A stretch of DNA of 64,000 nt, taken from NCBI GenBank assembly GCA_902535745.1, contig CACAUR010000006.1, positions 1 through 64,000 on the forward strand, read 5' to 3'. Positions 1 through 64,000 of this stretch are shown piece by piece; position 1 is the stretch's first letter, and the number at the start of each line of letters is the position of its first letter. The DNA is from an uncultured Pelagibacteraceae bacterium (GTDB lineage: Bacteria; Pseudomonadota; Alphaproteobacteria; Pelagibacterales; Pelagibacteraceae). Position numbers and translations under genes: made by a program. The notes under the pieces were generated by a model. It was given only the letters and a program-made list of their open reading frames with translations. It searched no databases and was not told where the DNA came from.

Positions 1-841
1 TACTTGTAAATTTATCAATCAAATAGCCTGCAACAAATAAAGTTAACACTGATGCTATTGAATAAACCATAAATGATTGAGCGATAGTATACTCCCCCCA
101 ATTTTTTGCAGATAAAATAAATGATTGATAAACAAATATACCTGTGGCTATCCAGGGCATCGCTAGCATATTTAATGCTATAATAATAAACCTATAGTCT
201 TTAATAACTTCAAATCTTTTCCATTGTTTTATATTTTCTTTAATAACCTCATTGTCATCCTCCCTCGATGAAAGTTTAACTTCTTTAACTAAAAAGTAAG
301 ATACCAAAGGGAGAAATAAAATTATCGCGACTGAAATTATGATCCATATATTTCTCCAATCCATTATCGTAAGAGAATAAATTATTGTAACTGGCATTAA
401 AAATTCTGCAGTAGATAAACCAAACCATCCGGTACTTAGTGCTTTACCCCGAGTGTTAGTAAAGTATCTAGATATTGTTGTAGAGGCAGTGTGAGACATC
501 ATTCCTTGACCAGAAAATCTCATTAACAATATTGCAACAAAAAGAAATGCTACTGAATTAATCTTTGAGAAGGTAAATGTTGAAATTGCAAGCAATGATA
601 TAACAAAAAAAGAAAATTTTAAAACATCAAAGTCATCAATTTTCTTTCCAACCCAAATTAAAATTATACTACTTAATAAAGTTGCTGATGCATAGATTGA
701 GCCAAATTGTCCATGAGTAATATTTAATTCATTTCTTATACTTTCATTGAACAAACCTAGAAAAAAACTCTGTCCAAAGCTTGAAAAAAATGTAAATATA
801 AATCCAAAAATAATTACTTTAATACTTAAATTTTTTAACAT
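1..841 (-). CDS. MFS transporter, C-terminus cut by window edge
   Basis: Reading the minus strand from an ATG at 839-841 gives about 280 residues without a stop, running off the left end of the window. The product is very hydrophobic, with repeated transmembrane segments. An early Gly-Gln-Phe-Gly-Ser stretch and a GKxxDD-like cytoplasmic loop (around residues 80-85) are typical of the first half of major facilitator superfamily carriers. The substrate cannot be told; the style resembles monocarboxylate or oxalate/formate-type MFS proteins. Its start codon is only five bases from the start of the divergent dehydrogenase, so its promoter must lie inside that gene or the mRNA must be nearly leaderless. 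The last third of a usual 400-residue MFS protein is outside the window. Confidence 0.85.
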   Translation of the reverse strand, partial: MLKNLSIKVIIFGFIFTFFSSFGQSFFLGLFNESIRNELNITHGQFGSIYASATLLSSIILIWVGKKIDDFDVLKFSFFVISLLAISTFTFSKINSVAFLFVAILLMRFSGQGMMSHTASTTISRYFTNTRGKALSTGWFGLSTAEFLMPVTIIYSLTIMDWRNIWIIISVAIILFLPLVSYFLVKEVKLSSREDDNEVIKENIKQWKRFEVIKDYRFIIIALNMLAMPWIATGIFVYQSFILSAKNWGEYTIAQSFMVYSIASVLTLFVAGYLIDKFTS

Positions 842-846
842 AAATT

Positions 847-1716
847 ATGTCTTGTAACGTTGCTTTCATTGGTCTTGGTGTAATGGGATATCCCATGGCT
901 GGTTATATATCAAAAGGTGGGCACAATGTAACTGTTTATAATAGAACAGGAGCTAAAGCTGATAAATGGCTTAAAGAATTTAAAGGAAAAAAAGCTGATA
1001 CGCCTAAAGATGCTGCAAAAGACTCTGATTATATTTTCACATGCGTTGGAAACGATAACGACTTAAGGGAAGTTACATTTGGAGAAAATGGAATATTTAA
1101 ATCAATAAAAAAAGGAGCTGTATATATTGATAACACAACTGCTTCTGCAACAATAGCAAGAGAAATTTATTCACATGCAAAAAAAAATGGTTTTGGTTTT
1201 TTAGATGCACCCGTATCTGGTGGTCAAGCAGGTGCTGAGAATGGTGCATTAACTGTTATGGTTGGTGGAGATCAAGGAGATTTTGACAAAGCATTAGATA
1301 AAATTGATTGTTACAGTAAAAAAGTAAAGTTGTTAGGTAAATCTGGTTCAGGACAATTAGCAAAGATGGTTAATCAAATTTGTATTGCAGGATTAGTACA
1401 AGGATTATCTGAAGCGATTAACTTTGGTCAAAAAGCAGGATTAAACATGGAAGATGTGATTGAAGTTATTTCAAAAGGAGCTGCTCAATCTTGGCAAATG
1501 GAAAACCGTTATAAAACAATGTTAGAAGATAAATTTGATTTCGGATTTGCTGTAGATTGGATGAGAAAAGATCTTAAAATTGCAATGGATGAAGCAAAGA
1601 ATAATGGATCATTATTACCAATCACAGAAATTATTGACAAGTATTATGCTGAAGTTCAAGACATGGGTGGTAAGAGATGGGATACTTCAAGCTTAATAAA
1701 AAGATTTAGAAAGTAA
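847..1716 (+). CDS. NAD(P)-dependent beta-hydroxyacid dehydrogenase (3-hydroxyisobutyrate dehydrogenase family)
   Basis: A 289-residue cytosolic dehydrogenase of normal family length. It has the N-terminal Rossmann motif GLGVMG at residues 9-14, the substrate-binding segment DAPVSGG at 120-126, and the catalytic lysine K173 in GQLAKMVNQ followed by N176. The family oxidises beta-hydroxyacids such as 3-hydroxyisobutyrate, tartronate semialdehyde/glycerate or gamma-hydroxybutyrate using NAD(P); the exact substrate is not resolved here. The start is chosen because the Rossmann strand begins at residue 4. It is divergent from the MFS carrier and followed after four bases by a PNPOx-like gene, so the two plus-strand genes probably form an operon. 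Confidence 0.9.
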   Translation: MSCNVAFIGLGVMGYPMAGYISKGGHNVTVYNRTGAKADKWLKEFKGKKADTPKDAAKDSDYIFTCVGNDNDLREVTFGENGIFKSIKKGAVYIDNTTASATIAREIYSHAKKNGFGFLDAPVSGGQAGAENGALTVMVGGDQGDFDKALDKIDCYSKKVKLLGKSGSGQLAKMVNQICIAGLVQGLSEAINFGQKAGLNMEDVIEVISKGAAQSWQMENRYKTMLEDKFDFGFAVDWMRKDLKIAMDEAKNNGSLLPITEIIDKYYAEVQDMGGKRWDTSSLIKRFRK

Positions 1717-1720
1717 AAGT

Positions 1721-2320
1721 ATGCAGCCTGCGTACTATGAAGACTTCAGTGAAATAAAAAAGAAAATATGGTCAATGCTTGTTGATGCAGTGACTAATAG
1801 GAGTTCTCAATTTAGAATTCCTACTTTTATATGTGGTCATAATAACGATGTAGATGGAAGAATTGTTGTTTTAAGAAAGTCAGATCAACAAAACAATCTA
1901 GTTCAATTCCATAGTGATATCAGGTCAGATAAAATTGAATTACTTAAAAATAATTCCAATGCTGCTCTTTTGTTTTATGATAAGGACGAAAAAATTCAGG
2001 TTCGACTTAAAGTAAATTGTATTATTAATCATAAAAACGACATTACAAAGAATTCTTGGGAAAAAACCCAACATATAAGCCGAAAATGTTATTTGGTTGA
2101 TAATGGTCCAGGAACAGAGTCTGATGTTCCAACATCGGGATTAAAGCCTGAGTTAGATAACTTTGATTATACTAAAGAGCAAAGTGAGGAAGGTTATAAA
2201 AACTTTACTGTTATTCAGTGTAAAATAAAATCTATTGAGTGGTTATATCTTGCTGCTAAAGGTCATCGAAGAGCAAAATTTGATTTGGAAAGTAATAAAG
2301 ATACCTGGTTAGTTCCCTAG
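1721..2320 (+). CDS. Pyridoxamine 5'-phosphate oxidase-family FMN-binding protein
   Basis: A 199-residue protein of the PNPOx-like split-barrel fold. An N-terminal strand set reads RIPTFICG, then DGRIVVLRK, then VQFHSDIRSDKIELL. This last is the FMN-contact region that in PdxH-like proteins carries the T/S-D-x-R-S-x-K signature. The C-terminus reads RAKFDL and ends at WLVP, the layout of the Alr4036/pyridoxamine-oxidase-like subgroup. True PdxH proteins have a C-terminal R-x-R-L-x-P; here the tail differs, so I do not call it PdxH. It follows the dehydrogenase by four bases and is probably co-transcribed. The flavin reaction is unknown. Confidence 0.8.
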   Translation: MQPAYYEDFSEIKKKIWSMLVDAVTNRSSQFRIPTFICGHNNDVDGRIVVLRKSDQQNNLVQFHSDIRSDKIELLKNNSNAALLFYDKDEKIQVRLKVNCIINHKNDITKNSWEKTQHISRKCYLVDNGPGTESDVPTSGLKPELDNFDYTKEQSEEGYKNFTVIQCKIKSIEWLYLAAKGHRRAKFDLESNKDTWLVP

Positions 2321-2337
2321 TCTTTAAATTTTTCTAA

Positions 2338-3357
2338 TTAATTAAGCAGTTCCTTTTCAAAAAATTTTACAAACTTAGATTTAAAAATTTTACCTTTATC
2401 GCCTCCAATGTGTGCACCATTTTTTATACAACTGTCCATCCACCATGATTTAGCCCATTTATAATTGGGATCAGTTGAACTCGTTGTTCCATCGTCATTA
2501 GTGAAAAAACCCGGACAATTAGTAAATACCATTCCATCTTTTTCCCACTCTTCTTTATAATTAGCTGTAAAACCATGATGCCAACCTTTTTTAACTGTAA
2601 CTTCTATTTTTCCACCATTAGCTTTTATTTTTTTACCGAGTTCAACACAAGGTTCTGCCGCTGTGTAATCATCAGCACCACCTAATACCATCCAAGTATT
2701 TGTCTCTGGTGTTGGTGTTGGATTTTTAAACATTCCGATGCTCCAACATGGTGGTGATCTAGGTTGAGCAGCAGCAAAAAATAAATTTTTATCAATAAGT
2801 GCATCTCTTAACTTTTTTTCTGAAGCCATAATAGAAATTGCACCTCCTCTTGACCAACCTGTTATACCAACTTTATTAATATTTATTTTAGGATCTTCTG
2901 AAACGTGTTTAAGAGCCATAAAAGTATCAATAAAAGTAGACCAATGTGGGACCTTTTGCTGATTTGCATAAGTTGTATAAGTTCCTCGAGGGGCAAAATT
3001 ATCTATAAACATAACTGCAATTCCTTTTTTCTGTAAAGATTTGGCGGCTAGTCTATTGAACTTAAACCATTTATTAGTAAATAAAAGTGGACCACCACTC
3101 GCATGAGCAAACATTACTAAGGGGAAAGGTCCTTCGCCTTTTTTAGGATATGCTATAAACGCGTCTATTTCTAGTGGTGATTTTTTATAAGTTCCATCTT
3201 TAATCTCCATGTAATTTTTTGCATTAAAAGAATCAATTTTAATCATTTGACCATCTTTAAAATATTTAAATAATTTATCTAAAGGAGATTCTATTGGAGC
3301 AGCAAAAACTGATGAACTAAAAAAAGTTATCGCTAATGTAAGAAAAATTTTTTTCAT
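2338..3357 (-). CDS. Secreted dienelactone hydrolase-family alpha/beta hydrolase
   Basis: An alpha/beta hydrolase of about 339 residues with a classic signal peptide (MKKIFLTLAITFFSSSVFA) ending in an AxA-type site, so it is probably periplasmic. The nucleophile elbow is GWSRGG (GxSxGG), with a later GWHHGF segment supplying the catalytic histidine; an acidic residue is expected between them. The frame is open for 21 more codons upstream, but that extension would overlap the preceding gene and bury the signal peptide, so I place the start at 3357. The family cleaves esters or lactones; the substrate is not deducible. It lies four bases after the gamma-carbonic-anhydrase-like gene and is probably co-transcribed. 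Confidence 0.85.
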   Translation of the reverse strand: MKKIFLTLAITFFSSSVFAAPIESPLDKLFKYFKDGQMIKIDSFNAKNYMEIKDGTYKKSPLEIDAFIAYPKKGEGPFPLVMFAHASGGPLLFTNKWFKFNRLAAKSLQKKGIAVMFIDNFAPRGTYTTYANQQKVPHWSTFIDTFMALKHVSEDPKININKVGITGWSRGGAISIMASEKKLRDALIDKNLFFAAAQPRSPPCWSIGMFKNPTPTPETNTWMVLGGADDYTAAEPCVELGKKIKANGGKIEVTVKKGWHHGFTANYKEEWEKDGMVFTNCPGFFTNDDGTTSSTDPNYKWAKSWWMDSCIKNGAHIGGDKGKIFKSKFVKFFEKELLN

Positions 3358-3361
3358 TAAA

Positions 3362-3874
3362 TTAAAATATAGATTTAGAATATTTTTTCCAACTATCTTG
3401 ATAATGTTTTGTATTTTCAAAAACTGCTTTTTTTTCTTCTTCAGTTACTTGTCTTATAATTTTTCCTGGAGATCCTACAACTAAAGAATTATCCGGTATC
3501 TCTTTATTTTCTGTAATCAAAGCCTTAGCGCCTATTATACAATTTTTTCCTATCTTTGCTTTGTTAAGGATCACTGCACCAATACCAATTAAACTATTGT
3601 CACCAATTGTGCATCCATGAAGCATTACTAAATGTCCAATGGTTACATTTTTTCCAACTTTTAAAGGACAACCTGGATCAGTATGTAATACGCAGCCATC
3701 CTGAACGTTTGACCCCTCACCTATATGAATATTTTCAATGTCACCTCTTAAGGTTGCATTAAACCAAACACTTGTATTTTTATCTAATGTTACATCACCA
3801 ATAATAACAGCATTGGGAGCTACCCAATTTTCGCCAGAGTTTTTTGGTTTTTTATTTTCCAAATCGTAAAACAT
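3362..3874 (-). CDS. Gamma-carbonic anhydrase-like hexapeptide protein (YrdA/PaaY type)
   Basis: A 170-residue left-handed beta-helix protein built from hexapeptide repeats (GDVTLD, GEGSNV, GKNVTI, GDNSLI, GKNCII). Three histidines at residues 64, 81 and 86 match the zinc ligands of gamma-class carbonic anhydrases. A C-terminal helix follows the repeats, as in trimeric YrdA/PaaY proteins. Many members of this family are weak or inactive carbonic anhydrases, or act on CoA thioesters, so CO2 hydration is only a possibility. The gene is divergent from the thioredoxin-like gene with 17 bases between start codons. Confidence 0.88.
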   Translation of the reverse strand: MFYDLENKKPKNSGENWVAPNAVIIGDVTLDKNTSVWFNATLRGDIENIHIGEGSNVQDGCVLHTDPGCPLKVGKNVTIGHLVMLHGCTIGDNSLIGIGAVILNKAKIGKNCIIGAKALITENKEIPDNSLVVGSPGKIIRQVTEEEKKAVFENTKHYQDSWKKYSKSIF

Positions 3875-3891
3875 AATTTATATATTCTAAC

Positions 3892-4446
3892 ATGGCACTT
3901 TTAAAAACTCCAATATGTGATTTCGGTCTGAATGCAATAGATTTTAAGCTTAAATCAATTAATGGGGAATTATTAACATTGTATGATGTCAAAGGCGATA
4001 ATGGAACCTTGATAATGTTTATTTGCAATCATTGTCCTTATGTAAAAGCTATAATAAGAGAACTAGCAGATGATTGTGCAAAACTAAAAGAAGATGGTAT
4101 TAACTCAGTAGCGATAATGTCAAATGATACCAAAAATTATCCTGAAGACTCTTTTGAAAACATGAAAAAGTTTTCTGATAGATATAACTTTTCATTTCCT
4201 TATTTAATTGATGAAACACAAGAAATCGCAAAAAAATATGATGCAGTTTGTACTCCAGACTTTTTTGGCTATAACAAAAACCTTGAGCTCAATTACAGAG
4301 GAAGAATAAGAGAATTAAATGATTTAAAGCCTGTTGGTTCTGGTGACAGTGAGTTGCTTAAATCAATGAAGTTAATTGCTAAAACACAACAAGGTCCAAA
4401 AGAACAATATCCTAGTATGGGATGCAGTATTAAATGGTTTAAATAA
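3892..4446 (+). CDS. Thioredoxin-like redoxin (AhpC/TSA fold) with CNHC motif
   Basis: A 184-residue thioredoxin-fold protein. The redox motif C45-N-H-C48 sits in FICNHCPYVKA, the hallmark of a redoxin subgroup often annotated as thioredoxin-family or peroxiredoxin-like protein. Downstream segments AIMSNDTKNYPEDS and PYLIDETQEIAKKY match the AhpC/TSA fold. There is no signal peptide, so it is cytosolic. A disulfide-reductase or peroxidase role is inferred from the family. Its stop codon overlaps the next start (TAATG), so it is translationally coupled to the glycosyltransferase. Confidence 0.88.
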   Translation: MALLKTPICDFGLNAIDFKLKSINGELLTLYDVKGDNGTLIMFICNHCPYVKAIIRELADDCAKLKEDGINSVAIMSNDTKNYPEDSFENMKKFSDRYNFSFPYLIDETQEIAKKYDAVCTPDFFGYNKNLELNYRGRIRELNDLKPVGSGDSELLKSMKLIAKTQQGPKEQYPSMGCSIKWFK

Positions 4447-5534
4447 TGAATTTAATTATCACAAGAAACTTTCCACCTGATGTTGGGGGTATGCAAAATC
4501 TTATGTTTGGCCTTACAAAATCACTGTCGGAACATATGATGGTTAAAGTATTTGCTGATGAACATTATCACCAGGAAAAATTTGATGAAAACTTATCATT
4601 TTCAATTGAAAGAGTCGGAGGGCCAAAAATCTTTAGAAAATTTAGAAAAGCTTCTTTAATTAATAATTACTTACAAAAAAATACTAAAGTAAAAAATATT
4701 ATTTCTGATCATTGGAAAAGTTTAGAAAATATAAATACCAAAATTAGAAAGATATGTCTTATTCACTCTAAAGAAATAAACCATAAAAAAGATACTTTTT
4801 TGAATAAACGAGTTGTTAGAGTATTAAATAATTGCGATCATGTAATTGCAAATTCAAATTTCACTAAAAATCTTGGTGTTGAAATTGGTGTTAATGAAGA
4901 AAAAATCAAAGTTATTAACCCAGGTGTATTTCCAAGAGAAGAAATAAATCCAAAAATAGATGAAAAAATATTAAAGAAACTTGAGGGAAAAGAGCCAAGA
5001 CTAATTACTGTCTCTAGATTTGATAAAAGAAAAAATCATGAAAAAATAATTATGTCTTTGAGAAATTTGAAAGAAATTTACCCAAACATAATTTATATTT
5101 GCATAGGTCAAGGTGATACTTTGGAAACTCAGAAAAAACTTATTAAAGAATTAAAACTTGAAAGTCATGTTTTATTTTTAAAAAATTTATCAAAAGATGA
5201 AAAAAACGCTTACTTAAAAAATTCAAATGTTTTTGTTATGCCTTCAATTTCTTACAAAAAATCTGTAGAAGGTTTTGGAATTGTTTATGTTGAGGCTGCT
5301 CAATATGGAGTTCCATCTATCGGGGGGAAAGTTGGTGGTGCATCCGATGCTATTGTCGATAATGAAACTGGTTTGCTTTGTGACGGAAATAACTTAGATG
5401 AAATTTATCAAAGTTTAGTTGATATGTTGAAGAATAATAAATTTAAAGTTTTAGGAAAAAATGCAGAAGAAAATGCAAAAAAATTTCTTTGGCCAGAAAT
5501 CTTAAAAAAATATTTAGAAATTCTAAAGAGCTAA
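4446..5534 (+). CDS. Glycosyltransferase family 4 (GT-B fold)
   Basis: A 362-residue retaining GT4 enzyme, probably acting at the inner membrane in polysaccharide or LPS assembly. The N-terminus has the FPPDVGGMQNLMFGL acceptor-side motif typical of family 4. The nucleotide-sugar half holds VSRFDKRKNHEKII and the E-x7-E signature in EGFGIVYVEAAQYG. The donor and acceptor sugars are not deducible. It overlaps the thioredoxin-like gene by one base, and its 3' end overlaps the convergent GT9 gene by 12 bases, a sign of tight packing. Confidence 0.9.
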   Translation: MNLIITRNFPPDVGGMQNLMFGLTKSLSEHMMVKVFADEHYHQEKFDENLSFSIERVGGPKIFRKFRKASLINNYLQKNTKVKNIISDHWKSLENINTKIRKICLIHSKEINHKKDTFLNKRVVRVLNNCDHVIANSNFTKNLGVEIGVNEEKIKVINPGVFPREEINPKIDEKILKKLEGKEPRLITVSRFDKRKNHEKIIMSLRNLKEIYPNIIYICIGQGDTLETQKKLIKELKLESHVLFLKNLSKDEKNAYLKNSNVFVMPSISYKKSVEGFGIVYVEAAQYGVPSIGGKVGGASDAIVDNETGLLCDGNNLDEIYQSLVDMLKNNKFKVLGKNAEENAKKFLWPEILKKYLEILKS

Positions 5535-6452
5535 TCTTTCAAAAACTTTCTCTGCACTTAAATTTTTTAAGTCACTCACTTGTATTGCTTTAAAGTTTTC
5601 TCTTTCTATACTTACTTTGTGAGCTGTCGTGTGACTTCCAAACAACGATAGACCTTTAACATTTAAATGCGCTGCTATATGTGCGGGACCTGTATCATTA
5701 GCAACGACAAATTTGCTTTTCTTAATTAAACCTGCAAGTTCCGAAATAGAAATAGCTTTATCTTCTTTTAGAATAGAAACAGCATCTAATTCTTTTGCTT
5801 TTTCTATTTCATCAGGACCAGGTGCTATCACTATTTTTAGATTAGGATAGTTTTGTTTTATCTTTTTAATGAGTTGATCGTAATACGGCCATCTCTTCTG
5901 TTCTAAGTGCTCAGAGCAGAAAGGAAATAACAATATATAATCTGATAAATTATATTTAGAAATAAGTTTATCGATATTAGAACAACCCCAAGAAAAATCT
6001 GGCTTTAAAGTGTGGGACGTTTTTAAACCAGATACCTTTAGTTGATGATCAAATCTTTCTAATACGGGCTTTTTATCAAATTCTTTTTTAGTTTCACTTG
6101 CTGGAAGGGTGGTTTCTGAAGACGACCATTTATAAGATCCTGAGTTAGGAAATAAAATTCTTTTATAAAATGAAGTCCTTGATGAATTCTGTAGATCGTA
6201 GACCTTTGTAAACTTATGTTGTTTAATTTTTTTCATTAAAGAAAAAAGATAAATTAAATTAAATCTAGATAATCTTTTATCGATTATTACTTCTTTTATA
6301 TTGGGATTTTTTTTGAAAAGATCTGAATATACTTGAGATGTTAATAAATAAATAAAGTCATCTTTATGGTTGTCATAAATATCTTGAATTGCCCCACTCG
6401 CTTGAGCTATATCTCCTAGTGATCCGTGTTTTATGATTAATATATTAGACAT
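5523..6452 (-). CDS. Glycosyltransferase family 9 (heptosyltransferase-like)
   Basis: A 309-residue GT9 protein. The N-terminal GSLGDIAQASGAI segment corresponds to the ADP-heptose:LPS heptosyltransferase G-x-GD motif. The C-terminal VVANDTGPAHIAAHL is the conserved donor-binding loop of the family. It would add a heptose or similar sugar to the LPS core on the cytoplasmic face of the inner membrane; the specific step is unknown. It is convergent with the GT4 gene and divergent from the DUF6165 gene, which fits a small envelope-sugar cluster. Confidence 0.9.
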   Translation of the reverse strand: MSNILIIKHGSLGDIAQASGAIQDIYDNHKDDFIYLLTSQVYSDLFKKNPNIKEVIIDKRLSRFNLIYLFSLMKKIKQHKFTKVYDLQNSSRTSFYKRILFPNSGSYKWSSSETTLPASETKKEFDKKPVLERFDHQLKVSGLKTSHTLKPDFSWGCSNIDKLISKYNLSDYILLFPFCSEHLEQKRWPYYDQLIKKIKQNYPNLKIVIAPGPDEIEKAKELDAVSILKEDKAISISELAGLIKKSKFVVANDTGPAHIAAHLNVKGLSLFGSHTTAHKVSIERENFKAIQVSDLKNLSAEKVFERLAL

Positions 6453-6484
6453 ATTTTTAACAATTTATCACACTATAAAATTTT

Positions 6485-6874
6485 ATGAATAAAATATTAG
6501 TTGAAGTATCTGTTGGTGAGTTATTAGATAAATTAACTATCCTTGAAATCAAAAAAGACAAAATCAAAGACGCAGAAAAATTAAAATTCATAAATTTAGA
6601 ATATGATTCTTTAAATGAACAATATGATAAAAATGTGAAAGTTGATGAAAAGATTAAAAATCTTTTCTCTGAATTAAAAGAAATAAATGCTAAATTGTGG
6701 GATATTGAAGATAATAAAAGACAGTGCGAAAAAGACTCAAAATTCGATGATCATTTCATTTTGTTATCAAGAGAGATCCACTTTTTAAACGACAAACGAG
6801 CAAGTATTAAGTTGGAAATAAATAATCACACTGGATCTAAGATTAAAGAGATTAAAGAGTATACTAAATATTAG
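6485..6874 (+). CDS. DUF6165 family protein
   Basis: A 129-residue charged, helical protein starting with MNKILVEVSVGELLDKLTIL, a beginning I recognise from the DUF6165 family. These are small proteins often found beside LPS or polysaccharide glycosyltransferases. Most of the chain is predicted coiled-coil-like (Lys/Glu/Leu rich). It has no membrane segment and no catalytic motif that I can name. The gene is divergent from the GT9 gene and ends one base before the convergent spermidine operon. The function is unknown; the context suggests an accessory role in cell-surface sugar assembly. Confidence 0.75.
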   Translation: MNKILVEVSVGELLDKLTILEIKKDKIKDAEKLKFINLEYDSLNEQYDKNVKVDEKIKNLFSELKEINAKLWDIEDNKRQCEKDSKFDDHFILLSREIHFLNDKRASIKLEINNHTGSKIKEIKEYTKY

Positions 6875-7915
6875 TTATTTATTTAGAGAAGATGCAAAAT
6901 TCCAAGAACAATCAAAGCTTGGAATATAAACTCTATCCAATGACGTATTGCCAAAACTTTTTTCAAAAAGATTTAACCATTTATCAACTTGCTTAGGTTT
7001 TTTATCTTGGCTTCCAACTTGGGCGGTTATAGTTCCATTTGGTTTAAGAATTCTTTTTAGAGATTTTATATTTTTTGCGGCTAAATCAATACAATATTGA
7101 TCATCGTTAAGGTCTACATAAATTTTATCATATTTGTTATCTTCAACTGATTTAATACTTTCAAATGCATCTCCCCATACACACTGCACATGATTTTTTG
7201 TAGTTGCTTTCTTGCCTACCTTGGATAAATATTTTTCACACATTGTTACAACTTCAGGGTCTAACTCATACCAATCAATTAATTTAAATCCTTTAGAGAT
7301 GCATTCTCTTGCTACTCCTCCATCTCCTCCTCCAATAATTGCAGTTTTATCATTTGATGGATTGAGTTTTAAACCAGAATTAACAAACGTTGAGCTGTAC
7401 AAATGTTCATCATTTTCTGCTACTTGAAGTTCACCATCGATAAATAGAGATTTACCAAATTGTTCTAAATCCAAAATTTCAATGTTTTGACCTACTTTTG
7501 AAGTGAAGTTTTCTAAAACATCTTTTACCATATAATATTTTTTTAAACCTGGTGAGCTATAAATATCATCATAATAACTTATTGTATCTCTATTGAATTC
7601 TTTTTTAACAATTCTTTTATGTTTGATTTCTTTTTTTAAAATATCATAAGCAACATTAGGATTTACTTTTCCGCATGTAAAAAAATCAAAACTTATAATT
7701 CCTCTTTCTGGGAAAGTATGAAAGCTGATATGACTTTCTGCTAATAAGGCTACAAGGGTAAAGCCCTGCGGTTCAAATTTATACTTTGAAATCTCTAGAA
7801 CAGTTACCTTTGCCTTCTTTGATATCTTGTAGACTAGTTTTTCAAAGAATTTTGGTTCGTACTCTTTTTCAGTACCTATGATATCTAAAGTGACGTGCTC
7901 CCCAACCTTTGTCAT
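6875..7915 (-). CDS. speDE: S-adenosylmethionine decarboxylase / spermidine synthase fusion
   Basis: A 346-residue two-domain enzyme. Residues 1 to about 118 are a prokaryotic AdoMet decarboxylase: self-cleavage at E60/S61 (in AESHISFHTFPE) would create the pyruvoyl group, with H66 and C81 at the expected spacing. Residues about 119-346 are an aminopropyltransferase with the GGGDGG motif at 195-200 and a D-x-x-D pair at 268/271. The protein would make decarboxylated AdoMet and pass its aminopropyl group to a diamine, giving spermidine or an analogue plus methylthioadenosine. The usual DSTDP-type loop reads DLNDD here. It is the last gene of the mtnP-mtnA operon, six bases after the aldolase. 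Confidence 0.93.
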   Translation of the reverse strand: MTKVGEHVTLDIIGTEKEYEPKFFEKLVYKISKKAKVTVLEISKYKFEPQGFTLVALLAESHISFHTFPERGIISFDFFTCGKVNPNVAYDILKKEIKHKRIVKKEFNRDTISYYDDIYSSPGLKKYYMVKDVLENFTSKVGQNIEILDLEQFGKSLFIDGELQVAENDEHLYSSTFVNSGLKLNPSNDKTAIIGGGDGGVARECISKGFKLIDWYELDPEVVTMCEKYLSKVGKKATTKNHVQCVWGDAFESIKSVEDNKYDKIYVDLNDDQYCIDLAAKNIKSLKRILKPNGTITAQVGSQDKKPKQVDKWLNLFEKSFGNTSLDRVYIPSFDCSWNFASSLNK

Positions 7916-7921
7916 AAAAAG

Positions 7922-8569
7922 TTATCCTTTTTTATAGTTTTTAACTTTTTCTAATATTACATCCATTTCACTTGATGAAAGAATCTTAGGTTCTCCCAAC
8001 TTTATTGCATTTATGTATTGATGGCAAATATTTTCAATTTCTTCTGCAAGTTCGAAAGCTGAGTTCAAGTTATCCCCATAAGCAACTTGACCGTGATTAG
8101 ACATCAAGCATGCTTTTCTATTTTCTAATGCTTCAATAATATTGTCAGATAGTTCTTGTGTTCCAAAAGTTGCATACTTTGCACACTTTATATTGTCTCC
8201 TCCAGCTAAAGCTATCATGTAATGAAAAGCTGGAATGTCTTTATTGTGTGCAGATACAGCTGTTGCGTGTGGTGAATGAGCATGAACGACGGCTTTTGCA
8301 TCAGCCTTCTTTAAATAAATATCTTTATGAAATCTCCATTCCGAAGATGGCTGCAAACCTTTTTCATTATATCTCCCCTCTAAAGACACAAAGACGATAT
8401 CATCAGCTTTTAAACTGTCGTATTTTTTGCCTGATGGAGTAATTAAAAACCCCTCTTCATTATTGTTCTGAGCTTTAAGTGAAATATTTCCTGATCTTAA
8501 CGGAGATAAATTTGTACTATTTAATTTTTGTGCAAACTTTATTATTTCTTCTCTACTCTTAACGTCCAT
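7922..8569 (-). CDS. Class II aldolase/adducin family protein, probably acting on methylthioribulose-1-phosphate
   Basis: A 215-residue zinc aldolase-fold protein. Likely metal and catalytic residues are E77 (SSEWRFH), H96 and H98 (VVHAHSPH) and H159 (SNHGQVAYG). The family covers L-fuculose-phosphate aldolase, ribulose-phosphate epimerase and MtnB dehydratase. Here it sits in an operon with mtnP and mtnA, so its substrate is probably 5-methylthioribulose-1-phosphate. It could be MtnB, or an Ald2-type aldolase releasing dihydroxyacetone phosphate and methylthioacetaldehyde. No mtnC, mtnD or mtnK is nearby, which mildly favours the aldolase option. It overlaps the upstream membrane-protein gene by 11 bases. 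Confidence 0.83.
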   Translation of the reverse strand: MDVKSREEIIKFAQKLNSTNLSPLRSGNISLKAQNNNEEGFLITPSGKKYDSLKADDIVFVSLEGRYNEKGLQPSSEWRFHKDIYLKKADAKAVVHAHSPHATAVSAHNKDIPAFHYMIALAGGDNIKCAKYATFGTQELSDNIIEALENRKACLMSNHGQVAYGDNLNSAFELAEEIENICHQYINAIKLGEPKILSSSEMDVILEKVKNYKKG

Positions 8570-8882
8570 AATTTTTTAAATATTTTAAAAATAAATACCC
8601 AAAAATTAGACCTACGCCTATTAGAATATATTGGTAAAGCTTTAATAATAAAAACTGTGGTGGAAGCTCACTTTCATAAGGGTTCTGCATAAAAAAGTTT
8701 TTTGAACCGTCTTCATACAAATCAACAGGTCCAATAACTAAATAAATTCCATAAATTGCTATATAAATACATGGTGCTAAAGAAAGATAAATTAATGTCT
8801 TATTATTCTTAACAATGCTTAGCCAATTAGCAGAAACTCCAACTAATAAAAGACAAACAAGTGATAAAATAAGCGGGTTCAT
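8559..8882 (-). CDS. Small membrane protein of the methylthioadenosine operon
   Basis: A 107-residue hydrophobic protein with about three predicted membrane segments (near residues 3-22, 31-52 and 83-104) and an acidic loop between them (EDGSKNF to ESELPPQ). I do not recognise the family. It overlaps mtnA by four bases and the aldolase gene by 11, so it is translationally coupled to methylthioadenosine salvage. A transport or membrane-anchoring role is possible but unsupported. Confidence 0.7.
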   Translation of the reverse strand: MNPLILSLVCLLLVGVSANWLSIVKNNKTLIYLSLAPCIYIAIYGIYLVIGPVDLYEDGSKNFFMQNPYESELPPQFLLLKLYQYILIGVGLIFGYLFLKYLKNYGR

Positions 8883-9949
8883 TTAAATAAATTTTTTAAT
8901 CCTTTTTCTGATGCTTCGCAAATACCTTTTTCTGTTATTAAGCCAGTTATATATCTTGCTGGAGTAACATCAAATGCTAAATTCATAGCCTTACTTTTGT
9001 TTGGGTATATCTTTACTTTTTTTACTTTTCCATCTTCGTCAACACCTTCAATTTTTGACAACTCTTCTGAACTTCTTTCTTCAATAGGAATATCTTTAGA
9101 ATTTTTAATTTTCCAATCGATAGTCGAACTTGGTAAGGCCACATAAAATGGTATATTGTTATCTTTTGCAGCAAGTGCTTTAAGATAAGTTCCTACTTTA
9201 TTACATACATCGCCATTAGATAAAGTGCGATCAGTTCCAACTATACACATATCAACTTGCCCTCTCTGCATTAAAATTCCACCAGTATTGTCAGCAATAA
9301 TTGTATTTTTAATACCCTCTTCATTTAATTCATATGATGTTAAGTTTGCTCCTTGGTTTCTGGGTCTAGTTTCATCTGCCCAAACATGTACAGGAATACC
9401 CTTTTTATGTGCATGATAAATTGGGGATGTGGCTGTTCCCCAATTAATTGTTGCAAGCCATCCAGCGTTACAATGAGTTAAAATATTTACTGTATCTTTT
9501 TTTTTTTTATAAATTTCCTCAATTATTTTAAGACCATTTAATCCTATATTTTCACAAAATTTTACATCTTCTTCGCAAATTTCTTTTGCTTCACTTAATG
9601 CAATATCTAAAATTTTTTCACTATTAACACCTGAAAGTTTTTTCATCATTCTGTCTACTGCCCATTTTAAATTAATTGCAGTTGGTCTTGATTTTATTAA
9701 TTCCTCAGCTGATTTTTTTAAAAAAGATTGGTCATTATTTTCTATTATTGCTAATATTAAACCATATGCGGCTGTTGCACCTATTAAAGGGGCACCTCTT
9801 ACTTCCATTATTTTAATCGCATTGATTGCTTCCTTGACTGTTTTTAGCTCCTTAATTACAAATTGATGTGGAAGTTTTGTTTGATCAATTATTTTTACAA
9901 CTTCATTCTCAAACCAAATAGTTCGGTATTCTTTACCTTCAATTTTCAT
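8879..9949 (-). CDS. mtnA: S-methyl-5-thioribose-1-phosphate isomerase
   Basis: A 356-residue aldose-ketose isomerase of the eIF2B-like family. It converts 5-methylthioribose-1-phosphate to methylthioribulose-1-phosphate in methionine/MTA salvage. The N-terminal RGAPLIGATAAYGL segment is diagnostic. The catalytic cysteine lies in THCNAGWLATINWGTA, and the catalytic aspartate in VGTDRTLSNGDVCNKVGT. Length is normal. The start overlaps mtnP by four bases and the stop overlaps the small membrane protein by four. In this operon it processes the MTA released by the SpeDE fusion. Confidence 0.95.
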   Translation of the reverse strand: MKIEGKEYRTIWFENEVVKIIDQTKLPHQFVIKELKTVKEAINAIKIMEVRGAPLIGATAAYGLILAIIENNDQSFLKKSAEELIKSRPTAINLKWAVDRMMKKLSGVNSEKILDIALSEAKEICEEDVKFCENIGLNGLKIIEEIYKKKKDTVNILTHCNAGWLATINWGTATSPIYHAHKKGIPVHVWADETRPRNQGANLTSYELNEEGIKNTIIADNTGGILMQRGQVDMCIVGTDRTLSNGDVCNKVGTYLKALAAKDNNIPFYVALPSSTIDWKIKNSKDIPIEERSSEELSKIEGVDEDGKVKKVKIYPNKSKAMNLAFDVTPARYITGLITEKGICEASEKGLKNLFK

Positions 9950-10815
9950 TTACTTAAAGCTCTTCCTGCAACTGTTTTTAGTTTATCTTTTGTTTTTTGA
10001 GTTCTTTTTTCTGGAGCTGTAATTATAGCCACATCCAAACAGTTATTAGTTGGATCCTTAGGGTCAATGTGTTTTTCAAAATTTTCTATAAGATTTTTGA
10101 TCATGCTCTTTGCCTTTGTAGCATTTCCTAAAAGAACTTTAATTACTTGTTGAACATCAACATTTTCATGATCTGGGTGCCAACAATCATAATCTGTGAC
10201 CATTGATACGGACGCATATCTTATTTCAGCCTCTCTAGCTAATTTTGCCTCTGGCATATTAGTCATTCCAATTACATCTGCCTTCCAGGATCTGTACAAA
10301 TTAGATTCTGCAAATGTTGAAAACTGTGGTCCTTCCATCACTACATATGTTCCGCCTCTCTGATAATCAATTTTTTCTTTTTTAATTGCATCTTCACAAG
10401 CATTCATCAATCCAGTTGAGGTAGGATAAGCCATTGATACATGTGCTACAATTTCATCTTCAAAAAAAGTTTTGTTTCTTGCAAAAGTTCTATCAATAAA
10501 CTGATCTACAATAATAAATTTTCCTGGGGGCAAATTCTCCTTAAGCGATCCTACTGCTGAAACAGAAACGATATCAGTAACACCTAATTGTTTAAGGGCA
10601 TCAATATTTGCTCTAAAATTTATATTTGATGGACTAATGTAATGACCTCTTCCATGTCGAGGAAGGAAAAAAACTTCTTTTTTAAGAAAATTAGTTTTTA
10701 AAATTTTGTCTGAGGGTTTCCCCCATGGTGTATTTAAATCAATAAGTTCTCTATCCCTAAATTCCTCAACATCATACAGCCCACTTCCTCCAATTATAGC
10801 TAATTTGTTAATCAT
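9946..10815 (-). CDS. mtnP: S-methyl-5'-thioadenosine phosphorylase
   Basis: A 289-residue nucleoside phosphorylase that splits methylthioadenosine with phosphate into adenine and methylthioribose-1-phosphate. It shows the N-terminal GGSGLYDVEEF, the phosphate-site RHGRGHYISPSNINFRAN and the family signature MTNMPEAKLAREAEIRYA followed by MVTDYDCW. The adenine product could be recovered by apt, encoded just upstream on the other strand. It overlaps the preceding hypothetical gene by eight bases and mtnA by four, so the genes are co-expressed. Confidence 0.95.
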   Translation of the reverse strand: MINKLAIIGGSGLYDVEEFRDRELIDLNTPWGKPSDKILKTNFLKKEVFFLPRHGRGHYISPSNINFRANIDALKQLGVTDIVSVSAVGSLKENLPPGKFIIVDQFIDRTFARNKTFFEDEIVAHVSMAYPTSTGLMNACEDAIKKEKIDYQRGGTYVVMEGPQFSTFAESNLYRSWKADVIGMTNMPEAKLAREAEIRYASVSMVTDYDCWHPDHENVDVQQVIKVLLGNATKAKSMIKNLIENFEKHIDPKDPTNNCLDVAIITAPEKRTQKTKDKLKTVAGRALSK

Positions 10816-11569
10816 AGAAATCAGCTAAAACTTTGTAACTATCATCACCAATTGATTTTGCATAATTAATCCAATTTGCAAATACTAATGTGTCCTTTAA
10901 AGAAAGACCATAAGTTAGTTTTCTTTCACCAGATTTATAAACTTTTTCATTATTAGCATCAAAATCATGCTCGATTTTTTTCCACTCTTTTTTATATTCC
11001 ATAATATTTTTTTCTAAGTTTCCAAATTCTGGATGTTTTTCTACAAATTCACTACAGCCTCTTTTTACATGTATTTTGATATTTTTATCAATGCTGGCTT
11101 TTAAGTATTTGCCAATATAAAGTTCGATTTTCCTAGCCTCTTCTAAAGTTGTGCAATAAATATATCCTTTGTAATTTCCTTTTATATTTTTTCTAGTATC
11201 GATCATACATTTTCTTAAGTTTTCATTCTCAAAATACAAAACATCGAATAAAAATTGTAACTTAATCATATCTACAACACTTTTTGGGTCTATTTGAACT
11301 TTGTAACAACTAAAACAATATTCTGGCATCACATTAAAATTCTGAAATATGTCAAATGCACGTTCGCATTGTAAATACTCTTTTCCGCCTCTTGGTATCT
11401 GAGTTATTTTTAAAAATAAATTATTTTTAAAATATTTTTTAATAATAGTGTTTGATTTCATTAAAATTTCAGCGATAGACTCGTCTTTAATTTTTTCTCC
11501 CTCTTTGTAATTAAATCTTAACAAAGAGATTTCTTTATCAGCAACTTTATAGTCTTGATTATTAATCAT
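10808..11569 (-). CDS. Cysteine-rich hypothetical protein heading the mtnP-mtnA-speDE operon
   Basis: A 253-residue protein that I do not recognise. It has six cysteines (residues 68, 85, 88, 121, 139, 172), including C85-F-S-C88, which could bind a metal. A Gly-Gly-Lys-Glu-Tyr stretch near residue 61 and repeated aromatic/charged helices are visible. It has no signal peptide or membrane segment. It overlaps mtnP by eight bases and is the first gene of the operon, so it is expressed with MTA salvage and polyamine synthesis. It may be an accessory or regulatory component; nothing in the sequence names a reaction. Confidence 0.75.
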   Translation of the reverse strand: MINNQDYKVADKEISLLRFNYKEGEKIKDESIAEILMKSNTIIKKYFKNNLFLKITQIPRGGKEYLQCERAFDIFQNFNVMPEYCFSCYKVQIDPKSVVDMIKLQFLFDVLYFENENLRKCMIDTRKNIKGNYKGYIYCTTLEEARKIELYIGKYLKASIDKNIKIHVKRGCSEFVEKHPEFGNLEKNIMEYKKEWKKIEHDFDANNEKVYKSGERKLTYGLSLKDTLVFANWINYAKSIGDDSYKVLADFYD

Positions 11570-11650
11570 CCTTATTTTTTGTTAAAATTACTAATTTCTT
11601 GTTTACCATATCTAAAAGATAGTTTATTTAACAATATAACACAAATTTAA

Positions 11651-12178
11651 ATGGACTTAAAAAAATTTATTAGATCTATACCTGATTATCCTAAGAAGGG
11701 AATTTTATTTAGGGACATTACAACTTTAATTAAAGATGAAAAAGCTTTTGAAGAGACAATCAATCAAATAGTTGAAAGATCAAAAAAATTTAAGTTTAAT
11801 AAAATTGCAGCTATCGAGTCTAGAGGTTTTATTTTTGCATCTGCAGCTTCATATATTCTAAAGAAACCTTTTATAATGTTAAGAAAAAAAAATAAGTTAC
11901 CTGCTGAAACTCATTCAATAGATTTTGAATTAGAGTATGGAACGGCAACTATTGAAGTACATAAGGACTCGGTAAATGAGAATGACACTGTTTTAATAAT
12001 TGATGATTTAATTGCTACAGGTGGAACAGCTGAGGCAGCTTCAAGACTTATTGAAATCTCAAAAGGAAAAGTGGGGGCATTTATTTTTGTTATAAACTTA
12101 TTTGACCTAGGTGGATCTGATAAATTAATTGAAAAAGGTTTTAAAGTTGAAAACTTAATTAATTTTCCAGGCCATTAA
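11651..12178 (+). CDS. apt: Adenine phosphoribosyltransferase
   Basis: A 175-residue type I phosphoribosyltransferase. It converts adenine and PRPP to AMP in purine salvage. The N-terminus has IPDYPKKGILFRDITTL, the standard Apt start, and the PRPP loop is VLIIDDLIATGGTAEAA. Length is normal. It is divergent from the mtnP operon (about 80 bases between starts), whose MtnP generates adenine, so the pair closes the adenine cycle. The 3' end overlaps the convergent GT2 gene by four bases. Confidence 0.96.
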   Translation: MDLKKFIRSIPDYPKKGILFRDITTLIKDEKAFEETINQIVERSKKFKFNKIAAIESRGFIFASAASYILKKPFIMLRKKNKLPAETHSIDFELEYGTATIEVHKDSVNENDTVLIIDDLIATGGTAEAASRLIEISKGKVGAFIFVINLFDLGGSDKLIEKGFKVENLINFPGH

Positions 12179-13041
12179 TTTATTTCTGGCCTGTACCATG
12201 ATTTTTTACCGAATAAAGCATTTATGGTGCCTGACATTCTCATTTTATAGATATTTTTTTTTTTGTTGAAAGTGAGTAAGCAGGTAGAATATTTTATAAA
12301 GTTTCCTAATAAACTAATTAATCCCAATAATAGCGAGACAAAAATACCACGATGTTTTTTATTAAAATAAAATCTTGACCACATCCAATGCCAATTTCTT
12401 GAAAGTTCAATCTCCTCACTAAATTTATCATCAACAGCTCTGGATCCTAAGTGATGAATTTTAGAATTTGTAACAATATATAGTTTTCCACCATTTTTTT
12501 TTGCTCTTAAACATAAGTCAACGTTTTCTAAGTACATAAAAAATTTTTCATCAAAAAAAAAATTATCATCAAAACAATCTTTATTAATAATCATTGAATA
12601 ACCATCAATCTCTTCGACATTACTAATTGATTTGCCATCATCTTTTAGTATCTCAGCAGAATTACTTCTATAATTTGGATAAAGGTGATTATCTGATAAG
12701 GGCGATAAGATTGCAAAATTATCTAATTTGGAAATCGAATTATTGATATTAAGTATGGTATCTTTTTTTAAAACTACATCTGGATTTAAGACATAAACAT
12801 ATTGTGTATTTGATTTGAAAATACCCAGATTATTTCCAGCCCCCATACCTATATTCTCAGACAAAACTACCTCAGTTTTATCATAATTTTGCTCTAATTC
12901 TTTTTTTAATTCTTTATCAGATGAATTTTCAATTATTAATTTACTAAAATCTTTTGGTAGAGAATTTAGACAATCATATATTACTTTTCTACTTTTAAAC
13001 GTGACTATAACAAAGGTTAGATTACTACTTGTAAATTCCAT
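12175..13041 (-). CDS. Glycosyltransferase family 2 (rhamnosyltransferase-like)
   Basis: A GT-A fold glycosyltransferase of about 288 residues, starting MEFTSSNLTFVIVTFKS. Conserved segments are NIGMGAGNNLGI, the metal-site VLNPDV and the C-terminal acceptor motif FFMYLENVDLCLRAKKNG with a later HHLGSRA. These are typical of WbbL/RfbF-like family 2 enzymes that transfer rhamnose or similar deoxysugars to O-antigen. An upstream in-frame extension of 39 codons is open but hydrophobic and would overlap rfbB, so I place the start at 13041. It is divergent from the rfbBAC genes, which would supply its dTDP-sugar donor. Confidence 0.87.
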   Translation of the reverse strand: MEFTSSNLTFVIVTFKSRKVIYDCLNSLPKDFSKLIIENSSDKELKKELEQNYDKTEVVLSENIGMGAGNNLGIFKSNTQYVYVLNPDVVLKKDTILNINNSISKLDNFAILSPLSDNHLYPNYRSNSAEILKDDGKSISNVEEIDGYSMIINKDCFDDNFFFDEKFFMYLENVDLCLRAKKNGGKLYIVTNSKIHHLGSRAVDDKFSEEIELSRNWHWMWSRFYFNKKHRGIFVSLLLGLISLLGNFIKYSTCLLTFNKKKNIYKMRMSGTINALFGKKSWYRPEIN

Positions 13042-13090
13042 GTGAGAATAAAGTATACTTAAAATAACTATTGTTGTAAAAAAAAAAGTA

Positions 13091-14113
13091 ATGAAAAAAA
13101 TTATTGTAACTGGTGGTCTAGGATTTATTGGGAGTAATCTTATAAAACTGTTAATCAAGAAAAACTATTTTGTAGTAAACGTTGATAAAGTTAACTATGC
13201 TTCAAATTTTTACAATACAAGTAATTTTTCAAAAAAGAAAAATTATAAATTTGTAAGACTAGACATAAATAACAAGTTTAAACTAAAAAAAATTTTAAAA
13301 TTACACAAGCCTATTGCCATTTTTAACCTAGCAGCAGAAACACACGTGGATAGATCAATTGACTCTCCTGCTGAATTTATAAAAAGTAATATAGTTGGAG
13401 TATTCAATTTACTCGAGGTATTTAAAGAATTTACAAAAAAAAACAAAAAAGCTAAATTAATTCATATTTCTACTGATGAAGTTTATGGAGATGTTCTGAA
13501 AGGTAGAAGTAAAGAAACTGATCCTTATAAACCAAGCTCGCCTTATGCTGCATCAAAGGCATCGTCGGATCATCTCGTATACTCTTACGTTAGAACTTTT
13601 AAACTTAACGCGATGATAACAAATTGTTCAAACAATTATGGACCTCATCAACATCCTGAAAAACTAATTCCAAAATTAATTTATAACATAATTAATAATA
13701 AACCTCTGACTTTATATGGTAGAGGAAAAAATTCTAGAGAATGGATATTTGTCGATGATCACTGTGATGCCTTGTTTAAAGTATTTAAAAATGGAAATAA
13801 GGGAGAATTTTATAATATTGGATCTAACATAAATAGCAGTAATTTTGATATCGCAAAACTATTAATAGAAATCTCTAAAAAGAAAATAAAATTAGGCAAA
13901 AACGTTAAAATAAAATTTATAAAAGATAGGCCTGGACACGATTTTAGGTACGCTTTAAATAGTAAAAAAGTTTTAAACAAACTTAAATGGAAATCCAGAG
14001 TAAATCTTAAAAAAGGTTTAGAAAATACCTTTAACTGGTATTTAGAAAATATGAAATACTATACAACTTTAAAAAAAAGAGATATCACAAAGAGACTTGG
14101 AATGGTTAAATGA
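13091..14113 (+). CDS. rfbB: dTDP-glucose 4,6-dehydratase
   Basis: A 340-residue extended short-chain dehydrogenase. It turns dTDP-glucose into dTDP-4-keto-6-deoxyglucose using bound NAD. The Rossmann motif is GGLGFIGSNL at residues 8-17. HISTDEVYGDVLKG supplies the T-D-E catalytic region, and SPYAASKASSDHLV holds the YxxxK pair. PHQHPEKLIPKLI, GRGKNSREWIFVDDHC and RPGHDFRYA are all diagnostic of RmlB. A long A-run precedes the ATG with no clear Shine-Dalgarno. Its stop overlaps rfbA (ATGA), so the rfbBAC genes form one operon. Confidence 0.95.
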   Translation: MKKIIVTGGLGFIGSNLIKLLIKKNYFVVNVDKVNYASNFYNTSNFSKKKNYKFVRLDINNKFKLKKILKLHKPIAIFNLAAETHVDRSIDSPAEFIKSNIVGVFNLLEVFKEFTKKNKKAKLIHISTDEVYGDVLKGRSKETDPYKPSSPYAASKASSDHLVYSYVRTFKLNAMITNCSNNYGPHQHPEKLIPKLIYNIINNKPLTLYGRGKNSREWIFVDDHCDALFKVFKNGNKGEFYNIGSNINSSNFDIAKLLIEISKKKIKLGKNVKIKFIKDRPGHDFRYALNSKKVLNKLKWKSRVNLKKGLENTFNWYLENMKYYTTLKKRDITKRLGMVK

Positions 14114-14979
14114 TCAATAAAGCAATTATTTTAGCTGGTGGCATGGGCACTCGAATGAGTCCTCTAACCAAAGCAGTTAACAAACAACTGCTTCCTATCT
14201 ATGATAAACCATTAATCTTTTATCCTCTTTCAATTTTGATGTTAGCAAAAATAAAAGATATTTTAATCATAGTAAATAAAGGTCAACTAAATCAATATAA
14301 AAAGATTTTACCAGACGGAAAACGTTTAGGAATAAATTTAATTTATAAAGAACAAAAATATCCAAAAGGTCTGCCTGACGCATTTCTTTTAGGAGAAAAA
14401 TTTATAAACAACAAAAATGTGGCATTAATTCTTGGGGATAATTTTTTCTACGGGCAGAATTTAACATCTAAACTGATAAATTGTACAAAACTTAAAAATG
14501 GTGCAAAAGTTATTTTGCATAAAGTAATTAAACCTGAACTATTTGGTGTGGCGAAAACGTCTAAAAGTGGAAAGATTTTATCAATAAAAGAGAAGCCAAA
14601 AAATATATTTCTGATCTGGCAATTACTGGATTGTATTTTTTTGATAAAAAGGTTGTTGAATACGCAAAAAAAACTTAAACCTTCATCTAGAAATGAACTA
14701 GAGATTACTGATTTACTAAAATTTTATTTAAAGAAAAAAAAATTAACATCAGATATTTTAGGTAGAGGCGGTGCCTGGTTAGATACTGGCTCAATAGAGG
14801 ATTTTTATAAAACTAGTGCTTTTGTCTCAGCGATAGAAAATAGACAGGGCTTTAAAATTGCATGTATTGAAGAAATTGCTTTTAATAATAAATGGATAGG
14901 AAAAAAAGAAATTCTAGATGCAATTCAATTTTATGGTAGGTGTGATTACACAAATTATATCAAAAAATTAATATCATAA
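14110..14979 (+). CDS. rfbA: Glucose-1-phosphate thymidylyltransferase with an internal frame-shifted segment
   Basis: A 289-residue RmlA homologue making dTDP-glucose from dTTP and glucose-1-phosphate. The N-terminal LAGGMGTRMSPLTKAVNKQL loop, GDNFFYGQ, SIKEKP and WLDTGS are all present. Residues about 166-185 read as nonsense relative to the family, yet the +1 frame of the same bases spells the expected SDLAITGLYFFDKKVVEYA. The segment is bounded by a six-A run (14598-14603) and an eight-A run (14666-14673). One A too few and one too many would restore a normal protein with seven A each. This is either two compensating indels or two sequencing errors. As written, part of the nucleotide-sugar pocket is disrupted. 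Confidence 0.9.
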   Translation: MINKAIILAGGMGTRMSPLTKAVNKQLLPIYDKPLIFYPLSILMLAKIKDILIIVNKGQLNQYKKILPDGKRLGINLIYKEQKYPKGLPDAFLLGEKFINNKNVALILGDNFFYGQNLTSKLINCTKLKNGAKVILHKVIKPELFGVAKTSKSGKILSIKEKPKNIFLIWQLLDCIFLIKRLLNTQKKLKPSSRNELEITDLLKFYLKKKKLTSDILGRGGAWLDTGSIEDFYKTSAFVSAIENRQGFKIACIEEIAFNNKWIGKKEILDAIQFYGRCDYTNYIKKLIS

Positions 14980-15534
14980 ATGAAAAAAATAAAAACAAAA
15001 TTTAAAGATTTATTTGTTGTAAATACAAGAGTCTTTAAGGATAATAGGGGTTGGCTAAAAGAAGAATTCAAAAAAAATTTCATTAAAAAAAATTTAGTTT
15101 TTTCGTTAGTATCAAGTTCAAAAAGATATGTGTTGCGTGGTCTTCATATGCAGACAAAAAAACCACAAGATAAATTTTTATCTGTGCTTAAGGGTAGAGT
15201 GCTTGATGTTGCAGTTGATTTAAGAAAAAACTCTAAAACATACGGAAAGCATTTTAAAACTGTTTTAAGTGATAAAAATGGTAAACATTTATTTGTTCCA
15301 AGAGGCTTTGCACATGGAATTTTAGGATTAGATAAAGAAAATATCCTTCATTATATTTGCTCGAACTATAGAGATCCTAAAAGCGAAATATCAATTAAAT
15401 GGAATGATAAAGATTTAAAGATAAATTGGGGAGTGAAAAAACCAATTCTTTCTAAAAAAGATAGGGTGGCTATTTCATTTAAAGATTTTAAAAAAAAAAA
15501 TAAAAACAGGAAAAAAATTATTAAATTGTGGTAG
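14980..15534 (+). CDS. rfbC: dTDP-4-dehydrorhamnose 3,5-epimerase
   Basis: A 184-residue cupin-fold epimerase acting on dTDP-4-keto-6-deoxyglucose. It shows DNRGWLKEEF, VLRGLHMQ (catalytic His), KGRVLDVAVDLRKNSKTYG and LFVPRGFAHGIL, all RmlC signatures. It starts at the base after the rfbA stop. A reductase (rfbD) does not follow, so the final sugar (rhamnose or another 6-deoxyhexose) is unresolved from this window. Its stop codon lies inside the 3' end of the tRNA-Met gene on the opposite strand. Confidence 0.94.
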   Translation: MKKIKTKFKDLFVVNTRVFKDNRGWLKEEFKKNFIKKNLVFSLVSSSKRYVLRGLHMQTKKPQDKFLSVLKGRVLDVAVDLRKNSKTYGKHFKTVLSDKNGKHLFVPRGFAHGILGLDKENILHYICSNYRDPKSEISIKWNDKDLKINWGVKKPILSKKDRVAISFKDFKKKNKNRKKIIKLW

Positions 15535-15605
15535 CGGGAAGTGGGATCGAACCACTGACCTCGGGCTTATGAGTCCCGCGCTCTAACCAACTGAGCTACC
15601 CCGCC
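15529..15605 (-). tRNA. tRNA-Met (CAT anticodon, elongator type)
   Basis: The minus strand folds as a complete 77-base tRNA with encoded CCA (15529-15531). Acceptor GGCGGGG pairs with TCCCGCT (G1-U72 and G7-U66 wobbles). The D stem is GCTC/GAGC. The anticodon loop is CTCATAA with CAT, and the T arm is AGTGG-TTCGATC-CCACT. The start GGCGGGGTAGCTCAG and end CCCGCTACCA fit elongator tRNA-Met. A tRNA-Ile2 read after lysidine modification is less likely. Position 31-39 of the anticodon stem is an A-G mismatch. The 3' end overlaps the rfbC stop codon. Confidence 0.95.
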
Positions 15606-15608
15606 ATT
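15581..15608. repeat. 28-base direct repeat, copy 1 (5' half of tRNA-Met)
   Basis: These 28 bases, covering the D arm and 5' acceptor strand of the tRNA-Met plus three bases upstream, recur exactly at 16800-16827. The two copies bracket the dioxygenase-like gene at 15.7-16.76 kb. Confidence 0.9.
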
Positions 15609-15703
15609 CTATTCGTATTGGTATATAATACTTTTTATTATTCATACAATCAATAATTTTAAAAAAATTTCTAATTTTACTTATTGAACTCAATTATGTT
15701 AAA

Positions 15704-16756
15704 TTGTTATCTGTGAATATTAAACAATACACAAAAGAAAAGCTCACAAAAATAAAAGAAAATAAAATTTGGTACTATTTTATAAGATTTATTTTTATAC
15801 CATTTTTTAATTTTGTATGGGTTAATGTTATTAATTTTGAGGGAAGATTATTAGCTATTTTTTATCAGTTTAAAAAAAAAAATTTTTATAAAATTAATAA
15901 ACATGAGGATGTTAAACTAATAGAAAATGATCCTGACTTTCAAGAAATAGCAACTAAAATAAAAAGAGCAATTGACGAAAGATTAATTAATCAAATAAAA
16001 AATGATTTGTTCTCAAAAAAATTTGATGACCCTTCTAAAAACCAGTATAATGATTACAGAAAAGATTTTTTTCCGTTATTACCTGATGATGTTAAAGATG
16101 AAGTTGTAAAATTTGCATTATCAGAAAAAAATTTACTTACAGCAACAAAATATTTAAAGGTTTTTCCCGTAATTAAGAAAATAATCGTAAATCTTAATAT
16201 ACCTAGATCAGATAAAGAAAAAGGCGCTCAACTTTGGCATAAGGACGACTTTGGATACAAGAGTTTAGATATTTTTTTGGCAGTATCTGATATTGATATC
16301 AATAACGGGCCGCTCTATTTTCTTAAAGCAAAAAATCCACTTGGTGTTTTTTTTAAAATTAAAAAAGTTGTTAAAAACGCATTGCCTGGGGAAAGGAATA
16401 AAGTAACATTAGATATTTTTTCAAACTATTATAATGAAAGTGAGATAGGTGCTTTAATAGGCAAAAGTGGTACCTCTGTTTATGTAGATAGTTTCACAAA
16501 ATATCATAGAGGTGGTTTTTGTAAGTCTAAAGATAGAATAATGTTAAGAATTAGTTATCAAACACCAGATAGTTCAAGAGGGAATGAGTCTTATGACCCT
16601 GAAAAATTTTCTTATTATCCTAAAATTTTAAAAAAAGATGTTAAAAATATTTTTCATAAATATGCGATGTTTAAAACTAGAAATAAGTTTTTTAAATTTA
16701 TAAAAATAGATAATATAATTTTATTTTTAATAAAAATTTTCCATTATAAAATGTGA
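15704..16756 (+). CDS. Phytanoyl-CoA dioxygenase-like Fe(II)/2-oxoglutarate oxygenase
   Basis: A protein of about 350 residues. The double-stranded beta-helix metal site is visible: H179-K-D181 in QLWHKDDFGY, then H268 in TKYHRGGF, with R278 in DRIMLRISY as the probable 2-oxoglutarate anchor. The N-terminus has an aromatic, possibly membrane-associated stretch (WYYFIRFIFIPFFNFVWV). No ATG fits: the first possible codons are TTG at 15704 and GTG at 15713, so the start is uncertain. It lies alone between a tRNA-Met gene and a partial copy of that tRNA, and its very Lys/Asn/Phe-rich coding suggests an acquired gene. Beside sugar genes, a role in modifying a surface glycan or lipid is possible but unproven. 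Confidence 0.75.
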   Translation: MLSVNIKQYTKEKLTKIKENKIWYYFIRFIFIPFFNFVWVNVINFEGRLLAIFYQFKKKNFYKINKHEDVKLIENDPDFQEIATKIKRAIDERLINQIKNDLFSKKFDDPSKNQYNDYRKDFFPLLPDDVKDEVVKFALSEKNLLTATKYLKVFPVIKKIIVNLNIPRSDKEKGAQLWHKDDFGYKSLDIFLAVSDIDINNGPLYFLKAKNPLGVFFKIKKVVKNALPGERNKVTLDIFSNYYNESEIGALIGKSGTSVYVDSFTKYHRGGFCKSKDRIMLRISYQTPDSSRGNESYDPEKFSYYPKILKKDVKNIFHKYAMFKTRNKFFKFIKIDNIILFLIKIFHYKM

Positions 16757-16789
16757 ATTTAAAATTTATTTAAAGTCAAATAATGTTAA

Positions 16790-16827
16790 GGGAAGTGATC
16801 TCTAACCAACTGAGCTACCCCGCCATT
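16790..16827 (-). pseudogene. tRNA-Met remnant (5' half plus a scrap of the acceptor)
   Basis: Bases 16800-16827 exactly match the 5' half of the upstream tRNA-Met with its flank, and 16790-16797 match an eight-base piece (gggaagtg) of its 3' part. The anticodon arm and most of the T arm are missing, so it cannot be a functional tRNA. It is best read as the decayed copy left by duplication or by insertion at the tRNA. Confidence 0.85.
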
Positions 16828-16878
16828 AAGATGCAGTTGATTTATACTACTTATTTTTTTTCATTCAAACAAGAAATA

Positions 16879-17286
16879 CTAAAGATCAATATTAAATTTA
16901 GATGGTTTCCAGTTTTTTGGCGCTAATTCTAAGTCGCTAAATTCGAAAGCAGGTGCTACTGTACAACCTATCAAACTATAAGATCCTGATGATTTCATTG
17001 CAAACCAAGTTTCTTTTTCAATATTAAAATTGAAATTATTTTTTGATCCGATTTCATTAGTTTTAAATTCATTTCCATCTTCAGAAGTGTAAATTAATAA
17101 TGGGCTACCTGAGTAAAAATGCAAAGTCTCATTTTTTGTTATTCGATGCCAATGAGAATGTTCATGTTGCTCTAACAAAAAATAAATATGACTTACATCT
17201 TTATTTTTAAATATTTCAACATAATGTCCACCCTCTGGGTGTGCTATCATTTTATGATATTTGATTAGTGATTTAGCAATGTTCAT
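16879..17286 (-). CDS. DUF985 cupin-domain protein
   Basis: A 135-residue single-domain cupin. It has MIAHPEGGHYVEIF near the N-terminus, the metal-site HSHWHRITKNETLHFYSG (His-x-His and a distal His), ETWFAM and C-terminal VAPAFEFSDLELA. These are the conserved blocks of the DUF985/YML079w-like family. Members are metal-binding cupins of uncertain activity; some act on nucleotide sugars or bind small ligands. It follows the small membrane-protein gene by 13 bases and may be co-transcribed with it. Confidence 0.88.
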   Translation of the reverse strand: MNIAKSLIKYHKMIAHPEGGHYVEIFKNKDVSHIYFLLEQHEHSHWHRITKNETLHFYSGSPLLIYTSEDGNEFKTNEIGSKNNFNFNIEKETWFAMKSSGSYSLIGCTVAPAFEFSDLELAPKNWKPSKFNIDL

Positions 17287-17299
17287 TCAAATTATATTT

Positions 17300-17482
17300 T
17301 TATGACGCAATATATTTTATTAAGTAATAAAGTATACCTGTAACTATTGTAGCATATACAAAACCTAGGAAAAAAAGTTTAATTATATCATTTTGTTTTT
17401 TATAATTGGTCTTTAAGTAAATATAAATTTGAGTGTATATGCCAACTATAGCTATACTTAACAATATATCAGTGGGATTCAT
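17300..17482 (-). CDS. Small two-span membrane protein
   Basis: A 60-residue hydrophobic protein with two probable membrane segments (about residues 5-23 and 35-57) separated by a short Lys/Asn loop. I recognise no family. It lies 13 bases upstream of the DUF985 cupin gene on the same strand. The reading frame and membrane topology support a real gene, but there is no functional clue. Confidence 0.55.
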   Translation of the reverse strand: MNPTDILLSIAIVGIYTQIYIYLKTNYKKQNDIIKLFFLGFVYATIVTGILYYLIKYIAS

Positions 17483-17566
17483 TGTATTAGTTTATATATC
17501 AACAACATTAAATCCTTCAACTAACTTTATTGATGAATTGGTCGAATAATTTACTTAGACTTTAAA

Positions 17567-18421
17567 TTATTTTGTAGTAATTTTGTTTATATTGATATTT
17601 CCTATATAAAACATTAAGGCTACATACTGAATTAAAGCATAAATTGCTATTGGTGTAATGTATTCAATCTCACTAAATAATTGTGCACCAACGATAAAAC
17701 CCATTGCGCCATTTTGCAACATAGCTTCAATCATAATAGTTCTTTTTACCTTAATATCTTTTAAAGCATATCCTGTTATTAAATATACTGTGGTTAATAC
17801 AGAAATGATTACAACAAATGCTATAGCTCCTGCATCAGCGAAATAACCACCTAAATTTCCTTGTTCGGTAAATATCGCAACTAATAAAATAATTACGAAT
17901 AAAGCAAGGGCTGCTCTATCAAATTTTAAATTATTTTGCTCGGAAAATTTTTTAAAATTCCCCCTAACCAAAATTCCTACAAATGTTGGTAAAGCAATAA
18001 ACAAAAACATTCTTACTGAAAATTTAAGAAGATTTAGGTCAAACTCAACCGATGAAAAAAATGCTGCATATATTTTTAAAAATATTGGGATTGTTATGAA
18101 TGATATTAATCCACAAATTGAAGTAATAGTTATTGATAACGCTACATTCCCTTTTACAAGTTTAGTTGCATAATTTGACATTACTGCAGAAGGCAGGATT
18201 AATAATAGAAATACCCCAAGTTGAAATTCAGCCTGCATTGGAAAGAGAGAAATAATGATAATTCCAATTAGTGGGAGCATTATCATTTGACATATAAGAG
18301 CAACAATAAGGTTCTTAGGTTTTTTTAATACCTCAAAGAAATCTTTATAAGTTAAATTAAGACCTAAAGAAAACATGATAAAAATCATGCCAAGTGGCCC
18401 AACAGTTTTTACAAATTCCAC
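17567..18421 (-). CDS. Bile acid:sodium symporter (BASS) family transporter
   Basis: A 284-residue polytopic membrane protein with about nine to ten hydrophobic segments. FIMFSLGLNLTYKDFFEVLKKP, LLLILPSAVMSNYATKLVKGN and MIEAMLQNGAMGFIVG are the characteristic BASS/ACR3-like crossover-helix motifs. These carriers import organic anions such as bile acids, pyruvate or keto acids with sodium; the substrate here is unknown. A second BASS gene lies at 30.7 kb. It is divergent from the winged-helix protein at 18.5 kb, which is a candidate regulator. Confidence 0.9.
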   Translation of the reverse strand: MEFVKTVGPLGMIFIMFSLGLNLTYKDFFEVLKKPKNLIVALICQMIMLPLIGIIIISLFPMQAEFQLGVFLLLILPSAVMSNYATKLVKGNVALSITITSICGLISFITIPIFLKIYAAFFSSVEFDLNLLKFSVRMFLFIALPTFVGILVRGNFKKFSEQNNLKFDRAALALFVIILLVAIFTEQGNLGGYFADAGAIAFVVIISVLTTVYLITGYALKDIKVKRTIMIEAMLQNGAMGFIVGAQLFSEIEYITPIAIYALIQYVALMFYIGNININKITTK

Positions 18422-18531
18422 AATTCCCTCAAAAGCTTTATGAACGAAAAAAAATAAAATTCAAGGCATTTTTGTTCATTTTGGGGTTGCGAAATCATTA
18501 AATTTAGGATTATTTGCGTAAATAATAAATA

Positions 18532-19536
18532 ATGTCTTTAAGAGAGTTAAAGTTTTCAGATCAAATCCAAGAAGAACAAGTTAAATCTGTCTATCAAAAA
18601 AATTTCAATTATATAATTACCGAAAGATATTATTTTCAACAAAGGTGGTTGCAAGGTGCTTACAATAGATTTAAAGACTTTGATAAATATTTAATCCTAA
18701 TCCATTTAGTGCATAAAACTTTTAAAGCATATGGTGAATTTCAAATAAAAAATTCATTTGATGAGTTTTATGCAAAAGAAACTTATGAAATACCGAAAAT
18801 AAATGTAATTGATTTATCGAGGGATTTACTAATTTCCAAGGAAACAACTAGAAGAAAAATTTTAGAGATGGAAAGAGATGGAGCTATTAAAAAAGATAAA
18901 AAAAAAATTATGATAAATAGAAAAGGACAAGAGTATCAAAAACCAAAAATCGCTATAGAGTCTTTGGCGAGATTACTTTCAAAATTTACTGAATTTTTAA
19001 GCCAAAGCGGTTATCTAAATAAAAAAATAGAAAGCTCTACTTTACAGAGTAGAATAAAAGAAAATTTTACACAAATTTGGGCGTATTTTTTTGATTTTCA
19101 AATACCAACTATTATTAATTGGAAAAAATTTTTTGGCGATCTTGAAACTTGGTCTATCTGGGCTCAATGTGCTTATAATCAAAATCTTGTAATTAATAAG
19201 AAGTTTAAAGAAAATATAAGCAATGAATTAAATTCAGATAATTTTATTATAAAACTAAATAATGAAGGAACTCAAGGTTTGAACGCTATGACGATATCGG
19301 AACTCTCAGGTGTACCAAGACCTACGGCCCTTAGAAAATTAAATAATCTAACAAAAAGAAAACTGATTAAAAAAGATAAAAATAATCTTTATCTTCTTTT
19401 TGCTCAAACAACATTAGATTCTTATTCTATTGAAAAAGATAAAAATTTGAAATTTATAAGTGAAACTAACAAATCAAATGAAGCAAGATTTGTTAAAATG
19501 CTAACTGCGATGTTGAATAATATCGTATTTAATTAA
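18532..19536 (+). CDS. Protein with two winged-helix DNA-binding segments, putative regulator
   Basis: A 334-residue soluble protein with two helix-turn-helix segments. One is near residues 97-135 (VIDLSRDLLISKETTRRKIL then MERDGAIKKDKKKI). The other is near residues 250-290 (MTISELSGVPRPTALRKLNN then KRKLIKKDKNN). Each is followed by the basic wing strand expected of MarR/GntR-like winged helices. The central part is Trp/Phe-rich and unassigned, possibly a ligand or dimer domain. I know no named family. It is divergent from the BASS transporter gene with 110 bases between starts, so it may control that gene. Confidence 0.75.
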   Translation: MSLRELKFSDQIQEEQVKSVYQKNFNYIITERYYFQQRWLQGAYNRFKDFDKYLILIHLVHKTFKAYGEFQIKNSFDEFYAKETYEIPKINVIDLSRDLLISKETTRRKILEMERDGAIKKDKKKIMINRKGQEYQKPKIAIESLARLLSKFTEFLSQSGYLNKKIESSTLQSRIKENFTQIWAYFFDFQIPTIINWKKFFGDLETWSIWAQCAYNQNLVINKKFKENISNELNSDNFIIKLNNEGTQGLNAMTISELSGVPRPTALRKLNNLTKRKLIKKDKNNLYLLFAQTTLDSYSIEKDKNLKFISETNKSNEARFVKMLTAMLNNIVFN

Positions 19537-19721
19537 AGAGAAGCAATAATTCCAGTAATCACTATCACAGAACCAATCAAACCTAGGAATAAAAGATTTT
19601 CTTTTCTTTCTTTTTTCTTCTCATCTCTTACTCTTGAAAGTAAATCGTTGATATCAACTTTAATGTTTGGCGTCTTTTTAAGCTCTACTTGTTGATCGTA
19701 ACTTGATGTTTCCCCACTCAT
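19533..19721 (-). CDS. Small single-span membrane protein
   Basis: A 62-residue protein: a polar N-terminal half with a helical basic stretch (VRDEKKKERK) and one C-terminal membrane segment (LLFLGLIGSVIVITGIIASL). This is a tail-anchored layout with the N-terminus probably in the cytoplasm. No family is recognised. It overlaps the end of the winged-helix gene by four bases on the opposite strand. Confidence 0.6.
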   Translation of the reverse strand: MSGETSSYDQQVELKKTPNIKVDINDLLSRVRDEKKKERKENLLFLGLIGSVIVITGIIASL

Positions 19722-19811
19722 AGATATTATTTAACACCACCCGATTCGGTTTTTCAAGAATAAAATTGTTCAAAATGAGTTACAAATTTTTAGGCCCCGT
19801 CCAAAATGGTC

Positions 19812-22256
19812 CTACAAAGAGCTGAGCTTTTTGTTATTAAGAGGTCGAGTGATCACGGATGCTGGGTATTTTTTTTTCTCAACCTCTATTTCAAAGGCTT
19901 GTTTATCTATCTGATCACTAGTTAAGCCTGAATTAATGTAGCCAAATGCTAAATTTTTGTTGTAATTAAAAGAGTAACAGCCAGAAGTTGTACGACCCAC
20001 AATCTTATCCTTTAAATAGATCGGCTCGTCGTGAAGCAGAAGAGGTGCTCCTTCTTTAGAATGGTTCAAAATGAGCATTTTAAATTTCTTATGATCTTTT
20101 TGATCTCGTTTTTTCTCTAAAGCAGCCCTTCCAATAAAATTTATATTCTTTTTAAAACTGACAGCGAAGTTTAGACCCGCCTCAAATTGATTTTCTTCAG
20201 GTGAAATATCGTGGCCCCAATGTAAATAACCACTTTCCATCCTCATAATATCCATTGCATGCATTCCACAGAGAGAAATTTTATAAGTTTTGCCTTTATT
20301 CATTAAAATATCAAAAAGTTTTAAACCATTTTCTTTTTTAACATAAAGTTCAAAACCTAATTCCCCTACATATGAAATTCTTTGGGCCCACACTTCTACA
20401 CCATCGATTTTCACAAATTTAGCTGCTCCAAATTTAAAGTTTTCATTAGTAAAATCATCTGAACTTATTGAAGAAATCATTTCTCTACTTTTTGGTCCAA
20501 ATAAACCTAAACAACAATAGTCTTCTGTTATATCTGTCAATTTAACATCTTTTGAAATATGCTTTAAAATATGAAATTTATCATGTTCCCTATTTGCAGC
20601 TGAAGAAACAATTCTAAAATAATTCTTTTGAATACAAATAACAGTTAAATCGGTTTCAATTCCTCCATCTGAATTTAACATTTGTGTATATTTAATTTTA
20701 CCAGGTTGGTTTGGAATATTAGCTGTACATAATATTTGTAATTCTTCATGAACTTTTTCACCTTTTAAATCAAATTTTGAAAATGGAGATAATTCAAATA
20801 AACCTACATTTGTTCTTGCATTTTTTGTTTCAAACTCAGCGCTTGGATACCAGTTTTGATAATTGTAACTATATTTATAATCTTTATTTTTTTCATCTTT
20901 AGAAAACCACATTGGTCTTTCATATCCACCAGAAACACCAAAGCATGCACCATGTTCTTTTAATCTATCATGATAAGGAAGAGTAATTACATTTCTTGAA
21001 GTTTTATGTTGTTTGTAAGGCCAATGCATTCCATATAAATCACCAAGTGTTTCTGTTACTCTTTCTTTAATATAATTAATACCAGAATGGAATTTTTGAA
21101 ATCTTTTAATATCATAACTAAAAATATCTTCATTAATATGTCCATTCATCATCCATTCAGCTGTAACTTTACCAACCCCACCAGCACTTGCTATTCCGAT
21201 GCTGTTTAAACCACAACAAATAAAAAAGTTTTTAACTTCAGGAACTTCACCTAATAAAGTATTTGTGTCTGGTGTAAAAGATTCTGGACCTGCAAAAAAC
21301 TTTCTTATTCCTGTTTTTTCTAGAATAGGAAATCTTTTCATACATGCATTTAAATATGGTTCAAAGTGTTCAAGATTTTCTGGAAACTCACCAAAAGAAA
21401 AATCTTCTGGAACTTTATTTGTTTTATCAAATGCTGGAATAGATTTTCCTTCAAATATTCCTAAAAGTAATTTTCCTGCATCTTCTTTAAAATAAGTTCT
21501 GCTATCAAAATCTCTTATAACCGGTAAATCTTTTGGTACTTCCTTTATAGGTTCAGTAATTACATAAAAATGTTCTGCAGGATATAATGGAATACTTACA
21601 CCTAATTTTTCCCCAATTTGCCTTGACCACATCCCTGTTGCTAAAACAATATATTCACACTCAATTTTTTCTCCATTAACAACAACACCTTCAATTCTTT
21701 TGTTTTTAACTAAAATGTCTTCAACAGGTGAGTCTTCAAAAATTTTGGCACCTTCTGCTCTTGCTGCTTTCGCAAGTAATTGAGTTATTCCAGACGGATC
21801 ACCTGAACCATCCCCTGGCATTAAAATACCACCCAACAAATCATCATTTTTAATTAACGGAACTTTTTCTTTTATTTGATCTTTATTTAAGATTTGAACA
21901 TCAACATCAAAAAGTTGAGCAGTCGTTGCTTGTCTTTTTAATTCTTGCCATCTACCCTCTTCTTGAGCAATTGACATTGCACCGTTTAAACGAAGTCCAG
22001 CAGAATGATCTACTTTCTTTTCAAGCTGTTTATAAAGATCTAAAGAATATTTTCTTATTTTTGTAATTGTTGCAGAGGGTCCTAACTGGCTAACTAATCC
22101 TGCTGCATGCCAAGTAGTACCTGATGTTAATTTATCTCTCTCTAGAAGAATAACATCTTTCCATCCAAATTTTGCTAAATGGTAAGCGCAAGAACATCCA
22201 ACAACTCCACCGCCAATAACAACAACTTTCGTGCTACTTGGTATTTTTTTAGTCAT
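19812..22256 (-). CDS. FAD-dependent dimethylglycine/sarcosine dehydrogenase-like protein with GcvT domain
   Basis: An 814-residue fusion. Residues 1 to about 400 form a DAO-type flavoprotein: GGGVVGCSCAYHLA dinucleotide motif near residue 14 and TSGTTWHAAGL, where the His is the covalent-FAD residue in dimethylglycine and sarcosine dehydrogenases. Residues about 420-810 form an aminomethyltransferase (GcvT) domain with YVGELGFELYV and a GFINSGL-like barrel end, which would pass the oxidised one-carbon unit to tetrahydrofolate. The reaction would be N-demethylation of dimethylglycine or sarcosine, the lower part of glycine betaine oxidation. The stop is TAG. It is four bases downstream of ald, consistent with a shared transcript. 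Confidence 0.88.
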   Translation of the reverse strand: MTKKIPSSTKVVVIGGGVVGCSCAYHLAKFGWKDVILLERDKLTSGTTWHAAGLVSQLGPSATITKIRKYSLDLYKQLEKKVDHSAGLRLNGAMSIAQEEGRWQELKRQATTAQLFDVDVQILNKDQIKEKVPLIKNDDLLGGILMPGDGSGDPSGITQLLAKAARAEGAKIFEDSPVEDILVKNKRIEGVVVNGEKIECEYIVLATGMWSRQIGEKLGVSIPLYPAEHFYVITEPIKEVPKDLPVIRDFDSRTYFKEDAGKLLLGIFEGKSIPAFDKTNKVPEDFSFGEFPENLEHFEPYLNACMKRFPILEKTGIRKFFAGPESFTPDTNTLLGEVPEVKNFFICCGLNSIGIASAGGVGKVTAEWMMNGHINEDIFSYDIKRFQKFHSGINYIKERVTETLGDLYGMHWPYKQHKTSRNVITLPYHDRLKEHGACFGVSGGYERPMWFSKDEKNKDYKYSYNYQNWYPSAEFETKNARTNVGLFELSPFSKFDLKGEKVHEELQILCTANIPNQPGKIKYTQMLNSDGGIETDLTVICIQKNYFRIVSSAANREHDKFHILKHISKDVKLTDITEDYCCLGLFGPKSREMISSISSDDFTNENFKFGAAKFVKIDGVEVWAQRISYVGELGFELYVKKENGLKLFDILMNKGKTYKISLCGMHAMDIMRMESGYLHWGHDISPEENQFEAGLNFAVSFKKNINFIGRAALEKKRDQKDHKKFKMLILNHSKEGAPLLLHDEPIYLKDKIVGRTTSGCYSFNYNKNLAFGYINSGLTSDQIDKQAFEIEVEKKKYPASVITRPLNNKKLSSL

Positions 22257-22260
22257 CTAA

Positions 22261-23379
22261 TTAATTTTTGATTGCTTCACCTGCACTAACATATTCGTGA
22301 CCAAAAACATCTGCAACAGCTTTATAAGTCACATGTCCTTTATGAACATTCAATCCTGCTAAGAAATTCTTATCTTCACCTAAAGCTTTTTGATAACCTT
22401 TATTTGCTAATTTTACTAAGTATGGAAGAGTTGCTTTATTTAATGCAAATGTAGAAGTTCTTGGAACTCCACCTGGCATATTGGCAACACAATAATGAAC
22501 AATATCATCTACTATGTATGTTGGATCTCCGTGAGTGGTTGGTTTACTTGTTTCAACACATCCACCTTGATCAATTGCAACATCCACAATTACTGAGCCT
22601 CTTTTCATTAATTTTAGCATATCTTTAGTAACTAATTTTGGAGCTTCTGCACCAGGAATTAAAACACCACCCACTAATAAATCGGCTTCAGAAACTAATT
22701 TATTTAAATCAACTTTATCACTTTGCTCTGGAATAATTTTATCACCAAACATTTTAACTAATTGTTTTAATCTTTCTTCAGACTTATCAACTATATGCAC
22801 TTTAGCTCTCATACCTGTTGCAATAATTGCAGCATTCTCTCCAACTACTCCGCCACCAAGGATTAGTACATTTGCTGGCTCTCCACCTGGTGCTCCACCT
22901 AATAAAATACCTCTACCTTTTTGATTTTTTTCTAAACAATGAGCTCCCGCTTGAACTGACATACGTCCAGCAACTGCACTCATAGGTGCAAGTAATGGAA
23001 GTCTACCATTATCATCTGTAACAGTTTCATAAGCAATATTAATACTTTTAGATTTAATCAATCCCTCTGTTAATTCTTTTGCAGCAGCTAAATGAAGATA
23101 AGTATAAAGAATTTGATTTTCCCTTAACATATCAACTTCAACTTTTTGAGGCTCTTTAACTTTTACAATAATGTCTGCATCATTAAAAATATCACCAGCT
23201 GTTTTTACAATTTTTGCACCAGCTTTGGTATATTGATCATTGTCAAAACCAGCTTCGAAACCACCATTGTTTTCAACTAAAACTTCATGACCTTCACTAA
23301 TTAAAGTTTTCACACTCTCGGGGGTTAAACCAATTCTTGTTTCTTGAGGTTTTATCTCTTTTGGGACACCAATTTTCAT
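22261..23379 (-). CDS. ald: Alanine dehydrogenase
   Basis: A 372-residue NAD-dependent enzyme interconverting L-alanine and pyruvate plus ammonium. It begins MKIGVPKEIKPQETRIGLTP. It has YTYLHLAAAKELTEGLI (substrate His region), APMSAVAGRMSVQAGA and the Rossmann LILGGGVVGENAA, and ends with the KALGEDKNFLAGLNVHKGHV block, all Ald signatures. It lies eight bases after the class III aminotransferase gene. Together they regenerate the pyruvate used as amino acceptor and release ammonium, the usual partnership in omega-amino acid or taurine use. Confidence 0.96.
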   Translation of the reverse strand: MKIGVPKEIKPQETRIGLTPESVKTLISEGHEVLVENNGGFEAGFDNDQYTKAGAKIVKTAGDIFNDADIIVKVKEPQKVEVDMLRENQILYTYLHLAAAKELTEGLIKSKSINIAYETVTDDNGRLPLLAPMSAVAGRMSVQAGAHCLEKNQKGRGILLGGAPGGEPANVLILGGGVVGENAAIIATGMRAKVHIVDKSEERLKQLVKMFGDKIIPEQSDKVDLNKLVSEADLLVGGVLIPGAEAPKLVTKDMLKLMKRGSVIVDVAIDQGGCVETSKPTTHGDPTYIVDDIVHYCVANMPGGVPRTSTFALNKATLPYLVKLANKGYQKALGEDKNFLAGLNVHKGHVTYKAVADVFGHEYVSAGEAIKN

Positions 23380-23387
23380 AAAGAAAA

Positions 23388-24728
23388 TTAATTTTTTTTA
23401 CTTTTACTGTAATTAGTAATTCCAGTTCTTAATTTTTCTATTATTTCATCAATATGTTTTTTCTCACATATAAACATAGGTGCAATAATAAGTGCATCAC
23501 CAGTCGCTTTGAAATTAACTCCAGCATCATAACAATGTTTGAAAGTTGCAAGCCCCGCTTTACCAGGTTTTCCATCCATTTTAATATCTATTCCACCCAT
23601 CATTCCATATCCTCTTATGTTTTCTACAACATCAATATCTTTTAGTGAAAATAAACCTTCTTGGAAATAAGGAGCTAATTCTTTTGCTCTTTTAAAAATA
23701 TCTTCTTTTTCAAAAATATCCTGAACAGCTAAAGCAGCAGCTACAGATATAGGAATTCCTGAATAAGTATATCCATGAAATAATTCTACAGATCCTTTAG
23801 GTGATGCATCCATGACTGCATCGTAAATTTCTTCTTTGCAAGCAACAACACCAAATGGAACAATTCCATTAGTTGTAGCTTTTGCCATCGTCATAATATC
23901 TGGAGTAACACCAAACTCCTGTGCGCCAAAAGCAGAACCTGTTCTACCCCATCCAGTTATTACTTCATCAAAAATTAAAAGAATATTATGTTTGTCACAA
24001 AGTTCTCTTAATCTTTGTAAATATCCAACTGGTGGAACTAGTGTTCCTGTTGAACCTGCAATTGGTTCAACAATACATGCTGCAATATTTTCAGCGCCAA
24101 AGTTTGTACAAATTCTTTCTAAGTCATTTGCAATGTCAGCACCGGTTTCTGGTTGACCAGATACAAATTTATGTTCATCTAAATGTGTGTGTCTCATGTG
24201 AACTACACCTGGCATCAAAACACTTGCATATGCTTTGACGTTATTTATCATACCGCCCACGGAAGTAGCTCCAATATTCATACCATGGTAAGCTCTTTCT
24301 CTTCCAACAAATCTAAATCTTTGACCTTCACCTCTTGCTTTGTGATACGCTACACTAATTTTAATTGCAGTCTCTACAGCAGTAGATCCACAAATTGTAT
24401 AAAAAATTCTATTTAAATTTCCTGGAGTATGTTTTGAAATTCTGGTTGCTAATTCAAAAGATCCACCAAAACCTTGTTGAAAGGGTTGAGCGTAATCTAA
24501 TGTTTTTAATTGATTTGTAATTGCATCAATAATTTCCATTCGACCATGACCAAGTGGATTACAAAAAAGTCCAGAGCTTGCATCTATTTGAGTATTTCCC
24601 TCGTGGTTTTTTAAATAAACACCTTTTGCTTCAGTAATTAATCTTGGTCTTTCTTTAAAATCTTTGTTGGATGTAAACGGCATCCAATGTTCGTTAAGAG
24701 AATTTGGAATTGAAGGTTTTTGACTCAT
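23388..24728 (-). CDS. Class III omega-amino acid:pyruvate aminotransferase
   Basis: A 446-residue PLP enzyme of fold type I. It shows GSTAVETAIKISVAYH, IVEPIAGSTGTLVPP, LIFDEVITGWGRTG, the Schiff-base lysine in DIMTMAKATTNG and HGYTYSGIP, the pattern of beta-alanine/omega-amino acid:pyruvate transaminases. Candidate substrates are taurine, beta-alanine or similar. Being next to ald (pyruvate regeneration) and divergent from tauABC makes taurine:pyruvate aminotransferase plausible, but sequence alone cannot separate these activities. It is the first gene of the operon with ald and the FAD/GcvT gene. Confidence 0.88.
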   Translation of the reverse strand: MSQKPSIPNSLNEHWMPFTSNKDFKERPRLITEAKGVYLKNHEGNTQIDASSGLFCNPLGHGRMEIIDAITNQLKTLDYAQPFQQGFGGSFELATRISKHTPGNLNRIFYTICGSTAVETAIKISVAYHKARGEGQRFRFVGRERAYHGMNIGATSVGGMINNVKAYASVLMPGVVHMRHTHLDEHKFVSGQPETGADIANDLERICTNFGAENIAACIVEPIAGSTGTLVPPVGYLQRLRELCDKHNILLIFDEVITGWGRTGSAFGAQEFGVTPDIMTMAKATTNGIVPFGVVACKEEIYDAVMDASPKGSVELFHGYTYSGIPISVAAALAVQDIFEKEDIFKRAKELAPYFQEGLFSLKDIDVVENIRGYGMMGGIDIKMDGKPGKAGLATFKHCYDAGVNFKATGDALIIAPMFICEKKHIDEIIEKLRTGITNYSKSKKN

Positions 24729-24895
24729 AAATTATCTAATTACTATATTTAGACTAATTAATATTAATTAACTATAAAAATCTATTATACACATACAACC
24801 AAAAATTGAATAGTCTATTTTGACACCCGTTGCTGTTAACAACCCCATTTACATTGGTTCTTTTTTCAACTTTAATGCTGGTTATAAATTTAATT

Positions 24896-24904
24896 AAGGA
24901 GAGG
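24896..24904 (+). promoter_or_regulatory. Strong Shine-Dalgarno site of tauA
   Basis: The stretch aaggagagg ends four bases before the tauA ATG at 24909. Most genes in this window have no such site, so tauA is probably translated at a high rate, as expected for a periplasmic binding protein. The 180-base gap upstream must hold divergent promoters for tauA and the aminotransferase operon; I could not place them firmly. Confidence 0.75.
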
Positions 24905-24908
24905 ATAA

Positions 24909-25850
24909 ATGAGAAAAATACTAAGTTTTATTCTTGGAAGTATTTTAGCTCTTAACTTAACTATTTCAGTTGCTAATTCAGCTGCAAAAGAAGTTAGAGT
25001 TGCTTACTTTTTAGAATGGCCTAGTCCAAACCTTGAAGATATGCAAAAGAAAAACTTTGCAAAAGCTTTAGGGGTGCCAGTTAAATGGACAAATTTCACA
25101 AACGGTGGAGCAATGACTGACGCTATGTTAGCGGGAGACATTGACATTTCTTACTCGCAAGGATTAGTACCTTTTATTAACGCAGTAAAATCTAAAGCAC
25201 CTATTAAGCTTGTAGATATAGCTATGGAATATGGAATGGGTGGAACAACTTGTGTAACTTCAAATGCTTCAGGTATTACAAAAGCTAATGCTACTGAACT
25301 TGAAGGTAAAAAAGTTGCTGTGCCATTAGGAACAATGGCTGAATACGTTTTTGATGAAAGTATGAAAGTTGTTGGCGCAGATAGAAAAAAAATGGATATT
25401 ATTCAAATGGACCCTGAAGAAGGAGCTGCTGCTTTAGTAAGCGGTGATGTTGTAATGTCATGTTTATTTGGTGGTAATTCAATCAAAGCTGCAACAGCTG
25501 TTGGAACGAGATTACTTACAGTTCAAGAAGCAAGAGACGCTGGTATCTTAGGAATAGATATAACTTCAGTAACTACTAAGTTCATGAAGGAAAATCCTGA
25601 AATGCTAAGAACTTTTATAGAAGTAACTCATGAAGCTAATGACAGATATAGATCTGGCAAAAGTGACATGAATTCGATGTCTAAAGCTTCTGAAATGAAA
25701 GTTGGTGATATGAAAGAAACTTTAAGTGGTTTCAAATTTTTAACACCATCTGAAACTAAGCAATCTATGACAAAAGGAAATCTTGATGCATTCTTAAAAG
25801 GAATGGGAACACCAAGAGGTAACGTAGATACTAGTTTCTTACCTTTATAA
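24909..25850 (+). CDS. tauA: Taurine-type ABC transporter substrate-binding protein
   Basis: A 313-residue periplasmic binding protein with a signal peptide (MRKILSFILGSILALNL to about residue 25, NSAAKEV). The mature part starts VRVAYFLEWPSPN and includes SQGLVPFINAVKSKAPI and GTMAEYVFDESM, typical of the NMT1/THI5-like and TauA/SsuA cluster that binds sulfonates and related small organics. Taurine is the best-known ligand, but DHPS or other sulfonates are possible in a marine cell. It has a strong Shine-Dalgarno, and a terminator-like hairpin separates it from tauB, which favours excess TauA over the membrane complex. Confidence 0.88.
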   Translation: MRKILSFILGSILALNLTISVANSAAKEVRVAYFLEWPSPNLEDMQKKNFAKALGVPVKWTNFTNGGAMTDAMLAGDIDISYSQGLVPFINAVKSKAPIKLVDIAMEYGMGGTTCVTSNASGITKANATELEGKKVAVPLGTMAEYVFDESMKVVGADRKKMDIIQMDPEEGAAALVSGDVVMSCLFGGNSIKAATAVGTRLLTVQEARDAGILGIDITSVTTKFMKENPEMLRTFIEVTHEANDRYRSGKSDMNSMSKASEMKVGDMKETLSGFKFLTPSETKQSMTKGNLDAFLKGMGTPRGNVDTSFLPL

Positions 25851-25870
25851 TCTGAAGGTCAAATAGAATT

Positions 25871-25909
25871 AAATAGGCGCCAATTTTTTAATTGGTGCCT
25901 ATTTTTTTT
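25871..25909 (+). terminator. Rho-independent terminator/attenuator hairpin between tauA and tauB
   Basis: A 15-bp stem (25871-25885 with 25890-25904, one G-U pair) closes a TTTT loop and runs straight into a T tract (25902-25909). It lies 21 bases after the tauA stop and 28 before the tauB start. It probably terminates part of the transcription so that tauA mRNA exceeds tauBC mRNA, or stabilises the tauA 3' end. Confidence 0.85.
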
Positions 25910-25936
25910 ATACCAATTTTAATGTAAGGTCTCTTT

Positions 25937-26734
25937 ATGAGCGATTTAGTTTCTCAAAATCTAAATATGATTTTCAAATCTCCTAAAGGAGAAACTGTTC
26001 ATGCGTTAAAAGATTTAAATTTCACAATCAAAAAAGGCGAACTATTAACAGTGCTTGGTCCTTCAGGATGTGGAAAAACAACTTTACTAAATATTGCAGC
26101 TGGTTTTATTAGACCTACATCAGGAACAATTACTTTAGGTTCAAATGAAATTAATGGTCCTGGAGTTGATAGAGGAATGGTTTTTCAACAAGGAGCTTTG
26201 TTTGAGTGGTTAACGGTTTCAGAAAATGTCAACTTTGGATTAAGAATGAAGAAAAAAGATTCAGCTGAAACTCAAAGAAAAGTTGATGAGTGGTTAGAAA
26301 TAGTTGGTCTAAAAGGTTTCGGAAATACTCCTACTTATCAATTATCTGGAGGTATGCAGCAACGAGTAGCACTTGCAAGATGTTTAATTAATGATCCTGA
26401 TTTAATTTTAATGGACGAACCTTTGGGTGCATTAGATGCTTTAACTAGAGAAAAAATGCAATCACTTGTTTTAAAAATTTGGAAAGAAACTGGAAAAACA
26501 ATTATCTTAATAACTCACTCTGTTGAAGAGGCTTTGTTATTGGGTGAAAGATTATATGTGATGGCGCCAAGACCAGGTAGAATTCATAAAGAATATAAAC
26601 TTCCATTTGCAGAAATGGGATTAAAAGAAGACTTAAGAGAAATTAAAAAAAATAAAGAATTTTCATCAAAACGAGAAGAAATACTATCCATGATATGGAA
26701 CATGGAAGAAGAAATAATGGGGAAAGATAATTAA
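25937..26734 (+). CDS. tauB: Taurine-type ABC transporter ATP-binding protein
   Basis: A 265-residue ABC ATPase of the TauB/SsuB/NrtD group. It has Walker A GPSGCGKTT (near residue 43), the Q-loop VFQQGALFEWLTV, signature LSGGMQQRV and Walker B LILMDEPLGALD with the switch His in THSVEEAL. It energises the importer on the cytoplasmic side. Its stop is directly followed by tauC. The start ATG comes after a gtaaggtctct leader with a weak AAGG. Confidence 0.94.
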   Translation: MSDLVSQNLNMIFKSPKGETVHALKDLNFTIKKGELLTVLGPSGCGKTTLLNIAAGFIRPTSGTITLGSNEINGPGVDRGMVFQQGALFEWLTVSENVNFGLRMKKKDSAETQRKVDEWLEIVGLKGFGNTPTYQLSGGMQQRVALARCLINDPDLILMDEPLGALDALTREKMQSLVLKIWKETGKTIILITHSVEEALLLGERLYVMAPRPGRIHKEYKLPFAEMGLKEDLREIKKNKEFSSKREEILSMIWNMEEEIMGKDN

Positions 26735-28660
26735 ATGTTTACCCAATTTATAACAATTTTAATCCTTGTATCGATTGTTGGATGTATTCTTTACGGAAGA
26801 AGATTAATTCGAACAGAAAAAGTTGATGCTGTATTTGGTAACCCCGAGAGAGCTAAAGGTGGAACGCATTGGATTATTGTAGGAAGCAGTGCAATATTAT
26901 TAATTTGGTTATATTATTCTTGGGATATAGCGAAAGGATTTTATCCTAAATCTGCTAATGAATTGTGCCAAGTTGCTAAAGTAAATGAATCTCTTTTAGG
27001 TTTAAAGTATCAATTTCCTATAGAGGAGAGAGAATTTAAAAGTACATCAATAATAAAAATTGAAAATAAAAACCTTCAAATAATCACTAATGAAATACAA
27101 AGCTCTCCAGACTTAAGTAGTCAACAGAAAACAACTTTAGTTGGATTTATCAACGAGACGAGACAGTTAATTCCATTACTTACAAACGAAAATTTAATGG
27201 AAACAGATACAAAAATTCAGATTAAAGAGATGACTGAAGAAATAAGACTTTTAACGTCAAACTTTAAAAAGAATGATTACCCATTTGAAACTGATGAGCA
27301 AAAAAATGAAAGACTAAGAGCAGTATCCGAAGAAGGTGGTTGGGGCATTACAAAAATTCAATCTGGTACAGGTTCAATCGAAGATACAATTGAAGTACCT
27401 TTAGTCCCAGCTACTAATAAAGGCCTTAAATTTGACGCTGCTGCAAAAGAACTTGAGATAATAAATGATAAATTCTTTAAATTAAGAAATCATAACCCAC
27501 AATTTAAAAGTTCTATTAAAACTTTAAAAGATAAAATTAAAGAATACAGAGGTGGCTTAGATGATACAGAGGAAGTAGCATCTACCTTTGCAAAAAATAT
27601 TGTTAAAATTGCAAGAAGAATAGAGTTTGCAAGTATTTATCCGCCAAATGCACTAAATGAAATGCAAAATGCAATTGTTGAATTCGACAATGTTCAAAAA
27701 TCTGAACAAGGTGGATTAAGATTTGTAGATATGTTTTTATTTCCTGCAGGAACAATTGTATCAAGCGGAACGAGTTGTTCTGAACAAGGTTCAGGAAGAT
27801 GGCTGCCTAAACCATCAGATACTCTTAATAAATTTATCTTAATGTCGAAACCAAGTGTCGGTTACAAAAATATACCGTTGCTTTGGATTGATATGATGGA
27901 TGTAAGTAAAATAATTGGATTTATTTTACCAGATTGGATTGCAGATATTCTTCCTGGGGAATACCCTACTCATACTAAAGACGGTGTAGTTGAGCAAAAC
28001 TTTAAAGGAAGAGTACTTAAAGTTGTTACAGGAGATTTTAAATTATTTAAAATTCCAGTTCCCTACGGGCATATTTGGGATTCGTTTTTAAGAGTATTTT
28101 TAGGACTTATCTTTGGAATTTTAATTGGAGTTCCACTTGGATTATTTATGGGTTTAAATAGATTTGCTAAAGGTTTTTTCGATCCATTAATTGAACTTTA
28201 CAGACCTGTGCCTCCATTAGCATGGGCGCCTTTAATCATTTCAGTTTTAGGTATCGATAACACTGGAAAAGTGTTTTTATTATTTATGGTCTCATTATCA
28301 ATCATGATTATCTCTGCACGAGCTGGTGCATCTGGAACTCAACTTTCTAAAATTCATGCAGCTCACTCACTTGGTGCATCTAAAAAACAAATTTTAAGGT
28401 ACGTAATCTTCCCTAACTCTTTGCCTGAAATTCTTACAGGAATTAGAGTGGCGGTTGGTATGTGTTGGGGAACTCTTGTTGCTGCAGAATTTTTAGCAGG
28501 CACTACAGGAATTGGATTTGTTGAAAATGTCGCAAAAAAATATTTCCAATATGAAGTTATTTGGATAACTATTTTCATTATGGGTATGCTGGGACTATTA
28601 TTCGACGTTACATTAAGAAAAATAATAGATAAAACTATTCCATGGCGTGGAAAAGGATAA
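26735..28660 (+). CDS. tauC: Taurine-type ABC transporter permease with very long N-terminal extension
   Basis: A 641-residue protein. Only the C-terminal 200 or so residues match a TauC/SsuC permease. These include about five membrane helices and the cytoplasmic EAA loop SARAGASGTQLSKIHAAHSLGAS leading into ILRYVIFPNSLPEI. The first 65 residues hold two membrane segments (ITILILVSIVGCILYG and HWIIVGSSAILLIWLYYSW). Residues about 70-430 form a large Lys/Glu-rich, partly coiled region probably in the periplasm. Ordinary TauC proteins are about 250-280 residues. The whole frame is open with no internal stop, so the extension is genuine coding. Its role is unknown; it could dock TauA. Confidence 0.88.
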   Translation: MFTQFITILILVSIVGCILYGRRLIRTEKVDAVFGNPERAKGGTHWIIVGSSAILLIWLYYSWDIAKGFYPKSANELCQVAKVNESLLGLKYQFPIEEREFKSTSIIKIENKNLQIITNEIQSSPDLSSQQKTTLVGFINETRQLIPLLTNENLMETDTKIQIKEMTEEIRLLTSNFKKNDYPFETDEQKNERLRAVSEEGGWGITKIQSGTGSIEDTIEVPLVPATNKGLKFDAAAKELEIINDKFFKLRNHNPQFKSSIKTLKDKIKEYRGGLDDTEEVASTFAKNIVKIARRIEFASIYPPNALNEMQNAIVEFDNVQKSEQGGLRFVDMFLFPAGTIVSSGTSCSEQGSGRWLPKPSDTLNKFILMSKPSVGYKNIPLLWIDMMDVSKIIGFILPDWIADILPGEYPTHTKDGVVEQNFKGRVLKVVTGDFKLFKIPVPYGHIWDSFLRVFLGLIFGILIGVPLGLFMGLNRFAKGFFDPLIELYRPVPPLAWAPLIISVLGIDNTGKVFLLFMVSLSIMIISARAGASGTQLSKIHAAHSLGASKKQILRYVIFPNSLPEILTGIRVAVGMCWGTLVAAEFLAGTTGIGFVENVAKKYFQYEVIWITIFIMGMLGLLFDVTLRKIIDKTIPWRGKG

Positions 28661-29703
28661 TTCTATTTTTATTTATATTTTCAGTATCAGCTGAAGCAAC
28701 AGAATTTAAAATAAACAAAATTGCAGATTTAGATGCTCCTTGGGGTTCAACTTTCATATCCAATAAAGAATTATTGATTACTGAGAAGTCAGGAAAAATT
28801 AAGTTAATAGAACTGAGCGCTGGAAATGTTTCTGAAGTAACTCATAATCTTAAAATATTAGAGGACGGTCAAGGTGGATTGTTAGATATTTTATATAAAG
28901 ATGATGTTGTTTTTATTAGCTACTCAGAGGATCACGGAAAATTTAAATCTACTACTTCTATTGCAAGAGCAAATTTAGATAGAGGTGAATTAAAATTCGA
29001 CAATATATTTGTTGCTCAACCCCCTATTAAATCAGGATATCATTTTGGTTCTAGACTAGCAGTTAAAGATGAATTTCTTTTTGCATCCGTTGGTGAAAGA
29101 GGACAGGGAATGATAGCACAAGATCCAACTCAACATCCTGGCAGCATTATAAGAATAAAATTGGATGGAAGTATTCCAAAAGATAATCCTAAATTTATAG
29201 ATAAAAAAGATTGGTTACCCGAAATATTTCAAATTGGTTTAAGAAACCCACAAGGTTTAACGGTCTCTCCTTTTGATAAAAAAGTTTACGCAAGTAATCA
29301 CGGAGCAAAAGGAGGTGATTGGTTTGGAGAAATTAAGAAGAGTGAAAATTATGGATGGAAAATATTAGGATGGGGTGGAACAAATTATAGTGGAACTAAG
29401 ATAGGACCAAAATGGATGCCTGGTTACACAAAAGCTATAAAATATTGGGTTCCTTCAATTGCAACAAGTGCAATAACAATTTATAAAGGTAATGAATTTA
29501 AACAATGGAATGGTCAAGCATTAGTAACATCTTTAAAAGATATGTCTTTAAGAAAGCTTGATTTTTCTGACACTAAAAATGTGCGAGAAGAAATTGTATT
29601 TCGAAATCAAATTGGAAGAATTAGAGATATTCAGGTTCATCCCGTCAATGGAAAGATTTATTTTCTTAGTCAGGATGGTCTATGGTTGATGGAAAAAAAC
29701 TAA
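28642..29703 (+). CDS. Secreted PQQ-dependent sugar dehydrogenase-like protein
   Basis: A 353-residue beta-propeller protein of the soluble glucose/sorbosone dehydrogenase (YliI/Asd) family. A signal peptide (MAWKRIILFLFIFSVSAEA) directs it to the periplasm. Motifs include DAPWGSTFI, EDGQGGLLDI, the calcium/PQQ-site RNPQGLTVSPFDKKVYASNHG and GWGGTNYSG near the C-terminal third. It would oxidise an aldose at the outer face of the inner membrane if PQQ is supplied; no PQQ genes are in the window. It overlaps tauC by 19 bases and the next dehydrogenase gene by 22, so it belongs to the tau transcript. Confidence 0.87.
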   Translation: MAWKRIILFLFIFSVSAEATEFKINKIADLDAPWGSTFISNKELLITEKSGKIKLIELSAGNVSEVTHNLKILEDGQGGLLDILYKDDVVFISYSEDHGKFKSTTSIARANLDRGELKFDNIFVAQPPIKSGYHFGSRLAVKDEFLFASVGERGQGMIAQDPTQHPGSIIRIKLDGSIPKDNPKFIDKKDWLPEIFQIGLRNPQGLTVSPFDKKVYASNHGAKGGDWFGEIKKSENYGWKILGWGGTNYSGTKIGPKWMPGYTKAIKYWVPSIATSAITIYKGNEFKQWNGQALVTSLKDMSLRKLDFSDTKNVREEIVFRNQIGRIRDIQVHPVNGKIYFLSQDGLWLMEKN

Positions 29704-30701
29704 AAAAAATTGTTATCCAAATTTTAAAAAAAAGAGGATTGAGTCTTTCTCATGCAACAATGAGTGCTGATGCCTTAATTAATGCTGAATATGTCGGTGC
29801 ATATGGTCACGGTATATCAAGACTTAAAATGTATTGTGAAAGAATTAAAAAAAAAGTTATTAATCCAAAACCAAAATTTAAGATTAAGAAAATATCCAAT
29901 TCGATATCATTTATCGATGCGAATAATTCAATTGGATTTGTTGCAGCAGATACAGCTATTAAAACTTTAATCAAAAATACGAAAAAAACAGGTATTGGAT
30001 TAGTCGGTGTAAAAAATTCAGGTCATTACGGTTTATCTGGTTATTATGTTGAACAAGCAGTTGAAAAGAATTTAATGGTTTGGTGTTTTACAAATGCTCC
30101 GCCTGCAATAGCACCTTATGGGGCAAAAAAAACTTTGTTTGGAACTAATCCAATTTGTTTTGGAACTCCTTCGGGAGGAAAAGTTCCATTTATTTTAGAC
30201 TCATCTGTTTCAATGATTAACAGAGGTATTATAAGAGTTGCTGCTAGACTTGGTAAAAAAATTCCAGCTGGAGTTGCCTTAGATAAAAGTGGAAACCCCA
30301 CCACAGATGCTAAAAAAGCTTTAAAAGGAGTTCAGCTTCCGATTGCAAGTTTTAGAGGGTCAGGTCTTGCATGGATGGTTGATATTTTAAGTGGAGTTAT
30401 TACAGGGGCTGCTCATGGTGGGAAAGTCAGGGATCCATTTGATGATTTTAGAGGACCGCAAAATGTTGGACATTTATTTTTAGCTATTAAACCTAATATC
30501 TTTATTGGAAAAAATTATATTAAAAGAATAAAAGAAAATATAAGGATTATAAAAAAGCTACCGCGAGCTAAAGGTTTTGCCTCAATCTCTTATCCTGGAG
30601 AAAATAAAGCAAAAAGATTTTCAAAAAACTCTAAAAAGAAAATTTATTTGCCGAAAGAAATAAAAAAAGATTTAGATAAATTAATTGGTACTTCTTCTTA
30701 A
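29682..30701 (+). CDS. Malate/L-lactate/L-sulfolactate dehydrogenase family protein
   Basis: A 339-residue LDH2/MDH2-type NAD(P) oxidoreductase. It shows SHATMSADALINAEYVGAYG, HGISRL, GIGLVGVKNSGHYG, APYGAKKTLFGTNPICFGTP and SGNPTTDAKKAL. The usual KG-x-G-L-A loop reads SFRGSGLA here. The family includes ComC/SlcC-type sulfolactate dehydrogenases, malate dehydrogenase and ureidoglycolate dehydrogenase. Being between tauABC and the HpsN-like gene makes sulfolactate a reasonable substrate guess. The ATG at 29682 lies inside the preceding gene; the tail is Lys-rich and overlaps the convergent BASS gene by 21 bases. Confidence 0.87.
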   Translation: MVDGKKLKKIVIQILKKRGLSLSHATMSADALINAEYVGAYGHGISRLKMYCERIKKKVINPKPKFKIKKISNSISFIDANNSIGFVAADTAIKTLIKNTKKTGIGLVGVKNSGHYGLSGYYVEQAVEKNLMVWCFTNAPPAIAPYGAKKTLFGTNPICFGTPSGGKVPFILDSSVSMINRGIIRVAARLGKKIPAGVALDKSGNPTTDAKKALKGVQLPIASFRGSGLAWMVDILSGVITGAAHGGKVRDPFDDFRGPQNVGHLFLAIKPNIFIGKNYIKRIKENIRIIKKLPRAKGFASISYPGENKAKRFSKNSKKKIYLPKEIKKDLDKLIGTSS

Positions 30702-31535
30702 TAAAAAAACAAAAGTAAATCCAGTTATATACATTATAAGTGCATATGCGCCAGTTGGTATTGCATATAATATATCAGATCCAAATATTTGCGTAGAAAC
30801 AAACAGTGCTAAAGTTCCATTTTGCAAGCCACACTCTAAAGCAATACATTTAAGTTGTTTAATCCCAGATGTAAAAATTTTACCAAGATAATATGCGATA
30901 ACCATCATGGTAACATTTAAAATTAATGTAATTAGACCTGCTTGTTTCAATAAATTTATTAAGTTTTCTCTTTCTTCATAAAAGGCAGCAAAGAAAAAAA
31001 CTGCAAACAATAAAATGTTAAGTTTGTTAAATATTTCTACTTTTGTGGCTACAAAACTTTCTGCAAATTTTCTTATGATCATTCCTAATATAACTGGCAC
31101 AGTAACAACTAAAAACATTTTAAATGCGATACCAATCATTGATATATTTTCTGCAATATTGGTTATTCCAAACAAATCAGCAGATGTAAAAATTATAAAT
31201 GGGACTGTAATAATACTTAATAAACTTATTATAGCTGTTAAAGAAATTGATAATGCCACGTCACCGTCTGCAAATTTAGTCATAATATTTGAGGTAACTC
31301 CTCCAGGTGCTGCTGCAATAATCATTACTCCAATTGCGATTTCGGGAGGTGTTTTTAAAATTACAATTAATAAATAAGCAACGAGTGGAAGAATTATTAA
31401 TTGTAAAATAAAACCCACAATAAAATCTTTAGGTGTTTTTAATACTCTTGTAAAATCTTCGAATTTTAAACCTAGTCCTAAACCTAGCATTATTAATGCA
31501 AGGATTATCGGTGTTATTTTTGTTACAATTTCCAT
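30681..31535 (-). CDS. Bile acid:sodium symporter (BASS) family transporter, second copy
   Basis: A 284-residue carrier with about nine membrane segments. IMLGLGLGLKFEDFTRVLKTP, IAAAPGGVTSNIMTKFADGD and ALECGLQNGTLALFVS are standard BASS motifs (first half, crossover and second half). It differs clearly from the copy at 17.6-18.4 kb, so the two are paralogues with probably different ligands. Embedded between a sulfolactate-type dehydrogenase and phosphate acetyltransferase, it may move an organic acid of that pathway. It is transcribed against the neighbouring genes and overlaps the dehydrogenase gene end. Confidence 0.9.
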   Translation of the reverse strand: MEIVTKITPIILALIMLGLGLGLKFEDFTRVLKTPKDFIVGFILQLIILPLVAYLLIVILKTPPEIAIGVMIIAAAPGGVTSNIMTKFADGDVALSISLTAIISLLSIITVPFIIFTSADLFGITNIAENISMIGIAFKMFLVVTVPVILGMIIRKFAESFVATKVEIFNKLNILLFAVFFFAAFYEERENLINLLKQAGLITLILNVTMMVIAYYLGKIFTSGIKQLKCIALECGLQNGTLALFVSTQIFGSDILYAIPTGAYALIMYITGFTFVFLLRRSTN

Positions 31536-31603
31536 AGTTTATATTATCACAAATATGCTCAAATTCCTTTATACTCATTATAAAAACAATTATAGGATTT
31601 TGA

Positions 31604-32515
31604 ATGATTTCAGATAAGCAAATAGTGTGTCCTAACAATCTTTTGGATGCAGCTAGCAAAAAGAAGGGAGTCAGTGCAGCAATTGTAAATGCAGGTAAAC
31701 CTTTGCCAATGCTTTCAGTAATGGATGCAGTTAAAGAAAACTTAATTAAACCAATTTTTATTGGAGATAAACAAGAAATTCAAAAATGTGCTGAGGAGAT
31801 TAAATTTGATATTTCTCAATATGAAATAATTCATGAACCAGTAGAAAATAATACAGCAATAGTGGCTGCTAAGTTAGCAAAACAGGGAAAAATCAAAATT
31901 ATAGTTAAAGGTCATATTCATACAGATATATTAATGAAAGAAGTTTTAAAAAGAGAATATCAACTTTTGGGAAAAACTAGACTCAGTCATATATGGCATA
32001 TGACATTAGATAAAGAGGATAAACCACTAATTATAACTGATGGTGCCTTAAATGTTTTACCAAATGTTAAAACTAAGATGCATATTCTAAAAAATGTAAT
32101 TGGTTTTTCAAAAAGAATAGGAAACCACAAACCTAAAGTTGCAGTCTTATCAGCTACTGAAGAGGTTCTAGATAGCATACAAAGTTCAATGGAAGCAAAA
32201 GAAATTACTGAATTATCAAAAAAAGAAAAATTAGATGCTGATGTTTTTGGACCTTTGGCGTTTGATAATTGTATTTCTAAAAAATCAGCTAACATAAAAG
32301 GAATAAAAAATATTGTTGCTGGTGAAGCAGATGTTCTATTAGTGCCAAGCGTTGAAACTGGAAATGCTTTGGTTAAAATGATGATTTATTTTATGGGAGC
32401 GTGCGCAGCAGGAGTGGTGGTTGGTGGAAAAGTTCCTGTTGTTATAACAAGCAGATCAGATGAAGCAGTTGCAAGACTAGCTTCTATAGCTGCAGCAGTT
32501 GTTGCATTAGATTAA
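31604..32515 (+). CDS. Phosphate acetyl/butyryltransferase
   Basis: A 303-residue PTA_PTB-family enzyme that exchanges acyl-CoA and acyl phosphate. It has IIVKGHIHTDILMKEVL, LSHIWHMTLD, ITDGALNVLPN, DADVFGPLAFDNCIS and the C-terminal LLVPSVETGNALVKMMIYF and ITSRSDEAVARLAS signatures. It resembles the C-terminal half of enoyl-CoA hydratase/Pta bifunctional proteins. No acetate kinase gene is next to it. In the Xsc route of sulfonate breakdown a Pta turns acetyl phosphate into acetyl-CoA, which fits the neighbours, but Xsc is not in the window. Confidence 0.9.
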   Translation: MISDKQIVCPNNLLDAASKKKGVSAAIVNAGKPLPMLSVMDAVKENLIKPIFIGDKQEIQKCAEEIKFDISQYEIIHEPVENNTAIVAAKLAKQGKIKIIVKGHIHTDILMKEVLKREYQLLGKTRLSHIWHMTLDKEDKPLIITDGALNVLPNVKTKMHILKNVIGFSKRIGNHKPKVAVLSATEEVLDSIQSSMEAKEITELSKKEKLDADVFGPLAFDNCISKKSANIKGIKNIVAGEADVLLVPSVETGNALVKMMIYFMGACAAGVVVGGKVPVVITSRSDEAVARLASIAAAVVALD

Positions 32516-32538
32516 GAATGAAATATAAATTTATATAA

Positions 32539-33828
32539 ATGACAATTAAATATTTAAAAAAAGCTACTAAAACAGCATCCACAGATGATACTAAAACCAA
32601 AGAGATAGTTCAAAATCTTTTAAAAGAACTTGAAAAATCAAAAGAGGAAGGCTGTAAAGAGCTAACAAATAAATTTGATAAATATGAGGGTGAAATAATT
32701 GTCTCTAAAGAAAAAATTGAAGACATCAAAAAAAAATTAGATCAAAAAACTAAAGATGATGTCAAGTTTTCTCACGATAGAGTAAAAAAATTTGCTGAGG
32801 CTCAATTAAAAAACTATGGTCAAGACTTTGAAGTTGAGCTTTCAAAAGGATTATATGCTGGACAAAAACTAGTACCGGTAAATACTGCTGGATGCTATAT
32901 ACCCGGAGGAAGATACGCTCATATTGCTTCAGCTGTTATGAGTGTAACTACCGCAAAAGTAGCAGGTGTTAAAAATATTGTTGCATGCAGTCCACCAAAA
33001 GAAAAAGTTGGTGCTCACCCTTCTATAATTTACACAGCGGACTTATGTGGTGCTGATGTAATTTTAAATTTAGGTGGAGTACCAGCAATAGCTGCAATGA
33101 CCTATGGTTTATTTGGTAATGCACCTGCTGATATTCTAGTTGGACCTGGAAATCAATTTGTGGCTGAAGCTAAAAGAATTCTCTTTGGTAAAGTTGGTAT
33201 CGATTTATTTGCTGGTCCAACAGAAATTGGAATTATAGCTGATGAAACGGCAGATCCAGAAATTGTAGCTGTTGATTTAGTCGGTCAGGCAGAACACGGA
33301 TATAATTCTCCATGTTGGTTGTATACAAAAAGTAAAAAGATTGCAGATGAAGTAATAAAAAGAGTTCCAGACTTAATAGAAAAACTTCCGGAGGTTCCAA
33401 GGCTGAGCGCTGAGGCTGCCTGGAGAGACTATGGTGAAGTTATTTTGTGTGATACTGATGAGGAATTGGCAAAAGTAAGTGATGACTACGCCCCTGAGCA
33501 CTTAGAGGTTCAAACCAAAAACCTAGAATGGTTCCATAAAAGATTAAAAAATTATGGCTCATTATTTATCGGAGAAGAAACAACGGTTGCTTACGGAGAT
33601 AAATGTTCTGGTACCAATCATATACTTCCGACCAAAGGTGCAGGTAAATATACAGGTGGGTTATTTGTTGGTAAATTTATTAAGACTTTAAGTTTTCAAA
33701 GAATGACGAAAGAGTCTACTAAAGAGGTAGGATCTGCTGCAGCAAGAATATCTAGATACGAAGGTATGGAAGCTCATGCTAGAACAGGCGATGTGAGACT
33801 AAAAAAATATGGATACTCACAAAAATAA
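32539..33828 (+). CDS. HisD-like zinc dehydrogenase, probably sulfopropanediol 3-dehydrogenase (HpsN type)
   Basis: A 429-residue member of the histidinol dehydrogenase superfamily. Zinc ligands Q250, H253, D354 and H413 and the catalytic pair E320-H321 (in APEHLE) are all present. The segment IPGGRYAHIASAVMS at 121-135 replaces the PGGTAPLxS pattern of true HisD. In my knowledge this marks the HpsN group, which oxidises (R)-2,3-dihydroxypropane-1-sulfonate to sulfolactate. No histidine-biosynthesis gene is adjacent; instead sulfonate-type transport, LDH2-type and Pta genes are. It starts 23 bases after pta. Biosynthetic HisD remains possible if this is the only copy in the genome. Confidence 0.85.
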   Translation: MTIKYLKKATKTASTDDTKTKEIVQNLLKELEKSKEEGCKELTNKFDKYEGEIIVSKEKIEDIKKKLDQKTKDDVKFSHDRVKKFAEAQLKNYGQDFEVELSKGLYAGQKLVPVNTAGCYIPGGRYAHIASAVMSVTTAKVAGVKNIVACSPPKEKVGAHPSIIYTADLCGADVILNLGGVPAIAAMTYGLFGNAPADILVGPGNQFVAEAKRILFGKVGIDLFAGPTEIGIIADETADPEIVAVDLVGQAEHGYNSPCWLYTKSKKIADEVIKRVPDLIEKLPEVPRLSAEAAWRDYGEVILCDTDEELAKVSDDYAPEHLEVQTKNLEWFHKRLKNYGSLFIGEETTVAYGDKCSGTNHILPTKGAGKYTGGLFVGKFIKTLSFQRMTKESTKEVGSAAARISRYEGMEAHARTGDVRLKKYGYSQK

Positions 33829-33840
33829 ATTTAAAGTCTC

Positions 33841-34548
33841 ATGAAAAATATCGACTATTATAATACTTCAGTAGTAGATGGATATTATGATATCGTCTTT
33901 AGAAAAAAAAAAGGTATCCAAAGTGCATGGCACCACATTAAATTTAACTATATAAAAAATAAAATTACCAAAAGCTCTTTTCATTTAGATATAGGTTGTG
34001 GTCCCGGTACTTTTTTGGGAATTTTAAATAAAAAATCTATTGGCATTGATATTTCTCAAAATCAGATTAGATATGCCAAAAAAAACTACCCTAATAAAAA
34101 AATTAAGTTTATTTCTTACAAAAACAAATTACCTATTAAAACAAACTCAGTAGATAGTATTTCTTTAATCGAATTGATAGAGCATATTGATAATACTGAC
34201 CTTAATTATTTATTAAAAGAGTGTAAAAGAGTACTTAAAAAGGAAGGCACTATATGTCTCTCGACTCCAAATTATTTTTCTTTGTGGCCAGTTTTAGAGT
34301 TAATTTTAAACCAGATGTCCCCTGTTGACTATAAACATGAACACATTAATAAATTTACTAAAAGTAGAATAAAACAATCAATGAATAGAAATGGTTTTCA
34401 AATTGTGGAATTAAATTCCTTCATATTAATTTCACCTTTTCTTGCTTTCATCTCCTTTAAATTTGCAAAATCTATGATTATTTTAGATAATTTTTTAACG
34501 AAATTTTTTCCTGGATTTCTGATATTCTGCAAATTAAAAAAAAATTAG
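33841..34548 (+). CDS. Class I SAM-dependent methyltransferase
   Basis: A 235-residue methyltransferase with motif I LDIGCGPGTFLGIL near residue 51, then GIDISQNQ, NSVDSISLIELIEHI and RVLKKEGTICLSTPN, the normal class I layout. A C-terminal hydrophobic stretch (SFILISPFLAFISFKFAKS) suggests membrane contact or a lipid-like substrate. The acceptor is unknown. It starts 12 bases after the HpsN-like gene and overlaps the convergent DUF4396 gene by four bases. Confidence 0.88.
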   Translation: MKNIDYYNTSVVDGYYDIVFRKKKGIQSAWHHIKFNYIKNKITKSSFHLDIGCGPGTFLGILNKKSIGIDISQNQIRYAKKNYPNKKIKFISYKNKLPIKTNSVDSISLIELIEHIDNTDLNYLLKECKRVLKKEGTICLSTPNYFSLWPVLELILNQMSPVDYKHEHINKFTKSRIKQSMNRNGFQIVELNSFILISPFLAFISFKFAKSMIILDNFLTKFFPGFLIFCKLKKN

Positions 34549-34988
34549 TGACAGGCTATATTAAATTTTTTTAATCTCCAATAATTATAAGGCCAAGGGG
34601 TTGCAAAACCTACCATCAACATCAGCGGGACTACCCACCAAGTTAATATTGCACCACCTGTCAAAAGATAATCTGTTAAATTCATTGCAACTTCCATACT
34701 GATCATAGATATAAAACTCATTCCTATTGCAGTATTAAATGCTTTTTTAAAATCAAAATTTTGTTTCATAAGTATTACTGTTTCCAAAATTATACTTGTG
34801 ATTAATCCATTGATAATTGCTAAAGTCATTATTCCAAGAACTGGAAATGGTATCTTAGTTAATTGAAAAAATAAGATCGTTCCAAAATCACCAATGGAAC
34901 ATCCAAGTAAACACCATGCAGTATTTTTTGCACTTCTTTTCCATGTGTGTTTACATGACCAATTGAAGGATAAACTTTCTGAGCTCAT
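34545..34988 (-). CDS. DUF4396 membrane protein
   Basis: A 147-residue membrane protein with about four spans. The segment WKRSAKNTAWCLLGCSIGDFG is a signature I associate with DUF4396. The chain holds two Cys near the start, several Met and a C-terminal His-rich end (ACH). It is 24 bases downstream of the cupredoxin gene and probably co-transcribed with it and the alternative oxidase. DUF4396 proteins commonly neighbour copper or heavy-metal genes, so a copper-related role is an inference. Confidence 0.75.
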   Translation of the reverse strand: MSSESLSFNWSCKHTWKRSAKNTAWCLLGCSIGDFGTILFFQLTKIPFPVLGIMTLAIINGLITSIILETVILMKQNFDFKKAFNTAIGMSFISMISMEVAMNLTDYLLTGGAILTWWVVPLMLMVGFATPWPYNYWRLKKFNIACH

Positions 34989-35012
34989 TTAAGTAAAATA
35001 TTTTTAATAAAG

Positions 35013-35522
35013 TTAATCTAACTCTACTTTAGCTACCATGCCAATTTGATAATGGCCAGGCACATTACAAGCAATTTCAATATTCATTGCATTGTCAAAC
35101 TTCCAAACTAAATCACCTTTTTCATTTGGAGCTAAAAGAACACTATTGCTATGTGAGTGTCCCATTGCTTTATCCATTTTTGCCATTTTCTTCATTTTTT
35201 CTCTATCAATCTTGTCTGCTAATAAAATTTCATTCTCAACCATTCTCTCCATTTCTGGCTGATGTTTTTTGTGCATCATTGCATTTGCTATATTAAATTC
35301 GTGAACAAGGTTACCTGCATTAACTAATTCAAATTTAATTGTCTCACCCTTTTTAATGTTAAATGATTTTGGTTCATAATAATTATCATACATCTTTACT
35401 TTAATTGTTCTATCTACTTCATTAAGTTTTCCTTTTGAACCTATCATCATATTTTTATCTGCAAATGAAGCTGATGTAAAAATAAAAAAAATAGTCAATA
35501 TATATAAATTAATTTTATTCAT
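35013..35522 (-). CDS. Secreted cupredoxin-domain protein
   Basis: A 169-residue protein with a signal peptide (MNKINLYILTIFFIFTSASFA) and a plastocyanin/azurin-like beta-sandwich. A complete type 1 copper set is visible: H74, C152, H157 and M162 (in ACNVPGHYQIGM). A Met/His/Lys-rich insert at about residues 82-124 (AMMHKKH, MERM, MKKMAKMDKAMGHSH) could bind extra copper. It would act in the periplasm in electron transfer or copper handling. It overlaps the alternative oxidase gene by eight bases. Confidence 0.88.
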   Translation of the reverse strand: MNKINLYILTIFFIFTSASFADKNMMIGSKGKLNEVDRTIKVKMYDNYYEPKSFNIKKGETIKFELVNAGNLVHEFNIANAMMHKKHQPEMERMVENEILLADKIDREKMKKMAKMDKAMGHSHSNSVLLAPNEKGDLVWKFDNAMNIEIACNVPGHYQIGMVAKVELD

Positions 35523-36198
35523 AATTTCCTTTTAAATTTTCTTTTGTTGTGATTTCTTTTTTAGTTGTATTAACTTTTTCTTTTGTTTTTCTTTCGTCTA
35601 TTACATCGGCAAAACTATGATTTACATCTCTATGCCCTGCCTCATCATCTCTTATAACTTTTACAACGTCTTTTAGCGTTGCATGTAATGGTAAATTCCA
35701 ATAATTAATTGCAACTTCAGGAGCAGGTTGATCCTTAATTTTGCCAGTTTCTAATTCATTTAAGTATTCTGTGTAACTTCTAACAGCTTCTTCCTCAAAA
35801 TAACCAACAATTCTATGTGCGGTTCTTTGAGAAATTAAATAAATAATTGCATAAGTAATTATGAAAATAAATTGAGCAATCATAATAACAATTCTCTCAA
35901 TAAAAGTTGGTTTCGCGATATGAATGAATGTCATTAAGTGCATTCTTTCATTTTCAGCTTCATCTAGAAGGATTTTGATCCATCCTTTGTCATCCTCCAT
36001 CTTTCTAAGAGATTTTAAATGGATTAGCATTCCGGCAACCATACCTGGAACTGCGGCTACAGTTTCTAATACGACGGCTCTATGACCGTACCTTTTTTTG
36101 AAAAAAGTATCTGCAATGAACCTTAAAAATTTTGTGAAAGATAAAGCTACCTTATCACTTAAATTACTTGGTCTGTAATGACTTTCTAAATTGCTCAT
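35515..36198 (-). CDS. aox: Alternative oxidase (ubiquinol oxidase, di-iron)
   Basis: A 227-residue di-iron quinol oxidase. All four signature regions are present: LETVAAVPGM (E45), DEAENERMHL (E84, H87), YFEEEAVRSYTEYL (E135/E136) and IRDDEAGHRDVNH (E186, H189). A central hydrophobic hairpin (about residues 98-122) anchors it monotopically in the inner membrane. It oxidises ubiquinol and reduces oxygen to water without pumping protons, so it can vent electrons when cytochrome oxidase is limited. Lys/Thr-rich residues after 200 form a non-conserved tail. It is translationally coupled to the copper protein downstream. Confidence 0.95.
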   Translation of the reverse strand: MSNLESHYRPSNLSDKVALSFTKFLRFIADTFFKKRYGHRAVVLETVAAVPGMVAGMLIHLKSLRKMEDDKGWIKILLDEAENERMHLMTFIHIAKPTFIERIVIMIAQFIFIITYAIIYLISQRTAHRIVGYFEEEAVRSYTEYLNELETGKIKDQPAPEVAINYWNLPLHATLKDVVKVIRDDEAGHRDVNHSFADVIDERKTKEKVNTTKKEITTKENLKGNYE

Positions 36199-36258
36199 AA
36201 GGTTTATTTAATCATTATTTAAAAAAAACCAATGGGGCTAAATTGCATTCAAAAAACG

Positions 36259-36912
36259 TTATTTTTTCTTGTTTATTACTAGAGACAATTTTCGAGGAAA
36301 ACTGCCCTCATCAAAATTTTCAATATCTATATTGATATATCCATCTAAAAGATTCTTTATTTTGTTTTCTGAAAAATAATGAACAATAAAACCATTCATT
36401 TCATACATATCCTCTCCTCTATGGATACCTTTTTTAAAATCACCATCTGTTTGATTTCTTGCAGTGTAGATATTTATTCCATCTTTTTTTAAAATTCTCC
36501 AAATTTCTTTATTTAGATCTTTTAAATCTTGATTAGAAAGAGCCATACAGAACAACATGTGAGAATAGCATGCTTGAAAATTTTCATTATCAAAATTAAA
36601 TTTTTTCCTGATATCGTAATTCTCAACTTTTATTAAAGCGTCTAAATTGTTTTCTTTAGATTTTTTTTTTATAATATTTGTTGCAGACAAACTGTAATCA
36701 ATTGCATGTACATAAATTCCATTTCGTGCAAAAAATATTGTGTCTCTTCCAAGACCTGCTCCAAGTTCAATAATATTTGTAATGTTATTTTTCTTAAAGG
36801 TTTCTAGAGCTTTCTTTGCTGAGTAGCTTGGATCCAATCCAAACATCTCAGGCTTACTTGAGAAATTATTTTCCCAATGCTGAGATTGTTGGTTTAAAAG
36901 TTTTTTATCCAA
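36259..36912 (-). CDS. Class I SAM-dependent methyltransferase (thiopurine/TehB-like)
   Basis: A 217-residue methyltransferase beginning with SQHWENNFSSKPEMFG. Motif I is IIELGAGLGRDTIFFARNG, with AIDYSLSATNI and RILKKDGINIYTARN after it. The N-terminal W-x-x-x-F start and GRDTIFFA are usual in TehB-type or arsenite/chalcogen-type methyltransferases. The substrate is unknown. It starts just one base before the peroxiredoxin stop region, so it is in one unit with the peroxiredoxin, suggesting a stress or detoxification role. Confidence 0.85.
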   Translation of the reverse strand: MDKKLLNQQSQHWENNFSSKPEMFGLDPSYSAKKALETFKKNNITNIIELGAGLGRDTIFFARNGIYVHAIDYSLSATNIIKKKSKENNLDALIKVENYDIRKKFNFDNENFQACYSHMLFCMALSNQDLKDLNKEIWRILKKDGINIYTARNQTDGDFKKGIHRGEDMYEMNGFIVHYFSENKIKNLLDGYINIDIENFDEGSFPRKLSLVINKKK

Positions 36913-36913
36913 T

Positions 36914-37576
36914 CTATTTAGATGGATCTGGAACTTTTCTTAAATAAGGCTTAATTGCATTCCAGCCTTTAGGAAACAATTTTTTAGCTTCATCATCCTT
37001 AACAGCAGGTACAATGATAACTTCCTCACCTTTTTTCCAATCTGCAGGTGTTGCTACTTTGTGTTTTGCAGTTAACTGCATTGAGTCTATTGATCTCAAT
37101 AATTCCAAAAAGTTTCTTCCTGTTGCCATTGGATAAGTTAAGAACAAACCAATTCTTTTATCAGGTCTTATAATAAAAACTGTTCTAACTGTTTGATTGT
37201 CTACTGCAGTTCTACCCATTGAAGTAGTTCCTGCATCACCTTCTAACATGTTATAAAGTTTTGCAATTTTAAGATCCTCATCAGCTATAATTGGGTAGTC
37301 TGGTTTTTTTCCAGTTACATCTTTTATATCTTCTAACCACTTTACGTGATCTGAAACTGGATCGACACTAAGACCAATTACTTTTACATTTCTTTTTTCA
37401 AATTCAGGTTTTAATTTTGCAAGAGAACCTAATTCTGTTGTGCAAACAGGTGTAAAGTCTTTTGGGTGTGAAAATAGGACACCCCAACTGTCACCTAGCC
37501 ATTCATGAAATGAAATATCGCCAATTGTTGATTTAGCTTTAAAGTCAGGCGCTAAACTATTTATTTTTAGAGTCAT
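36914..37576 (-). CDS. 1-Cys peroxiredoxin (Prx6 type)
   Basis: A 220-residue peroxidase. The peroxidatic cysteine is C45 in HPKDFTPVCTTELG, and the C-terminal arm (DWKKGEEVIIVPAVKDDEAKKLFP) is typical of the Prx6 group, longer than AhpC. There is no second conserved resolving Cys, so recycling would need an outside thiol. It reduces hydrogen peroxide and organic hydroperoxides in the cytosol. A clear Shine-Dalgarno (aaaggagatg on the minus strand) precedes the ATG, indicating strong translation. It is divergent from the MBL hydrolase gene. Confidence 0.93.
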   Translation of the reverse strand: MTLKINSLAPDFKAKSTIGDISFHEWLGDSWGVLFSHPKDFTPVCTTELGSLAKLKPEFEKRNVKVIGLSVDPVSDHVKWLEDIKDVTGKKPDYPIIADEDLKIAKLYNMLEGDAGTTSMGRTAVDNQTVRTVFIIRPDKRIGLFLTYPMATGRNFLELLRSIDSMQLTAKHKVATPADWKKGEEVIIVPAVKDDEAKKLFPKGWNAIKPYLRKVPDPSK

Positions 37577-37651
37577 TTACATCTCCTTTTTAAAAACAAA
37601 TTATATGCAAGATTGATTTACGATGCAATTTTTTATATGATGATTATTAAG

Positions 37652-38344
37652 ATGATTTTTGAACAACTATTTGATAATAAGTCTTCAACTTACACGTACA
37701 TACTGTCAAGCGGTGAAGGTCGTGAAGCTTTAATAATTGATCCAGTAATAGAGCACACTGAAGAATATATAAAACTTTTAGAAAAACTAAAATTAAAATT
37801 AGTAAAAGTAATTGATACGCATATTCATGCTGATCATATTACTGGGCTAAATGAATTGAGCAAAAGAACTAATTGCACAAAAATAATGGGTGAAAATTCT
37901 AAATCTGAAGTAGTTGATTTAAGAGTAAAAGAAAATGAAAAAATTAATTTGGATGGTATTGAATTAAAAGTTTTATATACGCCCGGACATACAGATTGTT
38001 CATATAGTTTTTTAATGAAAGACAGAGTTTTTACTGGAGATACATTATTAATAAATGGTACCGGAAGAACCGATTTTCAAAATGGAAATGCAAATCAACA
38101 ATATGACTCTTTATTCAATAAATTACTTAAACTTCCAGAGAACACAATAGTTTTTCCAGCACATGATTATAATGGGAAAAAAAATTCTACAATTGGTAAC
38201 GAAATAAAGAATAATCCAAGATTACAAGTTAATTCAATAGATCAATACGTAGAGATCATGAATAATCTAAAGTTAGCAAATCCAAAAATGATGGATGTGG
38301 CTGTGCCTGCAAACGTAAAAGGACTTACTTTAAATCAAATTTAA
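37652..38344 (+). CDS. Metallo-beta-lactamase-fold hydrolase, persulfide dioxygenase (ETHE1)-like
   Basis: About 230 residues with the MBL metal site THIHADHITGL (H57, H59, D61, H62 from the chosen start), then YTPGHTDCSYSFLM and FTGDTLLINGTGRTDFQNG and late FPAHDYNG. The GTGRTDFQ segment is the mark of ETHE1/Blh persulfide dioxygenases rather than glyoxalase II. It would oxidise glutathione persulfide to sulfite. The frame opens 13 codons earlier (37613) with more Met codons, but the family begins at MIFEQLFD, so I start at 37652. It is next to cysteine-synthesis genes and a Cys-rich peptide. Confidence 0.87.
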   Translation: MIFEQLFDNKSSTYTYILSSGEGREALIIDPVIEHTEEYIKLLEKLKLKLVKVIDTHIHADHITGLNELSKRTNCTKIMGENSKSEVVDLRVKENEKINLDGIELKVLYTPGHTDCSYSFLMKDRVFTGDTLLINGTGRTDFQNGNANQQYDSLFNKLLKLPENTIVFPAHDYNGKKNSTIGNEIKNNPRLQVNSIDQYVEIMNNLKLANPKMMDVAVPANVKGLTLNQI

Positions 38345-38394
38345 AGCGACAAAATTTGGGTTGATTATTAAGTTATTAGCTCTATATATCAATT

Positions 38395-38511
38395 ATGGCT
38401 TGCGACAATTCAAAATGTATTTGCACAAAATGCACTAACGACAAATGTGCTTGCGATGGGGATATGCAATGTAATTGCAAACCTGAAGATAATTGTTGCT
38501 GTTGCAATTAA
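38395..38511 (+). CDS. 38-residue metallothionein-like peptide with 12 cysteines
   Basis: A short ORF from ATG 38395 to TAA 38509-38511 encodes 38 residues. Cys is at 3, 8, 10, 13, 18, 20, 26, 28, 34, 35, 36 and 37, making three C-x-C pairs and a C-C-C-C end, mixed with Lys and Asp/Asn. That is 12 of 38 residues, far above chance in an AT-rich genome, and matches the composition of metallothioneins that bind zinc, copper or cadmium. It lies 50 bases after the persulfide dioxygenase-like gene and 25 before cysE. No Shine-Dalgarno is seen. I know no named family; it could be a metal store or sulfur-linked chelator. Confidence 0.75.
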   Translation: MACDNSKCICTKCTNDKCACDGDMQCNCKPEDNCCCCN

Positions 38512-38536
38512 CAAGATAATTTAATTTCACAAAATT

Positions 38537-39118
38537 ATGAATGAATTTTTAGAGTCTATAATTAAGAGAGATCCAGCTGCCAAATCAAAGTTAAGTATCA
38601 TCTTAACTTATCCTGGTGCTAAGGCTCTTTTTTTTCACAAAATTGCAAATTTTTTTGCAATTGCAAAATTTAATTTAATTGCAAGAATAATCTCTCAGTT
38701 TTCAAGATTTTTAACTGGAATAGAAATTCACCCAAAAGCAAATATTGGAAAGAATTTATTTATTGATCATGGAATGGGTGTTGTAATTGGTGAAACTTCA
38801 GAAATTGGAGATAATGTAACGATCTATCACATGGCAACCTTAGGAGGTATTTCACCAAGTATAAATTCTAATGAACAAAGAAATATAAAAAGACATCCTA
38901 CACTTAAAGATAATGTGGTAGTTGGGTCTGGTGCACAAATACTTGGACCAGTGACTGTAGGCAAAAATGCAAAGATTGGTGCAAACGCAGTTGTCACGAA
39001 AGATGTTCCAGATAATGCAGTGATGGTTGGAATACCAGCAAAAAATGTTGTTGAAAATTCAGGTTCAGATGAGAATTTTAAACCTTATGGTATAACTACT
39101 GAAAGTGATAAAAGTTAA
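38537..39118 (+). CDS. cysE: Serine O-acetyltransferase
   Basis: A 193-residue left-handed beta-helix enzyme that acetylates L-serine for cysteine synthesis. The catalytic block [20 protein letters not shown] and the following YHMATLGG are diagnostic of CysE. The hexapeptide repeats end in [17 protein letters not shown]. The N-terminal helical domain is short (about 60 residues), as in the EpsC/short CysE type. It is followed at once by cysK (stop TAA 39116-39118, next ATG 39120), so the two are co-translated and could form a cysteine synthase complex. Confidence 0.94.
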
Positions 39119-39119
39119 T

Positions 39120-40121
39120 ATGAAAAATGCTCAAAATAATTTTATCGAAGGTATTGGAAATACTCCATTAGTAAAATTAAGAGCAGCATCAGAAATTACT
39201 GGATGTAATATATATGGTAAAGCAGAATATTTAAATCCAGGTGGATCTGTAAAAGATAGAGCCGCTTTAGCATTAATAAAAGATGCGCAAGAAAAAAAAT
39301 TAATCTCGAAGGGTGGCACTATTGTTGAGGGTACAGCAGGTAATACTGGTATTGGTCTTTGTCTTATTGGTAATTCAATTGGATATAAAACAATCATTGT
39401 GATGAATGATAATCAAACCCAAGAAAAAAAAGACATGTTGAAAAATATGGGTGCAGATTTAAGACTTGTTGAACCAAAACCTTTTAAAGATGATGGTAAC
39501 TATGTAAAAGTAGCAGGTAGACTTGCTGATGAATTAAAGAGTAGCAATAATCATGGTGTGGTTTGGGCTAATCAATTTGATAACACCGCCAATTCTAAAG
39601 GACATTACGAGACCACCGGACCTGAAATATGGATGCAAACAGACGGAAAGGTTGATGGTTTTGTCTGCTCGTCTGGTACGGGAGGAACAATTGCTGGTGT
39701 AAGTAGTTTTTTAAAAGAAAAAAACAAAAATATTAAAATTTATTTATCAGATCCAGCCGGATCTTCACTTTATAATTATATTGAAAATGGAGAGTTGAAA
39801 GGCGAAGGTAATTCTATTACTGAAGGGATAGGATCAAGTAGAGTTACAGCAAATTTTGCTGAGGCAAAAATTGATGGTGCTTTCTCTATTGAAGATAAAG
39901 AATCTTTACCTGTGATTTATGACCTTATTCAAAATGAAGGACTGAGTTTAGGGACTAGCTGTGGTGTAAATATTGCTGGTGCTATTAGACTAGGCAAAAA
40001 ATTAGGTCCAGGTAAAACAATAGTAACAATTCTTTGTGACAGATCAGACAAATACAACTCCAAGCTGTTTAATAGAAAATTTTTAGAGGAAAAAGGCCTA
40101 CCGATTCCCGCTTGGATTTAA
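39120..40121 (+). CDS. cysK: Cysteine synthase A
   Basis: About 333 residues, a PLP enzyme that turns O-acetylserine and sulfide into cysteine. It shows GNTPLVKLRAA, the Schiff-base lysine in NPGGSVKDRAAL, VEGTAGNTGIGL, CSSGTGGTIAGV and GTSCGVNIAGA. An in-frame GTG at 39105 exists, but the ATG at 39120, right after the cysE stop, fits the family N-terminus better. It is coupled to cysE. If the cell lacks sulfate reduction, as SAR11 does, the sulfide would come from reduced organic sulfur. Confidence 0.95.
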   Translation: MKNAQNNFIEGIGNTPLVKLRAASEITGCNIYGKAEYLNPGGSVKDRAALALIKDAQEKKLISKGGTIVEGTAGNTGIGLCLIGNSIGYKTIIVMNDNQTQEKKDMLKNMGADLRLVEPKPFKDDGNYVKVAGRLADELKSSNNHGVVWANQFDNTANSKGHYETTGPEIWMQTDGKVDGFVCSSGTGGTIAGVSSFLKEKNKNIKIYLSDPAGSSLYNYIENGELKGEGNSITEGIGSSRVTANFAEAKIDGAFSIEDKESLPVIYDLIQNEGLSLGTSCGVNIAGAIRLGKKLGPGKTIVTILCDRSDKYNSKLFNRKFLEEKGLPIPAWI

Positions 40122-40198
40122 TTTTTTTTAGCGCACACTTTATTAAATCTTTTACATAATAAAGATATTGTAGTTAAATAATTTTGTTATTTAAGCTC

Positions 40199-40600
40199 AT
40201 GGGCGAACTATTTAAAAAAAATTTTTTCTCACTTTTACTTATCATTTTGATGAGTTTATTTATTTTTTCTTTAGCTTTAGCTGACCTAAATAAAAAAGAT
40301 AAGGAAAAAGCATGGGATTGTGTAGGTATATATATGGCTAACTACTTTCTGCCATCTGGAGAAAAATTTGAATATGGTATGAAGGAAAAATCGATGGCGG
40401 CAGTAAAAGTTTGGAAAACATATGCAATCGAAATTGGTATTAAAGAAACTGATTGGGACAAAGGTGTGAATAAAGCTGTCGATAAACATTACGGCTCAAA
40501 ATATAATGAGAAATTAACTAATCAATGTCATAAATTCTTAGAAACAACTATTCCAAATGGCGAAGAGCGAGTGAAAAAAGTCGCTCAAACTCTTTATTAA
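40199..40600 (+). CDS. Secreted hypothetical protein
   Basis: About 133 residues. The N-terminus is a signal peptide or anchor (FKKNFFSLLLIILMSLFIFSLALA) and the rest is a soluble Lys-rich domain with two cysteines (WDCVGIY and TNQCHKF) that could form a disulfide in the periplasm. A TTG five codons upstream is also possible, but ATG 40199 gives a normal signal sequence. No family is recognised. It sits four bases before the DUF1330 gene and is probably in the same transcript. Confidence 0.65.
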   Translation: MGELFKKNFFSLLLIILMSLFIFSLALADLNKKDKEKAWDCVGIYMANYFLPSGEKFEYGMKEKSMAAVKVWKTYAIEIGIKETDWDKGVNKAVDKHYGSKYNEKLTNQCHKFLETTIPNGEERVKKVAQTLY

Positions 40601-40603
40601 TTA

Positions 40604-40891
40604 ATGAGTGGATATATAATTGCTCAAATTAACATTACAAATAAAGAGGGCTTTAAGATTTACGCAGAACAAGTCCCACAAACTATAAAGCACTACGGAG
40701 GGAAATATATTATTAGAGCTGGCGAATATACCTCATTGGAAGGCAAATGGGATTACACTAGAAATGTTATAATTGAATTTCCTACTTACGAAAAAGCTTT
40801 AGAGTGGTATAATTCTGATTTATATAAACCAGTTAAAGAACTTCGCCAAAAAAATTCTGAAGGTAATTTAATTATAATTAAGGGAGTATAA
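40604..40891 (+). CDS. DUF1330 family protein
   Basis: A 95-residue dimeric alpha-beta barrel-like protein. YIIAQINITNKEGFKIYAEQVP, YIIRAGEYTSLEGKWDYTRNVIIEFP and ALEWYNSDLYKPVKELR are the DUF1330 signatures. The fold resembles small monooxygenase or isomerase subunits, but activity is unknown. It lies in a row of small proteins (40.2-42.3 kb) with short spacers and is probably co-transcribed with them. Confidence 0.9.
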   Translation: MSGYIIAQINITNKEGFKIYAEQVPQTIKHYGGKYIIRAGEYTSLEGKWDYTRNVIIEFPTYEKALEWYNSDLYKPVKELRQKNSEGNLIIIKGV

Positions 40892-40919
40892 TGAAACTAT
40901 CAAACAAAAGGAGAAAAAT

Positions 40920-41207
40920 ATGAAAAACTATATGGTAACTCACACTTTTAAATCTAAAGAGATGAAAGAGAAGTTTACTGAAACAGTAGCTTCAATGAAG
41001 ATGGAAGATATTGTAAAAAGTATGAAAAGTGATAATGCTGCTTGTCAGATGACTTGGAATACTCCAGGTGATACAATGGAAATGTTCTGTTGGTGGAAGG
41101 GTAAAGATGAGGAAGCAATTATTAATCAATTAGGTCAAATGAACGATTTTTTTACTCCACATAAGTTTGTTGAGTGTACAGATCAAGTAATGGACTACAA
41201 CGCATAG
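40920..41207 (+). CDS. Small hypothetical protein, 95 aa
   Basis: A 95-residue soluble protein with a likely ferredoxin-like fold: an initial strand KNYMVTHTFKS, then a helix EKFTETVASM, CQMTWNTPGDTMEMFCWWKGKD and HKFVECTDQVMDY. It has three cysteines and two adjacent Trp. A good Shine-Dalgarno (aaaggagaaa) precedes the ATG. No family name is certain; it looks like a stress-type alpha-beta barrel protein similar in size to its DUF1330 neighbour. Confidence 0.7.
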   Translation: MKNYMVTHTFKSKEMKEKFTETVASMKMEDIVKSMKSDNAACQMTWNTPGDTMEMFCWWKGKDEEAIINQLGQMNDFFTPHKFVECTDQVMDYNA

Positions 41208-41214
41208 GATATTT

Positions 41215-41631
41215 ATGATCGATAAATTTGGAAACGCTTTTTATTTAATAATTTTTTTAGCACATTTCATAATAGTTGGTGCTTACGCTTACCAATTAGT
41301 CTTTGATACTCAGAAATTTCTAAAAGGTAGAGGCGTAGATAAAACAGCAACTTTACTGACACGATTTGGTGGTGCTTTTATGGTAGCCCTTGTTTTGATG
41401 GCAATCTATATTGCTTTTGTAAGACCAGGTGGTTTAGAGGCTACTTGGGCATTTTTTAATTTAGTTTTTATTATTAATGTTTCAATATTAGCTACAAACT
41501 TTTATTCTTTAAAAATCGATAAGACAGGCCTAACCAAGAAAACTAGAAACGATGGAATATATGCTCCACTAGTTCTAGTAATTATTAGTGCGGTTCTATG
41601 TTATGGTTTAGCTGATAAAATTTATGTGTAA
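41215..41631 (+). CDS. Four-span membrane protein
   Basis: A 138-residue membrane protein with about four hydrophobic spans (near residues 6-30, 48-68, 78-96 and 117-135) and short charged loops (TQKFLKGRGVDK, KIDKTGLTKKTRNDG). It starts seven bases after the previous gene. No family is recognised; the layout resembles DoxX/DUF4345-like small membrane proteins, but no specific motif is seen. Confidence 0.65.
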   Translation: MIDKFGNAFYLIIFLAHFIIVGAYAYQLVFDTQKFLKGRGVDKTATLLTRFGGAFMVALVLMAIYIAFVRPGGLEATWAFFNLVFIINVSILATNFYSLKIDKTGLTKKTRNDGIYAPLVLVIISAVLCYGLADKIYV

Positions 41632-41655
41632 TAATTAATAAAAAAGGAGAAGCGA

Positions 41656-42039
41656 ATGAACGCAAAAGAAAGAATACAATTAGGTTATGATCTTTTTAAT
41701 AAACACGATATGGAAACTTTTTTTAAAGAGTTGGTAGATGAAAACACTACATGGACTTTCCCTGGAAAAGAAGGAGTCCACCCCTTGTCAGGAGTTCACA
41801 AAGGTCCAAAAGCAATGATGGGAGCATTTTCAAAAATTCCAGAAAAATGGTCAAACTTCAAAGTTGAACCAATTGAAATGATAAGTGAAGGAAATAAAGT
41901 TTTTGTAAGAGTAAAAGGGTCAGCAGATGGTATGGAAACAATGTTTGGTCATTACTTTGAAGTAAGCGATAGTGGAAAAATGGTCACCATGATGACTTTC
42001 GACGATACATTAAGCATGTTCAACGCGATGAAAAAATAA
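41656..42039 (+). CDS. NTF2-like/SnoaL-like protein
   Basis: A 127-residue cone-shaped alpha+beta-fold protein: N-terminal helix NAKERIQLGYDLFNKHDMETFF, then DENTTWTFPGKEG, FSKIPEKWSNFKVEPIEMISEGNKVFVRVKGS and GHYFEVSDSGKMVTMMTFDDT. This is the general SnoaL/nuclear transport factor 2-like pattern, used by isomerases, hydrolases and ligand binders. A strong Shine-Dalgarno (aaaaggagaag) precedes it. The substrate is unknown. Confidence 0.85.
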   Translation: MNAKERIQLGYDLFNKHDMETFFKELVDENTTWTFPGKEGVHPLSGVHKGPKAMMGAFSKIPEKWSNFKVEPIEMISEGNKVFVRVKGSADGMETMFGHYFEVSDSGKMVTMMTFDDTLSMFNAMKK

Positions 42040-42080
42040 TTCATCAGCAACTGGAGCTACAAAGTTACTCAAAGAATTTA

Positions 42081-42302
42081 ATGTTTCCAAAAAAATATTC
42101 GAACTTATTATTTATTTTGATCATGGGTTTTGGAATGAGCCTTATGATGACACTAATTATCACATATATAAATACTGGAATGGATAGTGAATATATTGAT
42201 AGATTTTTAAAAGCTTGGGTGGTTAGTCTTCCTATAGCAATAGCAGCTGCCTTGTTTGTAGGCCCAATTACAAAAAACTTTGTGGATAAAATTACTAAAT
42301 AA
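42081..42302 (+). CDS. DUF2798 membrane protein
   Basis: A 73-residue protein with two membrane spans (about residues 8-29 and 46-62) of the DUF2798 family. The GMSLMMTLIITYINTG and KAWVVSLPIAIAAALFVGPI segments are conserved there. Function is unknown. It ends two bases from the convergent SMR gene end and closes the run of small plus-strand genes. Confidence 0.8.
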   Translation: MFPKKYSNLLFILIMGFGMSLMMTLIITYINTGMDSEYIDRFLKAWVVSLPIAIAAALFVGPITKNFVDKITK

Positions 42303-42304
42303 AT

Positions 42305-42640
42305 TTAGTTTGTTTTGCCTAAAAAATTTACCAGTATCACGCCAATGATGATCAAAGATATTCCAATAATTCCATACATGTTTGGAACTTGATTGTATTT
42401 TAATATTCCAAATATAGTTACAGCAGTTATAGTTAAACCCCCATATGTTGCATAGGTAAAACCAACAGGTATCGTCATCATTGCTTTTGCTAGAAAAAAA
42501 ATACAGAGGACTATTGTAACTATACACATTGTAGTCGGTACCAGATTTGTAAATCCATTAGTAGTTTTTAAATAGCCATTAGAAGTAATTCCTAATATTA
42601 CGGCTAACAGGAGGTATATATATCCAAAAATATTTGTCAT
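42305..42640 (-). CDS. SMR-family small membrane transporter lacking the conserved glutamate
   Basis: A 111-residue four-helix protein of the small multidrug resistance superfamily. The pattern YIYLLLAVILGITSNGYLKTTNGF followed by PVGFTYATYGGLTITAVTIFG and IIGVILVNFLGK matches EmrE/SugE in order and length. Aligned on the conserved Lys, the essential Glu14 of EmrE (proton and substrate site) is Gly17 here, and Trp63 is replaced by Tyr. It may not be a proton-coupled drug pump. It could be a lipid-carrier flippase-like subunit (ArnE/ArnF style) or a partner protein. It lies three bases after the AhpD-like gene. Confidence 0.82.
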   Translation of the reverse strand: MTNIFGYIYLLLAVILGITSNGYLKTTNGFTNLVPTTMCIVTIVLCIFFLAKAMMTIPVGFTYATYGGLTITAVTIFGILKYNQVPNMYGIIGISLIIIGVILVNFLGKTN

Positions 42641-42643
42641 AGC

Positions 42644-43036
42644 TTATTTATATATTTTATCTACTTCAACTTGATACGCTTCAACAAGTTTATTGTTTTG
42701 ATTAGCAATACCAACCACATCTATCATTTCTTTTATCATTTCATCAGTTGCACCTTTTTTTTTAGCAGCAAAAGTATGTGATCTAGTACAATAGTTACAA
42801 CTGTTTGTAATTGATACAGCAACATAAATTAATTCTTTAGTAACAGAGTCTAACGCACCATCTTTCATAATTTGTTTAAGATTATTCCATGTTCTTTCTA
42901 AAAGCTGTGGGTTATGTGCTATAGATTTCCAAAAATTTGGAATTTTAGTAATTTTCCTCGTTTTCTTAATTTCATTAAAAATTCTTTTCACTTTTGTATT
43001 AGCTTTTTTTTCATTAATTGGTTTAAAAATTTCCAT
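42644..43036 (-). CDS. Carboxymuconolactone decarboxylase/AhpD-like protein
   Basis: A 130-residue all-helical protein. SITNSCNYCTRSHTFAAKKKGA holds the C-x-x-C-x-x-x-H motif of AhpD-like alkylhydroperoxidases. The N-terminus (ANTKVKRIFNEIKKTRKI) and middle (AHNPQLLERTWNNLKQIM) also fit. It may reduce peroxides or repair thiols. A very strong Shine-Dalgarno (aaaggagga on the minus strand) precedes the ATG. Confidence 0.88.
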   Translation of the reverse strand: MEIFKPINEKKANTKVKRIFNEIKKTRKITKIPNFWKSIAHNPQLLERTWNNLKQIMKDGALDSVTKELIYVAVSITNSCNYCTRSHTFAAKKKGATDEMIKEMIDVVGIANQNNKLVEAYQVEVDKIYK

Positions 43037-43110
43037 ATTCCTCCTTTTTTTATGTATTGTAATTTAGTTATTTACATAAATAAATATTTAAATTAATAGA
43101 TAAAAAGCTA

Positions 43111-43989
43111 ATGAGCTCAAAAAAGATAGTAATCACAGGTGGCGCCGGTTTTGTTGGTACTAATTTAATTAGATTACTTTTAAAAAAAACAAAACATAAA
43201 TTAATCTCAATAGATAATTACAGTTCAAGTTCACGTAAAAACCATATTAAAAGTTCCAGGGTAAAATACATCAAGGCCCACACAAAAAATATCTCATCAG
43301 TTTTAAATCCAAAACAAATTCTTTCGATTTTTCACTTTGGTGAGTTTGCAAGGATTTATCAAAGCTTTTTACAAATGGACAAATGTATCGAGTCGAATTC
43401 TATTGGAACAAACGCTGTTTTAAATTTTTGTCTTAGGAACAAAATTAAACTGGTTTATAGCGCAACATCTGCATCGCTTGGAAATAAAGGAAATGATAAA
43501 AATTTATCTCCATATGCATTCACAAAAGCAAAAAATTTAGAGTTATTAGAAAATTTAAAAAAATGGCATAAATTTAAATATGAAGTAATTTATTTTTACA
43601 ATGTATATGGTCCTAATCAAATTGGTAAAGGAAATATGGCTACTGTTATTGGAATATTTGAAGACTGTTACAAAAAAAATAAAGCTTTGCCAGTAGTTAA
43701 ACCTGGTACTCAATCAAGAAGATTTACGCATATAGATGATACGGTTAATATTTGCTTTATAGCTTGGAAAAAAAATCTATGTAGACATTATAGCATTTCC
43801 CATAAGCAAAGTTTTACAATTTTAGAAGTTGCAAAGATGTTTAAGAAACGGATTAGGCTTTTATCAAAAAGACCTGGTGAAAGATACGCATCAGCACTTA
43901 CAACAATGAATTTATCAAATAGAGTTTATAAATACTTTGGTAAAATCAAACTCAGAGACTATATTAAATCTTTTATCAACAATAATTAA
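43111..43989 (+). CDS. NAD-dependent epimerase/dehydratase (extended SDR)
   Basis: A 292-residue nucleotide-sugar SDR. It has the Rossmann motif GGAGFVGTNLIRLL at residues 9-22, IDNYSSSSRKNH, FHFGEFARIYQS, the catalytic YxxxK in SPYAFTKAKNLE, and YNVYGPNQIGKGNMATVIGIF with a C-terminal SKRPGERYAS. It resembles UDP-glucose 4-epimerase-like enzymes; the exact reaction is unknown. It is convergent with the IMPase-like gene (four-base overlap). Confidence 0.88.
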   Translation: MSSKKIVITGGAGFVGTNLIRLLLKKTKHKLISIDNYSSSSRKNHIKSSRVKYIKAHTKNISSVLNPKQILSIFHFGEFARIYQSFLQMDKCIESNSIGTNAVLNFCLRNKIKLVYSATSASLGNKGNDKNLSPYAFTKAKNLELLENLKKWHKFKYEVIYFYNVYGPNQIGKGNMATVIGIFEDCYKKNKALPVVKPGTQSRRFTHIDDTVNICFIAWKKNLCRHYSISHKQSFTILEVAKMFKKRIRLLSKRPGERYASALTTMNLSNRVYKYFGKIKLRDYIKSFINNN

Positions 43990-44771
43990 TTTAGAGGTCT
44001 AAGCATTCTCAGCATCTTGTGGTGCAAGATTTTGTTTGGAGAGACTAAAACATTTCCATTTTTAAAGTTAAATTGATTTTTCCAATTTGTGACTATTCCA
44101 CCTGAAGCTCTTATTATTGGTATCAATGGAAAAATATCCCAAATTTTATTTCCACATTGAAAAACAACATCAATTTTTCCTTCACAAAAATGAGAATAAC
44201 TCAATGCATCCATGCAAGGAAATTGCATCATTGGAAGAATTTTTTTTACTTTCTTGAGCTTATCTAAAGAAAAATTACCATGAAAGTTTCCAGAAAGCTT
44301 TATTCTTTCGAAATTTTTTTCATTTGAGGATCGCAATTTTATCTTTTTATTATCCTTGAATAAAAATGCCTCTTTAGTATTTTTGTTTATATAAAATTTA
44401 TTTAATTCAGGAAAATTTGCTAATCCAAAAATTGGTTGGCCTTTAAAACAAACAGCTATAAGATTACTCCATGAAGGATTTCCAATAACAAAAGATCTTG
44501 TCCCATCAATTGGATCTATTACCCAAGAGTAATCACTTTTAGTTACTTTCTTTCCAAATTCCTCACCAACTATTGAATGAGACGGGTATTTTTTATTAAT
44601 CTTTGATCTTATGAACTTTTCAAATTTTTTATCAGCTATAGTAACTGGGTCATAGTTAGAGCCTTTACCTTTGTTAAAAGCCTTAAACGGTTTGTTTAAA
44701 TTCTTTTTATAAAATCTATTTAAGTCTTTAGCCAAAGAGATTAAAAATCTATAAAATTCAATATTTTTCAT
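43986..44771 (-). CDS. Inositol monophosphatase-family phosphatase (histidinol-phosphatase-like)
   Basis: A 261-residue Mg-dependent, Li-sensitive type phosphatase. The metal site is complete: GEEFGKK (Glu), SYSHFCEGKIDVVFQ and WVIDPIDGTRSFVIGNPSW (Asp-x-Ile-Asp-Gly-Thr), plus a late WDIFPLIPIIRASGG. It is of normal length. Members hydrolyse inositol phosphate, histidinol phosphate (HisN), or 3'-phosphoadenosine; HisN is a reasonable guess but not proven by neighbours. Confidence 0.9.
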   Translation of the reverse strand: MKNIEFYRFLISLAKDLNRFYKKNLNKPFKAFNKGKGSNYDPVTIADKKFEKFIRSKINKKYPSHSIVGEEFGKKVTKSDYSWVIDPIDGTRSFVIGNPSWSNLIAVCFKGQPIFGLANFPELNKFYINKNTKEAFLFKDNKKIKLRSSNEKNFERIKLSGNFHGNFSLDKLKKVKKILPMMQFPCMDALSYSHFCEGKIDVVFQCGNKIWDIFPLIPIIRASGGIVTNWKNQFNFKNGNVLVSPNKILHHKMLRMLRPLN

Positions 44772-44839
44772 TTGTTTTGATTTATTTTAAGATCTTATTA
44801 CTATTTAATTTTGCTTGATTAAAGCTATTTTTTGTTGAA

Positions 44840-45955
44840 ATGTTAATTGTAGATATGAAAATACAATTAGAGAAGAATAACAAAATATTTGTGTTTCAAG
44901 GATCGAAAAAGAAAGAATTACATCCTATTTGGTTAAGAGAAAGAGTGTCTGAAAAAGAACATCTAGATGCTAATACCGAACAAAGATTATTTGATCCATC
45001 TTTTCTAAAAAATATAACAATTAAAGATGTTAAAATTGATAATAATCTTTTAAATCTCGAGTTCAGTGACGGAGTAAAGTCTAAATTTGACATTAAAAAA
45101 ATTGAAAAAGAGTTTTCTTCAGATGAGGAATTAGAAAGATTAATGCAGCCAACGCTATGGAATTCTGACCTTAAGGATATAAAAAATTTTAAATATAACA
45201 ATAATTTTTTAGAAAGTGGTGAGATGCTTGAGCTTTTAAAATCATTTTATAAAAATGGTTTTATTATTATTTCAAATGTTCCAACTAAAGATAATTTTAT
45301 TGTAAATTTTGCCAATTCAATTGGTAGCATTAGAAGAACAAATTTTGGTGAATACTTTAATGTTAAGTCAAAACCAAATCCAAATGATTTAGCTTACACA
45401 CCTCTTCCTCTTTCACCTCATACTGACAATCCTTACAGAAAACCAGTTCCAAATATTCAGTTATTACATTGTCTTGAAAATGAAGTTAAAGGTGGATTTT
45501 CAACTTTAGTTGATGGATTTGCAGTGGCAGAAAATTTAAAAAAAGAATTTCCTGAATTTTTCAAAATACTTACAGAAGTAAAAGTGAAATTTAGATTTGC
45601 AGATAAAAATGTGGTTTTAGAAAATTATGGGGAACTTATTGAAGTAGATCAAAATAAACGAGTTAAACAAGTAAGATTTAGTACCAGACTAGATTTTGTT
45701 CCAGCTTTAGAAAAAGATAGGCTAGACTTATATTATAAAGCAAGAAATAAAATTTCAGAAATTTATAACTCAGATAAATTTTTAAAAAAATTCAAGTTAA
45801 ATCCAGGTGACTTACTGATGATGGATAATTATAGATTGCTTCACGGTAGAACAGAGTTTAATCCTAATGAGGGTAATAGGTTTTTACAAGGTTGTTATAT
45901 AGATTACGACTCTTCAGAAGGTAAACTAAGACACTTACTAAGAAAATTTAGTTAA
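44840..45955 (+). CDS. Gamma-butyrobetaine dioxygenase-like Fe(II)/2-oxoglutarate oxygenase
   Basis: A 371-residue two-domain protein. Residues about 20-110 form the small DUF971-type zinc-fold-like domain (LHPIWLRERVSEKEHLDANTEQR) found before TauD domains in gamma-butyrobetaine and trimethyllysine hydroxylases. Residues about 120-371 are TauD-like, with iron ligands H194 and D196 (SPHTDNPYR) and H335 (LLHGRTEF) and R347 for 2-oxoglutarate. It would hydroxylate a quaternary ammonium acid such as gamma-butyrobetaine to give carnitine. A second ATG at 44855 is a possible start. It stands alone between minus-strand genes. Confidence 0.88.
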   Translation: MLIVDMKIQLEKNNKIFVFQGSKKKELHPIWLRERVSEKEHLDANTEQRLFDPSFLKNITIKDVKIDNNLLNLEFSDGVKSKFDIKKIEKEFSSDEELERLMQPTLWNSDLKDIKNFKYNNNFLESGEMLELLKSFYKNGFIIISNVPTKDNFIVNFANSIGSIRRTNFGEYFNVKSKPNPNDLAYTPLPLSPHTDNPYRKPVPNIQLLHCLENEVKGGFSTLVDGFAVAENLKKEFPEFFKILTEVKVKFRFADKNVVLENYGELIEVDQNKRVKQVRFSTRLDFVPALEKDRLDLYYKARNKISEIYNSDKFLKKFKLNPGDLLMMDNYRLLHGRTEFNPNEGNRFLQGCYIDYDSSEGKLRHLLRKFS

Positions 45956-46975
45956 TTAGATTTTTTTAAAAGCTAAGCTTTTAGAAAGATAAGCATTCTT
46001 AGAATAAAAAAGTTCTAGTCCACTTTGTCTAGCAACGTTAGCAAGATCTTCTCTTATATATTTAGGATAATAAGGTTCATGTGTAGAATAAGGAAAAAAT
46101 TCTAATAATGGATTTAAAATTGGATTGTCATCTATTTGCAAAGAGTCTGTTAAAATAAAAATCCCCCCTTTTCTTAAAACTCTAGAGATTTCGCTAAAAA
46201 TTTTTTTTCTTATCGCAGAGGGAACTTCGTGAAAAACATAAGTAGAAGTAACAATATCATAAGATTTCTCATCAAATGGCAACTCTTCTCCTTTGCAATT
46301 TACATATTTAATATTTAAGAATTTCTTTAATTTTTCTTTTGCTACATTTAAATACTCTTCTGATAAATCAGAACATGTGACCTCTAAATTTTTTGTGTTT
46401 AATTTATATGTTTGAATTATGTCCCCTGTGCCAGTACCAATATCCAATAACTTTGTTCTTGGTAAATTTTCATCTTTTATAAATTTAATTAAGGGGATCA
46501 TTGAAAATCTTCGCATTGTTGCAGCGCACCCTGAAAATAAAGTCTCAACTTGAAACTCGTATAATCTTGCAGATTTTTCACTTAAATAACCATCTGTTTG
46601 ATAATGGAAATTTCTAAGAAAATATTTTGGTAAGTCTTTATTAGTTTTTACATCAGAAAATTTACCCGATGTCCTTCTTTTATCAATTTTAGGTAAATCG
46701 AGAAAAAAATCAAAACTTCCTTTAGCTGTATTTATCAAATCTTTAAGTTCTGTTTTAGGTATTTTATAAAATTTTGAATTGATCAACTTTCGCTCTTCAT
46801 TTAAAAGTTTCATCATTTCAAAAAATAGTTTTCTACCATTTGGCATTTTGCCATAAAACGGAGGTGGATTAGACTTATCTATTTTAATAGGTGTCGCGTA
46901 CTTAAAAGAAATGATGTAATGCGCAGAATACCAGATAAACTTACTAGATTGATTTATTAAATAACTTAATGACAT
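45956..46975 (-). CDS. SAM-dependent methyltransferase (UbiE/COQ5-like), N-terminally extended
   Basis: A 339-residue protein. The methyltransferase part (about residues 190-339) has LLDIGTGTGDIIQTYKL, YDIVTSTYVFHEVPSAI and RVLRKGGIFILTDSLQ. The first 180 residues are helical, with an NGRKLFFEMMKLLNEERK stretch and YLSEKSARLYEFQVETLFSGCAATMRR, resembling methyltransferases of lipid or quinone type. The substrate is unknown. It abuts the dioxygenase gene end with no gap. Confidence 0.85.
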   Translation of the reverse strand: MSLSYLINQSSKFIWYSAHYIISFKYATPIKIDKSNPPPFYGKMPNGRKLFFEMMKLLNEERKLINSKFYKIPKTELKDLINTAKGSFDFFLDLPKIDKRRTSGKFSDVKTNKDLPKYFLRNFHYQTDGYLSEKSARLYEFQVETLFSGCAATMRRFSMIPLIKFIKDENLPRTKLLDIGTGTGDIIQTYKLNTKNLEVTCSDLSEEYLNVAKEKLKKFLNIKYVNCKGEELPFDEKSYDIVTSTYVFHEVPSAIRKKIFSEISRVLRKGGIFILTDSLQIDDNPILNPLLEFFPYSTHEPYYPKYIREDLANVARQSGLELFYSKNAYLSKSLAFKKI

Positions 46976-47005
46976 TTCAAGATTATATCAAAAAAGACAA
47001 TTTTT

Positions 47006-47713
47006 TTAACCAAGATTTTGTAAAAAAGGTAGAGATTTTAGCAAGTAAAAACCTACTGCTTGAAGTTGGTTTGTTAGTATCAAAATACCTGTTCCTAACA
47101 GAATAAATCCACCAGTTTTTGAGATAATGTTTATATTTTTTTTTAAATTTTTTGAAATAAGCATAAATTTTTGTATTAAAAAACCAGACAAAATGAAGGG
47201 AATAGCTAATCCTAATGAATAAAATAACAATAATAGAACAGCTTTCAATAGAGTTTGTTCCACGGCTGCAAGAGCCAGTATAGAGCCAAGAATAGGTCCA
47301 ATGCATGGTGTCCAACCAAAACCAAATGCCATCCCTACTAAAACAGAACTAAAAACATTTGCGCTTTTTTGAGTGTCTAATCTCTTTTCAAAGTTTAGAA
47401 AGTTTAAATTTATAATTCCGATTATCTGAAGAGAAAAAAGAATAATAATTAGTCCAGAAAAAATTCTAAGCTCTATTGAATTATTTAATAAAATTTTTCC
47501 AATTAGAGAACTAGTTGCTCCAAATGCAATAAAAATGATAGAGAACCCAACTGTAAATAAAATTATTGGTGTAATATTAACTTTTTTTTCTTCAAGCAAT
47601 TCATTTAAGGATTTGCCTGATACATAAGATATATATCCCGGTATTAAAGGTAAAACGCAGGGAGATAAGAAACTTAGAAGGCCTGCGCCTAACGCCAAAA
47701 TTAATTCTGTCAT
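47006..47713 (-). CDS. ccdA: Cytochrome c biogenesis protein CcdA-like thiol-disulfide transporter
   Basis: A 235-residue six-span membrane protein. LLSFLSPCVLPLIPGYISYVSG near the start and GMAFGFGWTPCIGPILGSIL in the middle give the two cysteines (C19 and about C136) that carry reducing equivalents across the inner membrane. It supports reduction of cytochrome c apoprotein heme-binding cysteines or periplasmic thioredoxins. It ends about 30 bases before the methyltransferase gene start. Confidence 0.93.
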   Translation of the reverse strand: MTELILALGAGLLSFLSPCVLPLIPGYISYVSGKSLNELLEEKKVNITPIILFTVGFSIIFIAFGATSSLIGKILLNNSIELRIFSGLIIILFSLQIIGIINLNFLNFEKRLDTQKSANVFSSVLVGMAFGFGWTPCIGPILGSILALAAVEQTLLKAVLLLLFYSLGLAIPFILSGFLIQKFMLISKNLKKNINIISKTGGFILLGTGILILTNQLQAVGFYLLKSLPFLQNLG

Positions 47714-47718
47714 TTAGT

Positions 47719-49161
47719 TTAACCTTTTAAACCAAGGTGTGTGTATTTAACATTAAGATAATCTTTAATTGCCATTGAACCACCCTCTCTTCCGTAACCT
47801 GCTTGTTTAATACCTCCAAACGGTGCCTCTGCTAAAGCAACTTGTGGTGTGTTAACTGCAACTGTTCCTGTTTCCATTAGCTCTGATGCTTTATGTGCTG
47901 TCTCCATAGAGTTGGTGCAAATATAACTTGATAATCCTAACTCATGATTGTTAGCTCTTTCAATTACTTCATCAAAACTTTTAAAAGATAGCATTGGCAC
48001 TAAGGGTCCGAATGGCTCAACTTTCATAATTGTAAAATCATCTTTCACGTTATCAAATATTGTAGGTTCGTAAAAATAACCTTTATTAAAACCTGAGGGT
48101 CTTTTCCCTCCTAATAAAACTTTTGCCCCTTCTTTCTTTGTTGTCTCAACCAATTCTTCTATTTCATTTAATCTTTTTTTTGTTGTAATAGGTCCTAGCT
48201 GAACTGAAGGATCCATTCCATCACCAATCTTTAATTTCTTTGTTTTTTTAATAAACAAATTTACGAATTCATCTTTCTTAGTTTCTTGAATATAAAATCT
48301 ATTAGGTGATATACAAACTTGACCATTATTTCTAAACTTAGCTGCTATAGCCATATCAGCAGCCTTTTTAATATCAGCATCATCAAACACTATGAATGGA
48401 GAATGGCCACTTAACTCCATTGTTACTCTTTGAACTTTGTCTGCGGCTTGTTTAAGAATTAATTTTCCAACTCTTGAAGAGCCTGTAATCGAAATTTTTT
48501 TAACTATGTCAGAGGCAATTAATTGTTGTGCGATACTAGGTGGGTCACCTGATAGTAAATTAATCACCCCTGGAGGTACCCCACACTCTCTACATATTTC
48601 GACAAGCTCCATAACTACACCTGGTGTTATTACATCAGGTTTTACAATTACTGAACATCCTGCTGCCAATCCCGTTGAGATTTTTCTAGATGATAAAACT
48701 AAGGGAAAATTCCAAGGCACCAACGCTGCAACAACTCCAACTGGTTGATAGTAAACATGTACACGAGTATCCTCAAATCTACTCTCTACAGTTTGTCCAT
48801 AAATTCTTTTTGTCTCCTCTGCATTCCATTCAAAAATATCTGCTGCACCATTAACCTCACCCTTAGCCTCAATTAGCGGTTTTCCCATTTCTAGAGTCAT
48901 CCATTTTGCAAGAACATCTTGTTTCTCCCTCATTTTATCTGCTATGCGTCTTAAGATATATGATCTTTGCCAAGGTGTAGTTTTTTTCCAAACTTCTAAT
49001 CCTTGTTGTGCTGACTTTAAAGCTTTCTCCACATCCTCTGGGGATGCTTTGGAAGCATTACCTAGAATTTCCTCATTTGCAGGATTTATTACATCATAGG
49101 TCTCTCCACTAGAAGATTTAATCCATTTACCATCAATAAATTGACCAAATTTTTCGTACAT
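47719..49161 (-). CDS. Aldehyde dehydrogenase (ALDH superfamily, succinate-semialdehyde type)
   Basis: A 480-residue NAD(P)-dependent aldehyde dehydrogenase. It has PWNFPLVLSSRKISTGLAAG, the general base Glu in VTMELSGHSPFIVFDDAD (family normally ELGG) and the catalytic Cys in NNGQVCISPNRF. It ends PFGGIKQAGYGREGG. The type is close to succinate-semialdehyde or similar short aldehyde dehydrogenases; the substrate is not determined. It is five bases before ccdA on the same strand. Confidence 0.92.
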   Translation of the reverse strand: MYEKFGQFIDGKWIKSSSGETYDVINPANEEILGNASKASPEDVEKALKSAQQGLEVWKKTTPWQRSYILRRIADKMREKQDVLAKWMTLEMGKPLIEAKGEVNGAADIFEWNAEETKRIYGQTVESRFEDTRVHVYYQPVGVVAALVPWNFPLVLSSRKISTGLAAGCSVIVKPDVITPGVVMELVEICRECGVPPGVINLLSGDPPSIAQQLIASDIVKKISITGSSRVGKLILKQAADKVQRVTMELSGHSPFIVFDDADIKKAADMAIAAKFRNNGQVCISPNRFYIQETKKDEFVNLFIKKTKKLKIGDGMDPSVQLGPITTKKRLNEIEELVETTKKEGAKVLLGGKRPSGFNKGYFYEPTIFDNVKDDFTIMKVEPFGPLVPMLSFKSFDEVIERANNHELGLSSYICTNSMETAHKASELMETGTVAVNTPQVALAEAPFGGIKQAGYGREGGSMAIKDYLNVKYTHLGLKG

Positions 49162-49265
49162 AAATTAATTTAACATTACCTTTAATGGTGTCTAGTGTGC
49201 AAATAAAACATGTCAACAAAACTACATTATTCGTACTATAATACATTTATAAAAAAGGAGAAGAT

Positions 49266-49583
49266 ATGAAAGCATATATAATGGGAAACTATACGGAAAA
49301 AGCTTTTCAGGGATTTTTAAAAGATCCTTCAACTGATAGAAAAGCAGTAGTAGATCAACTTACTAAAGCTATGGGTGGAACTATGCACTCAATGGACATT
49401 GTAAGAGGTTCATACGATTTCGTAGTTGTTGCAGATATTCCAAATTTTGAGGACTTTGCAGCGATAAAATTAGTTGTAGAAGCATCTGGAGCTGTGAGTA
49501 ATTTAACTATGTTGGAAGCAATAGACTTTTCTAAAGCAACTGCTAAAGCAAGTAAGATTGGTTACAAAGCGCCAGGACAGTAA
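49266..49583 (+). CDS. GYD-domain protein
   Basis: A 105-residue protein. MKAYIMGNYTEKAFQGFLKDPS, the RGSYDFVVVADIPNFEDF segment (the GYD-like motif) and AVSNLTMLEAID define the family, whose fold is ferredoxin-like and whose function is unknown. A strong Shine-Dalgarno (aaaaaggagaag) precedes the ATG, so it is probably highly expressed. It is convergent with the DUF779 gene with a four-base gap. Confidence 0.9.
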   Translation: MKAYIMGNYTEKAFQGFLKDPSTDRKAVVDQLTKAMGGTMHSMDIVRGSYDFVVVADIPNFEDFAAIKLVVEASGAVSNLTMLEAIDFSKATAKASKIGYKAPGQ

Positions 49584-49587
49584 TAGA

Positions 49588-49956
49588 TTATTTTTTTTCG
49601 TCGTTATCAACGACTAAGCAGATTTCTGATTTTGTCAGGAATCTGCGGCCTGTTCCATTATCCAAAGAAAACATTCCACCAATTCCATTAACCGCATCAA
49701 TTGTTAAGTCGGTATGTTTCCATTTTTCATACATATCCCCATTCATATAAAAAGGAACTCCACCAATTTCTCCTAACTTTACATCGTTGTCCCCAAGAGG
49801 GAACTCCCCTTCTTGAAAACACATAGGTGCACTTCCATCGCAACATCCACCTGACTGATGGAACATCAATTTTTTTCCGTATTTTTCCTGAAGCTCAGAG
49901 AGAAGGTTTAGAGCTGAGTTGGTTGCAGATACTTTCATTTTTAAAGTACGGCCCAT
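49588..49956 (-). CDS. DUF779 protein
   Basis: A 122-residue protein of the DUF779 family: LMFHQSGGCCDGSAPMCFQ with four cysteines in the middle is diagnostic. These proteins accompany acetaldehyde/aldehyde dehydrogenases such as the gene just upstream, and may help its expression or assembly. The first ATG at 49956 lies inside a perfect hairpin; an internal ATG at 49938 (MKVSATNSA) also fits the family start, so the exact start is uncertain. Confidence 0.9.
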   Translation of the reverse strand: MGRTLKMKVSATNSALNLLSELQEKYGKKLMFHQSGGCCDGSAPMCFQEGEFPLGDNDVKLGEIGGVPFYMNGDMYEKWKHTDLTIDAVNGIGGMFSLDNGTGRRFLTKSEICLVVDNDEKK

Positions 49957-49974
49957 GATTCAGAATCATGGGCC
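49950..49974. other. Perfect 11-bp hairpin between the aldehyde dehydrogenase and DUF779 genes
   Basis: Bases 49950-49960 and 49964-49974 are exact inverted repeats (GGCCCATGATT) around a three-base loop. It lies 16 bases after the aldehyde dehydrogenase stop and contains the first possible start codon of the DUF779 gene. It has no T tract, so it is not a standard terminator; it may be an mRNA-processing or translation-control element. Confidence 0.8.
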
Positions 49975-49989
49975 AGTATATATTAATGT

Positions 49990-51531
49990 TTAAAAGAAGC
50001 CTAATTTTTTTTCAGCATAAGAGACATGTAAGTTCTTATTCTGTCTATAGTGATTAAGCATCATTTTGTGAGTTTCTCTTCCAACACCTGATTGTTTGTA
50101 TCCACCGAATGGAGAGTGAGCTGGATAAGCATGATAACAATTAGTCCATACTATTCCTGCTTGAATACCTCTTCCCATTCTGTGAGCTCTATTACCATCT
50201 CTAGTCCACACAGCTGCTCCTAAACCGTAAAGAGTATCATTAGCGATTTTTAGCGCCTCTGCTTCATCTTTAAATTTAATCACAGATACAACGGGTCCAA
50301 AAATCTCTTCTTGAGAGATTCGCATGTTATTTTTAGCTTCAAAAATAGTTGGTTCAATGAAATTACCTTTTTCCAAACCACTATTAAGCTTAGCAACATT
50401 TCCCCCTGATAGAACTTTAGCACCCTCTTTTTTACCAAGATCTAGATAAGATTTTATCTTTTCCATTTGTTCTAATGATACTTGAGCTCCAATCATTGTT
50501 TCCATTTTTAAAGGATTATCTTGTACAACTGCTTTTGTTCTAGCAATAGCTCTCTCCATGAATTTATCATAGATAGACTCTTGTATTAAAGCTCTACTTG
50601 GACAAGTACAAACCTCACCTTGGTTTAGATTGAACATCACAAAACCTTCAATACATTTATCAAAGAAATCATCATCTTTATCTAATACGTCTTCAAAGAA
50701 AATGTTTGGAGATTTTCCACCTAATTCCAGAGTTATAGGAATTATGTTTTGTGCAGCATATTGCATGATCAATCTTCCAGTTGTTGTTTCACCAGTAAAT
50801 GCAACTTTAGCAACTCTTTTAGATGATGCTAATGGTTTACCCGCTTCTAATCCAAAGCCACTTACAATGTTAACTACTCCTGGAGGTAATAAATCTCCAA
50901 TAAGTTCCATTAAAACATTTATTGATGCTGGCGTTTGTTCAGCTGGCTTCAATACAACGCAATTTCCTGCTGCAAGTGCCGGAGCTAATTTCCAAGTCGC
51001 CATTAATAATGGGAAGTTCCATGGAATTATTTGTCCTACAACTCCTAACGGTTCATGAAAATTGTATGAGTATTGGTTGTTTGCAATTTCAGCAATTGAT
51101 CCCTCTTCTGCTCTGATTACTCCAGCAAAATATCTCCAGTGATCGACAACTAAAGGCAAATCCGCTGCCATACATTCTCTAATTGGCTTTCCATTATCTA
51201 AACATTCAGCTACTGCTAACAGGTTTAGATTTTTCTCAATAACATCTGCTATTTTGTTCAAGATATTTGATCTTGTAGTGATGTCTGTTTTTCCCCATTC
51301 AGGGAAAGCTGCGTGTGCTGCGTCTAATGCAGCTTCTACGTCTTTATCATTTGATCGTGCAACTGAGCAGATTTTCTCATTTGAAATCGGGCTAACATTA
51401 TCAAAATATTTACCAGATTTAGGTTCTACAAATTTTCCGTTAATGTAGTTTCCGTATTTAGACTTAAACGGAAATTTAACCTTTAAATGAGAAGTATCTA
51501 GAACAGATGACACTTTCAGTTCTGCACTCAT
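49990..51531 (-). CDS. Aldehyde dehydrogenase (acetaldehyde/ExaC type)
   Basis: About 513 residues, NAD-dependent. It has [57 protein letters not shown] with the base Glu, the catalytic Cys in [16 protein letters not shown] and a C-terminal [23 protein letters not shown]779 gene follows, the usual partner of the ExaC/AcoD group that oxidises acetaldehyde and similar aldehydes. I place the start at 51531 because GGAGG precedes it; the frame continues upstream as a Lys-rich extension to an ATG at 51684. Confidence 0.92.
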
Positions 51532-51684
51532 TTTTCCTCCATTTGTTTTAGGCTTAAGATTTTTTGGCTTTTTAGATTTAGAAAGTTTCTTTGTCGTTTT
51601 GCTTTTAAGTTTTTTTCTTTTTTTAATCGACTTTTTTGTTATCTTTCTTCTTTTCTTAACAGCTTTTTTTTTAGTCTTAGCCAT
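51532..51684 (-). other. Lysine-rich in-frame leader upstream of the aldehyde dehydrogenase
   Basis: From ATG 51684 the frame runs 51 codons without a stop into the dehydrogenase. It encodes 24 Lys and 3 Arg among the 51 residues (starting [19 protein letters not shown]). Lys codons are mixed AAA and AAG, which suggests selection on protein rather than plain AT drift. It could be a real N-terminal tail, or an overlapping small histone H1-like gene. No Shine-Dalgarno is near ATG 51684. Confidence 0.55.
51536..51540 (-). promoter_or_regulatory. Shine-Dalgarno GGAGG deciding the aldehyde dehydrogenase start
   Basis: On the minus strand GGAGG is followed by four A and ATG (51531). It supports initiation at the shorter start and argues that the Lys-rich stretch is not always part of the enzyme. 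Confidence 0.65.
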
Positions 51685-51784
51685 TTGTATAAATTGAATT
51701 AAAGACCATTTTGAGCATGATGTAAACGAGCAAAAATAATTTTCAATTTTTAGTTGAAATTACATTTCATTATTATTCAATACT

Positions 51785-52639
51785 TTATTTATCTCTTGTG
51801 GCAATGAATACTCCTAGTGAAGCTACTAGAAATCCAAGTAGATCAATTGTAGTTAGTTGCTCATTTAAGAAAATCCAAGCCATAAATGCGGTTGTCGCAG
51901 GTATTAAAAAAAATACAGTAACAGTTTTACTTGCTGAATTATTTTTAATCAGAAACATCAAAATTGTAAAAGCTCCGAAGGATACTAAAAAAATTTGGTG
52001 GCTCATTGCTACTAAAAAAGTTGAATTGAATTCAATAAAAGGATCAACAAAAAATAATATTATTATTAGATGGAAAAAACATCCGCCTGCTGCCTGATAC
52101 ATATTGCTTACTGGCAAAGGTATATTGCCACTATATTTTTTTTGGAAAAGTGTAGCAGATGTAATTGACAGTAATGCTATGAATGATGCAATTATTCCAA
52201 TAGCCGGCAATGTTACTCCTATATCAAAACCTAAAACCATTGCAGACCCAATAAAACCTAAGATTACACCTAGCCATTGTTTCCAATCTACGTATTCTTT
52301 AAGGAAAGGTCCTGCTAGAGCATTGGTTAAAATAGGTTGCATTGTTACTATTAAAGCAGTTATCCCTGTTGGGATATCTTTAGATACCGAAAAAAAGACA
52401 CCACCTAAGTAAACTCCGTGAAATAAAACTCCACTTGTAAAAGATTGGATAAAATCTTTTTTATTGAGTTTTAAAGATAAATTTTTGTAGACGGAATAAA
52501 TTAGGAAACCTAGTGCAACTATAAAAAATCTAAAAGCTAAAGCTGAAAATGGATCACTATTATTTACAATTGGTTTTGTTGTGACAAATGCCGAAGACCA
52601 AAGTAAAACAAAGATTAAAGGTAAGAATTTATTCATCAA
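51785..52639 (-). CDS. EamA-family (DMT) transporter
   Basis: A 284-residue ten-span carrier of the drug/metabolite transporter superfamily. It starts LPLIFVLLWSSAFVTTKPIV, and GITALIVTMQPILTNALAGPFLKE and FLIPATTAFMAWIFLNEQLT are the two EamA repeats. It would export a small metabolite or amino acid; the substrate is unknown. A second EamA gene lies upstream on the same strand, with a 140-base gap holding a parS-like palindrome. Confidence 0.92.
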   Translation of the reverse strand: MMNKFLPLIFVLLWSSAFVTTKPIVNNSDPFSALAFRFFIVALGFLIYSVYKNLSLKLNKKDFIQSFTSGVLFHGVYLGGVFFSVSKDIPTGITALIVTMQPILTNALAGPFLKEYVDWKQWLGVILGFIGSAMVLGFDIGVTLPAIGIIASFIALLSITSATLFQKKYSGNIPLPVSNMYQAAGGCFFHLIIILFFVDPFIEFNSTFLVAMSHQIFLVSFGAFTILMFLIKNNSASKTVTVFFLIPATTAFMAWIFLNEQLTTIDLLGFLVASLGVFIATRDK

Positions 52640-52657
52640 GTATCACGAACTTATAAT

Positions 52658-52673
52658 ATTTTCACGTGAAACC
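52658..52673. other. parS-like palindrome, candidate ParB-binding site
   Basis: The 12-bp perfect palindrome TTTCACGTGAAA (52660-52671) lies in a gene-free gap. The 16-base window matches the bacterial parS consensus TGTTTCACGTGAAACA at 13 of 16 positions, including the central 13 (TTTCACGTGAAAC). parS sites bind ParB and normally cluster near the replication origin. No parA or parB gene is in the window. Confidence 0.55.
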
Positions 52674-52779
52674 ACAGAAAAACCTGAAGTTGAAAATATT
52701 ATTGATTTATAAGATGATAACAAGATTTGGTATGTTTTGCGTAAACACTTCCATCGCTAATTGAAATTCAAATTTTAGA

Positions 52780-53673
52780 TTAGTTTAAAATTTTCTTTGG
52801 GTGTACGGACTTTTTAACAAAATAAATTCCAATTACTATTGTTAATAAGGCAATTATTACTTTGAATGTTATAATTTCATCTAAAAATATATAACCTAAA
52901 ATTACTGCAAAAATAGGTATTAAATAAGCCACCTGAGACTGAAATACTAAACCATTTTCTTTTAAAACTTTAAACCTTAAAACCCAGGCTAAACCTGTAG
53001 CAATAACTCCTAAATATGTAATTGAAACTACTGACGTTAGCGATGGATTGTAGTTCCATGGTTTCTCGAAATAAAAACACATTGGCAAAAGTATAATGGT
53101 TGCCCAAATTAGAATAGAAGCTGTTACATTTTCATTTTTTTTATTGCTTATTTTATAAGTAAGAATTCCACCAACTACATATCCTAAAGAGCCAAATAAA
53201 ATACATAAGGCAGAAAATATATTGTTTTCATTGATTAAAAAATTATCAGAAAATAAATATACTATGCCTGAAAAACCAATCAAAACACCTGTAACTTTAA
53301 GAATATTGATCTTTTCCTCTTTTAAAAAAAAGTGGGCTAATAAAGTGGAGGTTAAAGGTGAAGTTGACATTAGAATAGCAGCCAAATTACTTTGGACTTC
53401 CTTGACGCCGTAAGCAATTAGGAAAAATGGAAAGACCATATTCACAAAACCAATTGTTGCAAACCAAGGCCAATCTTTTGAAAAAACTTCAATTTTTATG
53501 TTTTTATAAAAACATAAAATAATTAGAGGTATTGATCCTAATAGCACTCTTATAAAAGCAATTGTAATTGGACCGAATGAATCTGTTGCTATTTTTATAT
53601 TAAAGAAGGCAGATGCCCATATAATACCAAGAAAAACTAATAAAGAATAATCGGTAAAATTTGGTGGTCTCAT
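52780..53673 (-). CDS. EamA-family (DMT) transporter, second copy
   Basis: A 297-residue ten-span protein: LLVFLGIIWASAFFNIKIA at the start, AAILMSTSPLTSTLLAHFFLKEEK in the first repeat and AYLIPIFAVILGYIFLDE in the second. It is a DMT-family metabolite exporter of unknown substrate, divergent in sequence from the downstream copy. Its ATG overlaps the stop of the YbaK-like gene by four bases, so the two are coupled. Confidence 0.92.
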   Translation of the reverse strand: MRPPNFTDYSLLVFLGIIWASAFFNIKIATDSFGPITIAFIRVLLGSIPLIILCFYKNIKIEVFSKDWPWFATIGFVNMVFPFFLIAYGVKEVQSNLAAILMSTSPLTSTLLAHFFLKEEKINILKVTGVLIGFSGIVYLFSDNFLINENNIFSALCILFGSLGYVVGGILTYKISNKKNENVTASILIWATIILLPMCFYFEKPWNYNPSLTSVVSITYLGVIATGLAWVLRFKVLKENGLVFQSQVAYLIPIFAVILGYIFLDEIITFKVIIALLTIVIGIYFVKKSVHPKKILN

Positions 53674-54152
53674 TCAGTTATATCTTCTATTCTACCTTTG
53701 GTTAAATTACTTAACATTGAAAAATCTATTTTAAAAATGCTGTTTGGGTGTCCTGCGGCAGCATAAACTTTATCAAATCTATTAAGATTTTTATCAATTA
53801 AAATCTCTAATTCTTTTAAATGACCTACGGGTGAAACACCACCAATAGTAAAACCAGTTTGAGCTTTTACATCTTCGGCATTAGCCATACAGACATCTTT
53901 TTTAAACACCAGTTTCTTAACTTTATTTAAGGAGCATTTTTTATCACCTGAAACTAAACATACTAGAAAGTCTTCACCAGATCTAAATACTAAACTTTTA
54001 ACTATAGCGCCTTCTTTGCAATTTAATGCTATAGCTGCCTCTTGTGCCGTCCTGGCAGTTTTTTCTAAAATTTGAACCTTAAGATTTTTGTTAAACTTAC
54101 TTAAGGCTTCAATCACTCTTTTCACTGGCTCTTTGTTTAATAAGTCATTCAT
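53670..54152 (-). CDS. YbaK/ProX-type aminoacyl-tRNA deacylase
   Basis: A 160-residue editing-domain protein. AIALNCKEGAIVKSLVFRSG and the TGFTIGGVSPVGHL, VYAAAGHPNSIFKI pair are the YbaK/aminoacyl-tRNA deacylase signatures; the Lys in VKSLVF is part of the active site. It would hydrolyse mischarged aminoacyl-tRNA such as Cys-tRNA-Pro or Ala-tRNA-Pro. It is coupled to the EamA gene downstream by a four-base overlap. Confidence 0.9.
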   Translation of the reverse strand: MNDLLNKEPVKRVIEALSKFNKNLKVQILEKTARTAQEAAIALNCKEGAIVKSLVFRSGEDFLVCLVSGDKKCSLNKVKKLVFKKDVCMANAEDVKAQTGFTIGGVSPVGHLKELEILIDKNLNRFDKVYAAAGHPNSIFKIDFSMLSNLTKGRIEDITE

Positions 54153-54203
54153 TCAACTAATAGTTGTTTGTAAAATATTTATAACTTAGGTATCAATCCA
54201 TGT

Positions 54204-54232
54204 TTAAATTGCATATGAGATATCAATATAAT
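54204..54232 (+). promoter_or_regulatory. Putative sigma-70-type promoter of glnA
   Basis: TTAAAT (54204-54209), a 17-base spacer and a perfect TATAAT (54227-54232) lie about 60 bases before the glnA ATG. The -35 element matches the consensus at only three of six positions. This is the best candidate in the 140-base gap but is not proven. Confidence 0.3.
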
Positions 54233-54292
54233 GAACGATATTAATATATTTTTATTTGCTATTAAACGTTTAAAATTGAAAGGTCAAATTAT

Positions 54293-55699
54293 ATGAGTGC
54301 AAAAGACATACTTAAAAAAATTAAAGATAAACAGATTGAATATGTAGATTTAAGATTTACTGACCCTAGAGGTAAATTACAACACGTAACACAAGATCTA
54401 ATTACAGTAGATGAAGATATGCTAAACAATGGAATTTTTTTCGATGGTTCATCAATTGCTGGTTGGAAAGCAATTAATGAGTCTGATATGATTTTAAAGC
54501 CTGATTTATCAAATAGTTTCGTAGACCCTTTTTTTTCACACAGCACATTAGTGCTTTTTTGTGATGTAATGGACCCAATTACCAAGACTTTTTATGAAAG
54601 AGATCCACGATCCACTGCAAAAAAAGCTGAGGAATATTTAAAAAAAACTAAAATCGGAGACAAAGCTTATTTTGGACCAGAACCAGAATTTTTTGTATTT
54701 GATGATGTAAAATTTTCTAACGATATGAATAAAACAGGTTTTGAAATTGACAGTGTTGAAGGTCCTTACAATACAGGAAAAAAATATGATAATGGAAATA
54801 TGGGACATAGACCTAAAATTAAAGGTGGTTACTTTCCAGTTCCGCCAGTTGATGGAGGTCAAGATTTAAGATCTGAATGTCTTAAAGCAATGAGAGATAT
54901 GGGTGTAAAAGTTGAAAAACATCACCACGAAGTTGCACCAAGCCAACACGAACTTGGAACATTATTTAATACTTTAGTTAACCAAGGTGACAGTATGCAA
55001 ATTTATAAATATGCAGTTCACAATGTTGCTCATTCATTTGGTAAAACAGCCACGTTTATGCCAAAACCAGTTAAAAATGATAATGGTTCAGGTATGCATA
55101 TCCATCAATCTATTTTTAATGGAGATAAGCCACTATTTGCAGGAGACAAATATGCTGGATTATCTGATGAATGTTTGTACTACATCGGGGGGATTATTAA
55201 ACACGCAAGAGCACTTAACGCCTTTTCAAACGCATCTACCAACAGTTACAAAAGACTAATTCCTGGTTTTGAAGCACCGGTTTTATTAGCTTACTCATCT
55301 AGAAACAGATCTGCAAGTTGTCGAATACCATTTAGTACTAGTAAAAAAGGTAAAAGGGTTGAAGTAAGATTTCCTGATGCTTCTGGGAATCCTTATTTAA
55401 CATTTTCAGCAATGTTGATGGCTGGTTTAGATGGAATTAAGAATAAAATCAAACCTGGTAAACCAATGGACCAAGATTTATACGCTTTAAGTCCAGAGGA
55501 ACTAAAAGGTATTCCAACTGTTTGTTCATCATTAAGACAGGCTTGTGTAGCTTTAGACGAAGACCGAAAATTTTTAACTGAAGGTGGAGTGTTTACTGAC
55601 GATCAGATAGATGCTTACATTGACTTAAAAATGGAAGAAGTAAATAACTTTCAAGACACTCCGCATCCTATTGAATACGAAATGTATTATAGTTGTTAA
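54293..55699 (+). CDS. glnA: Glutamine synthetase type I
   Basis: A 468-residue GS I that makes glutamine from glutamate, ammonia and ATP in a dodecamer. It has YVDLRFTDPRGKLQHVT, FDGSSIAGWKAINESDM, GPEPEFFVFDDV, KHHHEVAPSQHELGT, NGSGMHIHQSI and RLIPGFEAPVLLAYS. The adenylylation-site region DLYALSPEE carries Tyr as in GS I-beta, so control by GlnE adenylylation is likely. An AAAGG sequence precedes the ATG. It is convergent with a glutaminase gene, with 28 bases between the ends. Confidence 0.97.
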   Translation: MSAKDILKKIKDKQIEYVDLRFTDPRGKLQHVTQDLITVDEDMLNNGIFFDGSSIAGWKAINESDMILKPDLSNSFVDPFFSHSTLVLFCDVMDPITKTFYERDPRSTAKKAEEYLKKTKIGDKAYFGPEPEFFVFDDVKFSNDMNKTGFEIDSVEGPYNTGKKYDNGNMGHRPKIKGGYFPVPPVDGGQDLRSECLKAMRDMGVKVEKHHHEVAPSQHELGTLFNTLVNQGDSMQIYKYAVHNVAHSFGKTATFMPKPVKNDNGSGMHIHQSIFNGDKPLFAGDKYAGLSDECLYYIGGIIKHARALNAFSNASTNSYKRLIPGFEAPVLLAYSSRNRSASCRIPFSTSKKGKRVEVRFPDASGNPYLTFSAMLMAGLDGIKNKIKPGKPMDQDLYALSPEELKGIPTVCSSLRQACVALDEDRKFLTEGGVFTDDQIDAYIDLKMEEVNNFQDTPHPIEYEMYYSC

Positions 55700-55727
55700 A
55701 GTATTTGTTAAGTTTAAGAAAAATCGT

Positions 55728-57782
55728 TCAATTAAAATCTTTAAGATAATTAATGACAGATTTTCTTTTTTCTCTTTTAGCCTCATCTAAAGGTGTAGCG
55801 CCCCATCTATCTCTAACGAATAAAGGGTGTCCATGTGTAACCAAGTACTCAACTACGTCTAAGCAGCCTTCAGCAGCTGCGAGATGTAAAGCTGTTCTAG
55901 AGTCATAATCTCCGGCATGCACAGGTATTCCCTTTGCAACCAAATTTCGTATACCTTCAACGTTATTTTCGGAAGCTGCAAACAATAATTCAATTACTGC
56001 TAATTCATCATCATAAATTGCCATCTTGTCCGTTTTGCCGTTAGGATCTTCAATTAAGTGTGATGCTTGAGTATAATCAATATCAAGTTTTTCAAATTCT
56101 TTTACAATTTCTTTATGGTTATTATTTTTTGCATCAAAGTACCCGTAACCACCCCAACGATCAGGTATTGGTTTTACACCCTGTTTAAGTAAAAATTGAA
56201 CTGCTTCTAGTTGACCTTCTGCTGAAGCTAAATGCAAAGGAGTTCTCATATCATAGTCTCCGTTTTGAAGATCTCTTTGTTCACTGACTAAACGCTCCAA
56301 TGTTCTAATATTTCCATTGCTTGCAGCCCAAATCGCCTCACCACAGCTATTAGCTCGCCATTTCGAAATTGGTATTTTTGGATCAAGACGATCTGTATCT
56401 GTCATTGTACCATCAAAAGTATGAACTAAATATTTTGATGTAATTCGTCTCGCCATCTCAATTCCTCTAACACTATTTCCTTGTTTGTCTAAGCGAGGTG
56501 AAAAAATACATATTCCCATCAATCTTGGAACTATTAATATAACTCCGCCACCTACTCCGCTTTTTGCTGGTAATCCCACTTGTTGAAAGAATGTACCACT
56601 AGCATTATACATCCCACTAGTTTGTAGAACTGGTAAACAATTTCTTACAGTTTTTTGACTTAGTACTCGGTCTTGAGTTAGGGGATTAACACCACTATTA
56701 GCAAGTGTGGCTGCGGCCGTTGCAAAATTTACAGAGGTCATCTCTAATGAACAAATACTAAAATATAGTTTGAGTGCTTCGGTAACTGCAGGTTCTGTGT
56801 AAAAGTCAAATTCATCCTCATCAGGATGTATGTCATTGTGCAGCTTAGTTTTTGTATGGGGTAAATTACCTGTAGCCATCAAAAGATAACCCATTGCAAT
56901 ATTATTATATCCCGTAAAATTTTCTTGCCGAGCCATATTTTTATTAAATCTTGGTAACTCAGCGCCAAAGTCATCTTTTGGAGACCATCCTATTAACCTA
57001 CCAAACTGTTGTCTTATGTATCTTAATCTTTGACTGTGAGAGTCTTCAGGACCTATTAGACCAGCTGTCATTATCGCACCAGCGTTGACCATTGGGTTAA
57101 AAGGTACACGACTAGATTTTCCGTTTGGATTATCTTTAGCATGCTCTCCTTGCAAGTCGCCTATAGCTGTTCTTGCTAACAAAGTTAGATCATCGAATTG
57201 TCTACCGGATGGTTCTTGACCAACATGTTTATGAACTTTTTCTAAACCTAACCTTTCCATTGCAAAACAATAGTTAAAAGGTTTGCACATTGATTGAATT
57301 GAAAAATCAACATTACTATCACCCTTTTGATATATTTGACCATCCGCTGTTACAATTGCAACACCAAATTGATCTGGATCAACTTCAGCTAGTGGCGGAA
57401 TGTATGATGCTAATTCTCCTGATTTAATTTTTTTTACCTCATCAAACATACTGTCCAAATTTTTTGCAAAATAGCTAAAATCTGGTATTGATAATTCACC
57501 TCTTAAAGATTTTTCAACAATTAATTCTGAACTTCGGATAATATCAATAAAGTCTTCAAATACAATTTTATCACCGTGAGCGTCTAAATTCTGAAAAAGG
57601 TTATATAATCTTTTATCATTGGCTTTTAAACCTGAGTTTAATAAAACTTCCTTGAATTTTTTTGTGTTTACTATTTCACTATTGTCTTCACACAAAGAAA
57701 AAAACAAGTTTGCCTCTCGTTTAGACTTAGTTTTTAGTTTTTCTAAAAAGGCAGCCTTGTTTTTATAAGTATCCTTTTTCAT
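55728..57782 (-). CDS. glsA: Glutaminase with EF-hand-like N-terminus and C-terminal ankyrin repeats
   Basis: A 684-residue protein with three parts. Residues 1-100 are helical with a degenerate EF-hand-like loop (NLDAHGDKIVFEDF, 66-79). Residues about 120-450 are a serine-type beta-lactamase-fold glutaminase: catalytic S164-M-C-K167 in SIQSMCKPFNY, PFNPMVNAGAI, FTGYNNIAMGYLL and LPAKSGVGGGVILIVP. Residues about 490-684 hold ankyrin repeats (RTPLHLASAEGQLEAVQFLL, RTALHLAAAEGCLDVVEYLV, TPLDEAKREKRKSV). This is the layout of metazoan GLS, far longer than the 310-residue E. coli type. It yields glutamate and ammonia, opposite to the GlnA encoded next door. No signal peptide. Confidence 0.93.
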   Translation of the reverse strand: MKKDTYKNKAAFLEKLKTKSKREANLFFSLCEDNSEIVNTKKFKEVLLNSGLKANDKRLYNLFQNLDAHGDKIVFEDFIDIIRSSELIVEKSLRGELSIPDFSYFAKNLDSMFDEVKKIKSGELASYIPPLAEVDPDQFGVAIVTADGQIYQKGDSNVDFSIQSMCKPFNYCFAMERLGLEKVHKHVGQEPSGRQFDDLTLLARTAIGDLQGEHAKDNPNGKSSRVPFNPMVNAGAIMTAGLIGPEDSHSQRLRYIRQQFGRLIGWSPKDDFGAELPRFNKNMARQENFTGYNNIAMGYLLMATGNLPHTKTKLHNDIHPDEDEFDFYTEPAVTEALKLYFSICSLEMTSVNFATAAATLANSGVNPLTQDRVLSQKTVRNCLPVLQTSGMYNASGTFFQQVGLPAKSGVGGGVILIVPRLMGICIFSPRLDKQGNSVRGIEMARRITSKYLVHTFDGTMTDTDRLDPKIPISKWRANSCGEAIWAASNGNIRTLERLVSEQRDLQNGDYDMRTPLHLASAEGQLEAVQFLLKQGVKPIPDRWGGYGYFDAKNNNHKEIVKEFEKLDIDYTQASHLIEDPNGKTDKMAIYDDELAVIELLFAASENNVEGIRNLVAKGIPVHAGDYDSRTALHLAAAEGCLDVVEYLVTHGHPLFVRDRWGATPLDEAKREKRKSVINYLKDFN

Positions 57783-57845
57783 ATAAAAACAATTAGGTTA
57801 TTGACTTAATTTAAAAAAAACAACCCTTAATATTTTTGATAAAGA

Positions 57846-58178
57846 TTACTCTATTTTGAAAGACTCTCCGCATCCACAACGCTCAGTTTCGTTGGGATTA
57901 TTAAACACGAAAGATGATGAAAACTCCTCTTCTTTAAAATCCATTGTAGTACCTAACAAGTACATAACGGCACCAGGATCTATAAATACTTTAACACCTT
58001 TTTCCTCAATCATTTCATCATTTGGATTTTCTGATTTTGCATATTCCATCACATAAGACATTCCTGCACATCCTCCGCTTTTAACACCAATTCTTACTCC
58101 TAAAGATGATTTATCATTTGACAAAATAGATTTAATTCTATCTGCAGCTTTATCGCTAAGTTTAATTACCTGACTCAT
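57846..58178 (-). CDS. sufA: SufA/IscA-type iron-sulfur carrier
   Basis: A 110-residue A-type carrier. The three cysteines are in VKSGGCAGMSYVMEYA and the C-terminal CGCGESF (Cys-Gly-Cys). It accepts Fe-S clusters from SufBCD and passes them to targets. It is the last gene of the suf operon, overlapping the sufT-like gene by four bases. About 64 bases separate it from the glutaminase start on the same strand, with no T-rich terminator hairpin seen. Confidence 0.93.
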   Translation of the reverse strand: MSQVIKLSDKAADRIKSILSNDKSSLGVRIGVKSGGCAGMSYVMEYAKSENPNDEMIEEKGVKVFIDPGAVMYLLGTTMDFKEEEFSSSFVFNNPNETERCGCGESFKIE

Positions 58179-58474
58179 AAATTTAACTCCAGTTTAGCAG
58201 CTTCTGACATCATTGTTTTATCCCATGGCGGTTCCCAAACTAATTCTAATTTTGCATCTTTAACTTCCTTAATACCTTTAACGCTGTCTTCTACTTCTTT
58301 TGGTAAACTTTCAGCAACTGGGCAATTTGGAGTAGTAAGTGTCATCTTTATTTCCACCACATTTTCTTTATCAACTTTAACGTTATAAATTAAACCCAAG
58401 TCATAAATATTTACCGGTATTTCAGGATCATAGATTTTCTTTATTTCTGCTATAACTTTATCTTTTAGTTCCAT
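58175..58474 (-). CDS. sufT: SufT/DUF59 (MIP18) iron-sulfur assembly protein
   Basis: A 99-residue DUF59 protein. VIAEIKKIYDPEIPVNIYDLGLIY, TLTTPNCPVAESLP and the C-terminal VWEPPWDKTMMSEAAK are the DUF59/SufT blocks. It supports Fe-S cluster maturation with SufBCD. It starts one base before the sufU stop and overlaps sufA by four bases. Confidence 0.92.
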   Translation of the reverse strand: MELKDKVIAEIKKIYDPEIPVNIYDLGLIYNVKVDKENVVEIKMTLTTPNCPVAESLPKEVEDSVKGIKEVKDAKLELVWEPPWDKTMMSEAAKLELNL

Positions 58475-58945
58475 TTAATCTTCCTTCTCAGTATTTACTT
58501 CTCCAGGTTTATTTGTCATTGCTGAAATTAAGGTATGCCACGGTAATGTGGCACACTTAACTCTCATTGGATATTTTTTTACACCTGATAGAGACATAAG
58601 TTTAGTCTTATCATCTTCGCTTATCAAATTTGATTCAAGTTCAGGATTATCTTTAATCATTTTTAAGAAGTCTTCTATTAATTCATTTACTTCTTTTTGA
58701 TCTTTACCTTTCATCAATTCTGTCATTATTGAAGCTGAAGCCATGGATATTGCACATCCATGACCCTCAAATTTAATATCAGAAATTTTTTTATTTTCAT
58801 CAACTTTAAGGTAAACATGAACTTTGTCACCACATAAAGGATTATGACCTTTGGCATCTTTATTAAAATTTTCAAACTTTCCTAAGTTCCTAGGATTTTT
58901 TCCATGATCTAGAATTATCTCTTGATATAAATCTTTTAAGTCCAT
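58475..58945 (-). CDS. sufU: SufU-type iron-sulfur scaffold/sulfurtransfer protein
   Basis: A 156-residue IscU/SufU-fold protein. LYQEIILDHGKNPRNLGKF, HNPLCGDKVHVYLKVDE, FEGHGCAISMASASIM and RVKCATLPWHTL supply three cysteines. The extra stretch between the second and third Cys (EDFLKMIKDNPELESN) is typical of SufU, which takes sulfur from SufS using a zinc ion. It overlaps sufS by one base. Confidence 0.93.
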   Translation of the reverse strand: MDLKDLYQEIILDHGKNPRNLGKFENFNKDAKGHNPLCGDKVHVYLKVDENKKISDIKFEGHGCAISMASASIMTELMKGKDQKEVNELIEDFLKMIKDNPELESNLISEDDKTKLMSLSGVKKYPMRVKCATLPWHTLISAMTNKPGEVNTEKED

Positions 58946-60162
58946 TATGAATTAAATATTTTTATACATTTGTTAATTGAGCTATTTAATTGATCGAGAT
59001 CATCTTTAGTATTGTAAACACCTAAAGATGCTCTAGCTGTAGCTGCTAATCCTAATTTTTCATGAAGGATTTGACAACAATGGTGTCCAGCTCTTATTGC
59101 AACACCATCTTCATCAAGTATCGTTGCTATATCATGTGGATGAACTCCATCTAAAGTAAATGATAGAACTGATCCTTTGTTTTTTGGACTTCCAATTAGT
59201 TTTACAGAATTATTTTTTCTTAAAATTTCTTCACCGTATTTTGTCAATTCTCTCTCATGTTCTTCAATTTTTTCTATACCAAGTTTGTTTATGAAATTAA
59301 TTGACTCACCGAAAGCGATCACTTGTGCAGTTGCCATTGTACCTGCCTCATATTTATTAGGAAGATCTCCAAAAGTAATTCCTTCTTTTTTTACTTCACC
59401 AATCATTCCGCCACCACCTTGGTAAGGAGGTAGCTCTTCTAGCCATTTCTTTTTAGCATACAAAACACCAAGACCAGTAGGTCCATACATTTTGTGACAA
59501 GATATTGCGTAAAAATCACAATCAAGATCTTGCATATCTAATTTTAAATGTGGAGCTCCCTGACAACCATCAACAAGAACTGGAATATTCTTTGAATGCG
59601 CTAATTGAATAATTTCTTTAATAGGAAGAATTGCGCCTGTAACATTAGATAGATGAGTGATAGCCAAAATTTTTGTTTTAGGAGTAATTTTCTTTTCAAT
59701 ACTTTCAATACTAATATCACCGTTCTCATCTACATCTGCAAAATTAATCTTAACACCTTTTGATTTTCTTAAATAATGCCAAGGAACATAGTTTGAATGG
59801 TGTTCTAATTCTGTAATTAAAATTTCATCACCTTCTTTTAAATATTTTTGACCAAAAGTATTTGCTACTAAATTTATTGCCTCGGTTGCGCCTTTTGTGA
59901 AAACTATCTCGTTTGGATCTTTTGCATTAATGTATTTCTGTACTAATACCCTTGTGTTTTCATATAAATTCGTTGCTGCCACAGCTAAGTAATGAACGCT
60001 ACGACCAACATTTGAAAATTCTTTAGTATAAAAATCATAAATTCTATCTACAACCACCTTAGGTTTTTGAGATGAATTAGCGCTATCTAGATAAACCAGG
60101 TCATTATTATGGACCTTATTATCAAATATTGGAAATTCTTTTTTAATATCTTTAATATTCAT
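58945..60162 (-). CDS. sufS: Cysteine desulfurase SufS
   Basis: A 405-residue class V aminotransferase-type PLP enzyme. It has VYLDSANSSQKPK, FTKGATEAINLVA, ELEHHSNYVPWHYL, the Schiff-base lysine in YAISCHKMYGPTGLGVLY and the active Cys in AIRAGHHCCQILHEKLG. It strips sulfur from cysteine for Fe-S assembly, passing it to SufU. It overlaps sufD by 11 bases and sufU by one base. Confidence 0.96.
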   Translation of the reverse strand: MNIKDIKKEFPIFDNKVHNNDLVYLDSANSSQKPKVVVDRIYDFYTKEFSNVGRSVHYLAVAATNLYENTRVLVQKYINAKDPNEIVFTKGATEAINLVANTFGQKYLKEGDEILITELEHHSNYVPWHYLRKSKGVKINFADVDENGDISIESIEKKITPKTKILAITHLSNVTGAILPIKEIIQLAHSKNIPVLVDGCQGAPHLKLDMQDLDCDFYAISCHKMYGPTGLGVLYAKKKWLEELPPYQGGGGMIGEVKKEGITFGDLPNKYEAGTMATAQVIAFGESINFINKLGIEKIEEHERELTKYGEEILRKNNSVKLIGSPKNKGSVLSFTLDGVHPHDIATILDEDGVAIRAGHHCCQILHEKLGLAATARASLGVYNTKDDLDQLNSSINKCIKIFNS

Positions 60163-61402
60163 TTTTTAATCCATATAAATTTTTTATAAGTTTTTTAATA
60201 GGTTCATCAGTTATTTGATTGATTACCTCCACAAGAAAACCATTGATTAATAATTCTCTTGCTTCTTTGTAACTTAGACCTCTAGACATTAAATAGAATA
60301 TTGAATTTTCGTCTAAACTTCCAGAAGCAGATCCGTGTGAACATTTTACATCGTCTGCGTAAATTTCTAACTCAGGCTTTGCATTAAATTCGGTTGTTTC
60401 ATCGACCAATATTGCTTTACTTAATTGATAGCCATCAGTTTTTTGTGCTTTAGAGTCTACATATATTTTTCCTTGATATACTGATCTTGATTTATTTTCT
60501 AAAACACTTTTCACTAATTGGTAGCTTTTTGTATTTTCAACTAAATGATTTATTTTTGCTTTAATCTCATGGTGTTTATCTTTATTTAATGAAAAAATAC
60601 CATTTACGAAGGCTGAAGAATATTCTCCTTTTAAATCACAAGTAATTTCATTTTTTGAGAAAGTCGATCCCTTAGATAAATAAAATGTCTCTGAAACACT
60701 ATTAGAAGATTGCTTGATGTTATTAAACATATATCTAATATTGTAATTTTCAAACTGATCAATTTTGTAGTTTTTTAAAACTGAATTTTTTTCTAAAGAA
60801 AAATTATAAAAAATATTTATAAAATTTTTATTACCTTTATCTTTTACGAGGTCAATTAACTTTAAAGAACTATTTTCCTCTAACTCAAAGTTAATTTTCA
60901 AATTTATGTTTTGTGATGTAACTTTATTATTAGATACATGATAAATTATAAGTGGATTTTTAATTTGGTAATTTTTCTTGACTAATAATTTATAACTTTT
61001 GTTTGCTAGAGCATTATTTAAATTTATTAAAGAATTTTCCACTGATTGTTCTTCTATGTCATTTATATTATCTAAAAATTGTATTTTATTTTTTTCTTCA
61101 GAACTAAAATCAGTCCGTGCTAGTTGGCCATTTACAAAAATTAATTTATTGTGTTTTATTTCACTAAGTAAGACATCTTTATCTATTTCAGTTTCCTTTG
61201 ATTGACCAGTGTAAAATTTTAATTCACCAATTTCTTTTTTAATTATTTGATTTATATCTGAAAATTTCCAATCTTCATCTTTTCTATTTGGAAAACCTTG
61301 TTTTGAAAATTCTTTTGCATTAATATTTTTAAAAGCAATTTCCTTTTCAGATAAATTACTTTCTTTTAATGTTTTTTCGAAGTCTGTTTTAAAATTTTGC
61401 AT
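60152..61402 (-). CDS. sufD: Fe-S assembly protein SufD
   Basis: A 416-residue SufD of the SufBCD scaffold. It is a beta-helix protein rich in Asn/Lys, with the conserved C-terminal block VKCSHGSASGSLDENSIFYL, MSRGLSYKEARELLINGFL and EVINQITD. The middle is poorly conserved, as usual for SufD. It joins SufB and SufC as a SufBC2D complex. Its first base overlaps sufC's stop and it overlaps sufS by 11 bases. Confidence 0.94.
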   Translation of the reverse strand: MQNFKTDFEKTLKESNLSEKEIAFKNINAKEFSKQGFPNRKDEDWKFSDINQIIKKEIGELKFYTGQSKETEIDKDVLLSEIKHNKLIFVNGQLARTDFSSEEKNKIQFLDNINDIEEQSVENSLINLNNALANKSYKLLVKKNYQIKNPLIIYHVSNNKVTSQNINLKINFELEENSSLKLIDLVKDKGNKNFINIFYNFSLEKNSVLKNYKIDQFENYNIRYMFNNIKQSSNSVSETFYLSKGSTFSKNEITCDLKGEYSSAFVNGIFSLNKDKHHEIKAKINHLVENTKSYQLVKSVLENKSRSVYQGKIYVDSKAQKTDGYQLSKAILVDETTEFNAKPELEIYADDVKCSHGSASGSLDENSIFYLMSRGLSYKEARELLINGFLVEVINQITDEPIKKLIKNLYGLKNEY

Positions 61403-62136
61403 TAGTTTATTTTTTCATAACCTTTCTTTTCTAACTCTAGCGCTAACTCCGGCCCTCCAGATTTAACTACTCTACCTCCCATTAAGACATGAACAAAATC
61501 AGGTTTAATATAATTAAGTAATCTTTGGTAGTGGGTTATAATTAAAAAAGAATTATCTTTTTTTCTTAAAGAATTAACTCCATCTGCAACAATTTTTAAT
61601 GCATCAATATCTAGTCCCGAATCTGTTTCATCTAAAATTGATAATTTTGGTTCTAAGATAGACATCTGTAAAATTTCGTTCTTTTTCTTTTCTCCACCAG
61701 AGAAACCAACGTTTAGTTGTCTACTAAGTTTGTCTTCATCAAACTTAAGATTTTTGGCTTTTTCTTTTACCAATTTGAGAAACTCTAATGCGCCTAGTTC
61801 TTTTTCACCACGCGCTTTTTTAATAGCGTTTAAAGAAGTTTTTAAAAAGATGTTTGTATTTACTCCTGGAATTTCAAGAGGATATTGAAAAGCTAAAAAT
61901 ATTCCTTTATGAGCTCTTTCTTCTGTCTCAAGATCAAATAAATTTTTATTTTCAAATAAAACATCCCCTGTTACGTCATACCCTTTTTTTCCAGATAAAA
62001 TATTAGATAGAGTGCTTTTTCCTGATCCATTAGGACCCATTATTGCATGAACTTCTCCAGGTTTAATTTCAAGAGAGAAACCATTTAAAATTGATTTATC
62101 TTCAATTTTTGCATTAAGGTTATTAATTTTTAACAT
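61402..62136 (-). CDS. sufC: Fe-S assembly ATPase SufC
   Basis: A 244-residue ABC-type ATPase. Walker [18 protein letters not shown]-loop [13 protein letters not shown], the SufC-type signature [14 protein letters not shown] and Walker [17 protein letters not shown] are present. The last, with LDETDSGLD instead of DEPTSGLD, is SufC-specific. It hydrolyses ATP in the SufBCD complex, cytosolic. It overlaps sufB and sufD by one base each. Confidence 0.97.
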
Positions 62137-63572
62137 TAACCAACACTCCCTTCTAAACTAATACCAACAAGTTTTTGCGCTTCTACTGCGAATTCCATAG
62201 GTAATTGCTGAAGAACTTCTTTACAAAAACCATTTACAATCAAACTTACTGCTTCCTCAGAATTCAGTCCTCTTTGTTGACAATAATGTAATTGTTCATC
62301 ACTTATTTTTGAAGTTGTTGCTTCATGTGCAATATTAGAATTGGCATTTTTATTTTTGATGTAAGGAATTGTATGTGCACCACATTTATTTCCCATTAGC
62401 AATGAATCGCATTGAGTATAATTACTTGAGTTTGATGATTTAGGTGAAATATCAACTAATCCTCTATATGTCATATCAGAAAAACCTGCGCTAATACCCT
62501 TTGATATAATTTTACTTTTTGTATTCTTGCCTAAGTGAATCATTTTAGTTCCTGTATCTGCTTTTTGATGATTGTTTGTAATTGCAATTGAATAAAACTC
62601 ACCAACTGAATTATCCCCTTGCAATATACAGCTTGGATACTTCCACGTAATGGCTGATCCAGTTTCAACTTGTGTCCAAGAAATTTTAGAATTTTTACCC
62701 TTGCATAACCCTCTTTTTGTCACAAAGTTATAAATTCCACCTTTTCCATCTTTATCTCCAGGATACCAATTTTGAACAGTTGAATATTTTATTTCAGCAT
62801 CATCTAATGCAATCAATTCAACATTCGCTGCGTGTAATTGGTTTTCATCTCTCATTGGTGCCGTACATCCCTCTAAATAACTTACATAACTTCCTTTATC
62901 TGCAATAATAAGAGTTCTCTCGAATTGACCTGTGTCAGAAGCATTTATTCTAAAATATGTAGAGAGTTCCATAGGGCATCTCACTCCTGGTGGGATATAA
63001 ACAAATGATCCGTCAGTGAATACCGCTGAGTTTAATGTTGCAAAGTAATGGTCAGTAATTGGTATTACAGAACCTAAATATTTTTTTACTAAATCTGGAT
63101 GTTTTTGAATTGCTTCAGATATAGAACAGAAAATAATTCCTTTTTCAGTCAGTGTATCTTTAAAAGTCGTAGCTACAGAAACTGAGTCAAAAACAGCATC
63201 AACCGCTATACCATTCAATCTTTTTTGTTCATTAAGCGGAATTCCAAGTTTGTTATAAGTTTCAATAAGTTTAGGATCTAATTCATCTAAGCTCTTTGGT
63301 TTTTCTTTAAAACTTTTAGGCGCTGAATAATAATATAAATCTTGATAATTAATTTTAGGATATTTGGGTTTCTGCCAATTCGGCTCTTTTAAAACTTTAA
63401 CCCTATTATAAGCCTTTAGTCTCCAATCTAACAACCACTTAGGTTCTTTTTTAACATTAGATATAAATTTAATTACGTCTTCATTTAAGCCTTTTGGAGC
63501 TTTAAAGTTTTCAATATCAGTTGAAAATCCGTATTTATAATCTTTTAATTTTTCGAGTTCTTTTTCTCTCAT
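62136..63572 (-). CDS. sufB: Fe-S assembly protein SufB
   Basis: A 478-residue SufB scaffold. Conserved blocks: [58 protein letters not shown] (with a Cys) and [18 protein letters not shown]. SufB accepts sulfur and builds the cluster with SufC and SufD. It overlaps the rrf2 gene by one base and sufC by one base, so the operon is fully coupled. Confidence 0.97.
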
Positions 63573-63994
63573 TAATTTCTGCTTTCTTTTCTCTTTACTA
63601 AATCACCCAATCTTTTATTCTCAAAAAATGAGTTAATATGTAGGTCAAGTTCATCCCACAAGTTGTGAGTTAGACATTTTGAAGATTTTCCATTGCAACC
63701 TTTTTTCGACTCTTTTTTACATCCAACTGTTTTGACTTTTTCATCCAAAGCATAAAAAATATCTGAAATTTTCAGATCATTTATATTTTTAGATATAATA
63801 TAACCACCATTTGTACCTCTTACACTTTTGACAATATTATTTTTTTTTAATCTTAAAAAAATTTGTTCTAAATAAAGTAAAGATATACTTTGTCTAAGAG
63901 ATATATCTCTTAGACTAACTGGGTTTTTCCCGTCAAACCTTGCCATGTCAGCAAGTGCCATTACAGCATATCGTGATTTAGTATTTAGCTTCAT
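63572..63994 (-). CDS. Rrf2-family Fe-S cluster-sensing regulator (IscR-like)
   Basis: A 140-residue winged-helix regulator. [20 protein letters not shown] and the recognition helix around residues 34-55 ([19 protein letters not shown]) are Rrf2 hallmarks. Three cysteines C92, C100 and C107 followed by H110 match the cluster-binding site of IscR, with spacing of seven and six residues between them. It probably senses Fe-S status and controls the suf operon, of which it is the first gene. Its operator would lie beyond the right end of the window. Confidence 0.93.
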
Positions 63995-64000
63995 AATTCG

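Follow-up and report, generated by a model that had tools for sequence, protein, structure and literature searches.

The rml locus of the window

The DNA analysed is a stretch of 64,000 nucleotides (the window) from the draft genome G000, which comprises 919,735 bases in 27 contigs, is 81% complete, and has uncultured Pelagibacteraceae (SAR11) as its nearest named relatives. AG- or AH- isolate names are attached to 75 of the 80 named relatives, which we take to be single-cell assemblies from the centre of a benchmarked marine single-cell workflow, and some records are titled MAG. We infer that the G000 assembly derives from a single cell.

Three rml genes follow one another on the plus strand: rmlB (dTDP-glucose 4,6-dehydratase, 13091–14113), rmlA, also named rfbA (glucose-1-phosphate thymidylyltransferase, 14110–14979), and rmlC (dTDP-4-dehydrorhamnose 3,5-epimerase, 14980–15534). 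The frames of rmlB and rmlC are open and both products exceed the cut-offs of their families (TIGR01181, 401.2 bits; TIGR01221, 173.7 bits). The rmlA frame encodes 289 residues and is open as written.

A minus-strand ORF (12175–13158, with a TTG start as listed) shares 68 bases with the beginning of rmlB; its true start is likely later than listed and, by eye, it looks like a glycosyltransferase gene. Its counterpart in the relative G016 (C1 near 154395, L161) loses its frame at an A6 run. On the other side of the locus, DNA similarity between the window and six relatives stops near 15520–15550 (near 14990 for G064) and resumes near 17560, so the genes at about 15540–17560 look like a variable insert, judged from these DNA comparisons; an exception to the gap is a short similar stretch near 15510–15660.

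A profile search placed the rmlA product best in TIGR01207, with residues 4–288 aligned to profile positions 1–285 of 286 (E 1.4e-94), a full-length match whose 316.4 bits miss the cut-off of 360.65. The RmlA of a near relative, L053 (AG-914-A09), reaches 355.6 bits and likewise falls below this cut-off. The window protein passes the PF00483 cut-off with 167.1 bits. Relative to L053 it scores 39 bits lower with TIGR01207 and 32 bits lower with PF00483, while the matches are still full length. Columns that are invariant with the window protein included comprise G10, G11, G13, T14 and R15, in what is presumably the nucleotide-binding N-terminal motif, and the acidic residues D110 and D225.

A segment of rmlA is written out of frame

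The anomaly in rmlA is bounded by two runs, an A6 run at 14598–14603 and an A8 run at 14666–14673, both exactly where the earlier note had placed them. The first is one base short of CCN AAA AAA, a codon pattern common in relatives (net −1), and the second has one base more than its counterparts in relatives (net +1) and restores the frame. The 22 codons between (14602–14667, residues 165–186) are out of frame and read NIFLIWQLLDCIFLIKRLLNTQ, which is unlike RmlA, as the note had stated, in an ORF that stays open from 14110 to 14979. A family-like segment, YISDLAITGLYFFDKKVVEYAK, is present in codons counted from 14604 (the main-frame codon starts one base later, at 14605); the frame had been called +1 and is strictly −1 (+2). 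Against G016, 17 of 18 residues match in the shifted frame vs 3 of 18 in the main frame, so the hidden family segment is, on this alignment, far beyond chance. The further proposal of seven A at each run holds as to the net changes of −1 and then +1. As to the original run lengths, the two nearest relatives read CCT followed by A6 and GCG followed by A6 and other relatives differ again, so that parental runs of seven A are only one possibility. The note had also foreseen that length and flanks would look intact and the break be overlooked, and indeed the cancelling pair keeps the ORF open and leaves no broken gene visible.

Two partly overlapping sets of relatives were compared (G016 and L071, for example, are the same contig). 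The first comprises the best 80 of 349 loci that a search with the window protein turned up; they were picked by peptide patterns taken from this protein, and one of these patterns overlaps the first junction. Across residues 164–186 the window protein matches the consensus of these 80 (best 80 of 349) at 2 of 23 positions (0.087), compared with 0.876 outside the segment, and the lowest of these relatives matches at 0.70 within it. In all 80 (again the best 80 of 349) the residues that follow EKP are in frame and resemble KKYISDLAITGLYFFDKKVVEYAKK. The second set came from a search of 61 genomes, 58 of which matched to some degree; of the 30 loci extracted one was the window's own, and the family segment is in frame in all 29 others. 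For the earlier note, relatives with the same in-frame residues as the window would have counted against its observation; none of the 80 (best 80 of 349) and none of the 29 has them. Across 399 genomes from the genus, a search by DNA similarity gave some match in 326, many of them weak. In a viral collection 37 stretches matched a pattern and one encodes an RmlA relative: the IMG/VR contig L133 (2277–3065), whose distant relative has 28% identity over query residues 2–244.

The hidden frame retains the signature of a coding sequence. Over 21 of its codons, differences from the 20 nearest relatives number 33, 8 and 126 at codon positions 1, 2 and 3, and the comparison with L053 gives six synonymous and no non-synonymous codon differences. 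By this pattern of substitution, the hidden frame was under selection until very recently, or is so still; the shift is thus either very recent or not real. Along the 3.9 kb that the window shares with L053 at 92% identity, the two runs hold the only one-base indels within the three rml genes; indels of four bases and two bases lie near the end of rmlC. In the alignment to L054 the aligner places a further −1 and +1 in rmlC, separated by five bases, a pair that we took for an alignment effect. At the first site, L053 and L054 have T rather than A opposite the missing base, which is less typical of a homopolymer error.

Consequences for the written protein

Eight residues that are invariant in 27 aligned relatives are lost from the written segment: S168, A171, T173, G174, Y176, F178, D179 and V182. 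The conserved segment after EKP (S-D-L-A-I-T-G-L-Y-F), which presumably adjoins the sugar pocket of RmlA, is absent from the frame as written. PDB 1mp5 carries a change at Y177 of the S. enterica enzyme, a residue that by our own mapping, with a one-residue offset, would fall within this segment. The pocket residues named in a passage of PMC10375476 (Y146, E256 and D104) all lie outside it.

We compared AlphaFold2 models of the window protein and of L053 RmlA. With mean pLDDT of 68 and 78 their quality is middling, and we relied on them solely for the contrast within the segment, where mean pLDDT for residues 161–170 and 171–180 is 54 and 54 in the window protein vs 86 and 90 in L053. The strand at 170–178 drawn for the relative is still drawn for the window protein, so the written protein may still adopt the fold.

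Other one-base frame breaks in the same assembly

We scanned G000, G016 and G012 for ORFs whose match in another genome continues in a different frame. The bases read were 853,905 of 919,735 for G000, 687,618 for G016 and 1,200,000 of 1,343,202 for G012, a one-contig SAR11 genome. For G000 the scan gave 21 candidate rows, 12 of which, at seven sites, were kept. The nine rows at other sites were dropped by eye as gene boundaries or overlapping or antisense ORFs, C4:79513 among them still being a candidate. Each of the seven sites is a one-base break in a gene conserved in relatives: in rpoC (C11:12667) at a short T run, in tig (C8:7312) either at an A6 run or at the short run of T that follows, and further in a ygfZ-like gene (C2:67480), mrdA (C4:34565), pxpA (C4:47728), one of two hisD genes (C5:56862) and an unnamed ORF of 237 residues (C5:62942). 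The rpoC and tig breaks were each found with one reference. Five of the seven sites lie at runs of at least seven bases (G7, A8, A10, A7 and A7), and as we read the alignments four of the seven lack a base and three have one too many.

Family searches bear on how unusual these breaks are. G000 was the only genome in which a gene lay on a single contig as neighbouring pieces read in different frames, and this for rpoC (61 genomes, 47 matching), for mrdA among the matches listed (61 genomes, at least 59 matching), for hisD (41 genomes, 36 with matches) and for tig (41 genomes, 34 with matches); incomplete matches in some other genomes are taken to be contig ends. The hisD break alone could be tolerated, since a second, intact hisD of G000 lies inside the window (32608–33798). 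A cell without RpoC is not viable, and the broken rpoC therefore argues that the G000 assembly carries false indels, although an intact second copy of rpoC or mrdA in the missing part of this assembly is formally possible.

Frame breaks at A runs are not peculiar to G000, as G012 and G016 also have some. The scan gave 17 rows for G012, with two sites backed by both G000 and G016 as references, and 11 rows for G016, of which about two sites are plausible by eye. In G012 (C1), mraY is split at an A9 run near 185574 (L229) and a glycosyltransferase gene at an A11 run near 1011402 (L270); further candidates at long A runs have one reference each. The mraY and glycosyltransferase breaks are either errors or tolerated slippage sites. 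If they are tolerated, the inference from most of the seven G000 sites is weaker, with the short run of rpoC unaffected.

Compensated segments elsewhere

A second scan, which skipped stretches with alignment gaps, sought short parts of ORFs whose similarity to relatives is higher in another frame than in their own. In G000, with 492 ORFs judged by G016 and 743 by G012, it returned rmlA only. In the reverse direction, with G000 as the reference, 492 ORFs of G016 returned nothing beyond the mirror image of rmlA, and 742 ORFs of G012 returned this mirror image and one weak match (8 of 18). No compensated segment was found in either direction between G016 and G012 (469 ORFs each). Low identity in 450 G000 ORF pairs marked 12 G000 windows, rmlA included; the other 11 are absent from the compensated scan and were taken for ordinary divergence or gaps.

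Origin of the shift

The earlier note had offered three readings: paired sequencing or assembly errors, slippage on poly(A) and real compensating mutations. The first is now the best supported, since the same assembly holds other false-looking one-base indels, including those in rpoC and mrdA, genes that could not be broken in a live cell. We consider it probable that two single-base errors at A runs, from amplification, sequencing or assembly, explain the rmlA shift. One base would have been lost at 14598–14603 and one gained at 14666–14673 during one of these processes, and the cell itself would most likely have an ordinary rmlA between rmlB and rmlC. That the rmlA pair arose like the other indels of G000 we infer, as we do the step of its origin.

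The expected error rate can be set beside these observations. Passages of PMC6122165 and PMC11247762 give a benchmark for the marine single-cell workflow of 3.0 indels per 100 kb (the amplification is described in PMC5519541), which over 919,735 bases amounts to about 28 indels, compared with nine seen, the rmlA pair counted and detection being limited to ORFs with a match in the references. Sites for such errors abound, with 3,316 A/T runs of at least seven bases in 854 kb. When indels are placed at random, two of opposite sign fall within 75 bases of each other in 0.33% of trials for nine indels in 854 kb and in 3.1% for 28 indels in 920 kb. Such a close pair is improbable if errors are independent. 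Both figures probably understate the chance, because poorly covered regions may collect errors and the case was chosen as a pair.

This improbability (0.3–3%) under independent error keeps alive the principal alternative, real compensating mutations, in which the deletion of a base in one run and the insertion of one in the other are genuine and the cell makes an RmlA with 22 residues replaced. Exact restoration of the frame within 70 bases is what selection would do, rmlA, a gene for surface polysaccharide, may be dispensable, and the modelled window protein retains its strand at 170–178. Against this, the replaced stretch gives up the eight invariant residues, its mean pLDDT drops well below that of the relative, the hidden frame without decay requires both changes to be very recent, and false-looking indels occur elsewhere in G000. 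We regard real compensation as unlikely. Slightly less likely again is the full picture of a living SAR11 cell with a just-arisen, exactly compensated double frameshift and 22 residues rewritten beside the RmlA sugar pocket. If true, it would catch second-site rescue in the act, with surface rhamnose perhaps altered or lost, for example under phage pressure, and it would offer an unusually direct look at compensated frameshifting in a marine bacterium from the wild.

Alternatively, the DNA may be as written, with poly(A) slippage by RNA polymerase or ribosome giving some normal RmlA. A passage of PMC5009743 describes slippage at long poly(A) runs, which corrects 12–50% of transcripts of some frameshifted endosymbiont genes, and the contigs read here are about 70% A+T. 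Here, however, two opposite slips would be needed in one transcript, at A6 and A8, the first run has only six A vs runs of nine in the bacterial passage of that review, and the arrangement is kept in 0 of 80 (best 80 of 349) and 0 of 29 relatives, with no hint of selection; we judge slippage very improbable. A normal lineage-specific RmlA variant, in frame in relatives, is the least credible reading of all, being common to 0 of 80 (best 80 of 349) and 0 of 29 relatives and so ruled out by the alignments of both sets as far as they reach, with nothing found in its favour.

Paired errors at the two runs, the reading we prefer, matter for curation: the database protein would be wrong over 22 residues at a conserved site in an ORF of normal length. 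Scanning for short segments better matched in another frame finds such cancelling pairs, here one in 743 ORFs. The value of the rmlA finding is for curation, and it is not a new kind of biology.

Comparison with known systems

The titles and abstract openings of the papers found on compensatory homopolymer frameshifts in bacteria and on single-cell frameshifts in SAR11 hold no report of such a case. The locus can be compared with three known systems. As a member of the RmlA/RfbA family (TIGR01207; PDB 1lvw, 1mc3, 1fxo and 1h5r), the window protein matches 1lvw over residues 4–287, keeps G10, G11, D110, E161, K162, P163 and D225, and is encoded in the order rmlB-rmlA-rmlC, whereas residues 165–186 as written are not RmlA-like. 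It shares with the slippage-rescued endosymbiont genes, as they appear in the passage of PMC5009743, an A+T-rich genome and A runs inside a coding gene, and differs from them in its need for two opposite slips, in a first run of six A and in its lack of conservation among relatives. Like the one-base indel errors of single-cell marine assemblies (MDA/WGA-X, Illumina), the changes in rmlA and at the other G000 sites lie mostly in homopolymers; unlike them, rmlA has two, of opposite sign and about 70 bases apart, which leave its ORF open.
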